Part shown: positions 1 through 64,000 of the stretch, piece by piece | Position numbering within the stretch: position 1 is the stretch's first letter | Layout of the letters: each line of letters begins with the position of its first letter | Position numbers and translations under genes: made by a program | Notes under the pieces: generated by a model | The model's database searches: none | What the model saw: the letters and a program-made list of their open reading frames with translations, nothing else | Told to the model about the DNA's origin: nothing | NCBI RefSeq assembly: GCF_900105475.1 | Contig: NZ_LT629777.1 | Location: 4,836,001-4,900,000 of the forward strand | DNA: 64,000 bases | Source: Pseudomonas asplenii | GTDB lineage: Bacteria; Pseudomonadota; Gammaproteobacteria; Pseudomonadales; Pseudomonadaceae | Direction of reading: 5' to 3'

Positions 1-89
1 GTACGCATTGGACAGTAATTTGCGCTTTTTTCGATGCGTTGTTGAATGGATGATGTCTGGCAATTCCTGCCTTAACTTGGAAAACAGAC

Positions 90-788
90 ATGATTGAGCT
101 GCGCCCATTTGAACAACTTGGTAGCGATCATCACGGTTGGCTGAACGCGAAACATCACTTTTCGTTCGCGAACTACTACGATCCGGATCGTATGAACTGG
201 GGGCGCCTGCTTGTCTGGAACGACAACATAATTGCTCCCAACTCAGGCTTTCCTTCTCATCCCCACAAAGACATGGAAATCATCACCTACGTTAGCCAAG
301 GGGCAATCACTCATCAGGACAACCTGGGTAACAAGGGGCGTACGGTTGCTGGTGACGTCCAGGTCATGAGCGCCGGCACTGGTATCGCCCATAGCGAATA
401 CAACCTCGAGCCGGGTATTACCAAGACCTTCCAGATCTGGATCCAGCCAGACCAAACCGGTATGCCGCCATCCTGGGGTACCCGTCCGTTTCCCAGCGGT
501 GCCTCCGCAGGGCGTTTTGTTACCTTGGCCAGCGGAATGGAAGGGGATGAGGATGCGTTGCCTATCCGCTGTAATGCACGTCTTGTGGCGGCGAAACTGC
601 AAGAAGGCCAGAGCACCCATTACGCAATCGAACACCATCGCAAAGCGTATCTGGTCGTGGCCCAAGGCAGCATCAAGTTGAATGGTAAAACCTTGAAGGT
701 GGGTGATGGCGCGGCCGTAAGAGATGAAAATTTGCTGGAGTTCAACGCGCTTGAACTCAGTGAAATCGTGATGGTGGACGTCGCATAA
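90..788 (+). CDS. Pirin family protein (bicupin, possible quercetin 2,3-dioxygenase)
   Basis: This 232-residue protein matches the normal length of bacterial pirins. The N-terminal cupin carries the classical metal site: His57 and His59 in the SHPHKDMEI segment, and His101 and Glu103 in the GTGIAHSE segment. These are the ligands that hold iron or another divalent metal in pirins. The C-terminal half is the second, metal-free cupin. Family members are cytoplasmic; some cleave quercetin and others act as redox-sensing partners of other proteins, so the substrate is not decided here. The gene lies 133 bases upstream of wrbA on the same strand. A pirin next to a quinone reductase is a recurring pair in Pseudomonas, which suggests a shared role in quinone or flavonoid stress. 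The start is the ATG at 90; its ribosome site is weak. Confidence 0.93.
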
Positions 789-921
789 GACGGGCCACCG
801 TCGAAATCAGGTCATACACGATCAGTTCTATGACAGAGGTTCCAGCATGGGTTGGCTCAGCAATTTATTCGCCAAGACTGTTGGCGGTAATTCCCCCGTT
901 CCAAACCAAGAGGAAGTAAAA

Positions 922-1524
922 ATGGCAAAGGTACTGGTACTATATCACTCCATGTACGGTCATATTGAGACCATGGCCCAACAAGTCGCCGAAGGAGCGC
1001 GAGGAGTGCCCGGCGTTGAGGTCACTATCAAGCGTGTGCCGGAAACCATGGATCCGGAAGCGTTCAAAGCTGCTTACGGGAAAGTCGATCAGCAAGCTCA
1101 GGTGGCTAGTCCATCCGAGTTGAGCGACTATGATGCGATCATCTTCGGCACCCCGACCCGTTTCGGCAACATGTCCGGACAGATGCGCACTTTCCTGGAT
1201 CAGACAGGCGGTCTGTGGGCCAAAGGTGCTCTGGTTGGCAAAATTGCCAGCGTCTTCACCTCCACCGGTACCGGTGGTGGCCAGGAAATGACTATCACGT
1301 CCACTTGGACGACTCTGGCTCACCACGGCATGATCATCGTTCCCTTGGGCTACAGCACGCCTGCGCTGTTCGATGTGTCGCAAGTTGGCGGCGGCACTCC
1401 TTACGGTGCTTCTACCATTGCCGGCGGCGACGGCTCGCGCCAGCCTGATACACGCGAGCTGGAAATCGCTCGTCATCAAGGCGAATACGTTGCCAAGCTT
1501 GCTTCGAAACTTGTTAAAGCTTAA
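922..1524 (+). CDS. wrbA: NAD(P)H:quinone oxidoreductase WrbA
   Basis: This is a flavodoxin-like FMN enzyme that reduces quinones by two electrons and so avoids semiquinone radicals. The N-terminus begins [19 protein letters not shown], the FMN-phosphate loop typical of WrbA. The family segment [20 protein letters not shown] follows, then a [10 protein letters not shown] region that lines the flavin. An upstream in-frame ATG at 847 would add 25 residues that do not look like WrbA. The ATG at 922 has an AGGAAG ribosome site just upstream and gives 200 residues, close to the family length of about 198, so I chose it. It follows the pirin gene on the same strand and may be co-transcribed with it. 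Confidence 0.95.
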
Positions 1525-1690
1525 GGATTCAATCGGAGTCTAGTCGTGCTGAATCAGCATGCGCCTTAAGCTCAAGCGTGTTCGTAGGCGCAGGTTGCTA
1601 GCTTCAGTCAACCGCAGGCTTTACAATGTAGTGGTCTACTAACCCCGGACACCTTTTTAGGCGAGAATGATCGCCATACAGAGGTGTTCG

Positions 1691-2859
<1,169 letters not shown>

Positions 2860-2867
2860 CCACTACA

Positions 2868-3451
2868 CGCGATCAAAATAGAGGTGGATGCCTTCGCCCT
2901 AATGGCTTGGATCAGATAGCTGAGGAGGACGGACGGCCGCAATTTTTTCTTAATGGCGTGCTTGCATGCTAGCATATTAGTGGTGCATCATCATGGCGTA
3001 TAAAAATAATAGATCGTATGAGAGATGTGCCGTTTCTGATCCTCTTTAGCTAAAGATTGTCTCACTCGCGAGACAACGGACTCGGTTCAGCACTCCACAC
3101 AACTCCTGTGAGTGGATCGTCTTTTCATGCGTTTCAGAGAGAACCTAGAGCGCTCCAACTGCGCCGTACAAGGTGTCTACAGATGACGTCTCACAACGCT
3201 CGCTGCATACTCACGACATTAGTAAAGTCCCCCACTGTGTATTGTGCTTTATGGAACGCTGAGCCAGCGTTGCATTACCTCAGCACTTCGCACGAAAGGT
3301 CGATCGAACTGCCCCCGCAAGCCCTCGAAAATATTTGCCTAGCCAGGCCTCTGCTTCCTCTCTAGTCCTGTTCACCTAAACCAGAAGATATCTACGCGGT
3401 GGCTGCTCATCCAGTCGCATGGTGCGTTCTTATCTTGGTATGGAGATATAC
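2868..3451. other. Intergenic region between IS3 and pntAA
   Basis: I see no convincing gene here. One open frame at 3057-3365 (102 codons) has poor codon use, no ribosome site and no recognisable domain. Visible structures are a 7-bp stem at 3057-3076 (TTGTCTC/GAGACAA, 6-base loop) and an AT-rich stretch around 2941-3020. The latter contains the palindromic GCATGCTAGC region and may hold regulatory sites. The pntAA promoter presumably lies in the last 150 bases. Confidence 0.5.
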
Positions 3452-4573
3452 GTGAAAATCGGTATTCCTCTCGAAAGTCTGACGGGTGAAACGCGGGTGG
3501 CTGCCACCCCGGAAACCATCAAGAAGCTGATCGGCCAGGGCCATAAGGTCACTGTACAAAGCGGGGCAGGCCTAAAAGCCAGCGTCGTCGACAGTGCCTA
3601 TGAAGCGGCAGGCGCAACCATTGGCAGTGCCAACGATGCGTTCGGTGCCGAGCTGATTCTCAAAGTGGTCGCCCCCAGCGACGCCGAACTGACGCTGATC
3701 AAGCGCGGCGCGGTGCTGGTGGGGATGCTCAACCCGTTCAACAACGAAACCATCGCCAAAATGGCCGAGTGCGGGATCACCGCGTTCGCCCTCGAAGCGG
3801 CGCCGCGCACCTCACGGGCCCAGAGCCTCGACGTGCTGTCGTCCCAGGCCAACATCGCCGGCTATAAAGCCGTGTTGCTGGCTGCGCATCATTACCCACG
3901 CTTTATGCCGATGCTGATGACCGCTGCGGGTACTGTGAAAGCGGCGCGCGTGCTGATACTCGGTGCCGGCGTGGCCGGGCTGCAGGCGATTGCCACGGCC
4001 AAGCGCCTGGGTTCGGTGATCGAGGCTTCGGACGTGCGTCCGGCGGTGAAGGAACAAATCGAATCCCTCGGCGCCAAGTTCGTCGACGTGCCTTACGAAA
4101 CCGACGAGGAGCGTGAGTGCGCCGTTGGTGTCGGCGGTTACGCCCGGCCCATGCCTGCGAGCTGGATGCAGCGTCAGGCCCAAGCCGTGCACGAGCGCGC
4201 CAAACAGGCCGACATTGTCATCACCACGGCGTTGATCCCGGGCCGCAAGGCGCCGACGTTGCTGAGCGCCGAAACCGTTGCGCAGATGAAGCCTGGCTCG
4301 GTGGTCATCGACCTCGCGGCAGCCCAGGGCGGTAACTGTCCGCTGACCGTGGCCGATCAGGTCGTGATCGAGAATGGCGTGACCATTTGCGGCCCGACCA
4401 ACCTGGCCGGTGAAGTCGCGGCTGACGCTTCGGCGCTGTACGCACGCAACCTGCTGGACTTCCTGAAGCTGGTCTTCACCAAGGAAGGTCAGTTCGACGT
4501 GAACCTGGAAGACGACATCGTCGCCGCGTGCCTGATGTGCCGCGACGGCCAAGTCATCCGTAAAAACGCCTAA
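3452..4573 (+). CDS. pntAA: NAD(P) transhydrogenase subunit alpha part 1 (NAD-binding)
   Basis: This is the soluble NAD(H)-binding domain I of the proton-translocating transhydrogenase. That membrane enzyme uses the proton gradient to drive hydride transfer from NADH to NADP+. The protein begins with KIGIPLESLTGETRVAATPE, typical of AlaDH/PNT N-termini, and has the Rossmann segment VLILGAGVAGLQAIATAKRL near residue 165. A GTG at 3452 with GGAG six bases upstream gives 373 residues, the usual length for the split form. Two in-frame upstream ATGs (3419, 3440) lack a ribosome site and would add non-conserved residues. In E. coli domains I and II are fused as PntA. Here they are split and pntAB follows after 15 bases. 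Confidence 0.96.
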   Translation: MKIGIPLESLTGETRVAATPETIKKLIGQGHKVTVQSGAGLKASVVDSAYEAAGATIGSANDAFGAELILKVVAPSDAELTLIKRGAVLVGMLNPFNNETIAKMAECGITAFALEAAPRTSRAQSLDVLSSQANIAGYKAVLLAAHHYPRFMPMLMTAAGTVKAARVLILGAGVAGLQAIATAKRLGSVIEASDVRPAVKEQIESLGAKFVDVPYETDEERECAVGVGGYARPMPASWMQRQAQAVHERAKQADIVITTALIPGRKAPTLLSAETVAQMKPGSVVIDLAAAQGGNCPLTVADQVVIENGVTICGPTNLAGEVAADASALYARNLLDFLKLVFTKEGQFDVNLEDDIVAACLMCRDGQVIRKNA

Positions 4574-4588
4574 GCAGGGATTCAGACA

Positions 4589-4909
4589 ATGGAAGAGCTT
4601 ATCTCCCCCGGTATCTACAACCTGATCATCTTCGTGCTGGCGATTTATGTCGGTTACCACGTGGTCTGGAACGTGACACCAGCATTGCACACGCCGTTGA
4701 TGGCGGTGACCAACGCCATTTCCGCGATCGTGATCGTCGGCGCCATGCTGGCCGCAGCCCTCACCGTCACGCCACTGGGCAAGACCATGGGCACCCTGGC
4801 CGTGGCACTTGCAGCGGTCAACGTGTTCGGTGGTTTCCTGGTAACCCGCAGGATGCTTGAGATGTTCAAGAAGAAAGCCCCGAAAGCAAAAGAAGAGGCG
4901 CCTAAGTAA
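4589..4909 (+). CDS. pntAB: NAD(P) transhydrogenase subunit alpha part 2 (membrane)
   Basis: This 106-residue membrane subunit corresponds to the C-terminal transmembrane part of fused PntA. Three hydrophobic helices are visible: about residues 6-26, 40-65 and 67-88. A lysine-rich cytoplasmic tail ([15 protein letters not shown]) follows. Together with the membrane part of PntB it forms the proton channel. It sits between pntAA and pntB, and its stop overlaps the pntB start by one base (TAATG), so the two are translationally coupled. Confidence 0.95.
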
Positions 4910-6345
4910 TGAGCATGAATCTCGTCACGACGCTCTACTTGATCGCGTCGATCTGCTTCATCCAGGCGCTCAAGGGCCTGTCGCACCCAACCACTTCGCG
5001 GCGCGGCAACCTGTTCGGCATGCTCGGCATGGCGCTGGCCGTCCTTACCACCGTCGGCCTCATCTATAAGTTGGGGGCCGAGCTGGCAACCGCTGGCATT
5101 GGCTATGTGATTGTCGGCCTGCTGGTCGGCGGTACCGCTGGCTCCATCATGGCCAAGCGCGTAGAAATGACCAAGATGCCGGAGTTGGTAGCGTTCATGC
5201 ACAGCATGATCGGCCTGGCCGCGGTGTTCATTGCGATCGCCGCCGTGGTCGAGCCGCAATCCCTGGGCATCGTCAAACACCTGGGTGACTCGATCCCTGC
5301 CGGCAACCGCCTGGAGCTGTTCCTCGGCGCAGCCATCGGTGCCATCACCTTCTCCGGTTCGGTGATTGCGTTCGGTAAACTGTCGGGCAAGTACAAGTTC
5401 CGCCTGTTCCAGGGCGCGCCGGTACAGTTCGGCGGCCAGCACAAGCTGAACCTAGTGCTTGGTCTAGCAACACTGGGCCTGGGCCTTGCGTTCATGTTCA
5501 CCGGCAACCTCACCGCCTTCGCGCTGCTGCTGGCCCTGGCCTTCGTGCTCGGCGTGCTGATCATCATCCCGATCGGCGGTGCGGACATGCCCGTGGTCGT
5601 CTCGATGCTCAACAGCTACTCCGGCTGGGCGGCGGCGGGCATCGGCTTCTCGCTGAACAACTCGATGCTGATCATTGCCGGCTCACTGGTAGGCTCCAGC
5701 GGCGCGATCCTGTCGTACATCATGTGCAAGGCGATGAACCGTTCCTTCTTTAATGTACTGCTGGGCGGTTTCGGCAATGCGCCGGATGCCGGTGCAGCGG
5801 CTGGCTCCAAAGAAGCACGCCCGGTCAAATCCGGCTCGGCTGACGACGCTACCTTCCTGATGACGAACGCCGATACCGTGATCATCGTCCCCGGCTACGG
5901 CCTGGCGGTGGCGCGGGCGCAACACGCGCTCAAGGAACTGACCGAGAAGCTGACTCACCACGGCGTCACGGTGAAATACGCCATCCATCCGGTCGCGGGC
6001 CGTATGCCTGGCCACATGAACGTCCTCCTCGCCGAGGCCGAAGTGCCTTACGACCAAGTGTTCGAGATGGAAGACATCAACTCCGAGTTCGGCCAAGCCG
6101 ACGTGGTGCTGGTGCTGGGCGCGAACGATGTGGTCAACCCGGCCGCCAAGAACGACCCGAACTCACCGATAGCCGGCATGCCGATTCTCGAAGCCTTCAA
6201 GGCCAAGACGATCATCGTCAACAAGCGTTCGATGGCCAGCGGCTACGCCGGTCTGGATAACGAATTGTTCTACCTGGACAAGACCATGATGGTCTTCGGT
6301 GATGCCAAGAAGGTCATCGAAGATATGGTTAAGGCAGTCGATTGA
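4909..6345 (+). CDS. pntB: NAD(P) transhydrogenase subunit beta
   Basis: This 478-residue subunit has an N-terminal membrane domain of about eight or nine helices (residues 5-270) and a C-terminal NADP(H)-binding domain III. The NADP site begins near residue 325 with VIIVPGYGLAVARAQHALKE. It is followed by YAIHPVAGRMPGHMNVLLAE and by VVLVLGANDVVNPAA and KRSMASGYAG, all hallmark segments. It completes the transhydrogenase with PntAA and PntAB and is the last gene of the operon. NADPH supply for biosynthesis and oxidative defence is the established role. Confidence 0.97.
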   Translation: MSMNLVTTLYLIASICFIQALKGLSHPTTSRRGNLFGMLGMALAVLTTVGLIYKLGAELATAGIGYVIVGLLVGGTAGSIMAKRVEMTKMPELVAFMHSMIGLAAVFIAIAAVVEPQSLGIVKHLGDSIPAGNRLELFLGAAIGAITFSGSVIAFGKLSGKYKFRLFQGAPVQFGGQHKLNLVLGLATLGLGLAFMFTGNLTAFALLLALAFVLGVLIIIPIGGADMPVVVSMLNSYSGWAAAGIGFSLNNSMLIIAGSLVGSSGAILSYIMCKAMNRSFFNVLLGGFGNAPDAGAAAGSKEARPVKSGSADDATFLMTNADTVIIVPGYGLAVARAQHALKELTEKLTHHGVTVKYAIHPVAGRMPGHMNVLLAEAEVPYDQVFEMEDINSEFGQADVVLVLGANDVVNPAAKNDPNSPIAGMPILEAFKAKTIIVNKRSMASGYAGLDNELFYLDKTMMVFGDAKKVIEDMVKAVD

Positions 6346-6494
6346 AACTAATGGCCAAGGATGGCCATCATCCTAACGCCTGTGCACTGAAGACGCGCGC
6401 GGCGTCAGAAAAAAATTAATGTTCAGGTCATGTGCTCTAGTAGTTGTGGAAAAATAATATCGCCTTTAGCTTCGTAAGCAAGAGTGAGAAAATA

Positions 6495-8603
6495 ATGAAA
6501 ATAAAATCTCTTCAGTTGAACATTATGTTTTACGCAGGGGCTGCGATTCTCTCCGTAGTGGCGGTATTAGTGCTGTATGCGCTAATCTCTGGAGAGAAAA
6601 CCCAGAACTGGATCGGCGATAAAACCCGAGAGGTTTTGGGGGGCGAGGTTAAAGAGCACTTGGTAGGCCTTTCAAAGTATCAAGTTAGCGAAATTCAGAG
6701 GCAGTTGGATCAGCCAATTGCGGTCGCAAAAAATCTTGCAAGAGCCAATGTTTTGGCTGGATCCAAGCCTGATGGTGATCGTGACGCAGAAGGGAAATTG
6801 CTCAGTGATCTTGCCCTTGATGCGCTCGTTCAAAACCCACAACTAGTGACTACCTACATAGCCTGGGAACCAGAAGGTATTTTTGAAAAAAGTGCTAATA
6901 GGGGTTTGAGCGAGCTAGAGCGCTTCTTGCCCTTGTGGTTTCGTGCTGAAGGCGGCAAATACACTCTATCAAAGCTATATGCTATGGAAAGTGAGGCTCT
7001 GCTACCTACGGGTGTAAGAGAGGGCGAGTTTTATTTGTGTCCAAAGGAAAGTCGCTCTGCCTGTGCAACCGATCCTGTAATTTATACTATTAACGGGAAA
7101 ACAGTGCAGTTGACTGCGTTTACCGCTCCGATTCTCGTAAAGGATAAATTCAAAGGTATTGCTGGTGCATCGCTAGATTTGGAGTTTGTCCAAAAAATCC
7201 TCGAAAAAGCAAATCGTGAGTTGTATGGAGGGGTGGGTGACATGGCCCTGGTTTCCGGCAACGGCCGTTTCGTAGCGTACACTGGGGACGCTAGTAAAGT
7301 AGGGAAATCTGCTAGCGATATGTTTGGAACAGAACTGGTTAGCTCATTTTCAACGCTAAGCACTTCAGATGAGAGGTATAATCTTGATCAACGAGGTATG
7401 ATTCAACTGGCAATTCGTTTTGCCGTTGCCAACACAGCTACGAAGTGGACACTATTGGTACGACTTCCAGAAAGTGTCGTTTTCAAGAGCGTTAGCGATC
7501 TAAAAAATCTCTTAGAGCAGCACTACATTTCTGAAGCGCGCTCAATGGGATTAGTTGGTTTACTGGTGAGTGGCTTCGGAATTCTGATTGTCGGATTCGT
7601 GGCGCGCGGAATCGTTCGTCCACTTCGCAGTATGCTGGCGATGATAAAAAATATCGCTAAAGGGGAGGGGGATTTAACTCGGCGACTGAGTAGTTCGCGG
7701 GCTGACGAATTAGGGCTTATTGCTCAAGAGTTTAACGTATTTTTAGAGAAGTTACAGATGTTAATTATTAAGGTCGTAGATTCGACCAAAATGATTGCTG
7801 ACTCAACGTCCGACGGCGCCGCTATGGCGGCGCAAACTCATAAAGGGATGCAGAGTCAGCAGAGTGACGTTGAGCAGATTGCAACAGCAATTAACGAGAT
7901 GACTACATCCTCGCAGGATGTCGCAGCAAACGCTATGAATGCTGCAAGAGCAACAGGGCGTGCGGAACAAGCGGTAAGTGATGGGAAAGTAGCGATGGAG
8001 GACGCCGTCGCCGCTATTCACTCGCTCGCTATTCGCATGGAAGATTCTGTCAAGACGGTGAGAGTACTCGAAGAAAGCAGCAATGATATCGGAGCTGTTG
8101 TAACTGCGATCCGTGCCATCGCAGAACAAACCAATTTGCTCGCACTCAATGCCGCTATTGAAGCCGCTCGAGCCGGAGATCATGGCCGTGGTTTCGCTGT
8201 TGTGGCTGATGAAGTTAGAAGCTTGGCGCAAAAAACCCAGCTTGCGACTGAGGAGGTTAGATTAATCATCGAACGTTTGCAGGGCGGGAGTCAGTCGGTG
8301 ACCCAATCAATGCTTGAAAGTCATACCCATACTCAATCATGTTTACAGCAAGCGCAGATGGCCGCGCATACCTTCTTGGGTATCACGGCGTCCGTAAACA
8401 TCATCAATGAGATGAATAATCAGATTGCTGCAGCTGCAGAACAGCAAAGCCAGGTGGCTGAAGAAATCAACTTCACAATAACAGGAATGGGACAAATTAC
8501 GGATCAAGTCGCCACAGCGGCGAAGAAGGCGTTGGAGTCGGGATCAACCCTTAATGCTCTATCGGCTGAGCAGTGTAGGTTAGTCACCCAATTCAAGGTC
8601 TAA
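6495..8603 (+). CDS. Methyl-accepting chemotaxis protein with dCache-type sensor
   Basis: This is a 702-residue chemoreceptor. A first transmembrane helix lies near residues 9-32. A long periplasmic segment (about 35-345) contains a dCache-like region ([16 protein letters not shown] followed by [14 protein letters not shown]). A second helix lies near 353-375, then a HAMP domain and the cytoplasmic signalling hairpin with the invariant [19 protein letters not shown] tip. It feeds CheA/CheW; the ligand is unknown. The ATG at 6495 precedes [10 protein letters not shown] and fits the membrane topology; the in-frame GTG at 6444 is less likely. The gene is clearly more AT-rich than the pnt genes and the mexT region and uses many AT-ending codons, so it was probably acquired. 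Confidence 0.93.
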
Positions 8604-9020
8604 CTAGCTATTAGTCACGGCTGGATGCCGACCTTTTAATTAATACTTGTTAATGGGTGGCCCGCTTCAAGCGGGCGCTCAGCTAACATAGGTCGATATA
8701 ACGTAAACAAGAAGCCCGTGAATATCTTTACGCATCCTGATCCTTTTTTTCAGTCAGAGGGTCCCCGCGCTCTCTCATTCATAGCTCTCTGTGGTGATGC
8801 GAAAAGAGCGTCAATTACGGAGAGTTCGTCGATTGGCGATAAATAGAATTAAATGGCGTAGCATGGAGTCACTTGTACTTGGCTCTTGATGTACCTCAAT
8901 AAAATTTATAATTAAGTCCTTCCCTGCTTAGGCAAGAAAAGAAAATCTTTAGATTTCAATGGGGCGGGCGTTAGATGCGAGTATCGTTTCCTGCTCCAAT
9001 CTCCTGATTTTCGTATATCG
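8604..9020. other. Intergenic, AT-rich, between chemoreceptor and integrase
   Basis: No gene is visible. The one clear structure is a perfect 8-bp hairpin just after the chemoreceptor, GCCCGCTT-C-AAGCGGGC at about 8660-8676. It has no following T-run, so it is a weak transcription stop at best. The rest is AT-rich (for example 8885-8960), matches the composition of the chemoreceptor gene, and may contain one edge of an inserted segment. Confidence 0.5.
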
Positions 9021-10301
9021 TCAATCTGTGGTCACTCGCCAAGCGTTTTGCCGTAGATGATCTAAATAGTCAGCCCATCGTTGAGCCGCTTCCCGGCGTT
9101 GCGCTAGCAGTTGCGCACGCGCATAAACAGCCCCTAGTGCACCTGGCATTCTGTGGGATAACGATAGTTCGAGCACAATTGGATCGATGCCCAAGTGCTC
9201 GTGTGCAATGGTTCTGTAGGTCGCGCGAAAGCCGTGAGCAGTGATGTTGTACTCCGGCCAAATACGCTGAAAGGACTTGAGCATGGAGGTCGGGTTTATG
9301 GGACGTCCCGGATAGACCGGCGAGACGAACACCCAGCCTTTGCCTTCTTCATCCACCACGCGGGTTTTATGTAGCTCGCGTAACAGAACCAAGGCTTGTT
9401 CAGGCAACGGCACGATGTGTTTGCTCTTGTCCAGATGCTTGGTCTTGCTCACCACATAACGCCAATCGGCGCCCGCCAAGTCGACATCTTCCCAGCGCAT
9501 CTGCACCAGTTCGCCTGGGCGGACCGGCAACATGACCAGCAGGCGCATTGCGGTGGCAACGCTGCCGTCGTTGCAGTCATCAAGGCGTAGAAGAAACCTG
9601 CCCAAGTCGGATGGCCTTTCGATCGCCGGGTTGCTGGTCACGATGTGGCGAATCTTCAACTCCTCAATGTTGCTGAGTGCCACGTTGCGCTCCACCCAGC
9701 CGCGACCTTCGGCAAAGCCCAGAACGGCACGTATGATGGTGCGCACGCGCCGGGCCATGGCCATGGTGCGCTGGCGGCGCAACTCAGTGATGATCGTAGT
9801 GATGTGCTCCAACTTGATCTCGCTGATCGGTTTTTTGCCAATGGCAGGCAAGATGTGGTTGTTCAGCGCTCCGGTAAAGCCCGAGATGGATTTTGTCACC
9901 AGTTCGGCAGACTTGAATGCCAACCATTGCTCGGCCACGTAAGCGAAGGTGCGCTCTTCATTGAGCAACTGTGCCTCGATCTTGGCGGTCTTGGCCCTGA
10001 GCGGAGCGGTGTGGTTAGCCACGTCGCGGCGTGCGCCGCGGGCAATGTCGCGTGCCTCCTTGAGGCTAATGTCGGGGTAAGCGCCGATGGAGAAGCGGTT
10101 TTCCTTCCCATGCAGCCGATACTTCAATCGCCAAACCTTGGAAGGGGATTTGCCGACCTTACTCGACGCCCTCACCTCCAAGTAGAGGCCAGGAACTTCG
10201 CCATCGGCGTGTTTGCCAGGTTCGGTCAGTGAGCGGATCAAGGCATCGCTGAGTTTTCGTTTGAAAACAACCGCATTATCTGGGGGCATCGGTGGGGGCA
10301 T
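9021..10301 (-). CDS. P4-type tyrosine recombinase / integrase
   Basis: This site-specific recombinase has an N-terminal DUF4102 arm-binding domain (KRKLSDALIRSLTEPGK to FSIGAYPDISLKEARDIA). A SAM-like core-binding domain follows, then a complete catalytic domain. Numbered from the upstream TTG at 10331, the catalytic residues are Arg271 (RPGELVQMRW), His366 and Arg369 (HGFRATYRTIA), His393 and Tyr403 (AVYARA). All are present, so it should be active. Enzymes of this type integrate islands, often at tRNA genes, but no tRNA is visible nearby. I place the start at the ATG at 10301; the TTG at 10331 is possible, and neither has a strong ribosome site. It lies directly downstream of mexT in the same direction. 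Confidence 0.9.
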   Translation of the reverse strand: MPPPMPPDNAVVFKRKLSDALIRSLTEPGKHADGEVPGLYLEVRASSKVGKSPSKVWRLKYRLHGKENRFSIGAYPDISLKEARDIARGARRDVANHTAPLRAKTAKIEAQLLNEERTFAYVAEQWLAFKSAELVTKSISGFTGALNNHILPAIGKKPISEIKLEHITTIITELRRQRTMAMARRVRTIIRAVLGFAEGRGWVERNVALSNIEELKIRHIVTSNPAIERPSDLGRFLLRLDDCNDGSVATAMRLLVMLPVRPGELVQMRWEDVDLAGADWRYVVSKTKHLDKSKHIVPLPEQALVLLRELHKTRVVDEEGKGWVFVSPVYPGRPINPTSMLKSFQRIWPEYNITAHGFRATYRTIAHEHLGIDPIVLELSLSHRMPGALGAVYARAQLLAQRREAAQRWADYLDHLRQNAWRVTTD

Positions 10302-10342
10302 CCTTTTTAAGGAACCGAAATTTGCCCCCAATTATGCCCCCA
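10281..10342. repeat. Four TGGGGGCA octamers around the integrase start
   Basis: Two copies run forward (10281-10288 and 10293-10300), 12 bases apart. Two run in the opposite sense (10323-10330 and 10335-10342), also 12 bases apart. The set forms a symmetric inverted pair of direct repeats. The forward pair encodes the MPPP/MPP residues at the start of the integrase; the other pair lies upstream. The arrangement looks like binding sites for an arm-type DNA-binding domain or an autoregulator. The function is inferred. Confidence 0.55.
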
Positions 10343-10442
10343 TGAGTCGTGGAATCCATTGGATTTAGACAGACGGCTATGGTCTTAAAAATCCAATAAC
10401 TTGTTGTTATTAAATGGTTTTATAGAATTTAGTGGAATTCCG

Positions 10443-11357
10443 TTACAGGCTATCGGGGTCCCCACAAAACATCTGAATCCGCGAGCGCAACCAGCGCTCC
10501 CCGGGGTCATTGTCCTGCGATCCGCGCCAGGCCATGTGCAGTTCAAAACTCTGCACCGGAATCGGCGGATCCTCTGCACGGACGCCACCCGCCGCAGTCA
10601 GGGCATCGGCGGTGTAGTCGGGCACGCTGGCGATGATGTCGGTGCCGCTGAGCAGGGTGCTCAGGCCGTTGAACTGCGGCACGGCCAGCACCACATGACG
10701 CTTGCGCCCGAGCTTCTCCAGCTCGGTGTCGATAAAACCGCTCAGGTCGCCGGCGAAGGACACCAGGGCGTGGGGGCGGGCGCAGAAGTCGTCCAGGGTC
10801 AGCGGGCCGGGCATGGTGTCGGCCCGCAGCAGCTTGGGGGAGCTGCGCCGCAGGACCTTGCGCTTGGCATTGGCAGGCAGATCAGTGGTGTAGCACACAC
10901 CGATGGAAATCTCGCCGGAACTGAGCTTGGCCGGTACCAGCAGGTAATTGACCCGACGCACCACCAGCACGATACCTGGCGCCTCGGCCCGCAGGCGCTT
11001 GAGCAACTGGGGCAGCAAGGCGAACTCGACGTCGTCGGACAGACCGATACGGAACACCTGGGTACTGGTGGCCGGGTCGAATTCGGCCGCGCGGCTGACC
11101 GCCGTGGAAATCGAGTCCAGGGCCGGCGAAAGCAGGCCGAAGATTTCTTCGGCCCGCGCCGTGGGCTCCATGCTCCGCCCGGTCCGTACGAACAGCGGAT
11201 CATCGAACAAGCTGCGCAGGCGCGACAGCGCCGCACTGATCGCCGGCTGGCCGAGAAACAGCTTTTCCGCCGCCCGGGTCACGCTGCGCTCGTGCATCAA
11301 GGTTTCGAACACAATCAGCAGGTTCAGATCGACGCGGCGCAGGTCGTTACGGTTCAT
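10443..11357 (-). CDS. mexT: LysR-type regulator MexT
   Basis: This 304-residue LysR protein begins MNRNDLRRVDLNLLIVFETL. The winged helix-turn-helix (RSVTRAAEKLFLGQPAISAALSRLR) is in the first 65 residues, with a LysR co-inducer domain behind it. As I remember P. aeruginosa MexT, the similarity runs over the whole length, including the C-terminal HMAWRG...DPGERWLRSRIQMF segment. MexT activates mexEF-oprN and mexS when redox or electrophile stress is sensed. The gene is divergent from mexS across a 307-base gap, as in P. aeruginosa. The efflux operon that follows mexT in P. aeruginosa is not here: downstream is an integrase. No frameshift or missing residue is seen, so it should be functional. 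Confidence 0.92.
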   Translation of the reverse strand: MNRNDLRRVDLNLLIVFETLMHERSVTRAAEKLFLGQPAISAALSRLRSLFDDPLFVRTGRSMEPTARAEEIFGLLSPALDSISTAVSRAAEFDPATSTQVFRIGLSDDVEFALLPQLLKRLRAEAPGIVLVVRRVNYLLVPAKLSSGEISIGVCYTTDLPANAKRKVLRRSSPKLLRADTMPGPLTLDDFCARPHALVSFAGDLSGFIDTELEKLGRKRHVVLAVPQFNGLSTLLSGTDIIASVPDYTADALTAAGGVRAEDPPIPVQSFELHMAWRGSQDNDPGERWLRSRIQMFCGDPDSL

Positions 11358-11664
11358 CGGGCTCGCTTCACAAGACGGTCAATAACGTAAGGGATGAATC
11401 TTACGGGCAAAAGCAGCTGATTCGCACTGGAAAAATGAACTTTCCGGTTTAAGCCGGTCATCGTCGTGGCTGGGGGCAGGGTTGAGGTTTGTCCCGTCAG
11501 GCAAAAGCGGCTTTTCGCACGGCCACGGTCTGCGGCGGCTGACATTGTGTACAATACCCCGGAATCAATGACAGGCATGTCGACTATTAATGGGCACGGA
11601 TGGTCTTCAATCCAAAGCCCGGATAGAGTTCGTGTCATTAGAAGTTCATTTGGCGAGGTTTGCG

Positions 11665-12687
11665 ATGTCCCGCACGATCCGTTTTCACAAGTTTGGTTCG
11701 GCCGAGGTGCTCAAATGCGAAGAGCATGTGACGACCTTGCCTGCACCCGGTGAAGTGCAGGTCCGTGTCGAAGCGATTGGCATCAGTTGGTACGACGTGC
11801 TCTGGCGGCAGAACCTGGCTTCTTCCCATGCCCGCCTGCCGGCCGGTATCGGTCATGAAATGGCCGGTGTGGTCACGGCGCTCGGTGATGGAGTGGAGGA
11901 CCTGGCGGTCGGTGACAAGGTCGCCAGCTTTCCGGCCCAGAGCCCCAACGACTACCCGGTGTATGGCGAGCTGATCCTCATGCCGCGCTCGGCCCTGACC
12001 CGTTATCCGGATGTGCTGACGCCGGTTCAGGCCAGTGTTCACTACACGCCGCTGTTGATTGCCTATTTCGCCTATGTCGAGCTGGCACGGGTCAAACCGG
12101 GACAGTTCGCCCTGATCACCGACGCCAGCCACTGCGCCGGCCCGGCCTTCGTGCAATTGGGCAAGGCCCTGGGCGTGAAGGTGATCGCCGCAACCAAGAC
12201 CGCCGAAGAACGCGAGTGCCTGCTGGCCCTGGGTGCCGAGAAGGTGGTGGTTACCGAGGAACAGGATCTGCTGATGCAGATCAACAAGTACACCGACGGG
12301 CGTGGGGTCGACATGGTCTTCGATGGCCTCGGTGGCCCGCAGATGTCGCTGCTGGGGGATGTGCTCGCGCCGCGTGGCAGCCTGGTGCTGTACGGCCTGC
12401 AGGGCGGCAACCAGACGCCGTTCCCGGCCTGTGCGGCGTTCCAGAAGAACATCCAGTTCTTCGTGCACTGCATCGGCAACTTCACCGGCAAGCCGGAACT
12501 GGGGATCGTCCAGGACCAGGCAGCGCTCCAACGGGCACTGCGCGATATCAACCAACTGACGGCGGATCGGGTGTTGCCGCCGATGGAGATTCGCACATTC
12601 CCTTTCGACGAGTTCGTCGAGGCCCATCGTTTCATGGACGCTTGTCCATGCCGTGGACGAGTGGTGTTGCAGATCGATCCCGTCTGA
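11665..12687 (+). CDS. mexS: MexS-type zinc-free quinone oxidoreductase / MDR family
   Basis: This 340-residue medium-chain dehydrogenase has a GroES-like N-terminal half (VRVEAIGISWYDVLWR, GIGHEMAGVV) and an NADP-binding Rossmann half (ALITDASHCAGPAFVQLGKA, DMVFDGLGGPQ). In P. aeruginosa, MexS is an oxidoreductase whose loss raises MexT activity, probably because it removes an electrophilic or redox signal. The ATG at 11665 with GAGG upstream gives the family length; the in-frame ATG at 11590 has no support. The gene is divergent from mexT, which is expected to activate it from the shared 11358-11664 region. I did not find a clear ATC-N9-GAT nod-box in that region by eye. A strong terminator follows the gene. 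Confidence 0.9.
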   Translation: MSRTIRFHKFGSAEVLKCEEHVTTLPAPGEVQVRVEAIGISWYDVLWRQNLASSHARLPAGIGHEMAGVVTALGDGVEDLAVGDKVASFPAQSPNDYPVYGELILMPRSALTRYPDVLTPVQASVHYTPLLIAYFAYVELARVKPGQFALITDASHCAGPAFVQLGKALGVKVIAATKTAEERECLLALGAEKVVVTEEQDLLMQINKYTDGRGVDMVFDGLGGPQMSLLGDVLAPRGSLVLYGLQGGNQTPFPACAAFQKNIQFFVHCIGNFTGKPELGIVQDQAALQRALRDINQLTADRVLPPMEIRTFPFDEFVEAHRFMDACPCRGRVVLQIDPV

Positions 12688-12705
12688 AGTCACCGCGCAT
12701 TATCG

Positions 12706-12744
12706 AGCCCCGTATCAGTCGCCTGATACGGGGCTTTTTATTTT
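12706..12744 (+). terminator. Rho-independent terminator of mexS
   Basis: A perfect 13-bp stem AGCCCCGTATCAG / CTGATACGGGGCT with a 4-base TCGC loop is followed by TTTTATTTT. It starts 18 bases after the mexS stop, so it is a textbook intrinsic terminator that ends the mexS transcript. Confidence 0.95.
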
Positions 12745-13289
12745 GTCCAACATTTCAGGGCGCCTTGCCCCGGAAAAACGGCCTGACGATGTTCGTTTTA
12801 TACGAACTGAACTGGTTTTTCTTGAAATTCTGTATCTATTAATCGTTCGGCAAGCACTGATAATTAGCCGGTAACTTTCAGCTCAAGGAACGAGTCATGG
12901 TCGAGTTTCAATTGTTGTACTGCCACGCTCCAGTTGCACAAGCTTTTGCGGCCGTGTGGCCAGGGGTTAGGCAAAGTAATGGCATGTTAGCGTCGAGGGG
13001 TGTTTGCAATTAAGGATGTCCATGTAAGTTGCGCTTGTAAGTAGATGTAGGAACATTCCTAGGAAGTTGTTTTTCTGCGGAAACCCCCAACGCTAACCGG
13101 CACTCAGTGGTCAGGGCACTCTCGTATATCCTGCTATGGATGTTACAGGTTCAGGGTCATACTCTTAATTGTTGCTCGACAGGTCCCGGTGGCGGACGGC
13201 AAACATATTCCTGAACGTGAAAATCCGGCAAGTACGCACAATACGAGCGCCGTTGGCCCGACACTGAACCCAACCCAGGTGTAAAGGCT
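12745..13289. other. Long leader region before the PP-loop gene
   Basis: This 545-base region holds no clear gene except a doubtful 38-codon frame at 12897. A 17-base element at 13049-13065 reads AGGAA-CA-TTCCTAGGAA and contains the perfect palindrome TTCCTAGGAA. It could be an operator for the downstream genes, for example for the MocR-like regulator they encode. The region is more AT-rich than the genes on either side. Confidence 0.45.
12897..13013 (+). CDS. Doubtful 38-residue peptide
   Basis: An ATG at 12897 is preceded by a good AAGGAA ribosome site at six bases and opens a 38-codon frame. It starts MVEFQLLYCHAPVAQAF and ends RGVCN, with two cysteines. It lies 276 bases upstream of the PP-loop ATPase gene. 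Codon choice (AGG, TTA, AGT, GTT) is unlike the neighbouring GC-rich genes, which argues against a real protein. It may be a leader peptide or chance. Confidence 0.2.
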   Translation: MVEFQLLYCHAPVAQAFAAVWPGVRQSNGMLASRGVCN

Positions 13290-14789
13290 ATGAGCTCCAT
13301 TCATGAGCAGGCAATGAACTATGTATATCAGCAGGTCCTGCAACGGTTGATGAGTTATTTCACCCGTGCCGAACGTATCGCCCTGCAGTTGTTGATCCAG
13401 CGTTTGATTGTCGCCGCTGGCGGCATCGAGCGCATCGGTGAGTTCAAGGTCATGGTGGCCCACGGCGGCGGCAAGGACAGCAGTTATACGCTGGCATTCC
13501 TGCGTGCCGCGCAGTTGAGCATCGCCGGGCGCTCGCCGGCGACGTTCAACCTGCGCATCGCCACCTCGCGCCATGCTGGCCTGACGTCCACGGTGATGAA
13601 CAACATTCACCACGGCTACAGTGCCTTGTTCGTCTATGACGATCCGCGTGTGGAGTTGCTGATGGTGGATAACCAGCATGTCCGGCCATTTCATCACCGC
13701 ACGCCGCTGTCCGATTCGGGCCGTGACCTCAACCGGCGCAACCTGCTCATGAACGGCCACCTGACGGCCGGGGACGGCCGGACAACGTTCTGCAACAGTT
13801 GCTACCTGTCGATGGCTGATTTTCACGAGCGCGCCAGTTCCTGGGATCAGGGGATCGACGCCCTGATCATCGGCGATCCTCCCCGCGAGCAGAAACAGTA
13901 CCTGACGTGGTTGCTGCGCTCGACCGAAAAGCTCGAGCAGAGCCGCCCGACAGGCCGCCCGCTGGAGTTCGAGGAGGCCGTCAGGACCTGCAACGAACTC
14001 AGCCTCGAGTACTACCGCGAACTCTACGGCGATACCCCGGTGCAACCGCAAGGCCCGGCCATCAGCCGTTCGAACCGCAGCCATGGACCGATGCTGGTCG
14101 GCATCCATGATCTGGTGGGCAGCGACATCGAGCAGCGCTGGCCGTTGCTGACCGAGTTCCTCGGCTTTCGTTTCGACGACCTGGCGTTTCACTTCAGCGA
14201 GTCCGATTGCGCCAACCCTTTGTTGATGGCGCATATGCGTGGTTTGCAGGCGCAGTACGTCAGAGGCCTGAGCTACCAGGTGGGTATCAGCGAATACCTG
14301 CAACTGGCGGTGGTGATGATGCGCAAGAAACGCATGTCGGCACGCCTGATCGAGCAGTCCATGGCGGCCTATGACACACCGGAAAAACTCCTCGGCCGGC
14401 GAGCCCTGGCCAGGGCCTACGCCCAGGAAGCCTATGGCCTGAGCGAAGGGCAACTGATCTGCCTGCTGTTCGCGCCCTTCGTCAACCAGGGGCGTGGCCT
14501 GGAGCTTTTCCTCAGGCGTTGCCACCCGGGCATGCTGGTGGCCTTGCCGGATCTGCACAAGGCCTTGTCAGCCATGCCGGTCGGCGAACAGGTCGAGCAA
14601 TGGCTGACGGATATCAGTGGTTTGCCCCTCGAACGACTGCAGGACCTCTATCAGAAAAAACAGGTCGACTTCAGCACTGCCGCTTCGTTGATTGCCCGGG
14701 TTCGGGCCAGCGATCCGGACAAGCACCGGGTCGACATCATCAATCCCGACAGCGGCGAAGTCCGTAAAGAAGTCCTGTCGGGACGCTAA
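13290..14789 (+). CDS. PP-loop (ATP pyrophosphatase) family protein
   Basis: This 499-residue protein has an ATP-PPase P-loop, HGGGKDS, at residues 58-64 after a beta strand (FKVMVA). That is the motif of enzymes that adenylate a substrate for sulfur or nitrogen transfer (NadE, TtcA, GuaA and PAPS-reductase-like groups). A CNSC pair (Cys168, Cys171) and the segment ALIIGDPPREQKQYL follow, which could bind metal or carry sulfur. The C-terminal 200 residues are helical and unrecognised. No substrate can be named. The start ATG at 13290 has AAAGG upstream. The next gene begins 11 bases after the stop, so the two form an operon. Confidence 0.75.
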   Translation: MSSIHEQAMNYVYQQVLQRLMSYFTRAERIALQLLIQRLIVAAGGIERIGEFKVMVAHGGGKDSSYTLAFLRAAQLSIAGRSPATFNLRIATSRHAGLTSTVMNNIHHGYSALFVYDDPRVELLMVDNQHVRPFHHRTPLSDSGRDLNRRNLLMNGHLTAGDGRTTFCNSCYLSMADFHERASSWDQGIDALIIGDPPREQKQYLTWLLRSTEKLEQSRPTGRPLEFEEAVRTCNELSLEYYRELYGDTPVQPQGPAISRSNRSHGPMLVGIHDLVGSDIEQRWPLLTEFLGFRFDDLAFHFSESDCANPLLMAHMRGLQAQYVRGLSYQVGISEYLQLAVVMMRKKRMSARLIEQSMAAYDTPEKLLGRRALARAYAQEAYGLSEGQLICLLFAPFVNQGRGLELFLRRCHPGMLVALPDLHKALSAMPVGEQVEQWLTDISGLPLERLQDLYQKKQVDFSTAASLIARVRASDPDKHRVDIINPDSGEVRKEVLSGR

Positions 14790-14800
14790 AGGGATTGCGA

Positions 14801-16270
14801 TTGACTGTTTCAGAACCTCCCGAGTCCACCACGACTCCGGCCTGGCCGAGCGGCCGGACACCCAGAACCTCGCGGGAACGCAAGCAGCCGGGCTTTGCCT
14901 ACCAGGCGGTGTATCGTTACCTGGTCAGCCTGATCAATGAGGTGGAAACCGACGCCCGGGTCAGGCTGCCCTCGTTACGCCAGTTGGCCGAACGCCTGGA
15001 CGTATCGATTTCAACCGTCCAGTACGCCTATTCACTGCTGGAAAAGGAAGGGCGGGTGTACTCCCAGGCCAAATCGGGCTACTACGCGTTGCCGGTTCCC
15101 GGTGGCTCGTTCGTCAGTGGCAGCGCCGACCTGCTGGAGCGGATCTATGTCCATTCGCGCAGGCCCGGCACGTTGCTGCTGGGCAATGACGAACCGGCCT
15201 TGCTGCTCTCGCTGGACAACCCGCTGTTGCTGCTGGAGCGCGAACTGGTGCGCCAGTACCCGCGACAGCAGCAGCCGCAGTTGCAGCCGTTCGGCGAACT
15301 GGAACTGCGCGCCGCCCTCGCGGTGCGCTACACCACCTCGGCCCAGCGTTACTGGCATGCCGACGACGTGTATATCGGCGCTGACCTGCGCGGCGTGCTG
15401 GAAACCCTGATGGCGGCGCTGTCGTTGAAGCACACCACCGTGTTGGTGGAATCGCCATGCGACTGGGTGATCCTGCGGCTGCTGCAGGCCGGCGGAGTCA
15501 ATGTGGTCGAGCTGCCGCTGGACCGCGACGGCGCTTTCGACCTGGGTCGGCTCGAACAGTTGTTGCAGACGCTGCCGGTCAAGCTGCTGCTGATGTCCTC
15601 CGGGATCAATATGCCCCATGGCAGCCTGATGCCCCTGGAACAACGCCGGCAGGTTGCCCGGCTGCTGGAGCGCTTTGGCGTCTGGCTACTGGAAAACGAC
15701 AGCCACGGCGAACTGGCCTTCCAGACCGGCGGCATGCGCATGCGCGACCTGGTCGACCCGGACCGCCTGCTGGTGCTGGCCGGCTTCGAGCGTTTCATGG
15801 GCTGTGAGGCGCCGTTTGGTTATCTGCTGTCGCGACATTTCGCGGTGGAACTGCAACGGCATTTCCTGTTGCGTTCGTTTCGCATGTCGCCGACCCGGCA
15901 GAAGGCCATCGCCCGACTCTACAGCAGCGGGCGCATCGACCAGCACCTGTGCACTCTGCGCCGTCTGTTGCAGGAGCGCATGTTGCAGTTCTGCCAACTG
16001 CTGCAGGAGCGCCTGGCCGACGGGCTGGACTTCAGCCTGCCGCAGGGCGGTGCGACCGTCTGGGCGCGGGCCACGCGGGCGGTGGATATGCGCAGCGTAT
16101 TCGAGCACCTGCTCGAACAGCGGATCGTCATCGCCCCCGGCGAGCTGTTCAGCCTGCACGGGTTGCATCGCGATTGCCTGCGCCTGAGCAGCACGGCCAA
16201 CGGCCACCGCCATCTGGAACAGGCGCTGGGAGCGCTGGGCCACGCCTTGCGGCTGGAGTCCGGCAGCTGA
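14801..16270 (+). CDS. MocR-like GntR regulator with degenerate aminotransferase domain
   Basis: This 489-residue protein has a GntR winged helix (RLPSLRQLAERLDVSISTVQYAYSLLEKEG) at residues about 55-90 and a fold-type I aminotransferase-like domain behind it, the MocR/PdxR layout. MocR proteins normally bind PLP through a lysine in a GSFSK-like motif. Here the matching segment reads AGFERFMGCEAPFGYL, so the lysine is an arginine (R331). The usual P-Q-P-T-G segment is also changed, to SSGINMPHGS. The domain therefore probably does not bind PLP as a Schiff base and may sense another ligand. A TTG start at 14801 with AAAGGGA six bases upstream fits best; TTG 14795 is an alternative. It likely regulates the PP-loop gene it follows. 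Confidence 0.8.
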   Translation: MTVSEPPESTTTPAWPSGRTPRTSRERKQPGFAYQAVYRYLVSLINEVETDARVRLPSLRQLAERLDVSISTVQYAYSLLEKEGRVYSQAKSGYYALPVPGGSFVSGSADLLERIYVHSRRPGTLLLGNDEPALLLSLDNPLLLLERELVRQYPRQQQPQLQPFGELELRAALAVRYTTSAQRYWHADDVYIGADLRGVLETLMAALSLKHTTVLVESPCDWVILRLLQAGGVNVVELPLDRDGAFDLGRLEQLLQTLPVKLLLMSSGINMPHGSLMPLEQRRQVARLLERFGVWLLENDSHGELAFQTGGMRMRDLVDPDRLLVLAGFERFMGCEAPFGYLLSRHFAVELQRHFLLRSFRMSPTRQKAIARLYSSGRIDQHLCTLRRLLQERMLQFCQLLQERLADGLDFSLPQGGATVWARATRAVDMRSVFEHLLEQRIVIAPGELFSLHGLHRDCLRLSSTANGHRHLEQALGALGHALRLESGS

Positions 16271-16375
16271 AAACGGCGCTCGGGCAACCCTTTGTCCAAT
16301 TGTGTTTGCCAGACGCGGGGAGGGCTGTTATCTGTATGCATAACCAGCATTCGACAACCGTGGTCCTGCCTGCCC

Positions 16376-18025
16376 GTGACAAACGCTCCTCTCGACGATC
16401 CGTTTTATTACCTGAACAACTTCCAGTGTGTGCTCGATTGGTTGGCGCAGCGTTATGCCGACCTGCTGGATGCCGAGGAACAGGCGTTCATCGAGCATTT
16501 CACCCGTCTGCCCAAGGCGTCGCGGGCCTTGCTGGTGCGCATGGTGATGCGCAAGGGCGAACACTTTCGCGCCAGCAAGCTGAGCTATGCGGAAATCGGC
16601 GATAGCGACGCGGCGGTGCAGCCACTGCTGACGCTCGGCTGGGTCCGCGACGACCAGCCGCTGACGCTGGAGAGCGTCTTCGCGGTATTGCAAAAGGCCG
16701 AGATCGTCCAGACCTTCCAGGCTGCCATCGAGCAGCCCAAGGCCAGGAAAACCGAGCTGTATGCACAACTGGCGCCGTTGTTCGTCGAGTCACGGCCCTT
16801 CGCCCAGTGGTGCCCGCAGGTGCCGGACCGGCTCTACAGTATTCAACTGATGGCGCTGTGTGACCGCCTGCGGCTGATGTTCTTCGGCAACCTGTACCAG
16901 GATTGGTCGGAGTTCGTGTTGGCCGACCTGGGGATTTTCAGCTACGAAAAGGTCGAGTTTCATCCCGACGCCCGTGGCCTGCGCAGCCGGGCCGATATCG
17001 ACGGCTATCTGCAGTTGCAGGTGGCCCGGCAGGCGCTGGAGGCCGGCGAGGCGCTGACCACGGTGCTGGAACAGGTCAGCCAGATGCAAACCGACAACCC
17101 CTGGCTGGAACGGCGCCGCGGCAAGTTGCTGTTTCAACTGGGCCAGCACGGCGAGCGGCTGGGTGAGCTGGCTGACGCGTTGGCGATCTATGACAACTGC
17201 CAGTACCCCGGCGCTCGCTTGCGCAGCATCCGGGTACTGGAGCGCCTGGAACGCTTTGAACAGGCGATGGCCCTGGCCTGTGTCGCCGAGGCGGCGCCGC
17301 AGAACGCCGAAGAGCAACAGCATCTGCTGCGTATCCTGCCGCGCTTGCGGCGGCGGCTCGGTCTGCCGGCGGTCGCCCGTGAGACACCGACGCCGGTCAC
17401 CCGGCTGGATTTCAGCCTGAGCCTGGAACCGGACGAATCGGTCGAGCAGCGAGTGGCCCGGCACCTGCACGAAGAACAGGGACCGGTGCATTTCGTCGAG
17501 AACACCCTGATCACCTCATTGTTCGGCCTGCTGTGCTGGCCGGCGATCTTCGCACCGTTGCCGGGGGCATTCTTCCATCCGTTCCAGAGCGGCCCCGCCG
17601 ATCTGCACAGCGAAGACTTCCATGCCCGTCGCGCCGAGCTGTTTGCCCAGTGCTTGGAGCAACTGGGGGATCAACGCTACCTGCACACCATACGGCAAAC
17701 GTACCGTGCCAAATGGGGGCTGCAATCACCGTTCGTGTACTGGACCGTGCTGACCGAGCCCCTGCTGGAGCAGGCCCTGGAATGCCTGCCGGCGGCCCAT
17801 TTGAAACACTGGTTCGAACGCCTGCTGCTCGATATCAAGGCCAATCGCGCCGGCATGCCGGACCTGATCCAGTTCTGGCCAGCCCGCAAGAGCTATCGAA
17901 TGATCGAGGTCAAGGGCCCCGGCGACCGCCTGCAAGACAACCAGTTGCGCTGGCTGGAGTTCTGTCACCAGCACCAGATGCCGGTTGCCGTGTGCTACGT
18001 GCAATGGGCGGAGCCGGTCGCTTGA
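16376..18025 (+). CDS. VRR-NUC domain nuclease, FAN1-like
   Basis: The protein has about 549 residues. The N-terminal part (DDPFYYLNNFQCVLDWLAQRY) and helical middle resemble Pseudomonas FAN1. The C-terminal VRR-NUC nuclease carries the PD-(D/E)XK-type site MPDLIQFWP...MIEVKGPGDRLQDNQLRWLEF. FAN1 is a structure-specific 5' flap nuclease that processes interstrand crosslinks. I take the GTG at 16376 as start because conserved sequence begins there; an in-frame ATG at 16292 adds 28 poorly conserved residues. The helicase gene starts at the stop codon (TTGA overlap), so nuclease and helicase are co-translated and likely act together in repair. Confidence 0.88.
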   Translation: MTNAPLDDPFYYLNNFQCVLDWLAQRYADLLDAEEQAFIEHFTRLPKASRALLVRMVMRKGEHFRASKLSYAEIGDSDAAVQPLLTLGWVRDDQPLTLESVFAVLQKAEIVQTFQAAIEQPKARKTELYAQLAPLFVESRPFAQWCPQVPDRLYSIQLMALCDRLRLMFFGNLYQDWSEFVLADLGIFSYEKVEFHPDARGLRSRADIDGYLQLQVARQALEAGEALTTVLEQVSQMQTDNPWLERRRGKLLFQLGQHGERLGELADALAIYDNCQYPGARLRSIRVLERLERFEQAMALACVAEAAPQNAEEQQHLLRILPRLRRRLGLPAVARETPTPVTRLDFSLSLEPDESVEQRVARHLHEEQGPVHFVENTLITSLFGLLCWPAIFAPLPGAFFHPFQSGPADLHSEDFHARRAELFAQCLEQLGDQRYLHTIRQTYRAKWGLQSPFVYWTVLTEPLLEQALECLPAAHLKHWFERLLLDIKANRAGMPDLIQFWPARKSYRMIEVKGPGDRLQDNQLRWLEFCHQHQMPVAVCYVQWAEPVA

Positions 18026-20271
18026 GCTATAGCGTTGCCGTGCGGGCCCTGTGTGAATTCACCGCCAAGGCTGGCGACCTCGATCTGCGCTTCACGCCGT
18101 CGCCGACGGCCCTGGAGGGCATCACCGGCCACCGCACCGTGGCTGCGCGTCGCAACGAGGGTTATCGTGCCGAACTGGCGCTGGAGGGGCATTACCGCGA
18201 ACTGCGGGTCCGGGGCAGGGCGGATGGCTATGACCCGGCACAAAACCAGCTGGAGGAAATCAAGACCTATCGCGGCGACCTCGCCAGGCAACCGGCCAAC
18301 CATCGCCAATTGCATTGGGCCCAGGCGCGCATTTATGGCTGGTTGGCCTGTGAGAGCCTGCAACTGGCGCAGATCAACCTGGCGCTGGTGTACTTCGATA
18401 TTGTCAGCGAGAAGGAAACCCTGCTACGCGAAACCTGGAGCGCTGACGATCTCAAGGTGTTCTTCGAGCAGCAGTGCACGTTGTTCCTGCATTGGGCCGA
18501 GCAGGAAATGGCCCATCGCCATGCGCGTGACCAGGCGGCCCGGGAACTGGCCTTTCCCCATGGCGAGTTCCGCCCCGGCCAGCGGTCCCTGGCCGAGACA
18601 GTGTACAAGGCGGTCAGCACCGGCCGTTGCCTGATGGCCCAGGCGCCCACCGGCATCGGCAAGACCCTCGGCACCCTGTTTCCGATGTTCAAGGCCCTGG
18701 CGCCGCAGCAACTGGACAAGGTGTTCTTCCTCACCGCCAAGACCCCGGGGCGCCAGCTCGCCCTCGATGCAGCGCGGGTGCTGCACGCCAGCCAGCCCGG
18801 ATTGCCGTTGCGGGTGCTGGAACTGGTTGCCCGGGACAAGGCCTGCGAGCATCCGGACAAAGCCTGCCATGGCGACGCCTGTCCCCTGGCGCAGGGTTTC
18901 TATGATCGCTTGCCCGCTGCGCGTCAGGCTGCCGCTGCCGTGGCTCTGCTCGACCGCGAGGCGCTGCGGGAGATTGCGCTTGCCCATCACCTCTGCCCGT
19001 ACTACCTGAGCCAGGAAATGGCCCGCTGGGTCGACTGGGTGGTGGCCGACTACAACTATTACTTCGATTTCAGCGCGCTGTTGTTCGGCCTGGCCCAGGC
19101 CAACCAGTGGCGGGTGGCGACCCTGGTGGACGAGGCCCACAATCTGGTGGAGCGGGGGCGGCAGATGTACAGCGCCAGCCTCGATCAGCAGGTCCTCGGG
19201 CAACTGCGCAAAAACGCCCCGGAACCGCTGAAGAAAGCGCTGCAGCGACTCAATCGCGAATGGAATGCCCTGCACAAGGAGCAGCTTGCCAGCTATCAGG
19301 CCTACGACCAGGCGCCGGGCAAACTGCTGGCGGCCATTGCCCTGTGCACCTCGGCCATCGGCGACTACCTCAATGACCACCCGCAGGGGCTGGATGGCGA
19401 ACTCCAGGGGTTCTACTTCGAGTTGTTGCAGTTTGCCCGTGTCGGCGAGTTGTTCGACGAGCATTTCCTGTTCGATATCCGTTTACGTGAGCAGGGCCGA
19501 CGGCGCCTGTCGCAGCTGTGTCTGCGCAATGTGGTACCGGCGGCCTTCATTCGCCCGCGACTGAGTGCTGCCCGCAGCAGCGTGTTGTTTTCCGCGACCT
19601 TGAGCCCCCGGCACTACTACGCCGACCTGCTGGGCCTGCCGGCCGATACCGCGTGGATCGATGTCGAGTCGCCCTTTGAGCGTGAGCAACTGGAATTGCA
19701 TATCGTCAGCCGGATCTCCACCCGCTACGTGCATCGCCAGGCCTCGCTGGCACCGATCGTCGAATTGCTCGCCGAGCAGTTCAATCGCTGCCCCGGCAAC
19801 TATCTGGCGTTCTTCAGCAGCTTCGACTATCTACAACAAGTGGCCCAACTGTTGGCCGATACCCACCCAGACATCCCGCTGTGGCTGCAATCGCGGCGTA
19901 TGGAGGAGGGCCAGCGCCAGGCGTTTCTCGACCAGTTCACCGAACACAGCCAGGGCATCGGTTTCGCCGTGCTGGGCGGAGCCTTTGGCGAGGGCATCGA
20001 CTTGCCCGGCCAGCGCCTGATCGGTGCCTTCATTGCCACCCTCGGCCTGCCGCAATTGAACCCGCTCAACGAGCAGATCAAGCAGCGTATGGCCGCGCTA
20101 TTCGGTTCAGGATATGACTACACCTACCTGTATCCGGGCTTGCAGAAGGTGGTACAGGCGGCGGGCCGGGTGATCCGCAGTCAGCAGGATCGTGGTGTGG
20201 TGGTACTGATCGACGATCGTTTCGACCAGGAGCCGATCCGCCGGCTTCTGCCGCGCTGGTGGCAGGTCTGA
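18022..20271 (+). CDS. XPD/DinG-type ATP-dependent DNA helicase with Fe-S cluster
   Basis: This is a superfamily 2 helicase of 749 residues. Walker A is AQAPTGIGKTLGTLF near residue 210, and the DEAH box is VDEAHNLVERG. Between them lies a cysteine set (CEHPDKACHGDAC plus LCPYYLSQ) that fits the Fe-S cluster of XPD/DinG enzymes. Helicase motifs V and VI are near the end (GGAFGEGIDLPG, QAAGRVIRSQQDRG). The N-terminal 170 residues include a nuclease-like stretch (RGRADGYDP...LEEIKTYRGDL). The TTG at 18022 overlaps the FAN1 stop and has GGAG eight bases upstream. The ATG at 18004 is in frame but lies within the fan1 coding region. Confidence 0.9.
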   Translation: MSYSVAVRALCEFTAKAGDLDLRFTPSPTALEGITGHRTVAARRNEGYRAELALEGHYRELRVRGRADGYDPAQNQLEEIKTYRGDLARQPANHRQLHWAQARIYGWLACESLQLAQINLALVYFDIVSEKETLLRETWSADDLKVFFEQQCTLFLHWAEQEMAHRHARDQAARELAFPHGEFRPGQRSLAETVYKAVSTGRCLMAQAPTGIGKTLGTLFPMFKALAPQQLDKVFFLTAKTPGRQLALDAARVLHASQPGLPLRVLELVARDKACEHPDKACHGDACPLAQGFYDRLPAARQAAAAVALLDREALREIALAHHLCPYYLSQEMARWVDWVVADYNYYFDFSALLFGLAQANQWRVATLVDEAHNLVERGRQMYSASLDQQVLGQLRKNAPEPLKKALQRLNREWNALHKEQLASYQAYDQAPGKLLAAIALCTSAIGDYLNDHPQGLDGELQGFYFELLQFARVGELFDEHFLFDIRLREQGRRRLSQLCLRNVVPAAFIRPRLSAARSSVLFSATLSPRHYYADLLGLPADTAWIDVESPFEREQLELHIVSRISTRYVHRQASLAPIVELLAEQFNRCPGNYLAFFSSFDYLQQVAQLLADTHPDIPLWLQSRRMEEGQRQAFLDQFTEHSQGIGFAVLGGAFGEGIDLPGQRLIGAFIATLGLPQLNPLNEQIKQRMAALFGSGYDYTYLYPGLQKVVQAAGRVIRSQQDRGVVVLIDDRFDQEPIRRLLPRWWQV

Positions 20272-20331
20272 ATGCCGGCACCGCTGATCAGGGAAAACAG
20301 ACCTTCCAGAGGTCGCCATGCCGCGACCCGG

Positions 20332-22170
20332 TCATGAGTTCGAGAGGGGGCTCATGATGGGGCTGCCATCGTCTGGCCGCCGCTGGCCGTTACGAAACCC
20401 GACCTGCTCGCGAAAGACCTGGATCGAGGTAACGATCCCCTCGACGTCAAGGCCCGAGGCGTGCAGCAACTGCTCGACGGTGGCGTGCTCGATGAACTGA
20501 TCGCTCAAGCCCAATTGCAGAAGAGGCTTGCCCATCAGCGAGGCGGCCAGGTGTTCCAGGCAAGCGGCGCCAGCACCGCCTTTCACACAGCCTTCCTCCA
20601 CCGTCACCAGCAGGTCGTGACTGCTGGCCAGGTTTTCGATCAGGTCCACGTCAAGCGGTTTGGCGTAGCGCATGTTGGCCACGGTTGCATCCAGGTACTG
20701 AGCGGCCTCCAGGCTGACGGACAGCAGGGGGCCGAAAGCCAGGATCGCCACGCGGTGGCCAGGGAGCTGCGCCGAACGCCGACGTATTTCCCCGCGCCCG
20801 ATCGGCAGCGCGCTCAAGTGTGTCTCTACCGTGGCGCCGCAGCCGGTCCCGCGGGGATAGCGCACCGCCACCGGCCCGTCGTGCAACAGGCCGGTATGCA
20901 GCAACTGCCGGCATTCGTTTTCATCCGCCGGCGTCATGATCACCAGATTGGGGATGCAACGCAGGTAAGCAATGTCGAAGGCCCCGGTATGCGTGGCACC
21001 GTCGGCGCCGACCAGACCGGCACGGTCGATGGCCAACAGCACCGGCAGGTTCTGGATGGCGATGTCGTGGATCAACTGATCGTAGGCCCGTTGCAGGAAG
21101 GTTGAGTAAATCGCGACCACCGGCTTCAGGCCCTCGGTCGCCAGGCCAGCGGCAAAGGTCAGGGCATGCTGCTCGGCAATGCCGACATCGAAGTAGCGGT
21201 CGGGAAAGCGCCGCTCGAACTCCACCAGGCCGGAACCTTCACGCATGGCCGGAGTGATCGCGACAACCCGCGGGTCCCGCTCGGCCTCGTCGCACAGCCA
21301 GTTGCCGAACACCTGGGTAAAACTCTGTGGTCCGGGGGCAGAAGCCTGAAGGCCCTGCTGCGCATTGAATGTTCCCGTCGCGTGATAACGCACCGGATCG
21401 CTGGCGGCGGGACTGTAGCCATGGCCCTTTTGCGTGATGACATGCAGCAGTTGCGGACCGCGTCGGTGTTTCACTGCCCGCAGGATCGGGATCAACGCCT
21501 GCAGATCGTGTCCATCGACCGGGCCGTTGTAGTCCAGGCCAAGGCTCTCGAACAGATTGTTCGGCTCATCTGGCGCATCGGCGGTGCAGAGCCTGAGCAG
21601 ATGCTCGCGCAGAGCACCGACCGCCGGAGAGATCGACAGGTCGTTGTCGTTGAGCACGATCAGCAAGGGCAGATCCGCGTAGCGGCCGGCGTTGTTCATC
21701 GCTTCGTAGGCCATGCCGCCACTCAAGGCCCCGTCGCCGATCACCGCAACGCAATGCCTTGGGCTGCCCGTTAACCGCGCGCCCTGGGCCATGCCCAGTA
21801 TCGCGGAAATCGAGGTGCCGGCATGTGCGGTGCCGAAGCTGTCGTACTCGGACTCTTGCCGTCGTGGAAAACCGGATATCCCACCCAATTGCCGTATTCC
21901 GGCCATGGCCTGGCGGCGGCCGGTGAGTATCTTGTGCGGATAGGCCTGGTGCCCCACATCCCAGACGATTCGATCATGGGGGGTATCGAAAACATAGTGC
22001 AGGGCGATGGCGATCTCGACACTGCCCAGGTTCGCCGACAGATGCCCGCCGGTTCGTGACACGCTGTGCAGGATAAACGCCCGCAATTCGTCGGCAAGTG
22101 GCGCCAGTGCCTGCTGGTGCAGGGCCCTGAGGTGGGCGGGACTGTCGATGGTATTGAGCAGTTCGAACAT
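20332..22170 (-). CDS. dxs: 1-deoxy-D-xylulose-5-phosphate synthase
   Basis: This 612-residue thiamine diphosphate enzyme condenses pyruvate and glyceraldehyde-3-phosphate, the first step of the MEP isoprenoid route. Hallmarks are [19 protein letters not shown], the ThDP motif [18 protein letters not shown], the [14 protein letters not shown] segment ([17 protein letters not shown]) and the transketolase C-terminal domain. The ATG at 22170 ([11 protein letters not shown]) is chosen over 22224. It follows idi on the same strand. Pseudomonas genomes have a housekeeping dxs elsewhere, so this idi-linked copy is probably a second, accessory one that boosts isoprenoid precursor supply. That paralogy is inference, as only this window is visible. 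Confidence 0.94.
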
Positions 22171-22190
22171 GGTGTCGACGTCTCCCGGAC

Positions 22191-22298
22191 TCAGCGCAGA
22201 CCGCCAGGCCGCACGCCCCGACACCCGGTGTCGAAAGCCTGCCGGGTCTTGTCGTCCGGCAACAAGGTCGCCAGCGCGTGGGGCGCATCTGCCGTCAT
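22191..22298 (-). CDS. Possible 35-residue peptide between idi and dxs
   Basis: An ATG at 22298 with GAGG nine bases upstream opens a 35-codon frame (starts [20 protein letters not shown], ends RPGGLR). It lies in the 141-base gap between the idi stop and the dxs start. Codon use resembles the neighbouring genes. It may be a small coupling peptide or the remnant of a third pathway gene such as a prenyl synthase. No family is recognised. Confidence 0.3.
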
Positions 22299-22311
22299 GA
22301 ACAAGCGCCTC

Positions 22312-22878
22312 TTATAGAGCCAAATGACTGGGGGAAGGGCGCGTGACGGCGATTTCGTGCCAGCGCTGCAAGGCCGCAGGTGTGTAGATCTCGAAAATCC
22401 GCCGCAGCCACACGGTGTATTTTTCCGGCTCGGCGGCGATACACCCGGGAATATCGGACAGCGCCAGCCAGGACCAGGCCATGGCCTCGTCGGGATTGGC
22501 GAGCGGCGGGACGTCGCTGAGGCCGACGAACAGGTGATCGAATTCATGCTCGATCAACTGGTTCGAGACCTGTTCCCGATAGAGCAGGGAGGCGACCTTG
22601 TGCAACGGGCAGGCCAGGCCCATTTCCTCGAACAGCCGCCGTTGCGCGGCAGCGTGGGTCTGTTCGCCCACGCGCGGATGTCCGCAGCAGGTGTTGCTCC
22701 ACAGGCCTTGCGAGTGATATTTGCCCAGAGCCCGCTGTTGCATCAGCAAACGGCCTGGCTCATCGAAGATGAAGATCGAGAAGGCCCGGTGTCGCAGGCC
22801 CTGCTGGTGGATGAACAGCTTTTGCGCACTGCCGGTTTCGCAATCATCCTCATCGACCAGGATGAGGGTTTCTTCCAT
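22312..22878 (-). CDS. idi: Isopentenyl-diphosphate delta-isomerase, type I
   Basis: This 188-residue Nudix-fold enzyme interconverts IPP and DMAPP. Type I signatures are present: the active-site cysteine in SNTCCGHPRVGE and the Nudix-like RRLFEEMGLACPL. An EFDHLF metal-ligand segment and the W of AWSWLALSDI follow. The start at 22878 (MEETLILVDEDD) has GGAG upstream and fits the family length; an in-frame ATG at 22959 would add a non-conserved extension. The MEP pathway makes both isomers, so idi is optional in bacteria. Together with a dxs copy it points to raised demand for DMAPP or longer prenyl chains. Confidence 0.94.
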   Translation of the reverse strand: MEETLILVDEDDCETGSAQKLFIHQQGLRHRAFSIFIFDEPGRLLMQQRALGKYHSQGLWSNTCCGHPRVGEQTHAAAQRRLFEEMGLACPLHKVASLLYREQVSNQLIEHEFDHLFVGLSDVPPLANPDEAMAWSWLALSDIPGCIAAEPEKYTVWLRRIFEIYTPAALQRWHEIAVTRPSPSHLAL

Positions 22879-23123
22879 GACGCGGACTCCGCTGTCGTTG
22901 TCACTGGGCAAAACGGCTGACCCGACTACGTGGGGGGATCGGTTTTTCTGCAAAGGCATGGATAAAGACTAGATCGCGATTCCCCAGGCGCAAGCCGGAC
23001 ACCGCTTTCTACCCCGGCCATCCGTCGCTTGCTTTCAGTGGGCACGCGTTTCATGTCGGCGGCTTGCGTGTTGAGGTAACATCGCCGCTCAAAACGGCGC
23101 TTGAGCGCCCGGCCAAGGACTGT

Positions 23124-24326
23124 ATGCCTGTCACGTCGTATTTTCGCCGCTTGTGTTCATGTCTGGTGCTGGGGCTGCTGGGCGGCTGCCAGCCGGAACC
23201 GGCTACGCCCCTCGACCAGCAGGTCTATATCTGGCAACGCCAGTGGCGTGCGGCCCACGAGCAGGCGCTGGCCGAGAGCCGGGCGGACTTCTCGACCCTG
23301 CGGGTGCTGGCGCTGCAGGCTCAACCCAAAGCCGGTTGGAGCAGGGCGCAGGTCGATCTGCCGCGACTCAAGGCCGATGGTCGCCCGCTGATCGCGGTGG
23401 TGCGCCTTGATGGCCAGCTTCCGGCCCTGGACCTGGCGGTGGCGCAGTCGCAGATCGCGCAACTGTTGGCGGACTGGCAGGCCGCAGGGATTACCCTCGC
23501 CGGGCTGGAAATCGATCACGACAGTGCCAGTGCCCGCCTGCCCGGTTATACCGAGTTCCTGCTGAAACTGCGCGAGCAGTTGCCGCCGACCTTGAAACTG
23601 AGTATCACCGCCTTGCCGGCCTGGCTCGGCAGCCCGCAGTTGCCCGCGCTGTTGCGGGCGGTGGACAGCAGCGTGTTGCAGGTCCATGCGGTGAGCAATC
23701 CGAAGCTGGGCCTGTTCAATCCATCCCAGGCCAGGGAGTGGGCCAAGCGCTGGGGGCGGGTTACCGAAAAACCGTTTTACCTCGCCTTGCCGGCCTATGG
23801 CGTGGCCTTGCTGCCAGATACCGGCGGCGCTCCCGTGGTGGAAAGCGAAGCCCCCCTGAGCCGTGGCGGCGCCCGCCGCGAGCTGTTGGCGGATCCGCAA
23901 CAGGTAGCGACCCTGGTCGGACAACTGCGCAACAAACCACCCGCGCACCTGGCCGGCTTGATCTGGTTTCGCCTGCCGTTGCCGGACGATCGCCGCGCCT
24001 GGAGCCTGACGACCCTGGGCGCAGTTGCCCGTGGCGAGCCCCTTGCCAGCCAATGGCGGGTCGAACTCTCAGAGCACGATGGCCTCTATGACATCAGCCT
24101 GGCCAATGTCGGCAATCTCGATCGGGCATTGCCCGAGCGGTTTGAACTGAATGCCGAGCAATGCGAAGCGGCCGACGGGCTCAATGGCTATGACGTGCAA
24201 TCCTCAGCGCAACATCTCGTTTTCAGCCGCCCGTCCAGCGCCCGTGTCGCGGCTGGCGGCCGGCGTGCCCTCGGTTGGGCGCGCTGTATTCGCATCGATC
24301 AAGGAGCGTGGCATGTCTACCCGTAA
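23124..24326 (+). CDS. DUF3142 lipoprotein
   Basis: This is a 400-residue protein with a lipoprotein signal: MPVTSYFRRLCSCLVLGLL followed by the lipobox LGGC. It should therefore be anchored in the periplasm. The body (QVYIWQRQW, LEIDHDSASARLPGYTEFL, LSITALPAWLG) matches the DUF3142 family as I know it, which has a TIM-barrel-like appearance similar to glycoside hydrolase folds. The catalytic role is unknown. The ATG at 23124 has AAGGA upstream. The next gene starts inside its last codons (24313), so the two are co-translated and likely work together at the envelope. Confidence 0.82.
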   Translation: MPVTSYFRRLCSCLVLGLLGGCQPEPATPLDQQVYIWQRQWRAAHEQALAESRADFSTLRVLALQAQPKAGWSRAQVDLPRLKADGRPLIAVVRLDGQLPALDLAVAQSQIAQLLADWQAAGITLAGLEIDHDSASARLPGYTEFLLKLREQLPPTLKLSITALPAWLGSPQLPALLRAVDSSVLQVHAVSNPKLGLFNPSQAREWAKRWGRVTEKPFYLALPAYGVALLPDTGGAPVVESEAPLSRGGARRELLADPQQVATLVGQLRNKPPAHLAGLIWFRLPLPDDRRAWSLTTLGAVARGEPLASQWRVELSEHDGLYDISLANVGNLDRALPERFELNAEQCEAADGLNGYDVQSSAQHLVFSRPSSARVAAGGRRALGWARCIRIDQGAWHVYP

Positions 24327-26460
24327 CTGGTCCCGGCACCTGTTGTGCCTGTCCCTCGGCCTGCCGTTCGGCACGGCGCTGGCGTGCGGCCCGGACTTTC
24401 CGTTGCGCCTGCTGGACGATCGGGCGCAGTCTCTGGCCGAGTTGCCGGAAACCAGTTTCGCCTTTGAGATCAGTCGCTTCGGCCCGCCGGTGGTGGGGCT
24501 CAAGCCGACCACCGAGGCGACCCTGACGCCCTATTGGTACAGCGACGACAACGCTCGTGCCTATCGCACGCAACGCGACAAGGTCGAGGCCAGCGAGTTG
24601 CCGGAAAACCTGCGGGCCAAGGTGGTGCAATTGCGCACCCTCCAGGACCCGCGACAGGTCGAAGCCGAGGGCGCCGACCTGCCTGAGGAAATGCGCCTCT
24701 ATCTCGCCGGTGCCGTAGCCTTCGATACCGGCAACCAGGCGCTGGCCGTGGAGTATTTTCGCAAGGTCCTGGCGCTGCCTGCCGAGCAGCGCAAGCTGCG
24801 CAGTACCTGGGCGGCCTATTCCCTCGGTCGGGCCCTGGTGGTCTTGAGCAGCGAGGCCAACGACGATCCGCAGCAGACTCCTGTCGCCCTGCAGGCCCAG
24901 GCACGCTTGGCGTTCCAGCAGGTACGGGAACTCAGTGCCGGCGATTTCAGCGACCCGCTGGAGCTGGGAGTCGCCAGCCTGGGCGAGGAGGCCCTGCTGG
25001 CCAAGCTCGGCGGTGACTGGGAGAGTGCGGTGCAACTGTATGCCAGCCAGAGTCGGCTCGGCTCCAGCAGTGGCTACAGCTCGCTGCTGCAAGTAGCTGG
25101 CGAGCTGCAGGCGTTGCCGGATGAGGCCTTGCGGGAACAACTGCAACATCCCACGGTGCACAAGCTCCTGACCGCCTACCTGTTGAGTCGCGTGGGCGGG
25201 TCTTTCGAGGACCAGCCGCCGCAAACCCCGCGCTTGACCCAGATGGTGCTCGACAGCGCCGCTGGCAATCTGGAATACGCTGATCGACTGGCGGCGCTGA
25301 GTTACCAGAAAGGTGACTTCGCCACGGCCAAGGCTTTCCTCGCACACGCCGGCGATGGCGGCCTGGCCTGGTGGGTACGGGCCAAGCTGGCGCTGCGCGA
25401 CGGCGACAAGGTTCAGGCTGCCGCCGCTTACGCCAAGGCGGCTGCAGCGTTTCCCAAAAATGAAAGCTGGGGCTCGCGGCGTACGCCGGACTGGACGTGG
25501 GAAAGCGTCCAGCCCGGCTGCAGGGTCGAGGGCGAAAGCGCGATCCTGGCCCTCGATCGCGGCGACTATCTGCAAGCCTTCGATCAGCTTTATCGCAGCC
25601 AGGACATCTACTGGCCGGATGCCGCGACCGTGGCCGAGCGGGTCCTGACCCTGGATGAGTTGAAGGGCTATGTCGATGCCCATGTGACGGCACCACCAGC
25701 AGCTACCCAGGCCGACAAGGACAACTATGTGCACCGCCCGGTGGCCGCGCAATTGCGCGAACTGCTGGGACGGCGATTGTTGCGCGAAGGCCGTTACGCG
25801 CAAGCGCCGGGTTACTTCGACACCCCCGAACTGCAGGCCAAGGCCCTCGAATACGGCCAGGATCGCCAGGACGCGGACTCACGCTGGACCGCCACCGGCC
25901 GTGCCGAGGCATTGTTCGGCGCAGCGACCCTGGCGCGCAAGTCTGGGATGGAACTGCTCGGCTACGAGATGTCGCCGGATTATCACTTGCTCGGCGGTAG
26001 CTACAGCCTGGGCAGTGTCGAGATAAAACCGGGACCGTTCCTGCAGGCCGCCGAAGTGCAGCGCCAACTGGGCACCGAGGCCAAGCCGAACCAGCGTTAT
26101 CACTACCGTTACATCGCCGCCGATCTGGCAAACCAGGCCGCCGACCAGTTGCCCCACAGCAGCCAGGCATTTGCTGCGGTCTTGTGCAAGGCGGCGGGCT
26201 GGGTAGCCGGCACTGACGAGGAAATCGCGCTGTACCAGCGTTATGTCGAGCAGGGCCCGTATGTCAGTTGGGCGGGCAATTTCGGTCAGCAATGCCAGGA
26301 GCCGAGGTTCGACCAGGCCAACCGGCGCTACCTGATCCAGCCGATAGATACTGTGCGTTCGACGCTACGTCCCTACAAGGCCATGGTGTTTGGGGCAAGC
26401 GCACTGCTGCTGGGGGCTATCGGCTGGCGCTGGATTCGCCGGCGCCAGGCAAAGCAGTGA
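24313..26460 (+). CDS. Exported helical-repeat protein with C-terminal anchor
   Basis: This 715-residue protein has a signal peptide (MSTRNWSRHLLCLSLGLPFGTALA|CG) and a long alanine- and leucine-rich body with TPR/SEL1-like helical repeats (FDTGNQALAVEYFRKVLALP and similar). It ends with a hydrophobic helix and basic tail (MVFGASALLLGAIGWRWIRRRQ). It should be periplasmic and held in the membrane by the tail. The ATG at 24313 has AAGGAG six bases upstream and overlaps the end of the DUF3142 gene, its probable partner. The function is unknown; the repeats suggest a protein-binding scaffold. Confidence 0.75.
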   Translation: MSTRNWSRHLLCLSLGLPFGTALACGPDFPLRLLDDRAQSLAELPETSFAFEISRFGPPVVGLKPTTEATLTPYWYSDDNARAYRTQRDKVEASELPENLRAKVVQLRTLQDPRQVEAEGADLPEEMRLYLAGAVAFDTGNQALAVEYFRKVLALPAEQRKLRSTWAAYSLGRALVVLSSEANDDPQQTPVALQAQARLAFQQVRELSAGDFSDPLELGVASLGEEALLAKLGGDWESAVQLYASQSRLGSSSGYSSLLQVAGELQALPDEALREQLQHPTVHKLLTAYLLSRVGGSFEDQPPQTPRLTQMVLDSAAGNLEYADRLAALSYQKGDFATAKAFLAHAGDGGLAWWVRAKLALRDGDKVQAAAAYAKAAAAFPKNESWGSRRTPDWTWESVQPGCRVEGESAILALDRGDYLQAFDQLYRSQDIYWPDAATVAERVLTLDELKGYVDAHVTAPPAATQADKDNYVHRPVAAQLRELLGRRLLREGRYAQAPGYFDTPELQAKALEYGQDRQDADSRWTATGRAEALFGAATLARKSGMELLGYEMSPDYHLLGGSYSLGSVEIKPGPFLQAAEVQRQLGTEAKPNQRYHYRYIAADLANQAADQLPHSSQAFAAVLCKAAGWVAGTDEEIALYQRYVEQGPYVSWAGNFGQQCQEPRFDQANRRYLIQPIDTVRSTLRPYKAMVFGASALLLGAIGWRWIRRRQAKQ

Positions 26461-26541
26461 GGCAATCGGCAGCGGGGCGTGTTATTGATAGACAGTAACT
26501 CCCTGAACAGCCATCTGTTTCAAGATTTACGAGGTGACGAT

Positions 26542-26775
26542 ATGCCGGTTAAGCACGACTTGTTCGCAGATTTGCATTTGACCCGGGAACAGGTCACGGA
26601 GCGCAGGGCACAGGACAGCAAACTCAATCACCTGCTTGACGAATATGACGACATCGACAAACAGGTACTGGCTGCTGAAGCAGCGCTGGCAGAGGATGAC
26701 GACGTGAGGAAGCTCAAGGAAAAACGGCTATTGGTGAAGGACAAGATCGTTCGTCAGCTCGAGCAGCAGAACTGA
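26542..26775 (+). CDS. YdcH family (DUF465) small protein
   Basis: This 77-residue, highly charged, helical protein starts MPVKHDLFADLHLT. It has the DUF465 pattern with LNHLLDEYDDIDKQV in the middle and KEKRLLVKDKIVRQLE at the end, probably a short coiled-coil hairpin. The start has a GAGGTG site. Family members are abundant stationary-phase proteins of unknown role. It stands alone, and a G/C stem without a T-run follows at about 26800-26821. Confidence 0.85.
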   Translation: MPVKHDLFADLHLTREQVTERRAQDSKLNHLLDEYDDIDKQVLAAEAALAEDDDVRKLKEKRLLVKDKIVRQLEQQN

Positions 26776-26840
26776 TTGCAACAACCCGTTCGAGCCGTGC
26801 TGCGGGTCTACATGCCCGCAGCCCAGTCCATGGAGGTTTC

Positions 26841-27806
26841 ATGTCATTCGATTTACCGATCAAGCCGAAAGTGGTGCTGATCGCCATGTTCGCGCCCGAA
26901 GCACAGAGCTGGATCGAGCGCCTGGCGCTCAATCACCCGGTCCCTCTGCCGGGGCTGAGTGCCGACTACCCGAACATCCTCTGTAACGACCAGGGCGTCT
27001 GCCTGTTGGTGACCGGCATGGGCCAGACCAACGCGGCAGCCTCGACCCTTGCGTTGGCCCTGTCGACACAATTCGACCTGCGCCAGTCCTATTTCCTGAT
27101 TGCCGGTATCGCCGGGATCAACCCGCACCGCGGCACCCTCGGTACGGCGGCCTGGGCCCGCTATCTGGTGGACTTCGGCACTCAGTGGGCGCTCGACTCG
27201 CGGGATGCACCGAGTGATTGGCCGAGCGGTTATATCGGCGTCAATACCCGTGGCCCGGACGAAAAACCGCGCCTGGATTACCGCACTGAGCTGTTCGAAC
27301 TCAATCCGCGCCTGCAGGCCAGGGCCTATGCCTTGACCCGCCACGTGACCCTGAGCGAAAGCGCCGAGTCGGCGGCCTGGCGCACGAAGTATCCCCATGC
27401 CCCGGCCAACCAGCCACCGCAGGTGATCTGTGGCGATACTGCGGCAAGCTGCACCTGGTTCTCCGGCACTCGCCTGGGCGAACGGGCAGAGGCCTGGACC
27501 CGCCTGTTGACGGATGGCGAAGGGATCTACTGCACCACCCAGCAGGAAGACAATTCGACCTATGAAGCGTTGTCGCGAGCGGCGCGAGCCGGGCTGCTGG
27601 ATATCGACCGCCTGGCGGTCGTGCGGGCCGGATCGAACTTCGACCGACCGTATCCAGGCTACAGCGATGCCGACAACCTGCTCAACTACGCGCAGCAGGG
27701 TGGGTTCGAGCCGGCCCTGGAAAACCTTTATCGGGTGGGGAATACGCTGGTGCAGGAAATCGTGGGCAACTGGGCCGCCTGGGAGCAGGGCGTACCAGAA
27801 GCCTGA
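26841..27806 (+). CDS. Purine nucleoside permease family protein (NUP)
   Basis: This 321-residue protein matches the NUP family by its KVVLIAMFAPEAQSWIE start. Further matches are the nucleoside-phosphorylase-like glycine segments (LLVTGMGQTNAAAST, YFLIAGIAGINPHRGTLG) and the late DNLLNYAQQGGFEPALENLYRVG. Despite the name, the sequence has no transmembrane helix. The fold resembles purine nucleoside phosphorylases, so it is more likely an enzyme or binding protein than a permease. No signal peptide is seen. A GGAGG site precedes the ATG. Confidence 0.85.
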   Translation: MSFDLPIKPKVVLIAMFAPEAQSWIERLALNHPVPLPGLSADYPNILCNDQGVCLLVTGMGQTNAAASTLALALSTQFDLRQSYFLIAGIAGINPHRGTLGTAAWARYLVDFGTQWALDSRDAPSDWPSGYIGVNTRGPDEKPRLDYRTELFELNPRLQARAYALTRHVTLSESAESAAWRTKYPHAPANQPPQVICGDTAASCTWFSGTRLGERAEAWTRLLTDGEGIYCTTQQEDNSTYEALSRAARAGLLDIDRLAVVRAGSNFDRPYPGYSDADNLLNYAQQGGFEPALENLYRVGNTLVQEIVGNWAAWEQGVPEA

Positions 27807-27902
27807 GGTACTCCCACGCCAATATCACCACCACGGCCGGCTGCAACATGCCCCGGCCAGGCCGAACCGGTATCACGGCCCCATTACCCGAAAGGATCGA
27901 CC

Positions 27903-28631
27903 ATGTTCAAACCCCTGGCCCTGGCCTTGCTGCTGTCCTGCTCGTTGGCCCAGGCCGCCGAGCCTGCCGAGTTGCTTGCGGACATGCCGCTGACCTACCT
28001 CGAACAGGCGAGCCCCGATACCCACGATAAGCCGCTGGTGATCTTTCTCCACGGCTATGGCAGTAACGAGGACGACCTGTTCGGCATTCGCGAGAGCCTG
28101 CCGGCCGACTACACCGTGCTCTCGGTGCGCGGCCGGCTGGAACTGGCGTCGGGAGGCTACCAGTGGTTCCACCGGCGTACCGATTCGGCGCAGTACGATG
28201 GCAACCGCGAAGACCTCAGCCAGAGCGCCGAAGCGGTGACCGATTTCATCCAGCGGGCCACCGAGAAGTACCACACCCAGCCAGACAAGGTGTTCCTGAT
28301 CGGTTTCAGCCAGGGCGCGATGATGACCTACGAGGTAGCCTTGCGGCACCCCGAAGTGCTGCGCGGTATTGCCGCGTTGAGCGGGCGACTGCTGCCAGTG
28401 GTTCGCACGCAGGTGCTGGCACCGTCGAGCTACCGGGGGTTGAGCGTCTTCATCGGGCATGGCACCGCCGACCCACAGGTGCCTTATGCCGGCGCGACAG
28501 AGGCGCTGAGTTACTTGCAGACGCTCTCCATCGAGCCCGGTTTTCATTCCTATCCCGGTGTCGTGCACACCATCAGCGGTAACGAGGTCACCGACCTGGC
28601 GAACTGGATCGCCGTCTCGCTCAAGCCCTGA
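27903..28631 (+). CDS. Secreted serine esterase (phospholipase/carboxylesterase family)
   Basis: This 242-residue alpha/beta hydrolase has a signal peptide (MFKPLALALLLSCSLAQAAE). The nucleophile elbow is GFSQGAMM (Ser in GFSQG). The oxyanion region is VIFLHGYGSNEDDL. The Asp and His appear to be in GHGTADPQVPY and PGVVHTIS. This is the PF02230 layout of small carboxylesterases, here exported to the periplasm. Length and motifs are complete. The natural ester substrate is unknown. Confidence 0.88.
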   Translation: MFKPLALALLLSCSLAQAAEPAELLADMPLTYLEQASPDTHDKPLVIFLHGYGSNEDDLFGIRESLPADYTVLSVRGRLELASGGYQWFHRRTDSAQYDGNREDLSQSAEAVTDFIQRATEKYHTQPDKVFLIGFSQGAMMTYEVALRHPEVLRGIAALSGRLLPVVRTQVLAPSSYRGLSVFIGHGTADPQVPYAGATEALSYLQTLSIEPGFHSYPGVVHTISGNEVTDLANWIAVSLKP

Positions 28632-28776
28632 AGCAACGGACGCTCTTGCGGCCAAGCTCGCCGCGCGCTCCACAAGCGCTTGTCTTTCGAGGCACTTGCG
28701 CACGCGGCAGGGGTCAGATATCGCAATGGCCGGATAAATCCCGGCCCTCGTGTCCTCAGACCCCTCGGGAGAAACG

Positions 28777-30261
28777 ATGAGCCAGGATTTCCTCGCCACC
28801 GAAACCAACCGCCGCCAACTGCAGCAGATCATCTCCGGGCTGTCCGACGGCGTGATTCTGATCGAGATCGACCAGAGCATTCTCTGGGCCAACGAGGCCG
28901 CCCTGGCCATGCATGGGGTCAGTGAGGTCGGCGAACTGGGAGCGAATGCGGCGCAGTACCGCAAACGGTTTGCCCTGCGTTATCGCAATCACCACGCCCT
29001 GACCGCTGACAGCTACCCGATCGCCCGGGTTGCCAAGGGCGAGACCTTCAGCGACCTGATCGTCGAGGTCACGCCCCAGGCCGAGCCGGAGCGCACCTGG
29101 GTCCACAACATCCGCAGCATGATTCTGACCGACCGCGCCGGCGAGCCGGAATCGCTGGTGCTGATCATCAGCGACGCCACCGAACTGGCCGTTGCCGAGC
29201 AACGCTTTGAAAAGGCCTTCGGCGCCAACCCGGCACCGGCGGTAATCTGCCGGCTCAGTGACCTGCGCTACATCAAGGTCAACCAGGGCTTCCTGGAAAT
29301 GACCGGCTACCGCCGCGAGGAGGTGATCGGCCGCTCGGTCTACGAGCTGGATGTGCTGGAAGAGGCCGAGCGCCGCGAGCTGGCAATCCAGCGCCTGGGG
29401 GAGGGCGCGACCATTCCGCAGATGCAGGCTGAACTGAAGTTGGCACACGGTGGCAGCAAACTGGTGATCGTGGCCGGCCAGCCGCTGGACATCAATGAAC
29501 AGGATTGCATGCTGTTCACCTTCATGGACCTGGAGCCGCGTCGGCGGATCGAGACCGCGCTGCGCCAGAGTGAGGAGCGTTTCGCCAAGGCCTTTCGCCT
29601 GGCTCCGGCGCCGACCTTGCTCTGCGTCGCCGCCGACCGGCAACTGCTCGATATCAACGAAGCGTTTCTCGACAGCACCGGCTACTCGGCTCAGGAACTG
29701 CTGGGGCAGCGGGTCGAGGCGATCGGTGTCTTCGAAGACGATAAACTCTGCGAACGGATCTTCAGCGTGTTGGCAACGAACGGTCGCCTGAGCAACCTGG
29801 ACCTGAGAATCCGCCGCAAGGACGGCGAACTGATCGATTGTGCGTTGTCCGCCGACAGTGTGCAGATCCAGGGCGAGCCGTGTTACCTGCTGGTGCTGAT
29901 GAACATCACCGAGCGCAAGCGTTCCGAAATGGAGTTGGTCGCGGCGATCGAGGCGGCGATGCAGGATACCTCCTGGTTCAGCCAGAAACTGATCGAGAAG
30001 CTGGCAACGGTGAAGAACGTCAGTGTGCAGAAACTGCCCGGTCTGTCCTACGCCGACCTGACGCCGCGCGAGCGTGACGTGCTGGAGCTGATCTGCGAAG
30101 GCCTGGCCGACAAGGAAATCGCCGCGCGGCTGAAGCTGGCGCCCAATACCGTGCGCAATCATGTCGCAACGGTCTATTCCAAGCTTGCCGTACACAGCCG
30201 TAGCGAAGCGATTGTCTGGGCCCGTGAACGGGGTCTGTTCAGTGGCCGGAGCAAGGACTGA
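28777..30261 (+). CDS. PAS-PAS-PAS LuxR-type transcriptional regulator
   Basis: This 494-residue protein has three PAS-like modules: about residues 15-140, 145-265 and 270-390. Recognisable segments are GLSDGVILIEIDQSILWANEAAL, YIKVNQGFLEMTGYRREEVIG and LLDINEAFLDSTGYSAQELLG. A C-terminal LuxR helix-turn-helix follows (LTPRERDVLELICEGLADKEIA ... NTVRNHV). No kinase or receiver domain is present, so the PAS modules sense a signal and control DNA binding within one polypeptide. The ATG at 28777 has GGGAGA upstream and is preferred over 28750. Its targets are unknown. Confidence 0.87.
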   Translation: MSQDFLATETNRRQLQQIISGLSDGVILIEIDQSILWANEAALAMHGVSEVGELGANAAQYRKRFALRYRNHHALTADSYPIARVAKGETFSDLIVEVTPQAEPERTWVHNIRSMILTDRAGEPESLVLIISDATELAVAEQRFEKAFGANPAPAVICRLSDLRYIKVNQGFLEMTGYRREEVIGRSVYELDVLEEAERRELAIQRLGEGATIPQMQAELKLAHGGSKLVIVAGQPLDINEQDCMLFTFMDLEPRRRIETALRQSEERFAKAFRLAPAPTLLCVAADRQLLDINEAFLDSTGYSAQELLGQRVEAIGVFEDDKLCERIFSVLATNGRLSNLDLRIRRKDGELIDCALSADSVQIQGEPCYLLVLMNITERKRSEMELVAAIEAAMQDTSWFSQKLIEKLATVKNVSVQKLPGLSYADLTPRERDVLELICEGLADKEIAARLKLAPNTVRNHVATVYSKLAVHSRSEAIVWARERGLFSGRSKD

Positions 30262-30401
30262 TAGTGCAAATGCACCAGTGCCACTAATTCATATTCGGGT
30301 TTATTCGACGGCCTTGTCGTTTCAGGATGGAGATATGGCGAGCGAACCTTGTGTCCGGCTCGCCGCCCATCAGGTCAAGGACATTGCCGGTGTTTTATTT
30401 A

Positions 30402-30632
30402 ATGGATATACGAGCACTCCTCGAACAGGGCTTTGCGCCGCTGGCGTGCGAGTGCGTGCTGGGCGATGCTTCGCTGAGCGTCAGGGTCTACGACCGGGAA
30501 ACCGGGCGGGTCGACCTGATGGTCGCGGGCATTGCCCTGAGTCGCCTGCGCAAGCGGGAAGATGCGTTGCGCCTGCTCGAGGAACTGCGCGAAGAACTGG
30601 CGGGCAACGCGCTGCAGCGCCAGGGGACATAG
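30402..30632 (+). CDS. DUF1652 family protein
   Basis: This small protein of 76 residues shows the Pseudomonas DUF1652 pattern: a short N-terminal helix (IRALLEQGFAPLACEC), then LSVRVYDRETGRVDLMVAGI and a final LLEELREELAG. The in-frame ATG at 30327 would add 25 residues not seen in the family, although the ribosome site at 30402 is weak. Function is unknown; the family is nearly confined to pseudomonads, which supports the taxonomic assignment. Confidence 0.75.
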   Translation: MDIRALLEQGFAPLACECVLGDASLSVRVYDRETGRVDLMVAGIALSRLRKREDALRLLEELREELAGNALQRQGT

Positions 30633-30752
30633 CCTCCCAGGCTTTCCTGAACCCAACCTGACTCGACCCTTGCCTGGCATTTGCAGACCCGCGCCAACCC
30701 GACATACTGACCGCCAGGCGTATTTGACGCGGTCGACAATACAGGGTTTCGA

Positions 30753-32060
30753 ATGGCTTTGGCGCAACAGGAAGCACAGGAACAGCTAACCCACCCGCAA
30801 ACCCACTCACGGACACGCCAATGGCTGACGCTCGGCGCTGTGGTCCTGCTCACCGGGATGGGGGCGGGACTCGGTGGCATGCTGCTGGCGATGCTGTTGC
30901 ATGGCATCCAGCACCTGGCCTATGGCTACGGCCAGGACAGCCTGACCCTTCACGACAGCTTCCTGATCGGCGTCAGCAGTGCCTCGCCCGAGCGCCGAGT
31001 GCTGGTGCTGACGTTGTGCGGACTGGTGGCCGGCCTGGGCTGGTGGCTGCTCTATCGCTTTGGCCGCCCTCTGGTGAGCATCAAGAAAGCGGTGATGCCA
31101 GGCGCAGCCGACATGCCGGCGAAAAGCACACTGGTCCATGCCTTGCTGCAAATCGTCACGGTCGCGCTGGGTTCTCCGCTGGGCCGAGAGGTCGCGCCGC
31201 GGGAAGTCGGTGCACTGGTCGGCGCATGGTTATCGCGCAAGGCCGGGCTGCCCGACGCGACTCATCGGCTGATAATCGCCTGTGGCGCCGGCGCCGGTTT
31301 GGCGGCGGTGTACAACGTGCCGCTGGGTGGTGCGATCTTTGTACTGGAGGTGCTGGTCGGCAGTTTCAGTTGGCCGGTGGCGATCATGGCGCTGGCGACC
31401 TCGGCGATTGGCGCTTGTGTGGCCTGGATTGGCCTCGGTGCAGAAATGCAGTACGTAGTCCCGGCGATGCCCCTGAGCACCGGCCTGCTGACCTGGGCGC
31501 TGCTCGCCGGGCCGCTGTTCGGCCTGGCCGCCTACGGGTTCGTACGCCTGACCAGCCGAGCCCGGGCCACGGCCGCCCGGGGCTGGCAACTGCCCGTGCT
31601 GTCATTGCTCAACTTCATCCTGATCGGCTGCATCGCCGTCTATCTGCCGCAGGTGCTCGGTAATGGCAAGGGCCCGGCACAATTGGGCTTTGACAGTGAA
31701 CTGGGCATCGGCCTGGCGGCGTTGCTGCTGGTGGTCAAGGTCCTGGTGACCAGCAGCAGCCTGCGCGCGGGCGCCGAAGGTGGCCTGCTGACGCCGGGAC
31801 TGGCGATCGGTGCACTCATGGCGATCATCCTGGGCGGCGCGTGGAGCCTGGCCTGGCCGGGAGTCCCACTGGGCGCGTTCGCGATCGTCGGCGCGGCCGC
31901 ATTCCTCGGTGCATCGATGAATATGCCGCTCACCGCGATAGTACTGGTGGCCGAGTTCACCCGCATCGAGCATGACTTCCTGGTGCCGATCATCCTGGCC
32001 GTGGTCGGCTCGGTCTGTGTGAGCCGGCTGTGCGAGGCACGGGCTGCGGTCAAGCGCTGA
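30753..32060 (+). CDS. ClC-family chloride channel/transporter
   Basis: This 435-residue integral membrane protein has about ten hydrophobic helices. ClC signature segments are GSPLGREVAPRE (the gating-glutamate loop, usually GREGP, here with an inserted V), AAVYNVPLGGAIFVLEVL, and the late ASMNMPLTAIVLVAEFT. Members either conduct chloride or exchange it for protons. There is no C-terminal CBS domain. The N-terminal 27 residues are hydrophilic. The altered GREVAP loop places it in a divergent clade whose ion selectivity cannot be read from sequence. Confidence 0.88.
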   Translation: MALAQQEAQEQLTHPQTHSRTRQWLTLGAVVLLTGMGAGLGGMLLAMLLHGIQHLAYGYGQDSLTLHDSFLIGVSSASPERRVLVLTLCGLVAGLGWWLLYRFGRPLVSIKKAVMPGAADMPAKSTLVHALLQIVTVALGSPLGREVAPREVGALVGAWLSRKAGLPDATHRLIIACGAGAGLAAVYNVPLGGAIFVLEVLVGSFSWPVAIMALATSAIGACVAWIGLGAEMQYVVPAMPLSTGLLTWALLAGPLFGLAAYGFVRLTSRARATAARGWQLPVLSLLNFILIGCIAVYLPQVLGNGKGPAQLGFDSELGIGLAALLLVVKVLVTSSSLRAGAEGGLLTPGLAIGALMAIILGGAWSLAWPGVPLGAFAIVGAAAFLGASMNMPLTAIVLVAEFTRIEHDFLVPIILAVVGSVCVSRLCEARAAVKR

Positions 32061-32172
32061 CTATCAGTGCCGGTAATAGTGACCATCGAGCATCGCAAGT
32101 TCCGTTTGCGCGGGAAAACCGGAGAATTGCACGCATTCCAACGAACCGTGTCTTTTCTTGCAGGATTCGCCC

Positions 32173-32514
32173 ATGCGCCGCTTACTTGTCCCTGTCCTGG
32201 CTTTCGCCGGGTTGTTGCTCCAAGGCTGTGCCTCAGCCCCGAACGATCCGACCCTGACCCTGCAGACCAGCAAGACGCCCGAGCAGTACACCGAGTGCGT
32301 GGTGCCGAAATTGCAGAAAAACGCCATCACCCCGACCGTGTCGCAAACCCAGCGGCATTACAAGATCGTGGTGGCCAGCAGGTTCGCCGCGAACAACGTC
32401 CTGGAAGCCTACAAGGCGCCAATGGGCGGGAAGATCTTCCTGTACGAGCGTCAACCACTGGCGTCGACCTTCAAGTCCTCGACGTTCAAGCAGGCCGCCA
32501 CGGAATGCCTGTAA
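32173..32514 (+). CDS. Small lipoprotein of unknown function
   Basis: This 113-residue protein starts MRRLLVPVLAFAGLLLQGC, a lipoprotein signal with lipobox LQGC. A short soluble domain follows with two further cysteines (YTECVVPKL and the C-terminal ATECL) that could form a disulfide. An AGGA site lies upstream of 32173; an ATG at 32158 is also in frame. It is likely anchored in the outer membrane. No family is recognised with confidence. Confidence 0.75.
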   Translation: MRRLLVPVLAFAGLLLQGCASAPNDPTLTLQTSKTPEQYTECVVPKLQKNAITPTVSQTQRHYKIVVASRFAANNVLEAYKAPMGGKIFLYERQPLASTFKSSTFKQAATECL

Positions 32515-32562
32515 CGAGTGGAGTAGGGAAGGGCCAACGTAACGCGTATCGGCCGGGGATCA

Positions 32563-33321
32563 TTACGGAATATAGCGAGCCCGCAGCCGCTCCAGGGTGC
32601 CGTCGTGGCGCAAGGTTTCCATGGCATCACGCAAGCCTTTGACCAGTTCCGGGGAACACTGTTTGGAACAGGCCAGATAAAGATCCGCAGTGCTCATGAC
32701 CGGACTCATGAACAGCTTGCGCTCGGACACCTTCGGCCAGATGTAACGACTCTCCGGCACGCCATTGAACCAGGCATCGATACGGCCCATGAGCAACATC
32801 TGCGCCGGATTATCGCCGATTGTCAACGGATAGATCTGTTTTTCGTCGAAGCCTTGGGCCCGCAGAATCTCTTCCTGTGCGCTGCCCAGGCCGACGCCAA
32901 TCAACCCGTAGGACTGCCGGGCTTGTGCAAAACTGGTCACCGGCGCATCAAGAGTGAAAAATGCCCGCTGCATGCTCATGATCGGCGCGATCCAGGTGAA
33001 ACGGTCTTCGCGTTCCGGGGTACGCGTCAGCGGTGCGATCAACAAGTCCTGTTTTTCACTGACATGCCGCTGCGCCCGGGCCCAGGGCAGTACCTCTATT
33101 TGGGCGGTGTAACCCGCCTTGACGATCGCCTGCATGACCATATCGCCGGCGATCCCATGCCCGAGGGCGTCATCGACGAAGGTCAGCGGCGGCGCATCCA
33201 GGATGAACAGATCGAGGGGCGAGGGTGTAGCATGCACAGGCGGTGTCACCAGCAGCGCGAACGACAAATACAGCCCCAGTACTCCAGGACGGCGAGTCGA
33301 TAGACGCGGCTTCGGTTTCAT
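32563..33321 (-). CDS. Periplasmic solute-binding protein (family 3)
   Basis: This protein has about 252 residues and a signal peptide (KPKPRLSTRRPGVLGLYLSF...VHA). The body is a family-3 extracellular solute-binding domain: PLTFVDDALGHGIAGDMVMQAI, EVLPWARAQRHVSEKQDLLIAP, and a late LYLACSKQCSPELVKGLRDAM. Such proteins bind amino acids or similar ligands, but no ABC permease gene is adjacent, so it may serve a distant transporter or a sensor. The start may be 33321 or 33351; the former gives a normal signal peptide. It is convergent with the lipoprotein gene. Confidence 0.82.
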   Translation of the reverse strand: MKPKPRLSTRRPGVLGLYLSFALLVTPPVHATPSPLDLFILDAPPLTFVDDALGHGIAGDMVMQAIVKAGYTAQIEVLPWARAQRHVSEKQDLLIAPLTRTPEREDRFTWIAPIMSMQRAFFTLDAPVTSFAQARQSYGLIGVGLGSAQEEILRAQGFDEKQIYPLTIGDNPAQMLLMGRIDAWFNGVPESRYIWPKVSERKLFMSPVMSTADLYLACSKQCSPELVKGLRDAMETLRHDGTLERLRARYIP

Positions 33322-33518
33322 GGCAGGTATCTCAAGCACGGCGGACATCATTGGCAGTTGCCTTGCTGATAACAGATGGCTTCAGCGTAGCATCTGAGCC
33401 CTGAGGCCGGGCTTCGTTCATTAAAGGTACAGATGGCACAATTGGCGTGTGTCCTTGTTCTACAGTAGAAAGCCCCCATCTAGATTGATATACGTGTAAA
33501 CACAGGAAAGGTTAGTTG

Positions 33519-34262
33519 ATGGCCAGCAATATCCAGTTCGAGGGGGACTTCACTCCGAGCATCAAAACGTGGATCGAGGAAGAGTTTGAGCGGGCCTTCG
33601 CGCTCTGTATCAAACAGTTTTCGGGATGCGCTATCGAATGGCAGATACCGAAAACGGTCGTCAAGGAAGGCTATGGGGGGGAAGCGCGGCTAGATCAACT
33701 GGAGCTTTGCCTATCGCCAACGCTGGACCTGAACGCCCAAGATGAAGAGAAATCTTATCAGGTCAAGGCAGCAAAACGCCTGATCCATCACGAACTGGTG
33801 CATATCTTCCAGCATCAGGTACTTCGCAAGAACCACATTTATGCGTTACCAACCTGGTTTTCTGAGGGTATGGCCGTTGCGTTTTCCGGGCAGACATTAT
33901 CCTGGGATGCGGGCCAGCTCCAGAAAGACCTTGATGCAATGGGCCAGATTCCACGCGCGGAGCAGTATCTGATCATGACCGGTTACAAACCCTTTGACAT
34001 GAATCGACCACCGTTCAACGCACTTTATGAAATATGGGGAGGGCTTTTTGCCTATTCAGTAGCGCAGGCACCCAAGTTGCATCCTGACTACCAAAGGAAT
34101 AATGGACCGCATCTTGTGGGCGACGAGTACCGCCGGGCTGTTGCGATCGTTCGTGACACTCCTGAGCATGGGTTCGATAAAGCTTTAACTCTGCATACCC
34201 TGCAACCGATTTTGACGCAGGCTAATTTACGCAAGGAATTGGTATCGTTTATCACGGCGTGA
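33519..34262 (+). CDS. Putative zinc metallopeptidase (gluzincin-like)
   Basis: The 247-residue protein contains HELVHIFQHQ (His91-Glu92 and His95) and, 21 residues on, WFSEGMAVAF with Glu116. This HExxH plus downstream Glu pattern is that of MA-clan gluzincins and the peptidase MA-like family. No signal peptide is seen, so it is cytoplasmic or exported by another route. The ATG at 33519 has AGGAAAGG upstream. The short palindrome GTGTAAACAC (about 33495-33504) lies in the leader. Substrate unknown. It stands at the start of the accessory part of the window. Confidence 0.72.
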   Translation: MASNIQFEGDFTPSIKTWIEEEFERAFALCIKQFSGCAIEWQIPKTVVKEGYGGEARLDQLELCLSPTLDLNAQDEEKSYQVKAAKRLIHHELVHIFQHQVLRKNHIYALPTWFSEGMAVAFSGQTLSWDAGQLQKDLDAMGQIPRAEQYLIMTGYKPFDMNRPPFNALYEIWGGLFAYSVAQAPKLHPDYQRNNGPHLVGDEYRRAVAIVRDTPEHGFDKALTLHTLQPILTQANLRKELVSFITA

Positions 34263-34327
34263 TGAGTTATTTCATAGGACGCCTATCTGGCATGAGCAGT
34301 TGACGATCGACTCAAACGTTGGGCACG

Positions 34328-34612
34328 TCAAAGGCCTTTCATGCATTTTCTGACGTCATCGTTGATCACATTGCCAGGCTTGATGCAGTCCTTGAGTGAC
34401 TTTTCGTCTGGCAGGCTATCGAACTCGGCACGTGCACGATCACGGCATTGTTTGTTCATGGCTTTGCCAAATGCCGAGTGTTCACCTTTGTAGGTTGCGC
34501 AGAGCATCGAGTCAGCAGTTTTCTGAACTTGAGCGACAACAGGCTGCGTGATGGATTGCGCGGATCCTGGGCAGCAGGCGAACAGCATAAGCGTAGCGAG
34601 TATCCATTTCAT
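34328..34612 (-). CDS. Small secreted protein, cysteine-containing
   Basis: This 94-residue protein has a signal peptide MKWILATLMLFACCPGSAQS. The mature part is mostly helical with four cysteines (SMLCATYK, NKQCRDRA, LKDCIKPG and RKCMKGL), suggesting two disulfides. Function is unknown and no family is recognised. It is convergent with the metallopeptidase gene and ends 65 bases from it. Confidence 0.65.
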   Translation of the reverse strand: MKWILATLMLFACCPGSAQSITQPVVAQVQKTADSMLCATYKGEHSAFGKAMNKQCRDRARAEFDSLPDEKSLKDCIKPGNVINDDVRKCMKGL

Positions 34613-35387
34613 GAAGCGTCCTTGGTTGCGAGGTTATGCGATTGGAGGGAGTGTCCCGGAGAGGAAGCCACGTTGTCCAGAGGTCGGAATGGGGTCTTGG
34701 ATTCTGCAAGGCTCCCGCCTGATCGGAGCATATAACACTACGCATAATGTATATTATGTTAAATTATGTGCTATGTCAGAAATGTTCATGTCACCAGCCC
34801 CCGAAAACCAGACTTTGCTTGAATTGACCATACACCCATCGAATCAACCCGTTACGTTCCATCTCTCCAGTACCTCCTCAGCTTCACCGGCCCCACCACC
34901 CCTGAACGCCCGGTTTGAAAACCATAATCCAGCAGCTAGAGATCCCATCCGAAATTCTATCCTCTAGTTCAGTCAACGCTCTCGATCTACGGTTGAAACT
35001 GAAGCTTCACTGAACTGCGCCGACGATTGGCAGAGTTTAGTCTTCTACTGTCATACCGGTGGTTTGCTCGACAATCGGCACCTGCACTCAAGTCAGCCCC
35101 AAGCCTAACCACAATTGATCCCTGTGCCTCAGCGGCCTAAATGTGATTCCGCATTCGCCAGCATCCCTCGGCGTCTACAATTTACATCCATGCGCAGGCA
35201 CTCCACGGCCGAGTGCTGGCGTCCCTGCAGCTTAGGCTAGGCTGCCAGATTAGATCGCTTGCAGGCAGCCGCAGCCGGTGACCCGACCACGTTGCGTGCC
35301 TAGTGGCCGCAGCGTGTTTACGGCCACCGCCACGATTAGGGCTGTCCTTCAACAGACGCTCAACCGACGGATGAGGAGCTTTGCGCC
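34613..35387. other. 775-base region without a clear gene
   Basis: An inverted repeat CATAAT-GTAT-ATTATG at 34743-34758 sits in an AT-rich stretch and looks like a promoter or operator. It is followed by a 64-codon open frame (34773-34967, starting MSEMFMSPAPENQTLLELT). That frame has no ribosome site and no known domain, and I do not call it a gene. The rest (34970-35387) has many stops in all frames and may be the edge of the island or decayed sequence. Confidence 0.4.
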
Positions 35388-36782
35388 ATGATGAAGTCAG
35401 CGCGGACATCGATTAAGAACCCAGCGCGCAAACCACGTCCTAAGCCTGCGTCGAGCCAGCCGTGCGAATCGCCAGAGCCAGCCGACCCCACGGATTCCTT
35501 CGTGCCGTATCCGTTGTTTCCGCCCATTGTGCTCCTAACCGACCACCAAGGCCTGGAGCGTCCAATCAATAACGACGTCCGCGTACGGCTCGGTACCCTA
35601 GACCCCGCACTGGAAGCATTCCAAGCCTGGCGCCTCGGCATCGACTTTCTGGCCAAGCAGTGCCAACGGCCGGAATTCACCCCCAGGCACTACAAGATCA
35701 TGTGTCCAGTGCTCGAAACGATGATGCATTGGAGCTGGTCTGTTCGGCACAAGCCGATACAAGAATGGCGAGAAACGGATGCTAGGGAGTTCATGCACTT
35801 CGTCATGCGCCTACCTATGTCATGGATTTCGAGGACTGGCGGAACGCGTTACCTGCTGAAGACCAAGACGGAATTCGCTGTTAAGCCAATTAATGGCAAT
35901 TGGCGTCCGATAGTCAGAAAGCAGCTGGCGGACAATTCCGCGTCGACTTTCGCACTCGGAACTGACCAGCACCGCAGTATCTTCCTGCACGGTGGGAGGG
36001 ATTTTTTCGACTACCTATGCGCCCTGCGAATTACAACTCTAATTAATCCGTTCGGTGCCCTAAAGCCTAGAGATTTCGAGGTTCGCCAAGGGATAGCCCG
36101 GCCGACTTTCACACCGGCACAACTGGCTGATCTGATGTCTACAGCCACGTCATTGGCCCAGAACGATAATCAGTGGCAGCCATGGCTCCTCGTCGCGGCC
36201 GTGGCCATCTACTCTGACGTTCCACTGCGTGCGCTGGGGTCAACATCGGCCCTTAAATTGCGGTTTTCAAGCTTCAAAGCCGACGAGGCCGGCTCCCCAA
36301 AGGCAAGCACAGGGCAAACCTCACCGGTCTGGTTTGAGAGTCCTCACTACCCTCGCCTGCGCTATCCGCTGGCTTCTGAGTTCGCTGCCTATTTCCGCCG
36401 ATATGCCAAGTTCAGGCACAGCCAGAATTCGGATCTTTCCCCGCAAAGCCTGCTTCTGCCTTTGATAGATGGTAGTGGTGGTTACGCGAGTCCTACCATG
36501 TTCGAGCTATTCAGCAGATTCACGACCGCCATTTTGATGCGTCTGCAGCAAAGTCCGCTCGCGGAGAACGCCGATTGGCGTGGTTGCGCGCGGTTTCAGC
36601 CCGGTGCATCAATCACGTTCCTCGAGCTGAGGAAGTCGGCGAAGGCGGCTGGATGGGTGCCGAGCGCAGTGCGTATTGATGAGCTACATCAAGATGAATC
36701 TATTTGGCCAGATATTGGAATCCGAAAGCATCTGCCGGCGTCTCAGTGGCTACGCAAGCATGCAAGTGGGCCGTCGCTCTGA
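35388..36782 (+). CDS. Tyrosine-recombinase-like protein lacking catalytic residues
   Basis: This 464-residue protein starts with GAGGAG nine bases upstream. Residues about 65-140 (LEAFQAWRLGIDFLAKQC ... WRETDAREFMHFVMRLP) resemble the SAM-like core-binding domain of tyrosine recombinases. A segment around 270-300 (LVAAVAIYSDVPLRALGSTSALKL) sits where box I would be, but I see no RxxE arginine, no HxxR and no final tyrosine. It may be a regulatory partner of an active recombinase or an inactivated paralogue; RIT-type elements combine several recombinases. The assignment is tentative. Confidence 0.5.
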   Translation: MMKSARTSIKNPARKPRPKPASSQPCESPEPADPTDSFVPYPLFPPIVLLTDHQGLERPINNDVRVRLGTLDPALEAFQAWRLGIDFLAKQCQRPEFTPRHYKIMCPVLETMMHWSWSVRHKPIQEWRETDAREFMHFVMRLPMSWISRTGGTRYLLKTKTEFAVKPINGNWRPIVRKQLADNSASTFALGTDQHRSIFLHGGRDFFDYLCALRITTLINPFGALKPRDFEVRQGIARPTFTPAQLADLMSTATSLAQNDNQWQPWLLVAAVAIYSDVPLRALGSTSALKLRFSSFKADEAGSPKASTGQTSPVWFESPHYPRLRYPLASEFAAYFRRYAKFRHSQNSDLSPQSLLLPLIDGSGGYASPTMFELFSRFTTAILMRLQQSPLAENADWRGCARFQPGASITFLELRKSAKAAGWVPSAVRIDELHQDESIWPDIGIRKHLPASQWLRKHASGPSL

Positions 36783-37011
36783 CGGCGATCATGCACCACC
36801 GGTGACATCACACCCAGGAACACCTAGCTGGGCACGGCCTGCGGCACGGCTGTCGTGAACCAAGCCCCGACTGAATCGGGGTCTTGGCCCTGCGGGCTTC
36901 CATCCTCGTGCCTACGGCCAAAGGCCTGCGCGCTCCGCTTGCAACTGCCCTCCCCGGCATTAATGGCAGCGTCGAGCATCGCGTTTCGTTGACGGCAACC
37001 GGATTAATAGC

Positions 37012-37980
37012 TCACGCGGCTATCAGCAAAATTTCCCGCGCCTCGGTCGCATGCTGAAGCAGCCCAGGATGCTTCACTTCAAGCTCAATGAGATCAGCTT
37101 GATAGGTCAGAGACGGCGTCATCTGTGTTCCGTCCTGCAGGAAACGAGTCAGACCCGCGAATTGCTCATGAGTGACCGTTGACGCAACACTGCGATCGTT
37201 GGACAAAGCGTTTACCCGTGAAGCGTTGAGGCTGGCGATGTCGGTGGCAAGCTCCGTCAGGCTTTGTCGGGCGTACTTGTGAGAACCGGCCTTCAACTGA
37301 ACGTGGGACATCATCAAGCCAAGGTTTACCAATCGGTTTTGCAGTAATGAAATCTGATCGAAGAGCACGACGTTACTGGTGGCATTCCGCGAATGCCGTT
37401 CCAGGAGAAGCCTGGTGAACTGATACTGTTCATTGAACGATCCAATCAATGGCCTGAGCTGCGGAACATCACCTTCCTCGCAGAACTGCATTGCGGTGAC
37501 TAGCAGGCCCCGAAAGCGAGCCTCATCAGCGAGTAGATTCCGTTCGTGCCCCTCACTCACCAACTGCCATGTATGTGCGATCGTTTTTGATTGCTCGTCT
37601 ATTTTTTGGCTGATTTTATCGAGTTTTTTGCAAACGATGACAAAGCCTGCAGTTGTCACTGCGAGGTTGAGGCCGCTCATTACGAGATTGGCCGACTGCA
37701 GACCCTGAAGCACATTCAAGCTCTGCTGCACCTGATCCATGCCGGTTTGGAGCGACCCCAGGCCACTTGATAGGGTGGACTGCAGGCTCTGTAGGCTCTC
37801 TTGGACATGCCCTGAGTCGCCCGGAAAAAGGAGGTGCCCGACGATCTGGCCAGCCTTCTCGGTTCCCTTTGAGTGTCGGACTACGCCACCCCAAAGCGTG
37901 TAATCTCCGCTATGCAGTTTGGCCAGGACATCTGGGATATCAGGCAAGGAGCGTACAAGCGCGTCAACGTTTACAAACAT
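37012..37980 (-). CDS. Coiled-coil/hydrophobic protein, partner of YaaW-like protein
   Basis: This 322-residue protein is not assigned to a family. Visible parts are a coiled heptad region (VQESLQSLQSTLSSGLGSLQ ... VQQSLNVLQGL, residues about 60-95), one hydrophobic stretch (ANLVMSGLNLAVTTAGFVIV, about 97-116), and then a KKLDKISQKIDEQSKTI helix. The C-terminal 200 residues are helical. A helix-hydrophobic hairpin-helix layout is seen in alpha-helical pore-forming proteins, but that is only a resemblance. Its start overlaps the end of the upstream YaaW-like gene by ten bases, so the two are co-translated. Confidence 0.65.
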   Translation of the reverse strand: MFVNVDALVRSLPDIPDVLAKLHSGDYTLWGGVVRHSKGTEKAGQIVGHLLFPGDSGHVQESLQSLQSTLSSGLGSLQTGMDQVQQSLNVLQGLQSANLVMSGLNLAVTTAGFVIVCKKLDKISQKIDEQSKTIAHTWQLVSEGHERNLLADEARFRGLLVTAMQFCEEGDVPQLRPLIGSFNEQYQFTRLLLERHSRNATSNVVLFDQISLLQNRLVNLGLMMSHVQLKAGSHKYARQSLTELATDIASLNASRVNALSNDRSVASTVTHEQFAGLTRFLQDGTQMTPSLTYQADLIELEVKHPGLLQHATEAREILLIAA

Positions 37981-38675
37981 GCTTTCAGTTTCTCCGTGTA
38001 GGCTTCGAAGTCCTGGTCGTAACGTGCGCGCCGCAGCTTGGCGATTTGCAGCACGGCAGGAATGGTGATCCGGAACGCCGGCGACGAAGCCTGGTAAATC
38101 GCGAGTCCTGCGGCTCCGATAGCAAGTGGCGCTGCCACCATTGAGAGCACCCGGCCTCCTAATGCGCTGGCAAAGCCCGCCCCGCCACCAGTAGCAGCCA
38201 TACCGCCCAGGCTACCGGCAGACAACATCAGCGTTTTCACCATTTCATTTATGTAGCCAGCGAGATTGCCGCCGCTCAGATAGTCCTTGAGCGCTTCGTC
38301 TCCCATGTATTTGTCCATGGCCTGGCGGATGATGATTTCCTCAATGGCGAAAATGTCATCTTGCGCGGAGGGTTTTCCGTCCAGCTTTTTGGCGACATCT
38401 GTCGCAAGCTCGAGGTAGTCGATGCTCTCCGTTCGAAATGCGGAGGCAATGGTGTTGCTTCCGAACGCACGAATTTCCTTTTCAAGCAGGCCTGAAATAG
38501 ATTGCAAGCGGCCCTGCACCTTCCGGGTCATGATGGTTGCCTTCACGTCGCTGTCGAGGGCTACCCTGCCCTTGCCATTGTCGGTGATCAGGTCGGCCAA
38601 GACTTCCAGATCCGCTGTTGCGGCACGCGATAAGAGATCGGATATCGACCGGTCTCTTGGAACAACTGACTCCAT
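37971..38675 (-). CDS. YaaW/UPF0174 family (DUF3944-related) protein
   Basis: This 234-residue protein matches the E. coli YaaW family. Matching segments are DLEVLADLITDNGKGRVALD near the start, EKEIRAFGSNTIASAFR, and YLELATDVAKKLDGKPSAQDD. A glycine/alanine-rich hydrophobic stretch lies near 165-200, and the late PAFRITIPAVLQIAKLRRAR is the most typical segment. The family function is unknown. The start at 38675 has AGGGGG upstream; an ATG at 38693 is in frame. It is the first gene of a two-gene operon with the coiled-coil protein. Both have hydrophobic segments, so they may form a membrane complex. Confidence 0.78.
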   Translation of the reverse strand: MESVVPRDRSISDLLSRAATADLEVLADLITDNGKGRVALDSDVKATIMTRKVQGRLQSISGLLEKEIRAFGSNTIASAFRTESIDYLELATDVAKKLDGKPSAQDDIFAIEEIIIRQAMDKYMGDEALKDYLSGGNLAGYINEMVKTLMLSAGSLGGMAATGGGAGFASALGGRVLSMVAAPLAIGAAGLAIYQASSPAFRITIPAVLQIAKLRRARYDQDFEAYTEKLKACL

Positions 38676-38901
38676 GTATCCCCCTGTAAGCATTCCTGAA
38701 GTGGCGGATCATCAACGCAATGATTGCCTATGGCCAGTACGGGCGTACTGATTTTAGCCACAAGATCCACGCGTGTCTTCCCGCTGGAGAATCAGGCTGG
38801 AGCTCACTGATTGAGGAATGCAGAGCAGACGCCATGCAACGCGTTGCAGCGACGGTTGCTCCACGGGCATCATGAAATCAAACAACAATAAGGGCAGACC
38901 T

Positions 38902-39330
38902 ATGACCTCCCCGACCACGGAAATTTTCATCTTCATCCCGCAGCAGCCTCAGACCACGTATTCTCCACAACTCGGTGACAAGCTGGACAGTCAAGGGGAA
39001 TCCATCTTCCAGGCCATTGGCATTTCCTATACGATCGTGGACAGGATGATTGCCCACAACGCCAGCTGTGCGAATGCGGCTGCGGATTTCTTCGTGACGA
39101 CGCTCATGAAAGACAGTTGGTCATGGGACACGTCGTACCAGTTGGTCATGGAGACCGATTGGCAGCACCGGATGTACCGGGCCTGGAATGCCCTGAATGC
39201 CGAGAACCGCGCGAACGCAGCCGCGCTCGATTACGAGGTGTACCAAAACTACTGGCCAAACCTGGACTTTTGCGCGGATGGGTTTGAAGCGGAGATGGAG
39301 CGTTGGATCTCTGAGGTTTTGAAGCAGTAG
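38902..39330 (+). CDS. Hypothetical protein, 142 residues
   Basis: This is an acidic soluble protein starting MTSPTTEIFIFIPQQPQTTY, with tryptophan-rich helices in the second half (DSWSWDTSYQLVMETDWQHRM, ERWISEVLKQ). No family is recognised. The ATG at 38902 has AAGGGCAG upstream; in-frame ATGs at 38818 and 38872 are less likely. It is divergent from the YaaW-like gene across about 225 bases, which may share a control region. Confidence 0.6.
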   Translation: MTSPTTEIFIFIPQQPQTTYSPQLGDKLDSQGESIFQAIGISYTIVDRMIAHNASCANAAADFFVTTLMKDSWSWDTSYQLVMETDWQHRMYRAWNALNAENRANAAALDYEVYQNYWPNLDFCADGFEAEMERWISEVLKQ

Positions 39331-39507
39331 CACTCTACTCAACACGAGCACCCTACTCTCCCGAGTGTTTGGGACGTGACGATTAGGCCCAAGGGTGAAG
39401 GAGCGCCACCCTGGCAAGCAATTTCAGCCGTTTGGCTGCCTTGCAATGCACCGCTTCCCTTTAAGCTCGCAGCCTCGCTCGGTCGAGCCCACCGAAAGCC
39501 GATATAG

Positions 39508-39855
39508 TCATTCCCACTCGGGCAGTAGTGTCCCACCTGGTTGCAAGCCATATCCACTACCTGGTTTACCAATCATATAGCCACTGTTAGCACTGCGCTC
39601 GAAACCAGATACCAAGGCAGTCAGCAAATTCTCAGTAGGGGCGCAACCTGAGACTGCGACAGTGAAAAAAGCCCATAAGCCGCCATCCCGTTCAATAGCG
39701 CTGGTCTCAAATTCAAGCTCTTCGTGTTCCGCCATTAAACCGGCCTCTACCAAGGCGGCTTTGCTAAAAAGGCTGGCAAGGTTAGAAGGAAGCTCTTCCA
39801 ATTGGCGATCGGTGATGGGGCTCAGTAGCGCGAAATGCTGACGTGGGGAATACAT
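39508..39855 (-). CDS. Hypothetical protein, 115 residues
   Basis: This short protein starts MYSPRQHFALLSPITDRQLE. The middle is alternating and possibly beta-stranded (ELEFETSAIERDGGLWAFFTVAV), and the tail is glycine-rich (GKPGSGYGLQPGGTLLPEWE). No signal peptide or known domain is seen. An upstream TTG/ATG at 39981 would add 42 residues of poor quality. It is convergent with the 38902 gene. Function unknown. Confidence 0.55.
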   Translation of the reverse strand: MYSPRQHFALLSPITDRQLEELPSNLASLFSKAALVEAGLMAEHEELEFETSAIERDGGLWAFFTVAVSGCAPTENLLTALVSGFERSANSGYMIGKPGSGYGLQPGGTLLPEWE

Positions 39856-40163
39856 GCTTCCAAAGTCCTTTTTTCTGTAATGGCCAATGTTATCGAGTGC
39901 CCGTTGATCTGCGCAACCACTGCTGTTGCGGGTATGGAGGGGCAAGATCTGCAGCCGGCGCCAGCAGATAAGCACGATCATCAGATTGCGAAGTGCACCT
40001 TAGCTCGGGAACCCGTAACTCCACCTAAGGCGTGACGTATCTGCTTTATCCGCCACCCAACTGGTATACAGGCGGCGCTCCGAACCCTAGCCATCCATGG
40101 AACTGGCACCGAAGCGAGTCTATGATCGGCTGATCTCAAAATGCCTTTATGGAGTAGTCCATC

Positions 40164-43100
40164 ATGGACGAGCAACTCGGACGCTTACACGCTTCAGCCT
40201 GCTTTAACTCGGCCTCCACTTTCAAGGAGCCGACGCTGCGCAGCAAAGCGTATGCGAATGCTGCACTCACCGAGTTTGTAAAGCTTCAACGTGAGCAGCC
40301 CGAGATCCTGACCACCCTGCTCAAGGGAGGAAATCAGGGCGCCAAACGGCTGAACACTGACCCTTACCAAGGGCTTCGTGAGGTTATCCAGAATGCTGAT
40401 GACCTGAATGCCACCTCCGTGCAATTTGGTGTACAGACTGTTCACGGCAGTAAGCAGTTGGTCATCGTCCATAACGGTTTGCCCGTGGAACTGCCTCACG
40501 TGCTACCAATGATCTACCCCTTCTACTCCACCAAGCAGCAATCAGCTGAGCTCAAAGGTCGGTTCGGTATCGGCCTGAAAACCCTAACGCAGCTCGGCGA
40601 TAATCTGACAGTCCATAGCGCGCCCTTCCATTTCGGCTCACGTGACGACCACGTGGCCATGGTGGAAGAAGCCGAGCCTATCAGGGATTTCTACGATCCC
40701 CACGCCGACCACACTATGGTCAGCGTTGACCTCTATCCAGATTATGACCTTGACTCTCTAGAAGCTTGGTTCGATGACTGGGCCCCCAGCGACCTGATCT
40801 TCCTGGATAACGTTCGCGCTATCACCTTGCTTGACCTAGATGCGGGTATCTCGCTGAAGCATTTGGCGATCCAGCAGACTCAATCCGATCGCCACTTCAA
40901 CCTAGTACTTGGCAAGCACCAGAGCCGTGTCACCCACTCAACCTTCCTGGTGGACGACGGTCTATGGGAGCGCTTCGTTTGTGAAGTGAGGGTTCCAGCT
41001 GGAAAGGCACGTGCAGCCAAGGCGACTGGCGATTTCACACCCATTGGTGTGGCGATACCGGTGAACGGGAGTGCTCAAGGACGGATCCATGTGGCGCTAC
41101 CCACCAAGATCCACACCAATGCTGCATTCTCTCTCGACGCACAGTTTGACCCCTCTACCTCTCGGGAAGACATGATTCATGGCGCGTGGAATCAGTGGTT
41201 GACCGAAGCATCCGGCCAGTTTCTAGGTGAGCTGGCCATTTATCTGGCGCAGCAACGCAATACCCTTGCTTGGTTAGCCGTTCCTGTCGGGGCGAAGACA
41301 GACAGCAGTTCGGACTGGCTCAACAAATTGTTCCATGAACAATGGAGCAAAGTGATAGAGGCCTTCAAAGCTTGTCCGACTCTCATCGATGGCCGCTATG
41401 CGCTGAGTCAGATTTCTTATTGCGATGAGTCGATCGACGGGATGCTGACAGAAGCTGACCACCTCGCGGTGAGCGGATGGCCAATGCTGCCCGAGTGGAT
41501 GCGGGACAGTGACGGGCGTTGGCGGGTCGTCCTAGAAGCCCTCTCCGTTTCACACTCGCTGGAACTCGAGGATGTGTTCGAACACTGTGAGCGATTCGAG
41601 CAAAAGTCTCCGTCATGGTTTTTGGACATGGCTTTAAAATGCCTTGAACTGGACGAGGACTACCTGCTGCTGGATTCTCAATGGGTACCACTTGCAAGCG
41701 GGCAACGTACACAAGCCAAGGCCGAAGACGAGGCCGACTCCTGGCTAACAGGGCAGCCACCCGCGATTGGATTTGCAGCCCGCCATCATCTGACAAATGT
41801 GGTTCACCCTCTTCTTCTCTCCACGCCATATGCGCCCCTCGTCGCATGGCTATCAGAGAGCGCGAATTACAAGGCAGACGTAGTCGCCCAGGACGTGCTT
41901 GAAGCGTTTGCCAGGCGCTTCTCGCAAGACCCGATTGCAGCCGATAAGCAAGACCTCCTCGATCTGCGAGACCTGTTTGAGCACGTCGACACGAAGAACA
42001 GTCAGTTGGGCCAGGAGGTGGGCGCGGCACTGCTAATCGACGCGTTCAGTCATGTTGCACTCGAGGATGGTCGATCAACCGTTACGAAGGTGCTCGCCTC
42101 CCCGACTAGCGTGTACCTGCCAGCATCCATCGCTGATTCGCAGGACACATGGTCGAAGGCGGCGGGCACCACTCCTGAGCTGCTGTGGGCGTCTGCCAGC
42201 TACGCCGAGGTGTTCAAAATCAGCAGAGCAGAACAAAGGGGCATCCAAGGCGAGTCAGTCACCACAACTCGGAAGCGAGGCGTGAAGCGATTTCTGTCAT
42301 TGCTTGGCGCCGAGGTTTCTCCTCGCCTCGTTGAGGTCGCCACGGACTCCGCACACATCGTGCTTGCCTCTCAGAGTGCAGCTCGCCGCTTCCTGGGCCG
42401 GGCGCGTGGTGGACTAGCGCGCGATTTCGTCTCGCCCGATCTTGATGCCGTCATCCGTAACATTCGCCAGAGCCCAATCCAGCCGGTATCACGGAGAGGA
42501 CGGAAATCCCGTGAGTCGGCGCAATCGTCCGCCCCCACGGCCGTTGAGAGAGCGATAGCACTTTTTCGCTGTATCGACAGCAACTGGATCACCTTCGAGC
42601 CGTACAGCAGAACCTTTGCCTACCGAGAAAGCGGAAGGAGTGATAGCTCACCAGTGCCCACTACTTGGCTCGCGAGATTGATTGATAATGCGTGGTATCC
42701 CAACTATGCAGGGACACCGTGTAGACCAACCACCCTCATTGTTGAGACGAAGGTCACGCTCGCGATGTATGAGCATCACACGGATTTTGCCAGTGGCTTG
42801 ACCGAAGCTGACGCGAATAGCGAATTTGCGCGTGCGCTGGGGATGCGCGTCAATCCGCCCGTTTCACAGTTGGTGGCGGCTCTTGAGCGTGCCAGAAACA
42901 CATCTTCATCTGACGAAGTCAGCCTGATGAGGTTATACAAGGCCCTGGCTGGCCATTGCCCACAGGGCGCCTCCACCGTCGCGCATGAGGCGATGATAGG
43001 CGACATGCAGGCCGGGAGTCTGCGTGGGAAGTTCGGCATTCAGCGTTCACATAAAGGGCTCATTGCCCCGTGCGTCACAACCGCTAGGCACAGCAAGGAG

Positions 43101-44642
43101 TGGTTCAGCATGCGAGCGGTTTTTGCCGGCAAAGACATCTTTCATGGCAGACAACCTTTCGTTCTGTATGACCGCAGCGTCACTCCGTTATGGAACGCAC
43201 TGGGCATCATTCACCCGGACTTGAAAAGCTGTATCAGAGAGCTGGAATCCTTGGCCAAGACCGCCTACGACCCCAAGCAGGACGCATTGTTGCTCGACAT
43301 CTATCGGCACATGGACAGGCAGCTGGATAAAGCGACTGCCGCAGATAGACGAAGCCTGAGCCTCCTGCCATTACGATCGGGCGATACCTGGACAACAAAG
43401 CGCCCACTGTATTTCTCACACTACTCAAACCTCAAATCCGACAGGATCGCCTTGTGGACGCCACCTTGTGCGGCTGACACCATTTCTCGATTCGTAAACG
43501 CCGCAGGGCTGGAGAGGCTCCCATTCGCTGCAGCCGCCCCTGCGATAACGAACGCGACCCCTGACGTGCTCGAGTTTCGTTTCCAAGCTGCGCTTCGCAT
43601 GCTCAAGGCTGACCTTGCGAGAGAAGATGAACGCTCCTACAAGGCGATGGAGCCCTGGAGTCGTTTCGACAACGCCCGACTCAAGATGCACCTACCAGGT
43701 CAACTCATCGTCAACGCCGCCCCAAAGGGGGCGCGGCAAATTCCAGTTCAGCTTCACGCCTATTCCGATTATTCCGGCCTCGCGGTGCATTTCGACGACG
43801 AAAAATTCATCGGGAGGAGCGAGCATGGCGGCATCGCGATCGCGGGTCTGGGAGATGGAGCGTGCATGCGTGAGATTGCGCTTGCCTGGGTGTCTGCCTG
43901 GGCTGCCAGTGAAGACAGTGAATACATTCCCGACATCAGCCTAGCGACTGATGCTGTGGAGACCAGTCTTGATACGTTGATCGCGGAACAGGAAAGGTTG
44001 AGTGGCAATAATCGTAAGCGGGTAATCAAGCGGGATGCTGGTACGATGGCTACTACGGACAGTGCTGAGCGCCCTATTCAAACCCGTAAGCTCAAGGCCC
44101 TGCCTCACGAATTCCAATTCACCGTCGAAGCCGTTGATGGAAGCGATCTCGCACACAAAGGGCCGCAGCCGCGCAAAACCAGCCCGCTGCTGAATCCATC
44201 TCCTACACCCAAAAGGCCATCTCCACCCTCGGCTCCAGAAACCGCTTACAAACAGTACTCATCAGCAGAATTGCAGACCAAGGCTTGGGCTTATTTGGAA
44301 GCTTCGATGCAGCGGGATGATGCTGTGCTTGTGGATTTACAGTCCTACAGAGGAATCGGCGCTGACGGGGCTCTGGATCAGAGCACCTTCATCGAGATGA
44401 AGTCGTTCGCCCGCGCAGCTCCTTCAGAGATCACTCTGACTGAAACCGAGTTCCGTCGCGCAGAAGCAAGCAAAGCCAATTTCTACCTAGTGATCGTATC
44501 TGGGTTGGAGGAGGGATTCGAGACTGAGCTGCGTATTTATATCAATCCTACCAAAAACCTTCCCTGGACGCCCAAGGGTCAAGTATCCATAGGTGGACTG
44601 GCTAAAGGAGCTGCCTTGGTGCTTAGGGAAACGATGGACTAA
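40164..44642 (+). CDS. Sacsin/HSP90-like ATPase protein with C-terminal DUF3883
   Basis: This very large 1492-residue protein has an N-terminal GHKL ATP-binding domain of the sacsin type: REVIQNADDLNATSVQF (N box, Asn77), QLVIVHNGLPVELPHV, and GRFGIGLKTLTQLGDNLTVHS (G boxes near 132-139). The long middle is unassigned. Residues about 1390-1490 (ALDQSTFIEMKSFARAAPSEITLTETEFRRA ... NFYLVIVSGLE) match DUF3883, which has a PD-(D/E)XK-like look (IEMKS). Proteins joining these domains recur in phage-defence islands, and the GHKL ATPase may gate a nuclease. The start has GGAG upstream. It is followed by an XRE regulator on the same strand. Confidence 0.8.
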   Translation: MDEQLGRLHASACFNSASTFKEPTLRSKAYANAALTEFVKLQREQPEILTTLLKGGNQGAKRLNTDPYQGLREVIQNADDLNATSVQFGVQTVHGSKQLVIVHNGLPVELPHVLPMIYPFYSTKQQSAELKGRFGIGLKTLTQLGDNLTVHSAPFHFGSRDDHVAMVEEAEPIRDFYDPHADHTMVSVDLYPDYDLDSLEAWFDDWAPSDLIFLDNVRAITLLDLDAGISLKHLAIQQTQSDRHFNLVLGKHQSRVTHSTFLVDDGLWERFVCEVRVPAGKARAAKATGDFTPIGVAIPVNGSAQGRIHVALPTKIHTNAAFSLDAQFDPSTSREDMIHGAWNQWLTEASGQFLGELAIYLAQQRNTLAWLAVPVGAKTDSSSDWLNKLFHEQWSKVIEAFKACPTLIDGRYALSQISYCDESIDGMLTEADHLAVSGWPMLPEWMRDSDGRWRVVLEALSVSHSLELEDVFEHCERFEQKSPSWFLDMALKCLELDEDYLLLDSQWVPLASGQRTQAKAEDEADSWLTGQPPAIGFAARHHLTNVVHPLLLSTPYAPLVAWLSESANYKADVVAQDVLEAFARRFSQDPIAADKQDLLDLRDLFEHVDTKNSQLGQEVGAALLIDAFSHVALEDGRSTVTKVLASPTSVYLPASIADSQDTWSKAAGTTPELLWASASYAEVFKISRAEQRGIQGESVTTTRKRGVKRFLSLLGAEVSPRLVEVATDSAHIVLASQSAARRFLGRARGGLARDFVSPDLDAVIRNIRQSPIQPVSRRGRKSRESAQSSAPTAVERAIALFRCIDSNWITFEPYSRTFAYRESGRSDSSPVPTTWLARLIDNAWYPNYAGTPCRPTTLIVETKVTLAMYEHHTDFASGLTEADANSEFARALGMRVNPPVSQLVAALERARNTSSSDEVSLMRLYKALAGHCPQGASTVAHEAMIGDMQAGSLRGKFGIQRSHKGLIAPCVTTARHSKEWFSMRAVFAGKDIFHGRQPFVLYDRSVTPLWNALGIIHPDLKSCIRELESLAKTAYDPKQDALLLDIYRHMDRQLDKATAADRRSLSLLPLRSGDTWTTKRPLYFSHYSNLKSDRIALWTPPCAADTISRFVNAAGLERLPFAAAAPAITNATPDVLEFRFQAALRMLKADLAREDERSYKAMEPWSRFDNARLKMHLPGQLIVNAAPKGARQIPVQLHAYSDYSGLAVHFDDEKFIGRSEHGGIAIAGLGDGACMREIALAWVSAWAASEDSEYIPDISLATDAVETSLDTLIAEQERLSGNNRKRVIKRDAGTMATTDSAERPIQTRKLKALPHEFQFTVEAVDGSDLAHKGPQPRKTSPLLNPSPTPKRPSPPSAPETAYKQYSSAELQTKAWAYLEASMQRDDAVLVDLQSYRGIGADGALDQSTFIEMKSFARAAPSEITLTETEFRRAEASKANFYLVIVSGLEEGFETELRIYINPTKNLPWTPKGQVSIGGLAKGAALVLRETMD

Positions 44643-44864
44643 CCAAGCTAAGTTAGCTGATCTGTTCAATCAGCTCGGGCATCCGGCCGCACCGGAATGC
44701 TTGCGAGCTGATTCTCTGCAGCTCCAAGAATGCCGAGTAAGCCCGTTCCTCCAGCCAAGCTGGTGCTAGGGCGTCTGTGATACGCTCAGATGCTCTACGT
44801 AGGGTCTTTCCGCAGCTGCAGGCGTGTGGGAGTCCTGCTCGGCTCACCCTGGTCAGGTGTTCAC

Positions 44865-45266
44865 ATGTCGCTCAAAACAGGCTTTGCCAACGTACTGAAA
44901 ACTTTGCGGATCAGCCGAGGCCTAACGCACAAGCAAATGGCCGAGGCCAGCAGCCGTGGCTACATGTCGAAATTGGAACAGGGGCTATCAAGCCCTACCG
45001 TCGACAAACTAACTGCCATCAGTGACACGCTGGGGCTGAGCCCTCTGACACTTTTTACTCTGACATTGAGTGTGGAGAGCGGACAGCCGATTGATAGCCT
45101 GGTGCAGCGACTCAAGGCTGACGTGGCAGACCTTGAGGCCCATGGCGCCCTCAAACAACTGGGGGTCTCTTCACTCCCAAGTATCAATGTGCAAAAGGCC
45201 GCTCAGTCCCGGCGGCTGGAGGTTGCTCGCCCTTCCCCTCAAGCTGAGCTGTGCTTCGCCGAGTAG
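44865..45266 (+). CDS. XRE-family helix-turn-helix regulator
   Basis: This 133-residue protein has a clear HTH_3 domain at residues 8-62 (NVLKTLRISRGLTHKQMAEASSRGYMSKLEQG). A helical tail of about 60 residues (SLVQRLKADVADLEAHGALKQLG) may serve for dimerisation. It lies 222 bases after the large sacsin-like gene on the same strand, and a locus-specific repressor is the simplest guess. The ATG at 44865 starts MSLKTGFANV; 44790 is in frame but unsupported. Confidence 0.85.
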   Translation: MSLKTGFANVLKTLRISRGLTHKQMAEASSRGYMSKLEQGLSSPTVDKLTAISDTLGLSPLTLFTLTLSVESGQPIDSLVQRLKADVADLEAHGALKQLGVSSLPSINVQKAAQSRRLEVARPSPQAELCFAE

Positions 45267-45433
45267 CTAGTGCTGAGATTGCTTCGGGGTCAAAGTCCAA
45301 GACCAATCGAGAAAAGGTGTCCCCGGTTGTCGACAAGCTCAGGCTTCAGCGTGAGCATCGGAGCGTGCGATACAGTGGTGGTCGGCCCGGCCCATTGGCT
45401 AGATGGATGCTTGAATATTTCAACCGAGGTCGA

Positions 45434-45652
45434 TCAGGCAACGAATCCATGCTCCAAACGCCTGGCATACTCGACAGCGGTCTCAGTCTCCACGCTGCTG
45501 GTGACCATGCAGGCAGGGGCTTTGCCGCCAAATACTTTTATCGGACGTGACATCCAGTGCATGGCTGCGTCGATATCACCGCCATACAAGCGCTTCGCGG
45601 CGTCGAGCACTTCCAAATAACGGGCCTGTTGATCGGGGGGCAAAGTGCTCAT
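45434..45652 (-). CDS. Stand-alone MbcA/ParS/Xre-type antitoxin domain (DUF2384)
   Basis: This 72-residue protein contains AAKRLYGGDIDAAMHWMSRP and FGGKAPACMVTSS, then ETAVEYARRLEHGFVA. That is the toxin-binding DUF2384 domain of antitoxins paired with RES toxins. The usual N-terminal Xre helix-turn-helix is absent, so it is a toxin-binding-only form. An AGGAG site lies eight bases upstream of the ATG at 45652. No RES gene follows immediately; the only RES-domain protein in the window is at 48836-50095 on the same strand, three genes away. It is convergent with the XRE regulator, which could supply the missing DNA-binding function. Confidence 0.75.
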   Translation of the reverse strand: MSTLPPDQQARYLEVLDAAKRLYGGDIDAAMHWMSRPIKVFGGKAPACMVTSSVETETAVEYARRLEHGFVA

Positions 45653-45981
45653 GAGTACGCTCCTGCGGCGGTCTAGTTCTATCCTACACCATCGCTATCC
45701 GCTCACTGTCTCCCCTCATCGGCGAGCCTGGTGCCAGTTTCAGGCGTGCCTGTTACTACGATGCCGGCAGGTAGTTACGTTGGCCTGAGGCTGGCGTCTT
45801 ATAGAACGTGTAAACCAGTTTTTTGACGTGTAAAGCGCTGTGGTTTACACATCAAAAAATTGGTTTACACACCGTGTCGAGGGCGGTTTCAAGCTATATC
45901 TTCACTTCTCTCTCGGATTGCCTCCACGCATCCCCTGCGTATCAGCACGCGTTGACTCAATTCCACAACACCATGGTTTCG
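45653..45981. other. Intergenic region holding the 63-bp inverted repeat
   Basis: This region lies between the 3' end of the HEPN gene and the start of the DUF2384 gene (both leftward). I trust no protein frame here: a rightward frame from 45823 is antisense to the HEPN gene end. Its main content is the inverted repeat at 45808-45870. The leftward promoter of the antitoxin gene should lie between that repeat and 45652. Confidence 0.5.
45808..45870. repeat. Near-perfect 27-bp inverted repeat with GTGTAAAC boxes
   Basis: The left arm 45808-45834 and right arm 45844-45870 are complementary at 25 of 27 positions, with a 9-base spacer GCGCTGTGG. Each arm contains two GTGTAAA boxes, one at each end, separated by a run of T (or A). 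The result is four boxes in a symmetric array. It could be an operator, a recombination site or a strong hairpin. As a transcript it would form a 27-bp stem. Function is inferred. Confidence 0.85.
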
Positions 45982-47124
45982 TCATTCGCATGCTCGGTGC
46001 AATTGCTCAGCAAAGAGAGGCAGCAAAAGCTCGGACTCGGCAATCTGCCACCAAACCGTGTTCTCATGCTCGTCGCTAAGCGCCAGCAGATCGTGGGTCA
46101 GAAAGACCTCAAATCCTGCCCGGGCGACCTTGTCTTCGGCGCTGAGCTCATAAAGCCCTGCTTCGGCGAGCAGCTTCTTGACGATCAGGGGCAGCAACCA
46201 TGCAGAGAAAATAAGGTGGTTATAGCGTGGCCAGATGCTTCCCTTCTGACCGGTACCAGGGCCATGGGCGGCAGCGTTACGAGCGGCACTGAAATCGTGT
46301 ACCCAGGCGTCGAGCGGGCGGCTTACGTTGCTGTCCCAGTGAGTGCACCACCAGCGCTCGTCCAAATTGCCGTTGTACCAAGTGGGCGGGTTCGGTAGCT
46401 CGTCGAAGTGTTCGTTGATGGCCCTGCGAAAGGCTGCCTTGTCATGCGGGACGGCCAGCAGCGTGTCGATGGCGAGCCTCATCAGGATCAGCTCTGATCG
46501 CTCATCCATGGATGAAGCATCAGTGTTGGCCCTGAGGTAAGAGACGATTGCTTCGTCGATGCGCTCCTTCAGGTCTCCGTCAGGGAGTTTTAGCAAAGCT
46601 TCCAGTAGTGGCGCATCGAGTGAGATGCGAGTGCGGTTGTCGACATGGTAAGGCCGAACGAACTTGAGCCCGCCGCTCCCCGCCAGCATGTTTTGCGTAT
46701 TGCCGTCACGCCGGCGCGTGGTCATGCAGGAGTAAGTAGGCGTGCCGACATCAAACCGCTGCGCCACGACCTGCAGGGTGTCTGCGTTGTAGTATTCAGA
46801 CGTAGAGCAAAACTTTCGCTTAGCTAAGGCTGAGAATGCAAGGTAGGAACCCTGAACCAATCGCTCCTGGATTTGGGCATCGGATGCCTCCAGGCCCGGC
46901 GTGTCCTCGTCCCAGATGATGAGTGTCGCTTGATTGATTGGCTGAGCGGGGTGAGAGCCAATTCCCCGGTCGCCATAGTTACCTAGAACGCCGTGGAATG
47001 CTGCTTGAGGGATGCCCAGCAGTTCGCCAGGGAGTCGACCGCGCTCGTAAGGGATGAGGCGCATGTCTGCGATCCGAAGCTCCTCGGTAGCCGCTACCCA
47101 AGGTAGAAAAAACACCACTGCCAT
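45982..47124 (-). CDS. HEPN-motif protein, possible ribonuclease
   Basis: This 380-residue protein carries an R-x4-H motif, FSAARNAAAHG (Arg282, His287), in a helical C-terminal region with the usual Asn after the Arg. That is the catalytic signature of HEPN RNases, including ApeA-like and abortive-infection proteins. The N-terminal half (LRIADMRLIPYERGRLPGEL ... TLIIWDEDTPG) looks beta-rich, as in ApeA-like HEPN proteins with an N-terminal sensor part. The ATG at 47124 is close to GGGG and preferred over GTG 47130. It lies upstream of the antitoxin-like gene on the same strand. The motif is clear; the function is inferred. Confidence 0.65.
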   Translation of the reverse strand: MAVVFFLPWVAATEELRIADMRLIPYERGRLPGELLGIPQAAFHGVLGNYGDRGIGSHPAQPINQATLIIWDEDTPGLEASDAQIQERLVQGSYLAFSALAKRKFCSTSEYYNADTLQVVAQRFDVGTPTYSCMTTRRRDGNTQNMLAGSGGLKFVRPYHVDNRTRISLDAPLLEALLKLPDGDLKERIDEAIVSYLRANTDASSMDERSELILMRLAIDTLLAVPHDKAAFRRAINEHFDELPNPPTWYNGNLDERWWCTHWDSNVSRPLDAWVHDFSAARNAAAHGPGTGQKGSIWPRYNHLIFSAWLLPLIVKKLLAEAGLYELSAEDKVARAGFEVFLTHDLLALSDEHENTVWWQIAESELLLPLFAEQLHRACE

Positions 47125-47162
47125 AGCCACCCCCGTTCACGTGGTCTTGGGCTGAATGATCT

Positions 47163-47350
47163 GTAAGCGTCCGGCGAACTAACCTTCCGAAGCCCCGTTT
47201 TAAAGCGATGGTGTCCGCGTATTTTTAAGCGGACGCGATCGCCATTTTCACCGGGATTTCCATGCGCCAACGAAGCTCTGATCCTAAACCTTCAGAGCTC
47301 AGGTTGCTCAGGAATCAACCGGGCGCCACGGCATCAACGCCAGCAACGCC
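47163..47350 (+). pseudogene. Decayed left end of an IS66-family element
   Basis: The sequence from 47163 starts GTAAGCGTCCGGCGAACT, and its first 100 bases parallel the left end of the IS66 element at 62264. It includes the hairpin GTCCGC-N10-GCGGAC and the transposase start ATGCGCCAACGAAGCTC (47262, versus 62364). After about 30 codons with small deletions the frame is broken and similarity fades near 47350. It is a remnant of an older insertion, truncated on its right. Confidence 0.85.
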
Positions 47351-47503
47351 TTCGCTGTAAGCATTTGTCCTTCTGAAGGCTGCACCTGGACGACCTACCG
47401 AATCGTCAGTGACCATTGAAAATGGGTATAAATGGGTGTGGAAACGTTTGTGCAGTTGTTCCTGAGTATCCTCGATGCGTGCACGGCTGTGGCCAAGGTT
47501 GCT

Positions 47504-47839
47504 TTAGTGTAGACCGAACCCCATTCGCTTAAGCTCTCCGACAAGCTCTTCGCGTCCGTGCAGGCTCGAGACGCTCCGCAGCCTGCTGACCACCTGCTCA
47601 GACCAGCCCGATGCCTTCATTCCTTCGCGTTGATAGAACGCACCAAGGCGCTCGTCGTATTCAGCGAGCGCATCAGCTTCGCCGGCGACCGAGTAGGTCT
47701 CATGGTGGAGCACTGCGTGCTGAGGCAACCTCGGCTTGACCTTGGCCGGACGATCATCCGACGGGTAATCGTGTGCAAGAAATCTGGGTGACCATGGCCC
47801 AGCACGGATACTTTGGAGCCACTCACTAGAGTATGGCCG
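47504..47839 (-). pseudogene. C-terminal fragment of an unknown protein, frameshifted
   Basis: A leftward frame is open for 111 codons from 47839 to 47504 with no proper start. Its sequence looks coding: SSEWLQSIRAGPWSPRFLAH, DDRPAKVKPRLPQHAVLHHE, and a helical tail ending LVGELKRMGFGLH. Just upstream, another frame reads RSDFESNHLRNLTAIL and stops at 47826, exactly where this one takes over. Removing one T near 47829 would join them. It is therefore the tail of a broken gene whose beginning is lost or overwritten. No family recognised. Confidence 0.6.
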
Positions 47840-48048
47840 TCAGGTTGCGCAGGTGGTTGCTTTCGAAATCACTGCGTCGGATCTCAGGTTTGCAATTCGA
47901 ATCAGTGAAACACCTTAGCCTCCAGGCAACGGTCGAGCCTCGAGCAAGCTGTAGAGCGCTTAGCTCGCCTGCGCCAAGCCCCGGCATCAAGGAAGCCGTT
48001 GAGCCATGAGCGTGTGGTGTTGCCCATACGTTCAGGTGCGCAATGCAT

Positions 48049-48711
48049 CTAAAGCATCCCGGCTGGGCCACCACCCCGGCTGAAATCGGTCTCGCCTCGG
48101 ATTAAGCCTTGGCAAAACAAATCCCGATCAACAATTCCGACTGTTCCCTCTTTGGTCGTAGGGTCGAACGCGCACACCCTCCAAAACCCCGCGCCCCCAA
48201 AGTCCACAAAAACGGGTGTGCGGGTATGCCAGCGGTGGAATAGGCGGCTACGCCCCAGCCACTTGAAGTAGGCGTAGCCCTCAGTGGAGATTCCACTGCG
48301 TGAAAGATTGAAAAAAGAGCTGTCCAGTTCGCTGCGTGTCCCGTCGATCACCCAAACGATCCGCTTGTAGAATTGCTCTCGCGCTGTCACTTCCTCGGGA
48401 TCGATCGTCGAGCGCTGGAATTCAACTACGACACCGTGACTGGTCTTCACATCGGCGATATGGCGTTCACGGCTGATCGGGTCTTGATGCATGACCTCCT
48501 GCCATTCTGCTGGGAATCGATTCTTCCATTCCCGGTGCCAGGCCGTCTCGTTTTCCCACCACGGGTCACAGCTGAGTTTTGATCGATGTGCCCAGTGCCA
48601 GATCACATGTTTGCCACATTTGGATATCACCTCAGATTCACAAGATGGGCAAACCCCGCGCAGCTTCGGTTCGGCTTCCATTCGGGTGTCGCCCACGTGG
48701 GCATATTTCAT
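48049..48711 (-). CDS. CoiA-like nuclease-domain protein
   Basis: This 220-residue protein has an N-terminal zinc-ribbon-like segment (CPSCESEV ... HVIWHWAHRS) and the competence CoiA-type core. The core reads ETAWHREWKNRFP, then RHIADVKTSHGVVVEFQRSTI, then REQFYKRIVWVIDG. The Asp of HIADV and the ExQ of VEFQ fit a PD-(D/E)XK nuclease site. CoiA acts in DNA uptake in Gram-positives; short stand-alone versions like this are common in accessory islands with no known role. It lies between the RES gene and a gene remnant, all leftward. Confidence 0.75.
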   Translation of the reverse strand: MKYAHVGDTRMEAEPKLRGVCPSCESEVISKCGKHVIWHWAHRSKLSCDPWWENETAWHREWKNRFPAEWQEVMHQDPISRERHIADVKTSHGVVVEFQRSTIDPEEVTAREQFYKRIVWVIDGTRSELDSSFFNLSRSGISTEGYAYFKWLGRSRLFHRWHTRTPVFVDFGGAGFWRVCAFDPTTKEGTVGIVDRDLFCQGLIRGETDFSRGGGPAGML

Positions 48712-48835
48712 CTCTCGCCCTCCCTGGTCTCGCTGATTTTCCGAGCGTTTCAGTATGGATGATGGTCTTGTACTTTTCGTAGCGTAGGCGCCACCCTCAC
48801 CTGTTTGGGCTGTGCCTGCTACCAGCCCGGGCTAT

Positions 48836-50095
48836 TTATGCCTCGGGTATGGCGTTGGAAGATTCTGTTTCTTTCAGCACCTCATCCATCGTGCCCACAT
48901 TGTCTTTATCGATGGTGTGAAGAATCATGCTACCGGCCACGTACTCGATACTCAATGGATCACCCGCCTTTGCGCCGCTCACCCGGTATCCGGTTGCAAA
49001 ACGCACCGTGGATGACGTTGGCTTAGCGGCGGCATGCGAGAACAGTACAATGTTCCGCCCCTCAGCGCGTTGAGCAGAGCGAAAGATGACGCCGTCAAAG
49101 CGCGGGGAGCACTTGAGGGCCAAGTATTCGGCTACAGCTTGGGTAATCAGGTAGTTTCGTTTTTCTTCCTCATCGACTGGAATCCTTATTTCCTCGTGAA
49201 TTTTGCGAAGGAAACCTTGGCGATCAAGGTGCTTGAAGTACTCAGGGTCGAAGAAGCTTGGAATCGGCCCTAGATTAGCGCCTTCGAAGCGTTCGAAGTC
49301 GAGTACTCGAACCGCGCGGATGAGCTGGAATCGCCCACTGATGAAGCTGTCCTGTGGAAGCGGGCGCAGTTCTGCGATGCATGTCTGACGATCGAATGCA
49401 CCGTAGAATGCCGGGATTCCAGCAGGGTTCATTCTACCCTCGCCCGATACTTCTTTTGGTGGTGAACCCAGTTCAGTGTCGGGGTTGTCCCGAATCCTCT
49501 CGACCTTTTCAGCAGGACTGCGCCGCGCGCGGTAGATTGCGGGACAATCATCCGGCTTGAGGGTCTGCACGACATGGTCAGCCTCGGCTGACTCTGCGTA
49601 TTGGCCCAGGTCGTCGAACAGCCAGCTGAGAAGCTGCCTGGCCTCGTCGTTGAAGAACCGACTGCTGTGCCGCATGCCCTCCTGGATGTCGCACCACCGA
49701 TTAAGCGCACTTTTAACCCCAGCCGGACGAATGCTGTAGTGGATGGTGGTGGAAAAAATGGGCAGTGCTTCGCACTCCTCACTCAGTCCACCACAAACTG
49801 CCTGAACGATAGGTGCACCAGGGGAACAAGCGAAGACTTCGGCGACCCAGTATTTCAATGGTTCGCCGGGTGATTCCAGTCTTGAACCGTCGGAACCCCA
49901 ATGACGATGATTCCGCGCCTCCCAGATGTATTGGTCGAGAACGGCACGCGCCCGCGCAGTGATCTCGACGAGTGCGACGCTTTGGGCCATGTCACCACAG
50001 AGGCTACAGTGGTCGAGCGCCCCAGTTTCAGTGACCCATGTACTGAGAAAAGTGTCGTGTACGCATTTAAAGCACACCGCGCTCGATAACGTCAT
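48836..50095 (-). CDS. RES-domain protein with N-terminal zinc ribbon
   Basis: This 419-residue protein has an N-terminal CFKC...HCSLC zinc ribbon (residues 8-33) and a helical middle of about 140 residues. A RES domain starts near 175 (IYRARRSP, then GSPPKEVSGEGRMNPAGIP, FYGAFDRQTCIAELRP). RES toxins degrade NAD+ and use an R-E-S triad; Arg and Glu candidates are visible. Classical RES toxins are about 150-230 residues and sit next to a DUF2384 antitoxin. This long form belongs to RES proteins with an N-terminal HEPN/ribbon module. The only DUF2384 gene in the window is about 3.2 kb away. The ATG at 50095 is preferred over GTG 50110. Confidence 0.78.
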   Translation of the reverse strand: MTLSSAVCFKCVHDTFLSTWVTETGALDHCSLCGDMAQSVALVEITARARAVLDQYIWEARNHRHWGSDGSRLESPGEPLKYWVAEVFACSPGAPIVQAVCGGLSEECEALPIFSTTIHYSIRPAGVKSALNRWCDIQEGMRHSSRFFNDEARQLLSWLFDDLGQYAESAEADHVVQTLKPDDCPAIYRARRSPAEKVERIRDNPDTELGSPPKEVSGEGRMNPAGIPAFYGAFDRQTCIAELRPLPQDSFISGRFQLIRAVRVLDFERFEGANLGPIPSFFDPEYFKHLDRQGFLRKIHEEIRIPVDEEEKRNYLITQAVAEYLALKCSPRFDGVIFRSAQRAEGRNIVLFSHAAAKPTSSTVRFATGYRVSGAKAGDPLSIEYVAGSMILHTIDKDNVGTMDEVLKETESSNAIPEA

Positions 50096-50201
50096 TGAAA
50101 TCAGATCCACTCAATCAGTTGTTTTGAGCCGTCGATGATAGGGCGCTCGTTGCCCGTGGGATTGAACAGGTTTCCGGTCATTGAAGGCACGCTCAAGTCC
50201 T

Positions 50202-51953
50202 TCACGGCAGTTGGAAGCCCAAATTGACCAGGGTTGGACGCTCGCGAGGTTTCAGCGTTTTGACTGCCCAAATGAGCATGTGCCGAGGTCTTGAGCTCGC
50301 GACGTAGGCAAAACGGGCGGCCTCAGACTCACGGTTCTGTAGCCAGTCGGCCCAGTGTGATTCACCTTTGCCGCGTTTACGTGAGGACACAACCACAGTG
50401 ACATCGTGAGTCTCACCTTTGACTTGGTGAATCGTCTCGTAACGCAATGTCTCCGATTCGCCATCCTGGATATCCTGACTCGAGAGACGGATCGACACTG
50501 GCTTATCACCTTGACCACGCTTGGTGACGAGGTTGAGTCCTCTCAATTCCTGCAATTCATTAAGAATTTCATCGGGCACGAACGCCTGGTCAGGGAGTTG
50601 TCGCAGTGCGAGTTTTGCGCAGCGTACCCACGCTGACCAATTTTGATCGGAGTTGCCGGCGCCGCTGGCAACCATGAACCTCAGGCTTTGGTGGATGAAT
50701 TTACGCCAGGCCAGTTTCGACTCCATTGAGGTTGGGCAATAGGGCCCCGTCTTGGTGACCTCCAGCTTTAGCTTCCCTGCAAGCCACTGGGCGAATGTCC
50801 TGAGACTCACTTTGAGATCGCTCAGGCTCCCTGAGCTGGCGCCAATGCAGGCGACTGCAAGCAGCTCAATGCCTTCAAAGGTCTTCCCGTTGCGCAGGCG
50901 CTGAAGGCTTGCATGCCCTCGGGCAACCAGTACCACCTCATTGTATGCAGCTGTCAGGTTTCGGATCGTAGGCAGCAGCTCGGATGGACAACTTTCGTAC
51001 TCGAGAATTTTGGGCTGGATGGATGCGATTTCAGGATTCCCCGAAACCTTCCCGGTACCGACGATGTTGCTGCAGAGGTCGACTATGGCCTGGCCGCTGC
51101 GCCAATTGGTGGTCAGTTCGTACTGCTTGAACTGCAGTACGCCCATGAGCTTGTTGACGTTGGCCGGGTTCGATTTGCGGAACCCATAAATCGATTGGTT
51201 CAGGTCACCGACGAAGTGAAACTTGATCCCAAAGCCGCTGAGTTTGCTCACGATTTGCAGTTGTTCAGCGGAGAGATCCTGGCACTCATCCACGATCACA
51301 ACGGGAAACCGACGGGCAACTCGGGAGAAGTAGCGGTCAAACTGGTGATCTTTGAAGGCCATAAGCGCCAGCATATCGATGTCACCATGGGTAGCGTAAC
51401 CACCGAGCCAGAACCGCCTCTTCGTGGCTACGAGATCCCGATGCATATTGTCAGTAACCTCCACGGCGTTGAGCTGATGATCGAGCGCTCGATCGCCGGT
51501 CGAAAACTTGAAGCGCCCCGCCTCCAAGTCATAGTTGTACCGACAGGCTGAGATGCGGCGACCACAAATCCGTTGCTGGGTCTGGAAGATATTCGCTTCC
51601 TTCTCAAGGATACGGATACGGAAATCGCCATCCTTGCCTGGATAGCCCGTCAGCTCGCTGGCGATGCTGGCCACCAACCTAGTGAGAACAAAGCTGTCGA
51701 AGGTAGAGATACTGTGGGGTAAGCCGATAGGCCCGCCCAAGTACTTGTGCACCCTACTCCGGAGCTCGTCGGTCGCACTGTTAGAAAACGTGAGAACAGC
51801 GATACCCGAAGGCGAACGTGACCACACCTGAATGGTTTGCGAGACCATTGCAGCCACCACCTCGGTCTTGCCACTACCTGGGCATGCTTTCAGGTAGCTG
51901 TGCTGATCAAGCGGCGCTGCGATGTATTCCAACTGCTCCTTGGTGAAGTTCAT
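50202..51953 (-). CDS. gajB: Gabija helicase GajB (UvrD-like)
   Basis: This 583-residue SF1 helicase has Walker A in ACPGSGKTEVVAAM (residues 23-30), motif Ia VLTFSNSATDELRSRV, motif II VVIVDECQDLSAEQLQIV, and motif III GDLNQSIYGFR. TNWRSGQAIVDLC and the late IHQVKGETHDVTVVV (motif V) follow. It starts 43 bases after the stop of an OLD-family ATPase-nuclease gene in the same direction, which is the GajA-GajB layout of the Gabija anti-phage system. In Gabija, GajB binds the GajA tetramer and is thought to process nucleic acid that triggers cleavage. Confidence 0.88.
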   Translation of the reverse strand: MNFTKEQLEYIAAPLDQHSYLKACPGSGKTEVVAAMVSQTIQVWSRSPSGIAVLTFSNSATDELRSRVHKYLGGPIGLPHSISTFDSFVLTRLVASIASELTGYPGKDGDFRIRILEKEANIFQTQQRICGRRISACRYNYDLEAGRFKFSTGDRALDHQLNAVEVTDNMHRDLVATKRRFWLGGYATHGDIDMLALMAFKDHQFDRYFSRVARRFPVVIVDECQDLSAEQLQIVSKLSGFGIKFHFVGDLNQSIYGFRKSNPANVNKLMGVLQFKQYELTTNWRSGQAIVDLCSNIVGTGKVSGNPEIASIQPKILEYESCPSELLPTIRNLTAAYNEVVLVARGHASLQRLRNGKTFEGIELLAVACIGASSGSLSDLKVSLRTFAQWLAGKLKLEVTKTGPYCPTSMESKLAWRKFIHQSLRFMVASGAGNSDQNWSAWVRCAKLALRQLPDQAFVPDEILNELQELRGLNLVTKRGQGDKPVSIRLSSQDIQDGESETLRYETIHQVKGETHDVTVVVSSRKRGKGESHWADWLQNRESEAARFAYVASSRPRHMLIWAVKTLKPRERPTLVNLGFQLP

Positions 51954-51996
51954 CGCCTGGCATCCTTCGGCCTCGAGCCTTCAGGCCTGACCCGGG

Positions 51997-53901
51997 TCAT
52001 TCGGCTTGTTCCTCGATCCCACAAGCCCAGAGGACGGCTAAGCGGATGTATTCCGGCACGATAAAGTCATCCCTCACGTTAGCCAGCGCGTCCGCGAATG
52101 CCTGCGCATAGAACCCTTTGCCAATTTCTTTGGTTTCGATTCGATCAAGCATGTCATTCGCGTACGGCGCCCTCTCCCCTGAACTCATGGTCGAGTAGTC
52201 CAGTCCAGCCCGCCTTGTCAGCTCCCTCACCACTTCCCCGCCTTGCACAGGCCAGAGAGTGGCCGCAGCCGTCGACATCAATCTGAGGTTGTTACCCTCC
52301 ATCGCGATGTCGTACTCGAAGGTCTTGTACTTACCTACGAACAACCTGCCGAACTGCGACTGGCTGATCGGCCCTATCAATGCCAAGGCCGGATTGTCGC
52401 CTACAAGGAGGTCATCATCATGGGGAAGAAACGGAACGGGGATTTCTTTACCGTCATCGCCTGCAACCGACCTGATAGATTTCGGTGGGTCATTGTCGGT
52501 AAGCCCTGCACACCTGATTGGGACATTCTCGCCTGGCTGGCCGCCCGTGACATCGCAAAACAGCTGCATGAAATGATTGAAGTAGATGCCACCAAGATTG
52601 ATCACCGAGACGCCGTAGTCGTCCAGGCAGTTCTTCCCCTCTCCGTAGGGGCGCAGGACAATACGCGCCAGCTCTGGCAGCACCATCGCCTCAGCGATTC
52701 CTTCTACGAGCAGTGCCCCTTTGGAGAAAAGGAGGTTGGATTTTGTGACGTCCAACCAGCGATCCACAAAGCGGCGGCTGTGCTCAGGAAGGCCGCACGC
52801 GCTGAGCGGTATTGCTACTGGCCTTGCGTCATTTGAAATGTGGATGAGGTGATCCAGGGAGACGGCGGCAGAGATGACCGTTGAGTGCGTGGTGATGATG
52901 ACCTGGATGCCACGTTCTTCAGCCACCGTTTTCAAATGCCGCAGCAGGCGCAGTTGAAGCTGAGGATGAAGATGCGCCTCTGGCTCCTCGATCAACAGGA
53001 GCCGCAGATAGGTCTCTTCGCCTCGATCCTCTTCTTCCTCCAGGATCAGTTCAGCCAGGATCGACGCGATGTACAGGAGGTTGTTGTAGCCAAGGCTGTT
53101 CTCCTCCAGCGATCGGAACTGGGTCGTGTCAGCCTCGCTGAGGTTAGGGAAGTACAGAAGCCGCAAGCCCTCCACGATCCGGGAGAAGCTGACTTCTGAG
53201 AACTGAATCATGGTGCCCTGAGAGAGATTGAGCCCCAGCGCTGCCTTCAGGTTGTCTCCGATTCGCTGATTGGCTTGTTTGATCGCAAATTCGTCGCTCT
53301 GTGAAAGCTCACGATTGAAGTTTCCGACATGCTCTTCCAGCGGGTGAAGAGTCTGTGCCTTCCTGGCCTCAGCGAGCTCTTTGCGGCAGAGGGCCTTCAT
53401 GAGCCGGGCAAGGCGGGACTGGCGACCTTCGCGCAACTTGTTCTCGGCATCGCGCAGCGGAGGTAGGTAAATACAATGGATGTAGTCCAGCGTCTCGGAC
53501 TCGAACGGTTTGGCATGCTCGTGCCCCGCGTAGGTGTGGTGCCTGAAGCGCCCGCGAGACTCTTGATTGCGGGCCTCAAAAGTCAGCTTGGCCTCGTCGT
53601 GATTTCCACACCAGGATTCGAACGCAATGGCGTCCTGATCATCCAGACCTGAAAACGTCGCCTGAATCTGGATGCTTTCAGCAGCGACCGCGCCCGGCTC
53701 AAAACCCCGGTAGAAATCGCGCTCACTAATGATTCGCTTGCCTGACTCCGAGTCGTTGAAGAGCTGGCGCACTGCACTGACCACGCCAGTCTTGCCGGCC
53801 CCATTCTCTCCCACGAGCACGTTCAGCCCGTCTCGAAATTCGATGGTGAACGGCTCACCAAAGCATTTGAATCCAGTGACATCCAATTGCCGTAGATACA
53901 T
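51997..53901 (-). CDS. gajA: Gabija endonuclease GajA (OLD family ATPase-TOPRIM)
   Basis: This 634-residue protein has an ABC-type ATPase head: VLVGENGAGKTGVVSAV (Walker A near 31-38), LLIEEPEAHLHPQLQLRLL (signature/Walker B), and IITTHSTVIS. A TOPRIM nuclease domain follows (LLVEGIAEAMVLPELAR, then CAGLTDNDPP), whose Glu and Asp-x-Asp bind metal. This is the OLD/GajA architecture. GajA nicks or cuts phage DNA when nucleotide levels fall during infection. The ATG at 53901 (MYLRQLDVTGFKCFGEP) is the natural start for this fold. gajB follows at once. All key motifs are intact, so the system should be functional. Confidence 0.9.
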   Translation of the reverse strand: MYLRQLDVTGFKCFGEPFTIEFRDGLNVLVGENGAGKTGVVSAVRQLFNDSESGKRIISERDFYRGFEPGAVAAESIQIQATFSGLDDQDAIAFESWCGNHDEAKLTFEARNQESRGRFRHHTYAGHEHAKPFESETLDYIHCIYLPPLRDAENKLREGRQSRLARLMKALCRKELAEARKAQTLHPLEEHVGNFNRELSQSDEFAIKQANQRIGDNLKAALGLNLSQGTMIQFSEVSFSRIVEGLRLLYFPNLSEADTTQFRSLEENSLGYNNLLYIASILAELILEEEEDRGEETYLRLLLIEEPEAHLHPQLQLRLLRHLKTVAEERGIQVIITTHSTVISAAVSLDHLIHISNDARPVAIPLSACGLPEHSRRFVDRWLDVTKSNLLFSKGALLVEGIAEAMVLPELARIVLRPYGEGKNCLDDYGVSVINLGGIYFNHFMQLFCDVTGGQPGENVPIRCAGLTDNDPPKSIRSVAGDDGKEIPVPFLPHDDDLLVGDNPALALIGPISQSQFGRLFVGKYKTFEYDIAMEGNNLRLMSTAAATLWPVQGGEVVRELTRRAGLDYSTMSSGERAPYANDMLDRIETKEIGKGFYAQAFADALANVRDDFIVPEYIRLAVLWACGIEEQAE

Positions 53902-54092
53902 GCGAATCCCTTCTAGTGGCCGGTTACCAACGAAAATGACGTGACTGCCGGGCGTATCTGGCCTGCAGGTTCACGCAAACTGATCGTGTGATAGTGGCAT
54001 TACGGCATAGCCCGGGCAATCTCAGCATCCAGGCTTGGCCTGCGAGGATGATTTGTACCGATGATGATCTGGGTGGGATACATCAGGGTGAT

Positions 54093-54524
54093 TCAGATCC
54101 CCAGATCTACAGCTATCAACGTATCTTGTTGAATGGGGCTGGCATGGCCCTGCTGCATTAGGTGGCGGAGCAGCTCATTTCGAAGGTGGAAGCGCAGGCG
54201 TTCCCGGATCATGAGATATCCGGTCGTCGACGGATTGAAATGTTCGCGATCAATGACCGTCCTTAGCGCCTTGAACGCAGCGACGCCTATTGCCTTCTCG
54301 TAGAGCCGGGTTTGCGGGTCGAATCCAGGCTTGCGCTGGTAGCTGCTAAGCACCTCACGCAAAATCAGCTCAAGCGTCGGGCCGTGAAAATCTGCGGCAG
54401 CGCGCCAAACCTCGGCCTCCAGGTCATCATCCATTCTTTGTTCTTCCAGACGCGCTATATGCGCCGGCAATTTTCGGGTAAACCGCTCCTTTGATTCAAC
54501 ACGTAGGAGTTCGTGCATGCACAT
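54093..54524 (-). CDS. Hypothetical helical protein
   Basis: The protein has about 143 residues, mostly helical and charged (KERFTRKLPAHIARLEEQRM, VWRAAADFHGPTLELILREVL, RLRFHLRNELLRHLMQQG). No family is recognised. It lies between Gabija and the KfrA-like gene, leftward. The start at 54524 overlaps the start of the rightward small gene at 54517 by eight bases, so a later start (54518 or further in) is possible. It may belong to the recombinase/KfrA module. Confidence 0.55.
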   Translation of the reverse strand: MCMHELLRVESKERFTRKLPAHIARLEEQRMDDDLEAEVWRAAADFHGPTLELILREVLSSYQRKPGFDPQTRLYEKAIGVAAFKALRTVIDREHFNPSTTGYLMIRERLRFHLRNELLRHLMQQGHASPIQQDTLIAVDLGI

Positions 54525-54696
54525 CTCGTTTGACCTTAACCACAATGACAGGGAAGCACTGCTTCGCCACTGCAAGGAGTTCGTGCCGGCAAGTGGCGAT
54601 GCCAGGGAGAACGCACGCTTGGCCGATGCGCTCGAGGCGCTGGCCGAGGCCCTGATGGCTGACGACGAGGCTGCGACTGCCCAAGGGGTGTGCTAG
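54517..54696 (+). CDS. Small conserved-looking protein, 59 residues
   Basis: An ATG at 54517 is preceded by AGGAG at seven bases. It encodes a 59-residue acidic helical protein starting MHISFDLNHNDREALLRHCK, with a leucine/alanine heptad middle (RLADALEALAEALMADDEAA). The codons are GC-rich and typical of real genes. It resembles small accessory proteins seen on Pseudomonas mobile elements. It is divergent from, and slightly overlaps, the 54093 gene, and it converges on the KfrA-like gene. Confidence 0.65.
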   Translation: MHISFDLNHNDREALLRHCKEFVPASGDARENARLADALEALAEALMADDEAATAQGVC

Positions 54697-54736
54697 AAAT
54701 TCGCAAAGTCACTGGGTGGGCCCTGGGTGACCACCC

Positions 54737-55759
54737 TCACCCGCCCGTCTCGCTCGAATGATCTGTTGACTCTGATGCATCCACTGCCTGCTCTAGTGCT
54801 TGCCGGAGAGTGGCATTCTCGGCTTCCACTGCCCCTATCTGTTGCTGCAGCGCGGTGACAGTGGTGGTGCTTGCCATCAGGGCCTGGCGCAATGCTTCAG
54901 TGTCCTGCTTCTGATCAAGCAGTTGTTCCTTGAGCGCTTCCTGAGCACCTTCCGCTCGCGCCAGCGCCACCTGGGTAACCTGAGCATCTGAGGTCATGCG
55001 TTGGACAGTGTCCGTCAGGTCGGCGGACTTCCTGGCATGCTGCCTGGCCTCACCCAGCAGGCGCTCGTTATCTCGATTGAGCCGAGTTGACTCGTCCTGC
55101 TTGACCGAAACTGTCTCCTGCAGCTTGCGCTGTTCAACCTGCAGTTGGTGAAGCTGTGCCTCGTGGCGACGCAGCTCCTGATCGCGCTGCTCCTTCACCG
55201 ACTCACGGTAATGCTCCAGAGCGTTGCGGTTATGAAGCAGTTTTTCTTCGAGGGATTGGATCTGGGCGTCCCGCTCGCCTAGGCGAACCTTGAGGTCTGC
55301 GCATTGCTGGGATAGGCCGGCGTTGCGTGCAAGTTCAGCTTGTAGCGAAGCATGAGTGGTCTTGAGCTCCTCAGCTTGGATCGCCAGTGCGGAAGCCTGC
55401 GCCTCATGACAGCGCTGAAGTTCTGCCAGCTCGTTCTCAAGGGTTTCTGTGCGGGCGGCCAACTGTTTGCGCTCATGCTCGAACTCTGCCCGTGCCTCAA
55501 GAAAGACCTGATTACCCTCCTCCTGCACCTGATCCAACAAGTTCTCGACCACCCCGCGCAGTGCACCGCTCATGCGATCACGCGTGGTTGCGTCTGGCCC
55601 GGGCGTTTCCAGCTGTTTCAGGTAACGAGCAATCGTGGTCTTGGAGCCTGTATTTCCAATCTCGACCCGCACCGCATCAATGCTGGGGTACACACCACGC
55701 ATCAGCAGGCTGTTCCGCGCTTTCTGCACCACTGCCAGGTTAACGCCGCCACGGGCCAT
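54737..55759 (-). CDS. KfrA-like DNA-binding coiled-coil protein
   Basis: This 340-residue protein has an N-terminal KfrA_N-type DNA-binding domain (residues 1-60: NLAVVQKARNSLLMRGVYPS ... GSKTTIARYLKQLE). A very long alpha-helical coiled coil (about 75-325), rich in Q, E, L and R, follows. KfrA proteins of IncP plasmids bind their own promoter and help plasmid maintenance. Chromosomal versions often stand next to a tyrosine recombinase, as here. The gene is divergent from the integrase at 55954, and a large palindrome lies in the gap just upstream of it, a good candidate for autoregulation. Confidence 0.85.
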   Translation of the reverse strand: MARGGVNLAVVQKARNSLLMRGVYPSIDAVRVEIGNTGSKTTIARYLKQLETPGPDATTRDRMSGALRGVVENLLDQVQEEGNQVFLEARAEFEHERKQLAARTETLENELAELQRCHEAQASALAIQAEELKTTHASLQAELARNAGLSQQCADLKVRLGERDAQIQSLEEKLLHNRNALEHYRESVKEQRDQELRRHEAQLHQLQVEQRKLQETVSVKQDESTRLNRDNERLLGEARQHARKSADLTDTVQRMTSDAQVTQVALARAEGAQEALKEQLLDQKQDTEALRQALMASTTTVTALQQQIGAVEAENATLRQALEQAVDASESTDHSSETGG

Positions 55760-55774
55760 ACGCCCTCCGTACTA

Positions 55775-55816
55775 TTTCGTGTCATATCACATGTCATGTA
55801 ATTACATGATACGAAA
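55775..55816. promoter_or_regulatory. Palindromic operator candidate between kfrA-like gene and integrase
   Basis: A perfect 16-bp palindrome TCATGTAATTACATGA (55794-55809) sits inside a wider symmetric pattern, with TTTCGT at 55775-55780 and ACGAAA at 55811-55816. It begins 16 bases upstream of the KfrA-like start and is 138 bases before the integrase. KfrA proteins bind palindromes at their own promoter, so this is the likely control site for both divergent genes. Confidence 0.65.
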
Positions 55817-55953
55817 ATGCTTGAACGTGCAGCTAAGAAGCCGACAACTGGTATGAAGTAATGCAGAGTTATGGCTTCTCAGTTCGGTAGAATCGGTTTT
55901 TAGTACACCCAGGCAGTACGAATGCCAAATTCCCTCGATCTGGAGGCCATCAC

Positions 55954-56904
55954 ATGGGCAAAGCCGATCTGTACCTGAAGGCTGGAGCCCGGGAGAACAC
56001 TCGGAAAAGCTACCGAGCAGCCATTGAGCATTTCGAGATGGACTGGGGTGGCTACCTGCCTACCACGGGTGACGGCATCGTCCGCTACCTGGCCAACTAC
56101 GCCGGGCATCACTCGATCAATACACTCAAGCAGCGGCTCGCGGCGCTATCCCAATGGCACATCACTCAAGGCTTTCCAGATCCAACGAAGACGCCAGACG
56201 TCCGACGGGTGCTCAAAGGTATTCGAGCTGTCCATCCAGCCAAGACAAAGCAAGCTGCCCCTCTTCAGTTGAGCCAGCTGCAGCAAGTTGTGGGCTGGCT
56301 AGATACCGAAGCAAATGGCGCTCACCATCGAGGCGATCACAAGTGTGAGGTTCGGCACAGGAGATCAATCGCCCTGGTCTTGATCGGGTTCTGGCGTGGC
56401 TTCCGAGGTGACGAGCTCGCTCGTCTAGAGATCGAGCACACCCACGCGGTGTCTGGGGAAGGCATTTCATTCTTTCTTCCGTACACCAAGAGCGATCGCG
56501 AGCATCAGGGTGCGACCTATCACACGCCGGCGCTTAAGATGCTCTGCCCTGTGGAGGCATACATCAATTGGATCACCATTGCTGGCCTGGCCAGTGGGCC
56601 GGTGTTCAGGGGGATCGATCGCTGGGGCAATCTTTCAACCGAGGGAATCAATCCTCATAGCCTGATTCCGATGTTGCGCAGGATCCTTGCAGAGGCGGGT
56701 TTACCTGCTGCCATGTACAGCAGCCATTCCCTTCGGAGAGGCTTCGCAACATGGGCGACGGCGAATGGGTGGGACATCAAAGCGCTGATGACCTACGTGG
56801 GGTGGAAGGATATGCAGTCGGCGCTGCGCTACATCGACGCGAGCGCTTCCTTTGCGGGACTGGCGGTGGGGAAACGTGGATCTGAGCTGCAGATTGGCCG
56901 GTAG
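55954..56904 (+). CDS. Tyrosine recombinase (island integrase)
   Basis: This 316-residue integrase has an N-terminal SAM-like domain (ARENTRKSYRAAIEHFEMDW) and a full catalytic domain. Visible are the box I Arg (GFWRGFRGDELARLEIEH), HSLRRGFATWA (His and Arg), the GW of MTYVGWKDMQSA, and the Tyr nucleophile in ALRYIDASASF. All catalytic residues are seen. It has no DUF4102 arm domain, unlike the integrase at 9021. It is divergent from the KfrA-like gene and lies at the edge of the defence gene block, so it is the probable mobility gene of that block. Confidence 0.9.
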   Translation: MGKADLYLKAGARENTRKSYRAAIEHFEMDWGGYLPTTGDGIVRYLANYAGHHSINTLKQRLAALSQWHITQGFPDPTKTPDVRRVLKGIRAVHPAKTKQAAPLQLSQLQQVVGWLDTEANGAHHRGDHKCEVRHRRSIALVLIGFWRGFRGDELARLEIEHTHAVSGEGISFFLPYTKSDREHQGATYHTPALKMLCPVEAYINWITIAGLASGPVFRGIDRWGNLSTEGINPHSLIPMLRRILAEAGLPAAMYSSHSLRRGFATWATANGWDIKALMTYVGWKDMQSALRYIDASASFAGLAVGKRGSELQIGR

Positions 56905-56926
56905 GATTGCTGCCGAAACCCAGAAG

Positions 56927-57044
56927 TGCGGATTCCATAACCATCCGGACACCCATTCCACCGACATCCGGACACTGATTCCACTCTGATCCGGACACTC
57001 ATTCCACGAGCATCCGGACACCGATTCCACGGCCATCCGGACAC
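56927..57044. repeat. Five 23-bp direct repeats at the IS21 left end
   Basis: The unit NNATTCCACNNNCATCCGGACAC occurs five times head to tail, with spacing of 23 bases. The first copy is part of the terminal inverted repeat. These are the multiple transposase-binding sites of IS21-type ends. Five copies is more than the two or three in IS21 itself. Confidence 0.9.
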
Positions 57045-57113
57045 TTTCAGGCAGGCAGCAACGCAGGATTATTCCCTACCATCGATCTCTTTTATCGAAG
57101 CGAAGAGGTCGTC

Positions 57114-58643
57114 GTGGAGCGTTTATCCATGCGTAAAATCCGAGAGGTACTACGCCTAAAGTTCGACGCCGGCCTGTCCGTGCGCAAGATCGCCGCCAGC
57201 TTATCCATTGGCCATTCGAGTGCAGGGGATTACCTCTGCCGGTTTGCCGCCAGTGGGCTTCAGTGGCCCCTCGATATTTCTGACGCGGAGTTGAATCGAC
57301 GGCTGTTTCCCCCCGCAGTGCCGGTGCCCACCGACCAGCGCCCGATGCCCGACTGGGCGTGGGTACACGCCGAGTTGCGCCGTCCCGGCGTAACCCTGGC
57401 GCTGCTCTGGCAGGAATATCGACTCGCTCAACCACAGGGCTTCCAGTACAGCTGGTTCTGCGAGCACTACCGCCTCTGGGCCGCCAAGGTCGATGTGGTC
57501 ATGCGCCAGGAACACCGTGCTGGCGAAAAGCTCTTCGTCGATTACGCCGGCCAGACCGTGCCAGTCATTGACTGTCGAACCGGTGAGATCCGCCAAGCGC
57601 AGATCTTCGTCGCCGTGCTTGGCGCCTCCAGCTACACCTTTGCCGAGGCCACTTGGTCGCAAAAGCTGCCAGACTGGCTGGGCTCCCACGTGCGCTGCTT
57701 CACTTTTCTCGGCGGCTCATCGCAGATCCTGGTGCCGGACAATCTGCGCAGTGGCGTCACCAAAGCGCATCGTTACGAGCCCGATATCAATCCCAGTTAC
57801 CGCGACTTAGCCGAACATTACGGCGTGGCCGTGCTGCCTGCTCGATCCCGCAAGCCTCGGGACAAAGCCAAGGTCGAAGTCGGCGTCCAAGTCGTCGAAC
57901 GCTGGATCCTGGCGGTGCTGCGCAACCGCCAGTTTTTCTCGCTCGGTGAGCTCAATACCGCCATCGCACTGCTGCTGGATCGCATCAATCACAAGCCCTT
58001 CAAAAAGCTGCCCGGCTCACGCCGATCAGCCTTCGAGGCCATCGACCAACCGGCGCTCCAAGGGCTGCCGGAACACCCCTACGTCTACGCCGAATGGAAA
58101 AAGGTACGCGTCCATATCGACTACCACGTCGAGGTCGATGGCCACTTCTACTCGGTGCCATACCCGTTGGTGAATCACCAACTCGAAGTGAGACTCACCG
58201 CCCAGACCGTCGAGTGCTTCCACGCCAACCAACGTGTGGCCAGCCATCTGCGCTCGCCACATAAAGGCCGCCACACCACCCAGATCGAGCACATGCCCAA
58301 GAGCCACCGCGAACATGCCGAGTGGACGCCGCAACGGCTGATCCGCTGGGCCGAGCAGACAGGGCCGAACACCGCTGGCGTTATCGCCTACATCCTCGAA
58401 CGCCGAATCCATCCGCAGCACGGCTTCCGCGCCTGCCTGGGCATCCTGCGCCTGAGCAAACAGCACGGCGAAGCGCGGCTGGAAGCCGCGTGCCAGCGTG
58501 CGCTGGCACTGGGTGCATGTAGCTACAAAAGCCTCGAATCGATACTGCGCCAAGGACTGGAACGGCTACCGCTGGCCCAGCAAAACCTGCCGCTGCTGCC
58601 CGACGAGCACATCAACCTGCGTGGCCCGGGCTACTACCACTGA
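57114..58643 (+). CDS. istA: IS21-family transposase IstA
   Basis: This 509-residue transposase has an N-terminal helix-turn-helix (MRKIREVLRLKFDAGLSVRK), then an rve/DDE core. The core shows LFVDYAGQTVPVIDCRTGE (first Asp), VPDNLRSGVTKAHRYEP (second Asp) and DKAKVEVGVQVVERWIL (Glu). The C-terminal beta domain (YHVEVDGHFYSVPYPLVNHQ) is typical of IstA. A GTG at 57114 has AAGAGG upstream; the ATG at 57129 is an alternative. IstB follows after 20 bases. Confidence 0.95.
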   Translation: MERLSMRKIREVLRLKFDAGLSVRKIAASLSIGHSSAGDYLCRFAASGLQWPLDISDAELNRRLFPPAVPVPTDQRPMPDWAWVHAELRRPGVTLALLWQEYRLAQPQGFQYSWFCEHYRLWAAKVDVVMRQEHRAGEKLFVDYAGQTVPVIDCRTGEIRQAQIFVAVLGASSYTFAEATWSQKLPDWLGSHVRCFTFLGGSSQILVPDNLRSGVTKAHRYEPDINPSYRDLAEHYGVAVLPARSRKPRDKAKVEVGVQVVERWILAVLRNRQFFSLGELNTAIALLLDRINHKPFKKLPGSRRSAFEAIDQPALQGLPEHPYVYAEWKKVRVHIDYHVEVDGHFYSVPYPLVNHQLEVRLTAQTVECFHANQRVASHLRSPHKGRHTTQIEHMPKSHREHAEWTPQRLIRWAEQTGPNTAGVIAYILERRIHPQHGFRACLGILRLSKQHGEARLEAACQRALALGACSYKSLESILRQGLERLPLAQQNLPLLPDEHINLRGPGYYH

Positions 58644-58663
58644 CCTGAGAAAGGAGCTTCGAA

Positions 58664-59419
58664 ATGCTACCGAATCCAACGCTCGACAAGCTACAAACCC
58701 TGCGCCTGCACGGCATGATCAAGGCGCTGGGCGAACAACACGCAACGCCTGACATCAACGATCTCAGCTTCGACGAACGCCTCGGCCTGATGGTCGACCG
58801 CGAGCTGACCGAGCGCGAAGATGCACGCCTGACGACTCGCCTCAAAGCCGCACGACTGCGCCATAACGCCTGCCTGGAAGACATCGATTACCGCAGCCCG
58901 CGCGGGCTGGACAAGGCGCTGATCCTGCAACTGGGCAGCGGCCAGTGGCTGCGCGACGGCCTGAACCTGATCATCGGCGGCCCAACCGGCGTAGGCAAAA
59001 CCTGGCTCGCCTGCGCGCTGGCCCATAAGGCCTGCCGCGATGGCTACAGCGTGCGCTACCTGCGCCTGCCGCGCCTGATGGAAGAACTGGGCCTGGCCCA
59101 CGGCGACGGGCGCTTCGCCAAACTGATGGCCGGCTACGCCAAGACTGACCTGCTGATCCTGGACGACTGGGGCTTGGCACCGTTTACTGCAGCGCAACGC
59201 CGCGACATGCTCGAACTGCTGGACGACCGCTACGGCAACCGCTCGACGCTGGTGACCAGCCAGATGCCGGTGGACAAATGGCATGCGCTGATCGGCGATC
59301 CGACCTTGGGCGACGCGATCCTCGACCGGCTGGTGCATAACGCTTATCGGATCGAACTGAAGGGCGAATCGATGCGCAGGCGCGCAACGAAATTGACGGC
59401 GGCAGTGGCTTCAGACTAA
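58664..59419 (+). CDS. istB: IS21-family helper ATPase IstB
   Basis: This 251-residue AAA+ ATPase related to DnaC has Walker A in GGPTGVGKTWLACALAHKA (near residue 105) and Walker B in DLLILDDWGLAPF. LVTSQMPVDKWHALIGDPTL and a terminal RIELKGESMRRR arginine region follow. It assembles on target DNA and activates IstA. AAGGAG lies upstream of the ATG. Both genes are intact, so the element is probably still active. Confidence 0.95.
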   Translation: MLPNPTLDKLQTLRLHGMIKALGEQHATPDINDLSFDERLGLMVDRELTEREDARLTTRLKAARLRHNACLEDIDYRSPRGLDKALILQLGSGQWLRDGLNLIIGGPTGVGKTWLACALAHKACRDGYSVRYLRLPRLMEELGLAHGDGRFAKLMAGYAKTDLLILDDWGLAPFTAAQRRDMLELLDDRYGNRSTLVTSQMPVDKWHALIGDPTLGDAILDRLVHNAYRIELKGESMRRRATKLTAAVASD

Positions 59420-59452
59420 CAATGCAAACCTGCGTCGCTGCGCTCCGACTGC

Positions 59453-59523
59453 CTGTCCGAATGAGCGTGGAACGGGTGTCCGGATGTTGGTGGGCTGAGT
59501 GTCCGGATGGCGTGGAATCCGCA
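59453..59523. repeat. Terminal repeats at the IS21 right end
   Basis: Three copies of the complement of the left-end unit (GTGTCCGGATG-type) lie in tandem, about 23 bases apart. The outermost ends at 59523 and the innermost (CTGTCCGAATG) is degenerate. They are the inverted counterparts of the five left-end units. Confidence 0.85.
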
Positions 59524-59562
59524 CCCAGAAGCACATCCCACCCTGAAAGAGTTTGAGCCCGT

Positions 59563-59730
59563 TCAGACAGGTACTACGGCGCCGCTGCCTGAAAAGTGGC
59601 CGGTTACGTTGGCCATGAACACTTCCAGCTGTGCGGCAGTAGCTTCTGGAGACCATCCCGCGAGATGAGGAGTGATCAGCAGGTTGTCGAAACCTAGCAG
59701 TGCCTCTGGCTTGGTTGGCTGGATAGCAGT
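59563..59730 (-). pseudogene. C-terminal fragment of a 2-hydroxyacid dehydrogenase
   Basis: The last 55 or so codons of a D-2-hydroxyacid dehydrogenase are present: KPEALLGFDNLLITPHLAGW (with the catalytic His of TPH), then SPEATAAQLEVFMANVTGHF and a normal stop. Upstream of about 59712 the similarity ends, and the continuing frame (to 59844) looks unrelated. It is a truncated gene end, left by an insertion or by recombination at the gene's 3' end. Confidence 0.75.
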
Positions 59731-60131
59731 CATGATTTTCCTCATCTTGGCATTATTTATTGAGGTAGTTGCCTGTCGGCTGTTGCGCTCTAGCTCAACG
59801 ACATCAGGGCGTTGGGAGCCTTGGCGCTTGTAGCTCGAGAACATGATTTCAGCTAAAGAAACTCGCGTTCACGGGTCAACGCACATTATCGGTTATCTGT
59901 TTTTCGCTAGGTGGAAAAACACTGTGTCCTAGGCGGAATGCCCGACCATGTGATTTAGCCATCTGGGCGGAATTTCTGACCTTCGTTGATAAGAAATGCA
60001 TCAGGTCAAAGGGTGATCATGAGCCCTGAAGCCAAGGGGGCTTTCGCCCCCAGCCCCATGCTCCTACATGCCGAGATGCTCTCTAGGGGCACGACCTCAG
60101 TTTTCCAGTTCTGGAAGGCAAGGTTTAACGT

Positions 60132-60962
60132 TTAGGGCCAAACATGTCTCATTGGGCCTTGCATGGATTGGCGGAAACCCTCGAATCGGTCAATAGCCGC
60201 GCGCTCTTGCATGTGCGAGCGGCAGTAAAAGACGGTGTGGGTAAACACATCCATGTCCGAATGGCTGTCGGCGATTTCCGCAAAGCAGGATATCTGGAAC
60301 AGAACGCCATCCAGCCGCCCGTCCTTGAGTCGAGCATCTACAAAGCGCTGGTGTTCTTTGTAGAGGCTCTCCAAACATGGGTGGATCATCTGCCTGAGCC
60401 GGGCCTCAGACTGAACTTGAATAGGCTGAGGGATCAGGAGATGCGGCTCAAGATTGAATGCAATGCACCCATGCCCCCTTTCGACGACCTGATCACAGCC
60501 CGCGCGTATTTGGCCCTCAAAATTTTTGATGGAGTTGATGGTTTTGCACGCGACGTAATAGTCACCGAAAGGCGCGCTAACTACGACATCTGGCTCCCCT
60601 AGACGCCCTACCAGCTGGCGGTGGCGCACATACTGGAGCATCTCAAGCTCGAACACTGCATCCTTCCCGGGAGAGTGCATCAGCGAAGCAGGGTCTAGCG
60701 GGTTACTGGCGATGCGCCGCAACGGCTCCCGAAGCTCAGGTTCGTGCTGGCAAGCCTCGATGGCCAACAACACTCGCTGCGCACGACCAAGCTCAATTGA
60801 GGGCCCGGTTGACGCGATACATTCGGCTTCAGAGGCAAGCTTCAAGGCCTTCGCAAAATCCGTTTGGGGGCGGATTTTTACATCCAGGCGGGCGCAAACT
60901 GCTCGCACGGTCTCGGCCAATTTCGGCATGTCTACATAACGGAGGAAGGTTTCGGGCTGCAT
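60132..60962 (-). CDS. Hypothetical protein, possible PD-(D/E)XK-fold domain
   Basis: This 276-residue protein is intact and unrecognised. The N-terminal 90 residues are helical. The middle (KDAVFELEMLQYVRHRQLVG, GEPDVVVSAPFGDYYVACKT, FEGQIRAGCDQVVER) has the order of a restriction-endonuclease-like core. It has an upstream Glu, then PD, then a strand ending ACK where ExK would be expected. The Glu of that motif is Ala, so it may be inactive or a variant. It stands alone among broken genes beyond the IS21 element. Confidence 0.55.
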   Translation of the reverse strand: MQPETFLRYVDMPKLAETVRAVCARLDVKIRPQTDFAKALKLASEAECIASTGPSIELGRAQRVLLAIEACQHEPELREPLRRIASNPLDPASLMHSPGKDAVFELEMLQYVRHRQLVGRLGEPDVVVSAPFGDYYVACKTINSIKNFEGQIRAGCDQVVERGHGCIAFNLEPHLLIPQPIQVQSEARLRQMIHPCLESLYKEHQRFVDARLKDGRLDGVLFQISCFAEIADSHSDMDVFTHTVFYCRSHMQERAAIDRFEGFRQSMQGPMRHVWP

Positions 60963-61016
60963 GATTCGTTCGAGGTTCCAGGAGGCTTGATAATGGGGCT
61001 GCGAGCCTTCCCTGGA

Positions 61017-62263
<1,247 letters not shown>

Positions 62264-62363
62264 GTAAGCGTACGGCGAACTCACCTTCCGAACTCCAGCA
62301 TTAAGGGCGATGGTGTCCGCGTATTTTTAAGCGGACGCAATCACCCTTATCGCCAGGATTTTC

Positions 62364-62684
62364 ATGCGCCAACGAAGCTCTTATCCGAAACCGTTCAAAG
62401 CCCAGGTCGTTCAGGAATGCCTGCAACCTGGGGCAACCGTGTCGAGTGTTGCCATCAGCCACGGCATCAATGCCAATGTCATCCGCAAATGGATGCCGCT
62501 CTATCGAGACCAGCCTGCAGCGACTTCACTACCGGCATTCGTTCCGCTAAAAGCCGCACCTAAACGGCCAGCCGAAGCGTCAGTGATCATCGAGTTGCCC
62601 ATGGCCGGCCAAGTGATCACAGTGAAATGGCCAACCTCAGATCCCGAGGGCTGCGCGCAATTTATACGGGCTGTGGCCCAATGA
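62364..62684 (+). CDS. tnpA: IS66-family accessory protein TnpA
   Basis: This 106-residue protein has an N-terminal helix-turn-helix (MRQRSSYPKPFKAQVVQECL ... ISHGINANVIRKWM), as in IS66 TnpA/OrfA. A loose middle and a short C-terminal conserved part (GQVITVKWPTSDPEGCAQFI) follow. It is needed with TnpB and TnpC for transposition. Its stop overlaps the tnpB start (ATGA). Confidence 0.92.
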   Translation: MRQRSSYPKPFKAQVVQECLQPGATVSSVAISHGINANVIRKWMPLYRDQPAATSLPAFVPLKAAPKRPAEASVIIELPMAGQVITVKWPTSDPEGCAQFIRAVAQ

Positions 62685-63016
62685 TCCGCATCAATGCGAT
62701 CTGGCTGGCCACCGAGCCGATGGATATGCGCGCCGGTACCGAAACCGCATTAGCCCGGGTGATAGCGGTGTTCGGTGCGGCGAAGCCGCACTGCGCTTAT
62801 CTGTTCACCAATCGCCGGGCTAACCGGATGAAGGTGCTGGTGCATGATGGTGTGGGCGTCTGGCTTGCCGCGCGGCGCCTGAATCAAGGCAAGTTTCACT
62901 GGCCCGGCATTCGCCACGGCTGCGAGGTCGAACTCGACAGCGAACAACTCCAGGCGTTGGTACTGGGTTTGCCGTGGCAGCGAGTCGGCGCGGGTGGCGT
63001 GATCAGCATGCTGTAA
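62681..63016 (+). CDS. tnpB: IS66-family accessory protein TnpB
   Basis: This 111-residue protein starts MIRINAIWLATEPMDMRAGT and contains AYLFTNRRANRMKVLVHDGV and RRLNQGKFHWPG, which identify the IS66 Orf2/TnpB family. The ATG at 62681 overlaps the tnpA stop. The exact biochemical role in transposition is unknown. Confidence 0.94.
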   Translation: MIRINAIWLATEPMDMRAGTETALARVIAVFGAAKPHCAYLFTNRRANRMKVLVHDGVGVWLAARRLNQGKFHWPGIRHGCEVELDSEQLQALVLGLPWQRVGAGGVISML

Positions 63017-63079
63017 TCGCCGGCCATTTGACCGGTCTGCTTATCGTCGTTTCGGGCCTGCTCTGGCACAATCGGTGGC

Positions 63080-64000
63080 ATGACTTTCTCGCCCAACCTC
63101 GACCAGATGACCCCGGAACAGCTTCGTGCCTTGGCGGCACAGGCGTTGCAGTTGCAGTCCCAAGTCGAGGCGATGAGCAGAAAGATCCAGAACGATGAAA
63201 CCATCATCGAGCAGCTCACTTACGAAATTGCCCTGCTCAAACGCCACAAGTTTGCCAAGCGCAGCGAGCAAATCAGTCCGGCGCAAGGCAGCTTGCTGGA
63301 TGACCTGCTCGATACAGACCTTGAAGCTATCGAGGCAGAGCTGAAACAGCTCCTCCCAGCTTCGTCACAGGCCGAGCCACGGCAATCCCCCAAACGTGCG
63401 CCATTGCCACCGCAGTTTCCACGCACGGTGATTCGTCACGAACCGGAAAACACTCAGTGCGCTTGTGGCTGCCAACTTCAACGCATCGGCGAAGACGTTA
63501 GCGAGAAGCTGGATTACACGCCAGGCGTGTTTACCGTCGAGCAGCATGTACGTGGTAAATGGGCCTGCCGTCAGTGCGAAACACTGATCCAAGCGCCGGT
63601 GCCAGCGCAGGTTATCGACAAAGGTATCCCGACCGCAGGCTTGCTGGCCCACGTAATGGTGGCCAAGTTTGCCGATCACTTGCCGCTGTACCGGCAGGAG
63701 AAAATTTTTGGCCGCGCCGGGCTGGCAATCGCTCGCTCGACCTTGGCCCAGTGGGTCGGACAAACCGGTGTGCGGCTCCAGCCGCTTGTCGATGCACTGC
63801 GTGAAGCCGTGCTGAACCAAGGTGTGATTCACGCTGATGAAACACCGGTGCAAATGCTTGCGCCGGGTGAGAAGAAAACCCACCGAGCCTATGTCTGGGC
63901 CTACAGCACGACGCCGTTTTCGGCGCTCAAAGCTGTGGTTTACGATTTCAGCCCAAGCCGTGCAGGCGAACATGCGCGCAACTTCCTGGGCGACTGGAAC
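63080..64000 (+). CDS. tnpC: IS66-family transposase TnpC (partial, runs off window)
   Basis: The frame is open from the ATG at 63080 to the window end (307 codons). It starts MTFSPNLDQMTPEQLRALAA, with a leucine-zipper helix, LKRHKFAKRSEQIS, and a zinc-finger-like CACGCQLQRIGED. The DDE_Tnp_IS66 core follows (AGLLAHVMVAKFADHLPLYR, VIHADETPVQML with the first catalytic Asp). The rest of the catalytic domain is beyond 64000. Confidence 0.93.
   Translation, partial: MTFSPNLDQMTPEQLRALAAQALQLQSQVEAMSRKIQNDETIIEQLTYEIALLKRHKFAKRSEQISPAQGSLLDDLLDTDLEAIEAELKQLLPASSQAEPRQSPKRAPLPPQFPRTVIRHEPENTQCACGCQLQRIGEDVSEKLDYTPGVFTVEQHVRGKWACRQCETLIQAPVPAQVIDKGIPTAGLLAHVMVAKFADHLPLYRQEKIFGRAGLAIARSTLAQWVGQTGVRLQPLVDALREAVLNQGVIHADETPVQMLAPGEKKTHRAYVWAYSTTPFSALKAVVYDFSPSRAGEHARNFLGDWN

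Follow-up and report, generated by a model that had tools for sequence, protein, structure and literature searches.

A probable Juk immune locus formed by a YaaW-family gene and an overlapping membrane-protein gene in Pseudomonas asplenii

The gene pair and the island around it

The analysed stretch of the Pseudomonas asplenii genome (64,000 nucleotides, hereafter the window) contains two overlapping genes, named here jukA and jukB after the PADLOC models matched by their products, as well as genes for a TmtA-type protein, the Gabija system and an integrase (Table 1). Both open reading frames of the pair, and an overlap of exactly 10 bases between them, are present as the initial annotation, made from the sequence alone, had placed them.

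Table 1. Location of the principal features within the window
Feature	Position	Strand	Basis
jukA, YaaW-family putative sensor protein, 234 aa	37971..38675	-	PADLOC JukA PDLC04112; YaaW/UPF0174 names of relatives
jukB, putative membrane effector of 322 aa comprising an N-terminal motif, a single hydrophobic stretch, a long helix and a C-terminal domain of helices	37012..37980	-	PADLOC JukB PDLC04114
Exactly 10 bases shared by the end of jukA and the beginning of jukB	37971..37980	-	Overlap of equal length in 10 of the 11 further loci measured
TmtA-type defence protein (sacsin-type ATP-binding domain, NO VEIN C-terminal domain), outside Juk	40164..44642	+	PDLC03968, 1626 bits; PF13020; NF047352
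GajA, Gabija system	51997..53901	-	PDLC00096, 980 bits
GajB, Gabija system	50202..51953	-	PDLC00142, 1184 bits
Tyrosine recombinase (integrase)	55954..56904	+	PF00589; phrog_1 integrase

The open reading frame holding jukA spans 37971-38693 (-), and initiation at 38675 (234 aa) is favoured over initiation at 38693 (240 aa) because most of 17 aligned relatives share the former with MExVVPR-like residues and because AGGGGG is situated just upstream of this ATG. Profile search with the PADLOC models covers both products end to end, PDLC04112 aligning over JukA (residues 1-234 on 1-234, E 2.8e-106, 352 bits) and PDLC04114 over JukB (residues 1-322 on 1-323, E 7.7e-152, 503 bits), which bears out the proposal of a defence pair. 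Homologues at E <= 0.001 in a set of 5.8 billion proteins amount to 83 for JukA and 163 for JukB, in both cases more than expected by chance.

Close relatives of JukA carry the source-database name "YaaW, UPF0174 family", confirming the first protein as YaaW-like, and the NCBIfam model PRK10236, which we take to be YaaW, matches it at E 2.8e-11, far under the cut-off of that model. Likeness to E. coli YaaW is suggested also by the JukA model, which among 14 control genomes gives a match in E. coli only, the matching gene not being displayed. PHROGs adds one family of unknown function, and the Pfam scan of JukA returned no match; the name "acidic protein MsyB", attached in NCBIfam to the best JukA match, was not adopted. 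Foldseek found nothing at E <= 0.001 for the predicted JukA model, PDB sequences contain no relative at E <= 1, and a literature search on YaaW returned nothing evidently related. In phages, tblastn of JukA detected two unannotated faecal records, and one of them (MT835507.1, 1373-2047) encodes a relative spanning the whole protein at 32% identity, possibly a phage-borne JukA.

The hydrophobicity profile of JukB has a single maximum in 19-residue windows at approximately residues 97-118 (best Kyte-Doolittle mean 1.95), and residues 108-302 are predicted to be mostly helical, one helix occupying 108-168; the early description of a 322-residue partner with one hydrophobic stretch and a helical tail is therefore accurate. 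Since JukA has a hydrophobic Gly/Ala-rich stretch of its own (approximately residues 168-197), hydrophobic segments are indeed found in both partners. Three sub-cut-off Pfam matches of JukB (best E 0.0045) were read as coiled-coil noise. The nearest named JukB loci belong to Pseudomonas (91-93% identity), and tblastn in plasmids revealed two records: one of Pseudomonas luteola, matched at full length with 42.5% identity, and one of Candidatus Chlorohelix, matched over 43% of the length with 34% identity.

The position in a defence island, claimed from the outset, is confirmed by TmtA, presumably Tiamat, for which a literature search found no paper, by Gabija and by the integrase, along with a transposase; a KfrA-like protein is encoded in the window too. 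CoiA-like and RES-domain proteins lie beside Gabija (48049-50110, -). Convergent with jukB is a gene for a 464-aa protein (35388-36782, +) having no Pfam, NCBIfam, PADLOC or PHROGs match; its relatives occur beside jukB at locus L003, partly at L004 and in pieces at L005, and one relative (55% identity) is called Integrase in UniRef. Divergent from jukA is a gene for a short protein without family match (38890-39330, +), relatives of which are located upstream of jukA in L002 and L003 (75% and 87% identity).

Conservation of the pair and its genomic settings

The search for the pair covered 398 genomes of the genus to which the window belongs, its own genome included. Matches to the JukB model PDLC04114 are found in 12 of them, nine being full-length (447-515 bits) and three weak, and matches to the JukA model PDLC04112 in 103, many of which are weak, partial and inside longer open frames. 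The nine genomes with full-length JukB are the same nine in which the JukA model scores highest (277 bits or more), and in all nine the two genes adjoin by coordinates. Among the three weak JukB matches, one (genome G185) is accompanied by a JukA-like partner and two (G069 and G277) by another one. Outside the genus the same pair is evident from neighbouring locus tags in Pigmentiphaga aceris (FXN63_11195 and 11200) and Xanthomonas campestris (LL972_20840 and 20835); distant blastn of the jukA-jukB pair in plasmids gave no match.

The overlap of 10 bases recurs in 10 of the 11 other loci measured, a count whose members are partly dependent, as L054 and L056 share one junction; judging from their coordinates, L003 and L005 seem to correspond to genomes G011 and G081. 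The exception is L059 of G185 with 20 bases, a value that varies with the start codon chosen. Such an overlap suggests translational coupling of jukA and jukB, and the pair, contrary to the possibility raised initially that it might not be conserved together elsewhere, is kept together. In G185 (L059 / L016) a second YaaW-like protein is encoded upstream, with a C-terminal CxxC zinc-ribbon-like pattern noticed by eye, and DruH of Druantia III lies close to the overlapping JukA-like and JukB-like genes.

For eight other loci, 20 flanking open reading frames representing part of the flanks were scanned with PADLOC at E <= 1e-15. Four of the eight yielded clear known defence genes: Shango at L051, a type I restriction enzyme at L054, Gabija at L058 and Druantia III at L059, a purely descriptive proportion that includes the weak JukB type of L059. 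L053 gave a partial match to PDC-M26A, and L002, L055 and L057 gave no PADLOC match among the flanking frames scanned at this threshold. At L052, which lay outside the PADLOC scan, JukAB is directly beside a divergently oriented TmtA relative (65% identity to that of the window), so TmtA and JukAB may travel together; relatives of the window's KfrA-like protein and integrase are also near. Linkage of P. aeruginosa JukAB to mobile elements is reported in a published survey (PMC10896350).

Juk as the principal reading and its alternatives

Family identity by profile, gene pairing, the conserved overlap, the island context and the predicted JukB model all support assignment of the locus to Juk (jumbo phage killer), an immune locus working as the published Juk does, with a probability of about 0.88. 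As outlined in three papers (PMC13282480, PMC12571901, PMC12931631), Juk consists of a sensor and a membrane pore protein and stops giant nucleus-forming phages early in infection. It is described in a 2026 review citing Cell 2025;188:2127 (PMC13282480), and another work reports that silencing of jukA in PA14 leads to susceptibility to phiKZ (PMC12571901). The pair was hence not undescribed, as had been supposed: PADLOC-DB already contained JukA and JukB models in 2023, and publication of the system followed in 2025. With the supposed novelty removed, the locus takes its place in a known and recently explained immune system, and its surroundings too are of a familiar kind.

By analogy with the published system we infer sensing, recruitment, pore formation and phage range for the window's copy as follows. 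JukA, the YaaW-family protein, would sense, at the EPI vesicle, that a nucleus-forming jumbo phage has reached its early infection stage, and would recruit JukB, whose hydrophobic stretch would insert into the vesicle and open pores; infection would then be halted early and phage DNA degraded. Cloned P. aeruginosa JukAB is reported to have conferred no clear resistance against 15 phages, the reason given by its authors being that none activated JukAB (PMC12735699). This fits a narrow system, and the presence of a Juk locus alone is no proof of activity.

The alternative that survives best, improbable as it is, considers the pair as a divergent Juk lineage retaining the same two-part logic, in which another phage structure would be sensed or the host inner membrane permeabilised (abortive infection). 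It draws on the large sequence distance between the window's JukB clade and the solved JukB and on the occurrence of JukB-like proteins with an unrelated partner, implying that the effector need not be bound to one sensor; clear homology of JukA across the clades, however, and an N-terminal motif of JukB common to both argue against it.

The unrelated partner is known from two loci, L062:4503-6180 (G069) and L063:7924-9727 (G277), that is from 2 of the 398 genus genomes, and none was found in plasmid records. In G069 the gene of a 328-aa JukB-like protein shares 8 bases with that of its upstream partner, a protein of 232 aa in which two hydrophobic stretches are discernible by eye and which matches PADLOC LeoBC weakly (E 6.4e-5). 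G277 has the same pair with a partner 35% identical and an overlap of 11 bases. By profile-profile comparison the JukB-like proteins are relatives of the JukB family of the window (probability 96.7%, E 3.5e-10, 202 columns), whereas comparison of the approximately 230-aa partner with JukA gave no relation (probability 4%), and no JukA match is listed for either genome in the PDLC04112 search of the 398 genomes. In 194 genomes of the window's order the sole match of the JukB-like profile was the JukB of the window itself (E 2.5e-5). BREX genes flank the pair at L062: the frame upstream matches no more of BrxC than its C-terminal part, and downstream come a PDC-S01 candidate, a frame that matches the C-terminal half of PglZ and is preceded by a short PglX-like piece, and then full-length BrxL. 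On this evidence the BREX locus looks rearranged or broken; at L063 the four frames scanned gave no BREX match. A JukB-like protein with a partner unrelated to JukA, once amid BREX remnants, may be the newer finding. From the sequences of these two genomes one could tentatively, and with less than even confidence, regard JukB as a modular membrane-effector family serving more than one kind of sensor; if true, a different sensor could drive JukB-type effectors.

Far less credible is a toxin-antitoxin pair in which the YaaW-like protein would neutralise JukB, acting as a membrane toxin: the tight gene overlap and the hydrophobic stretch in the second protein would suit it, but the Juk models cover the two proteins over their whole length, and the toxin half of the early interpretation found no support in Pfam, NCBIfam, PADLOC and PHROGs scans, the Pfam, NCBIfam and PHROGs ones giving no toxin or antitoxin family match. 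Equally hard to sustain is a housekeeping YaaW protein standing by chance beside a membrane protein, which the abundance of YaaW-like sequences might recommend (the 103 genomes noted above), but which is already contradicted by conserved pairing, the nine strongest JukA matches adjoining full-length JukB of the window's clade with a fixed overlap in largely different surroundings.

Comparison with published Juk and the solved JukB

The window's pair shares with Juk a YaaW-type putative sensor and a membrane effector, adjacent genes and a defence-island position. The difference concerns JukB: that of the window belongs to the clade recognized by PDLC04114, whereas the solved JukB (PDB 9jht) matches by sequence the PDLC04115 clade and not the window's one. 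The family profile of the window's JukB reaches 9jht at E 5e-4, and Foldseek ranks solved JukB (9jht) first and second for the predicted model, with low TM-scores; family profile and predicted fold are the only links between the two, and a common architecture is suggested tentatively by prediction. PDLC04115 matches in 4 of the 398 genus genomes, each time with an adjoining JukA match. In these Juk loci of the same genus JukA is homologous to the window's by profile, the gene order is JukA then JukB, as in the window, and the N-terminal motif of JukB resembles the window's over 39 columns; their JukB proteins, of which the four aligned measure 298 aa, have otherwise little sequence likeness to it. 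At such a sequence distance from the solved protein, the window's JukB clade would provide a useful comparison for how JukB recognises the phage vesicle and opens it.
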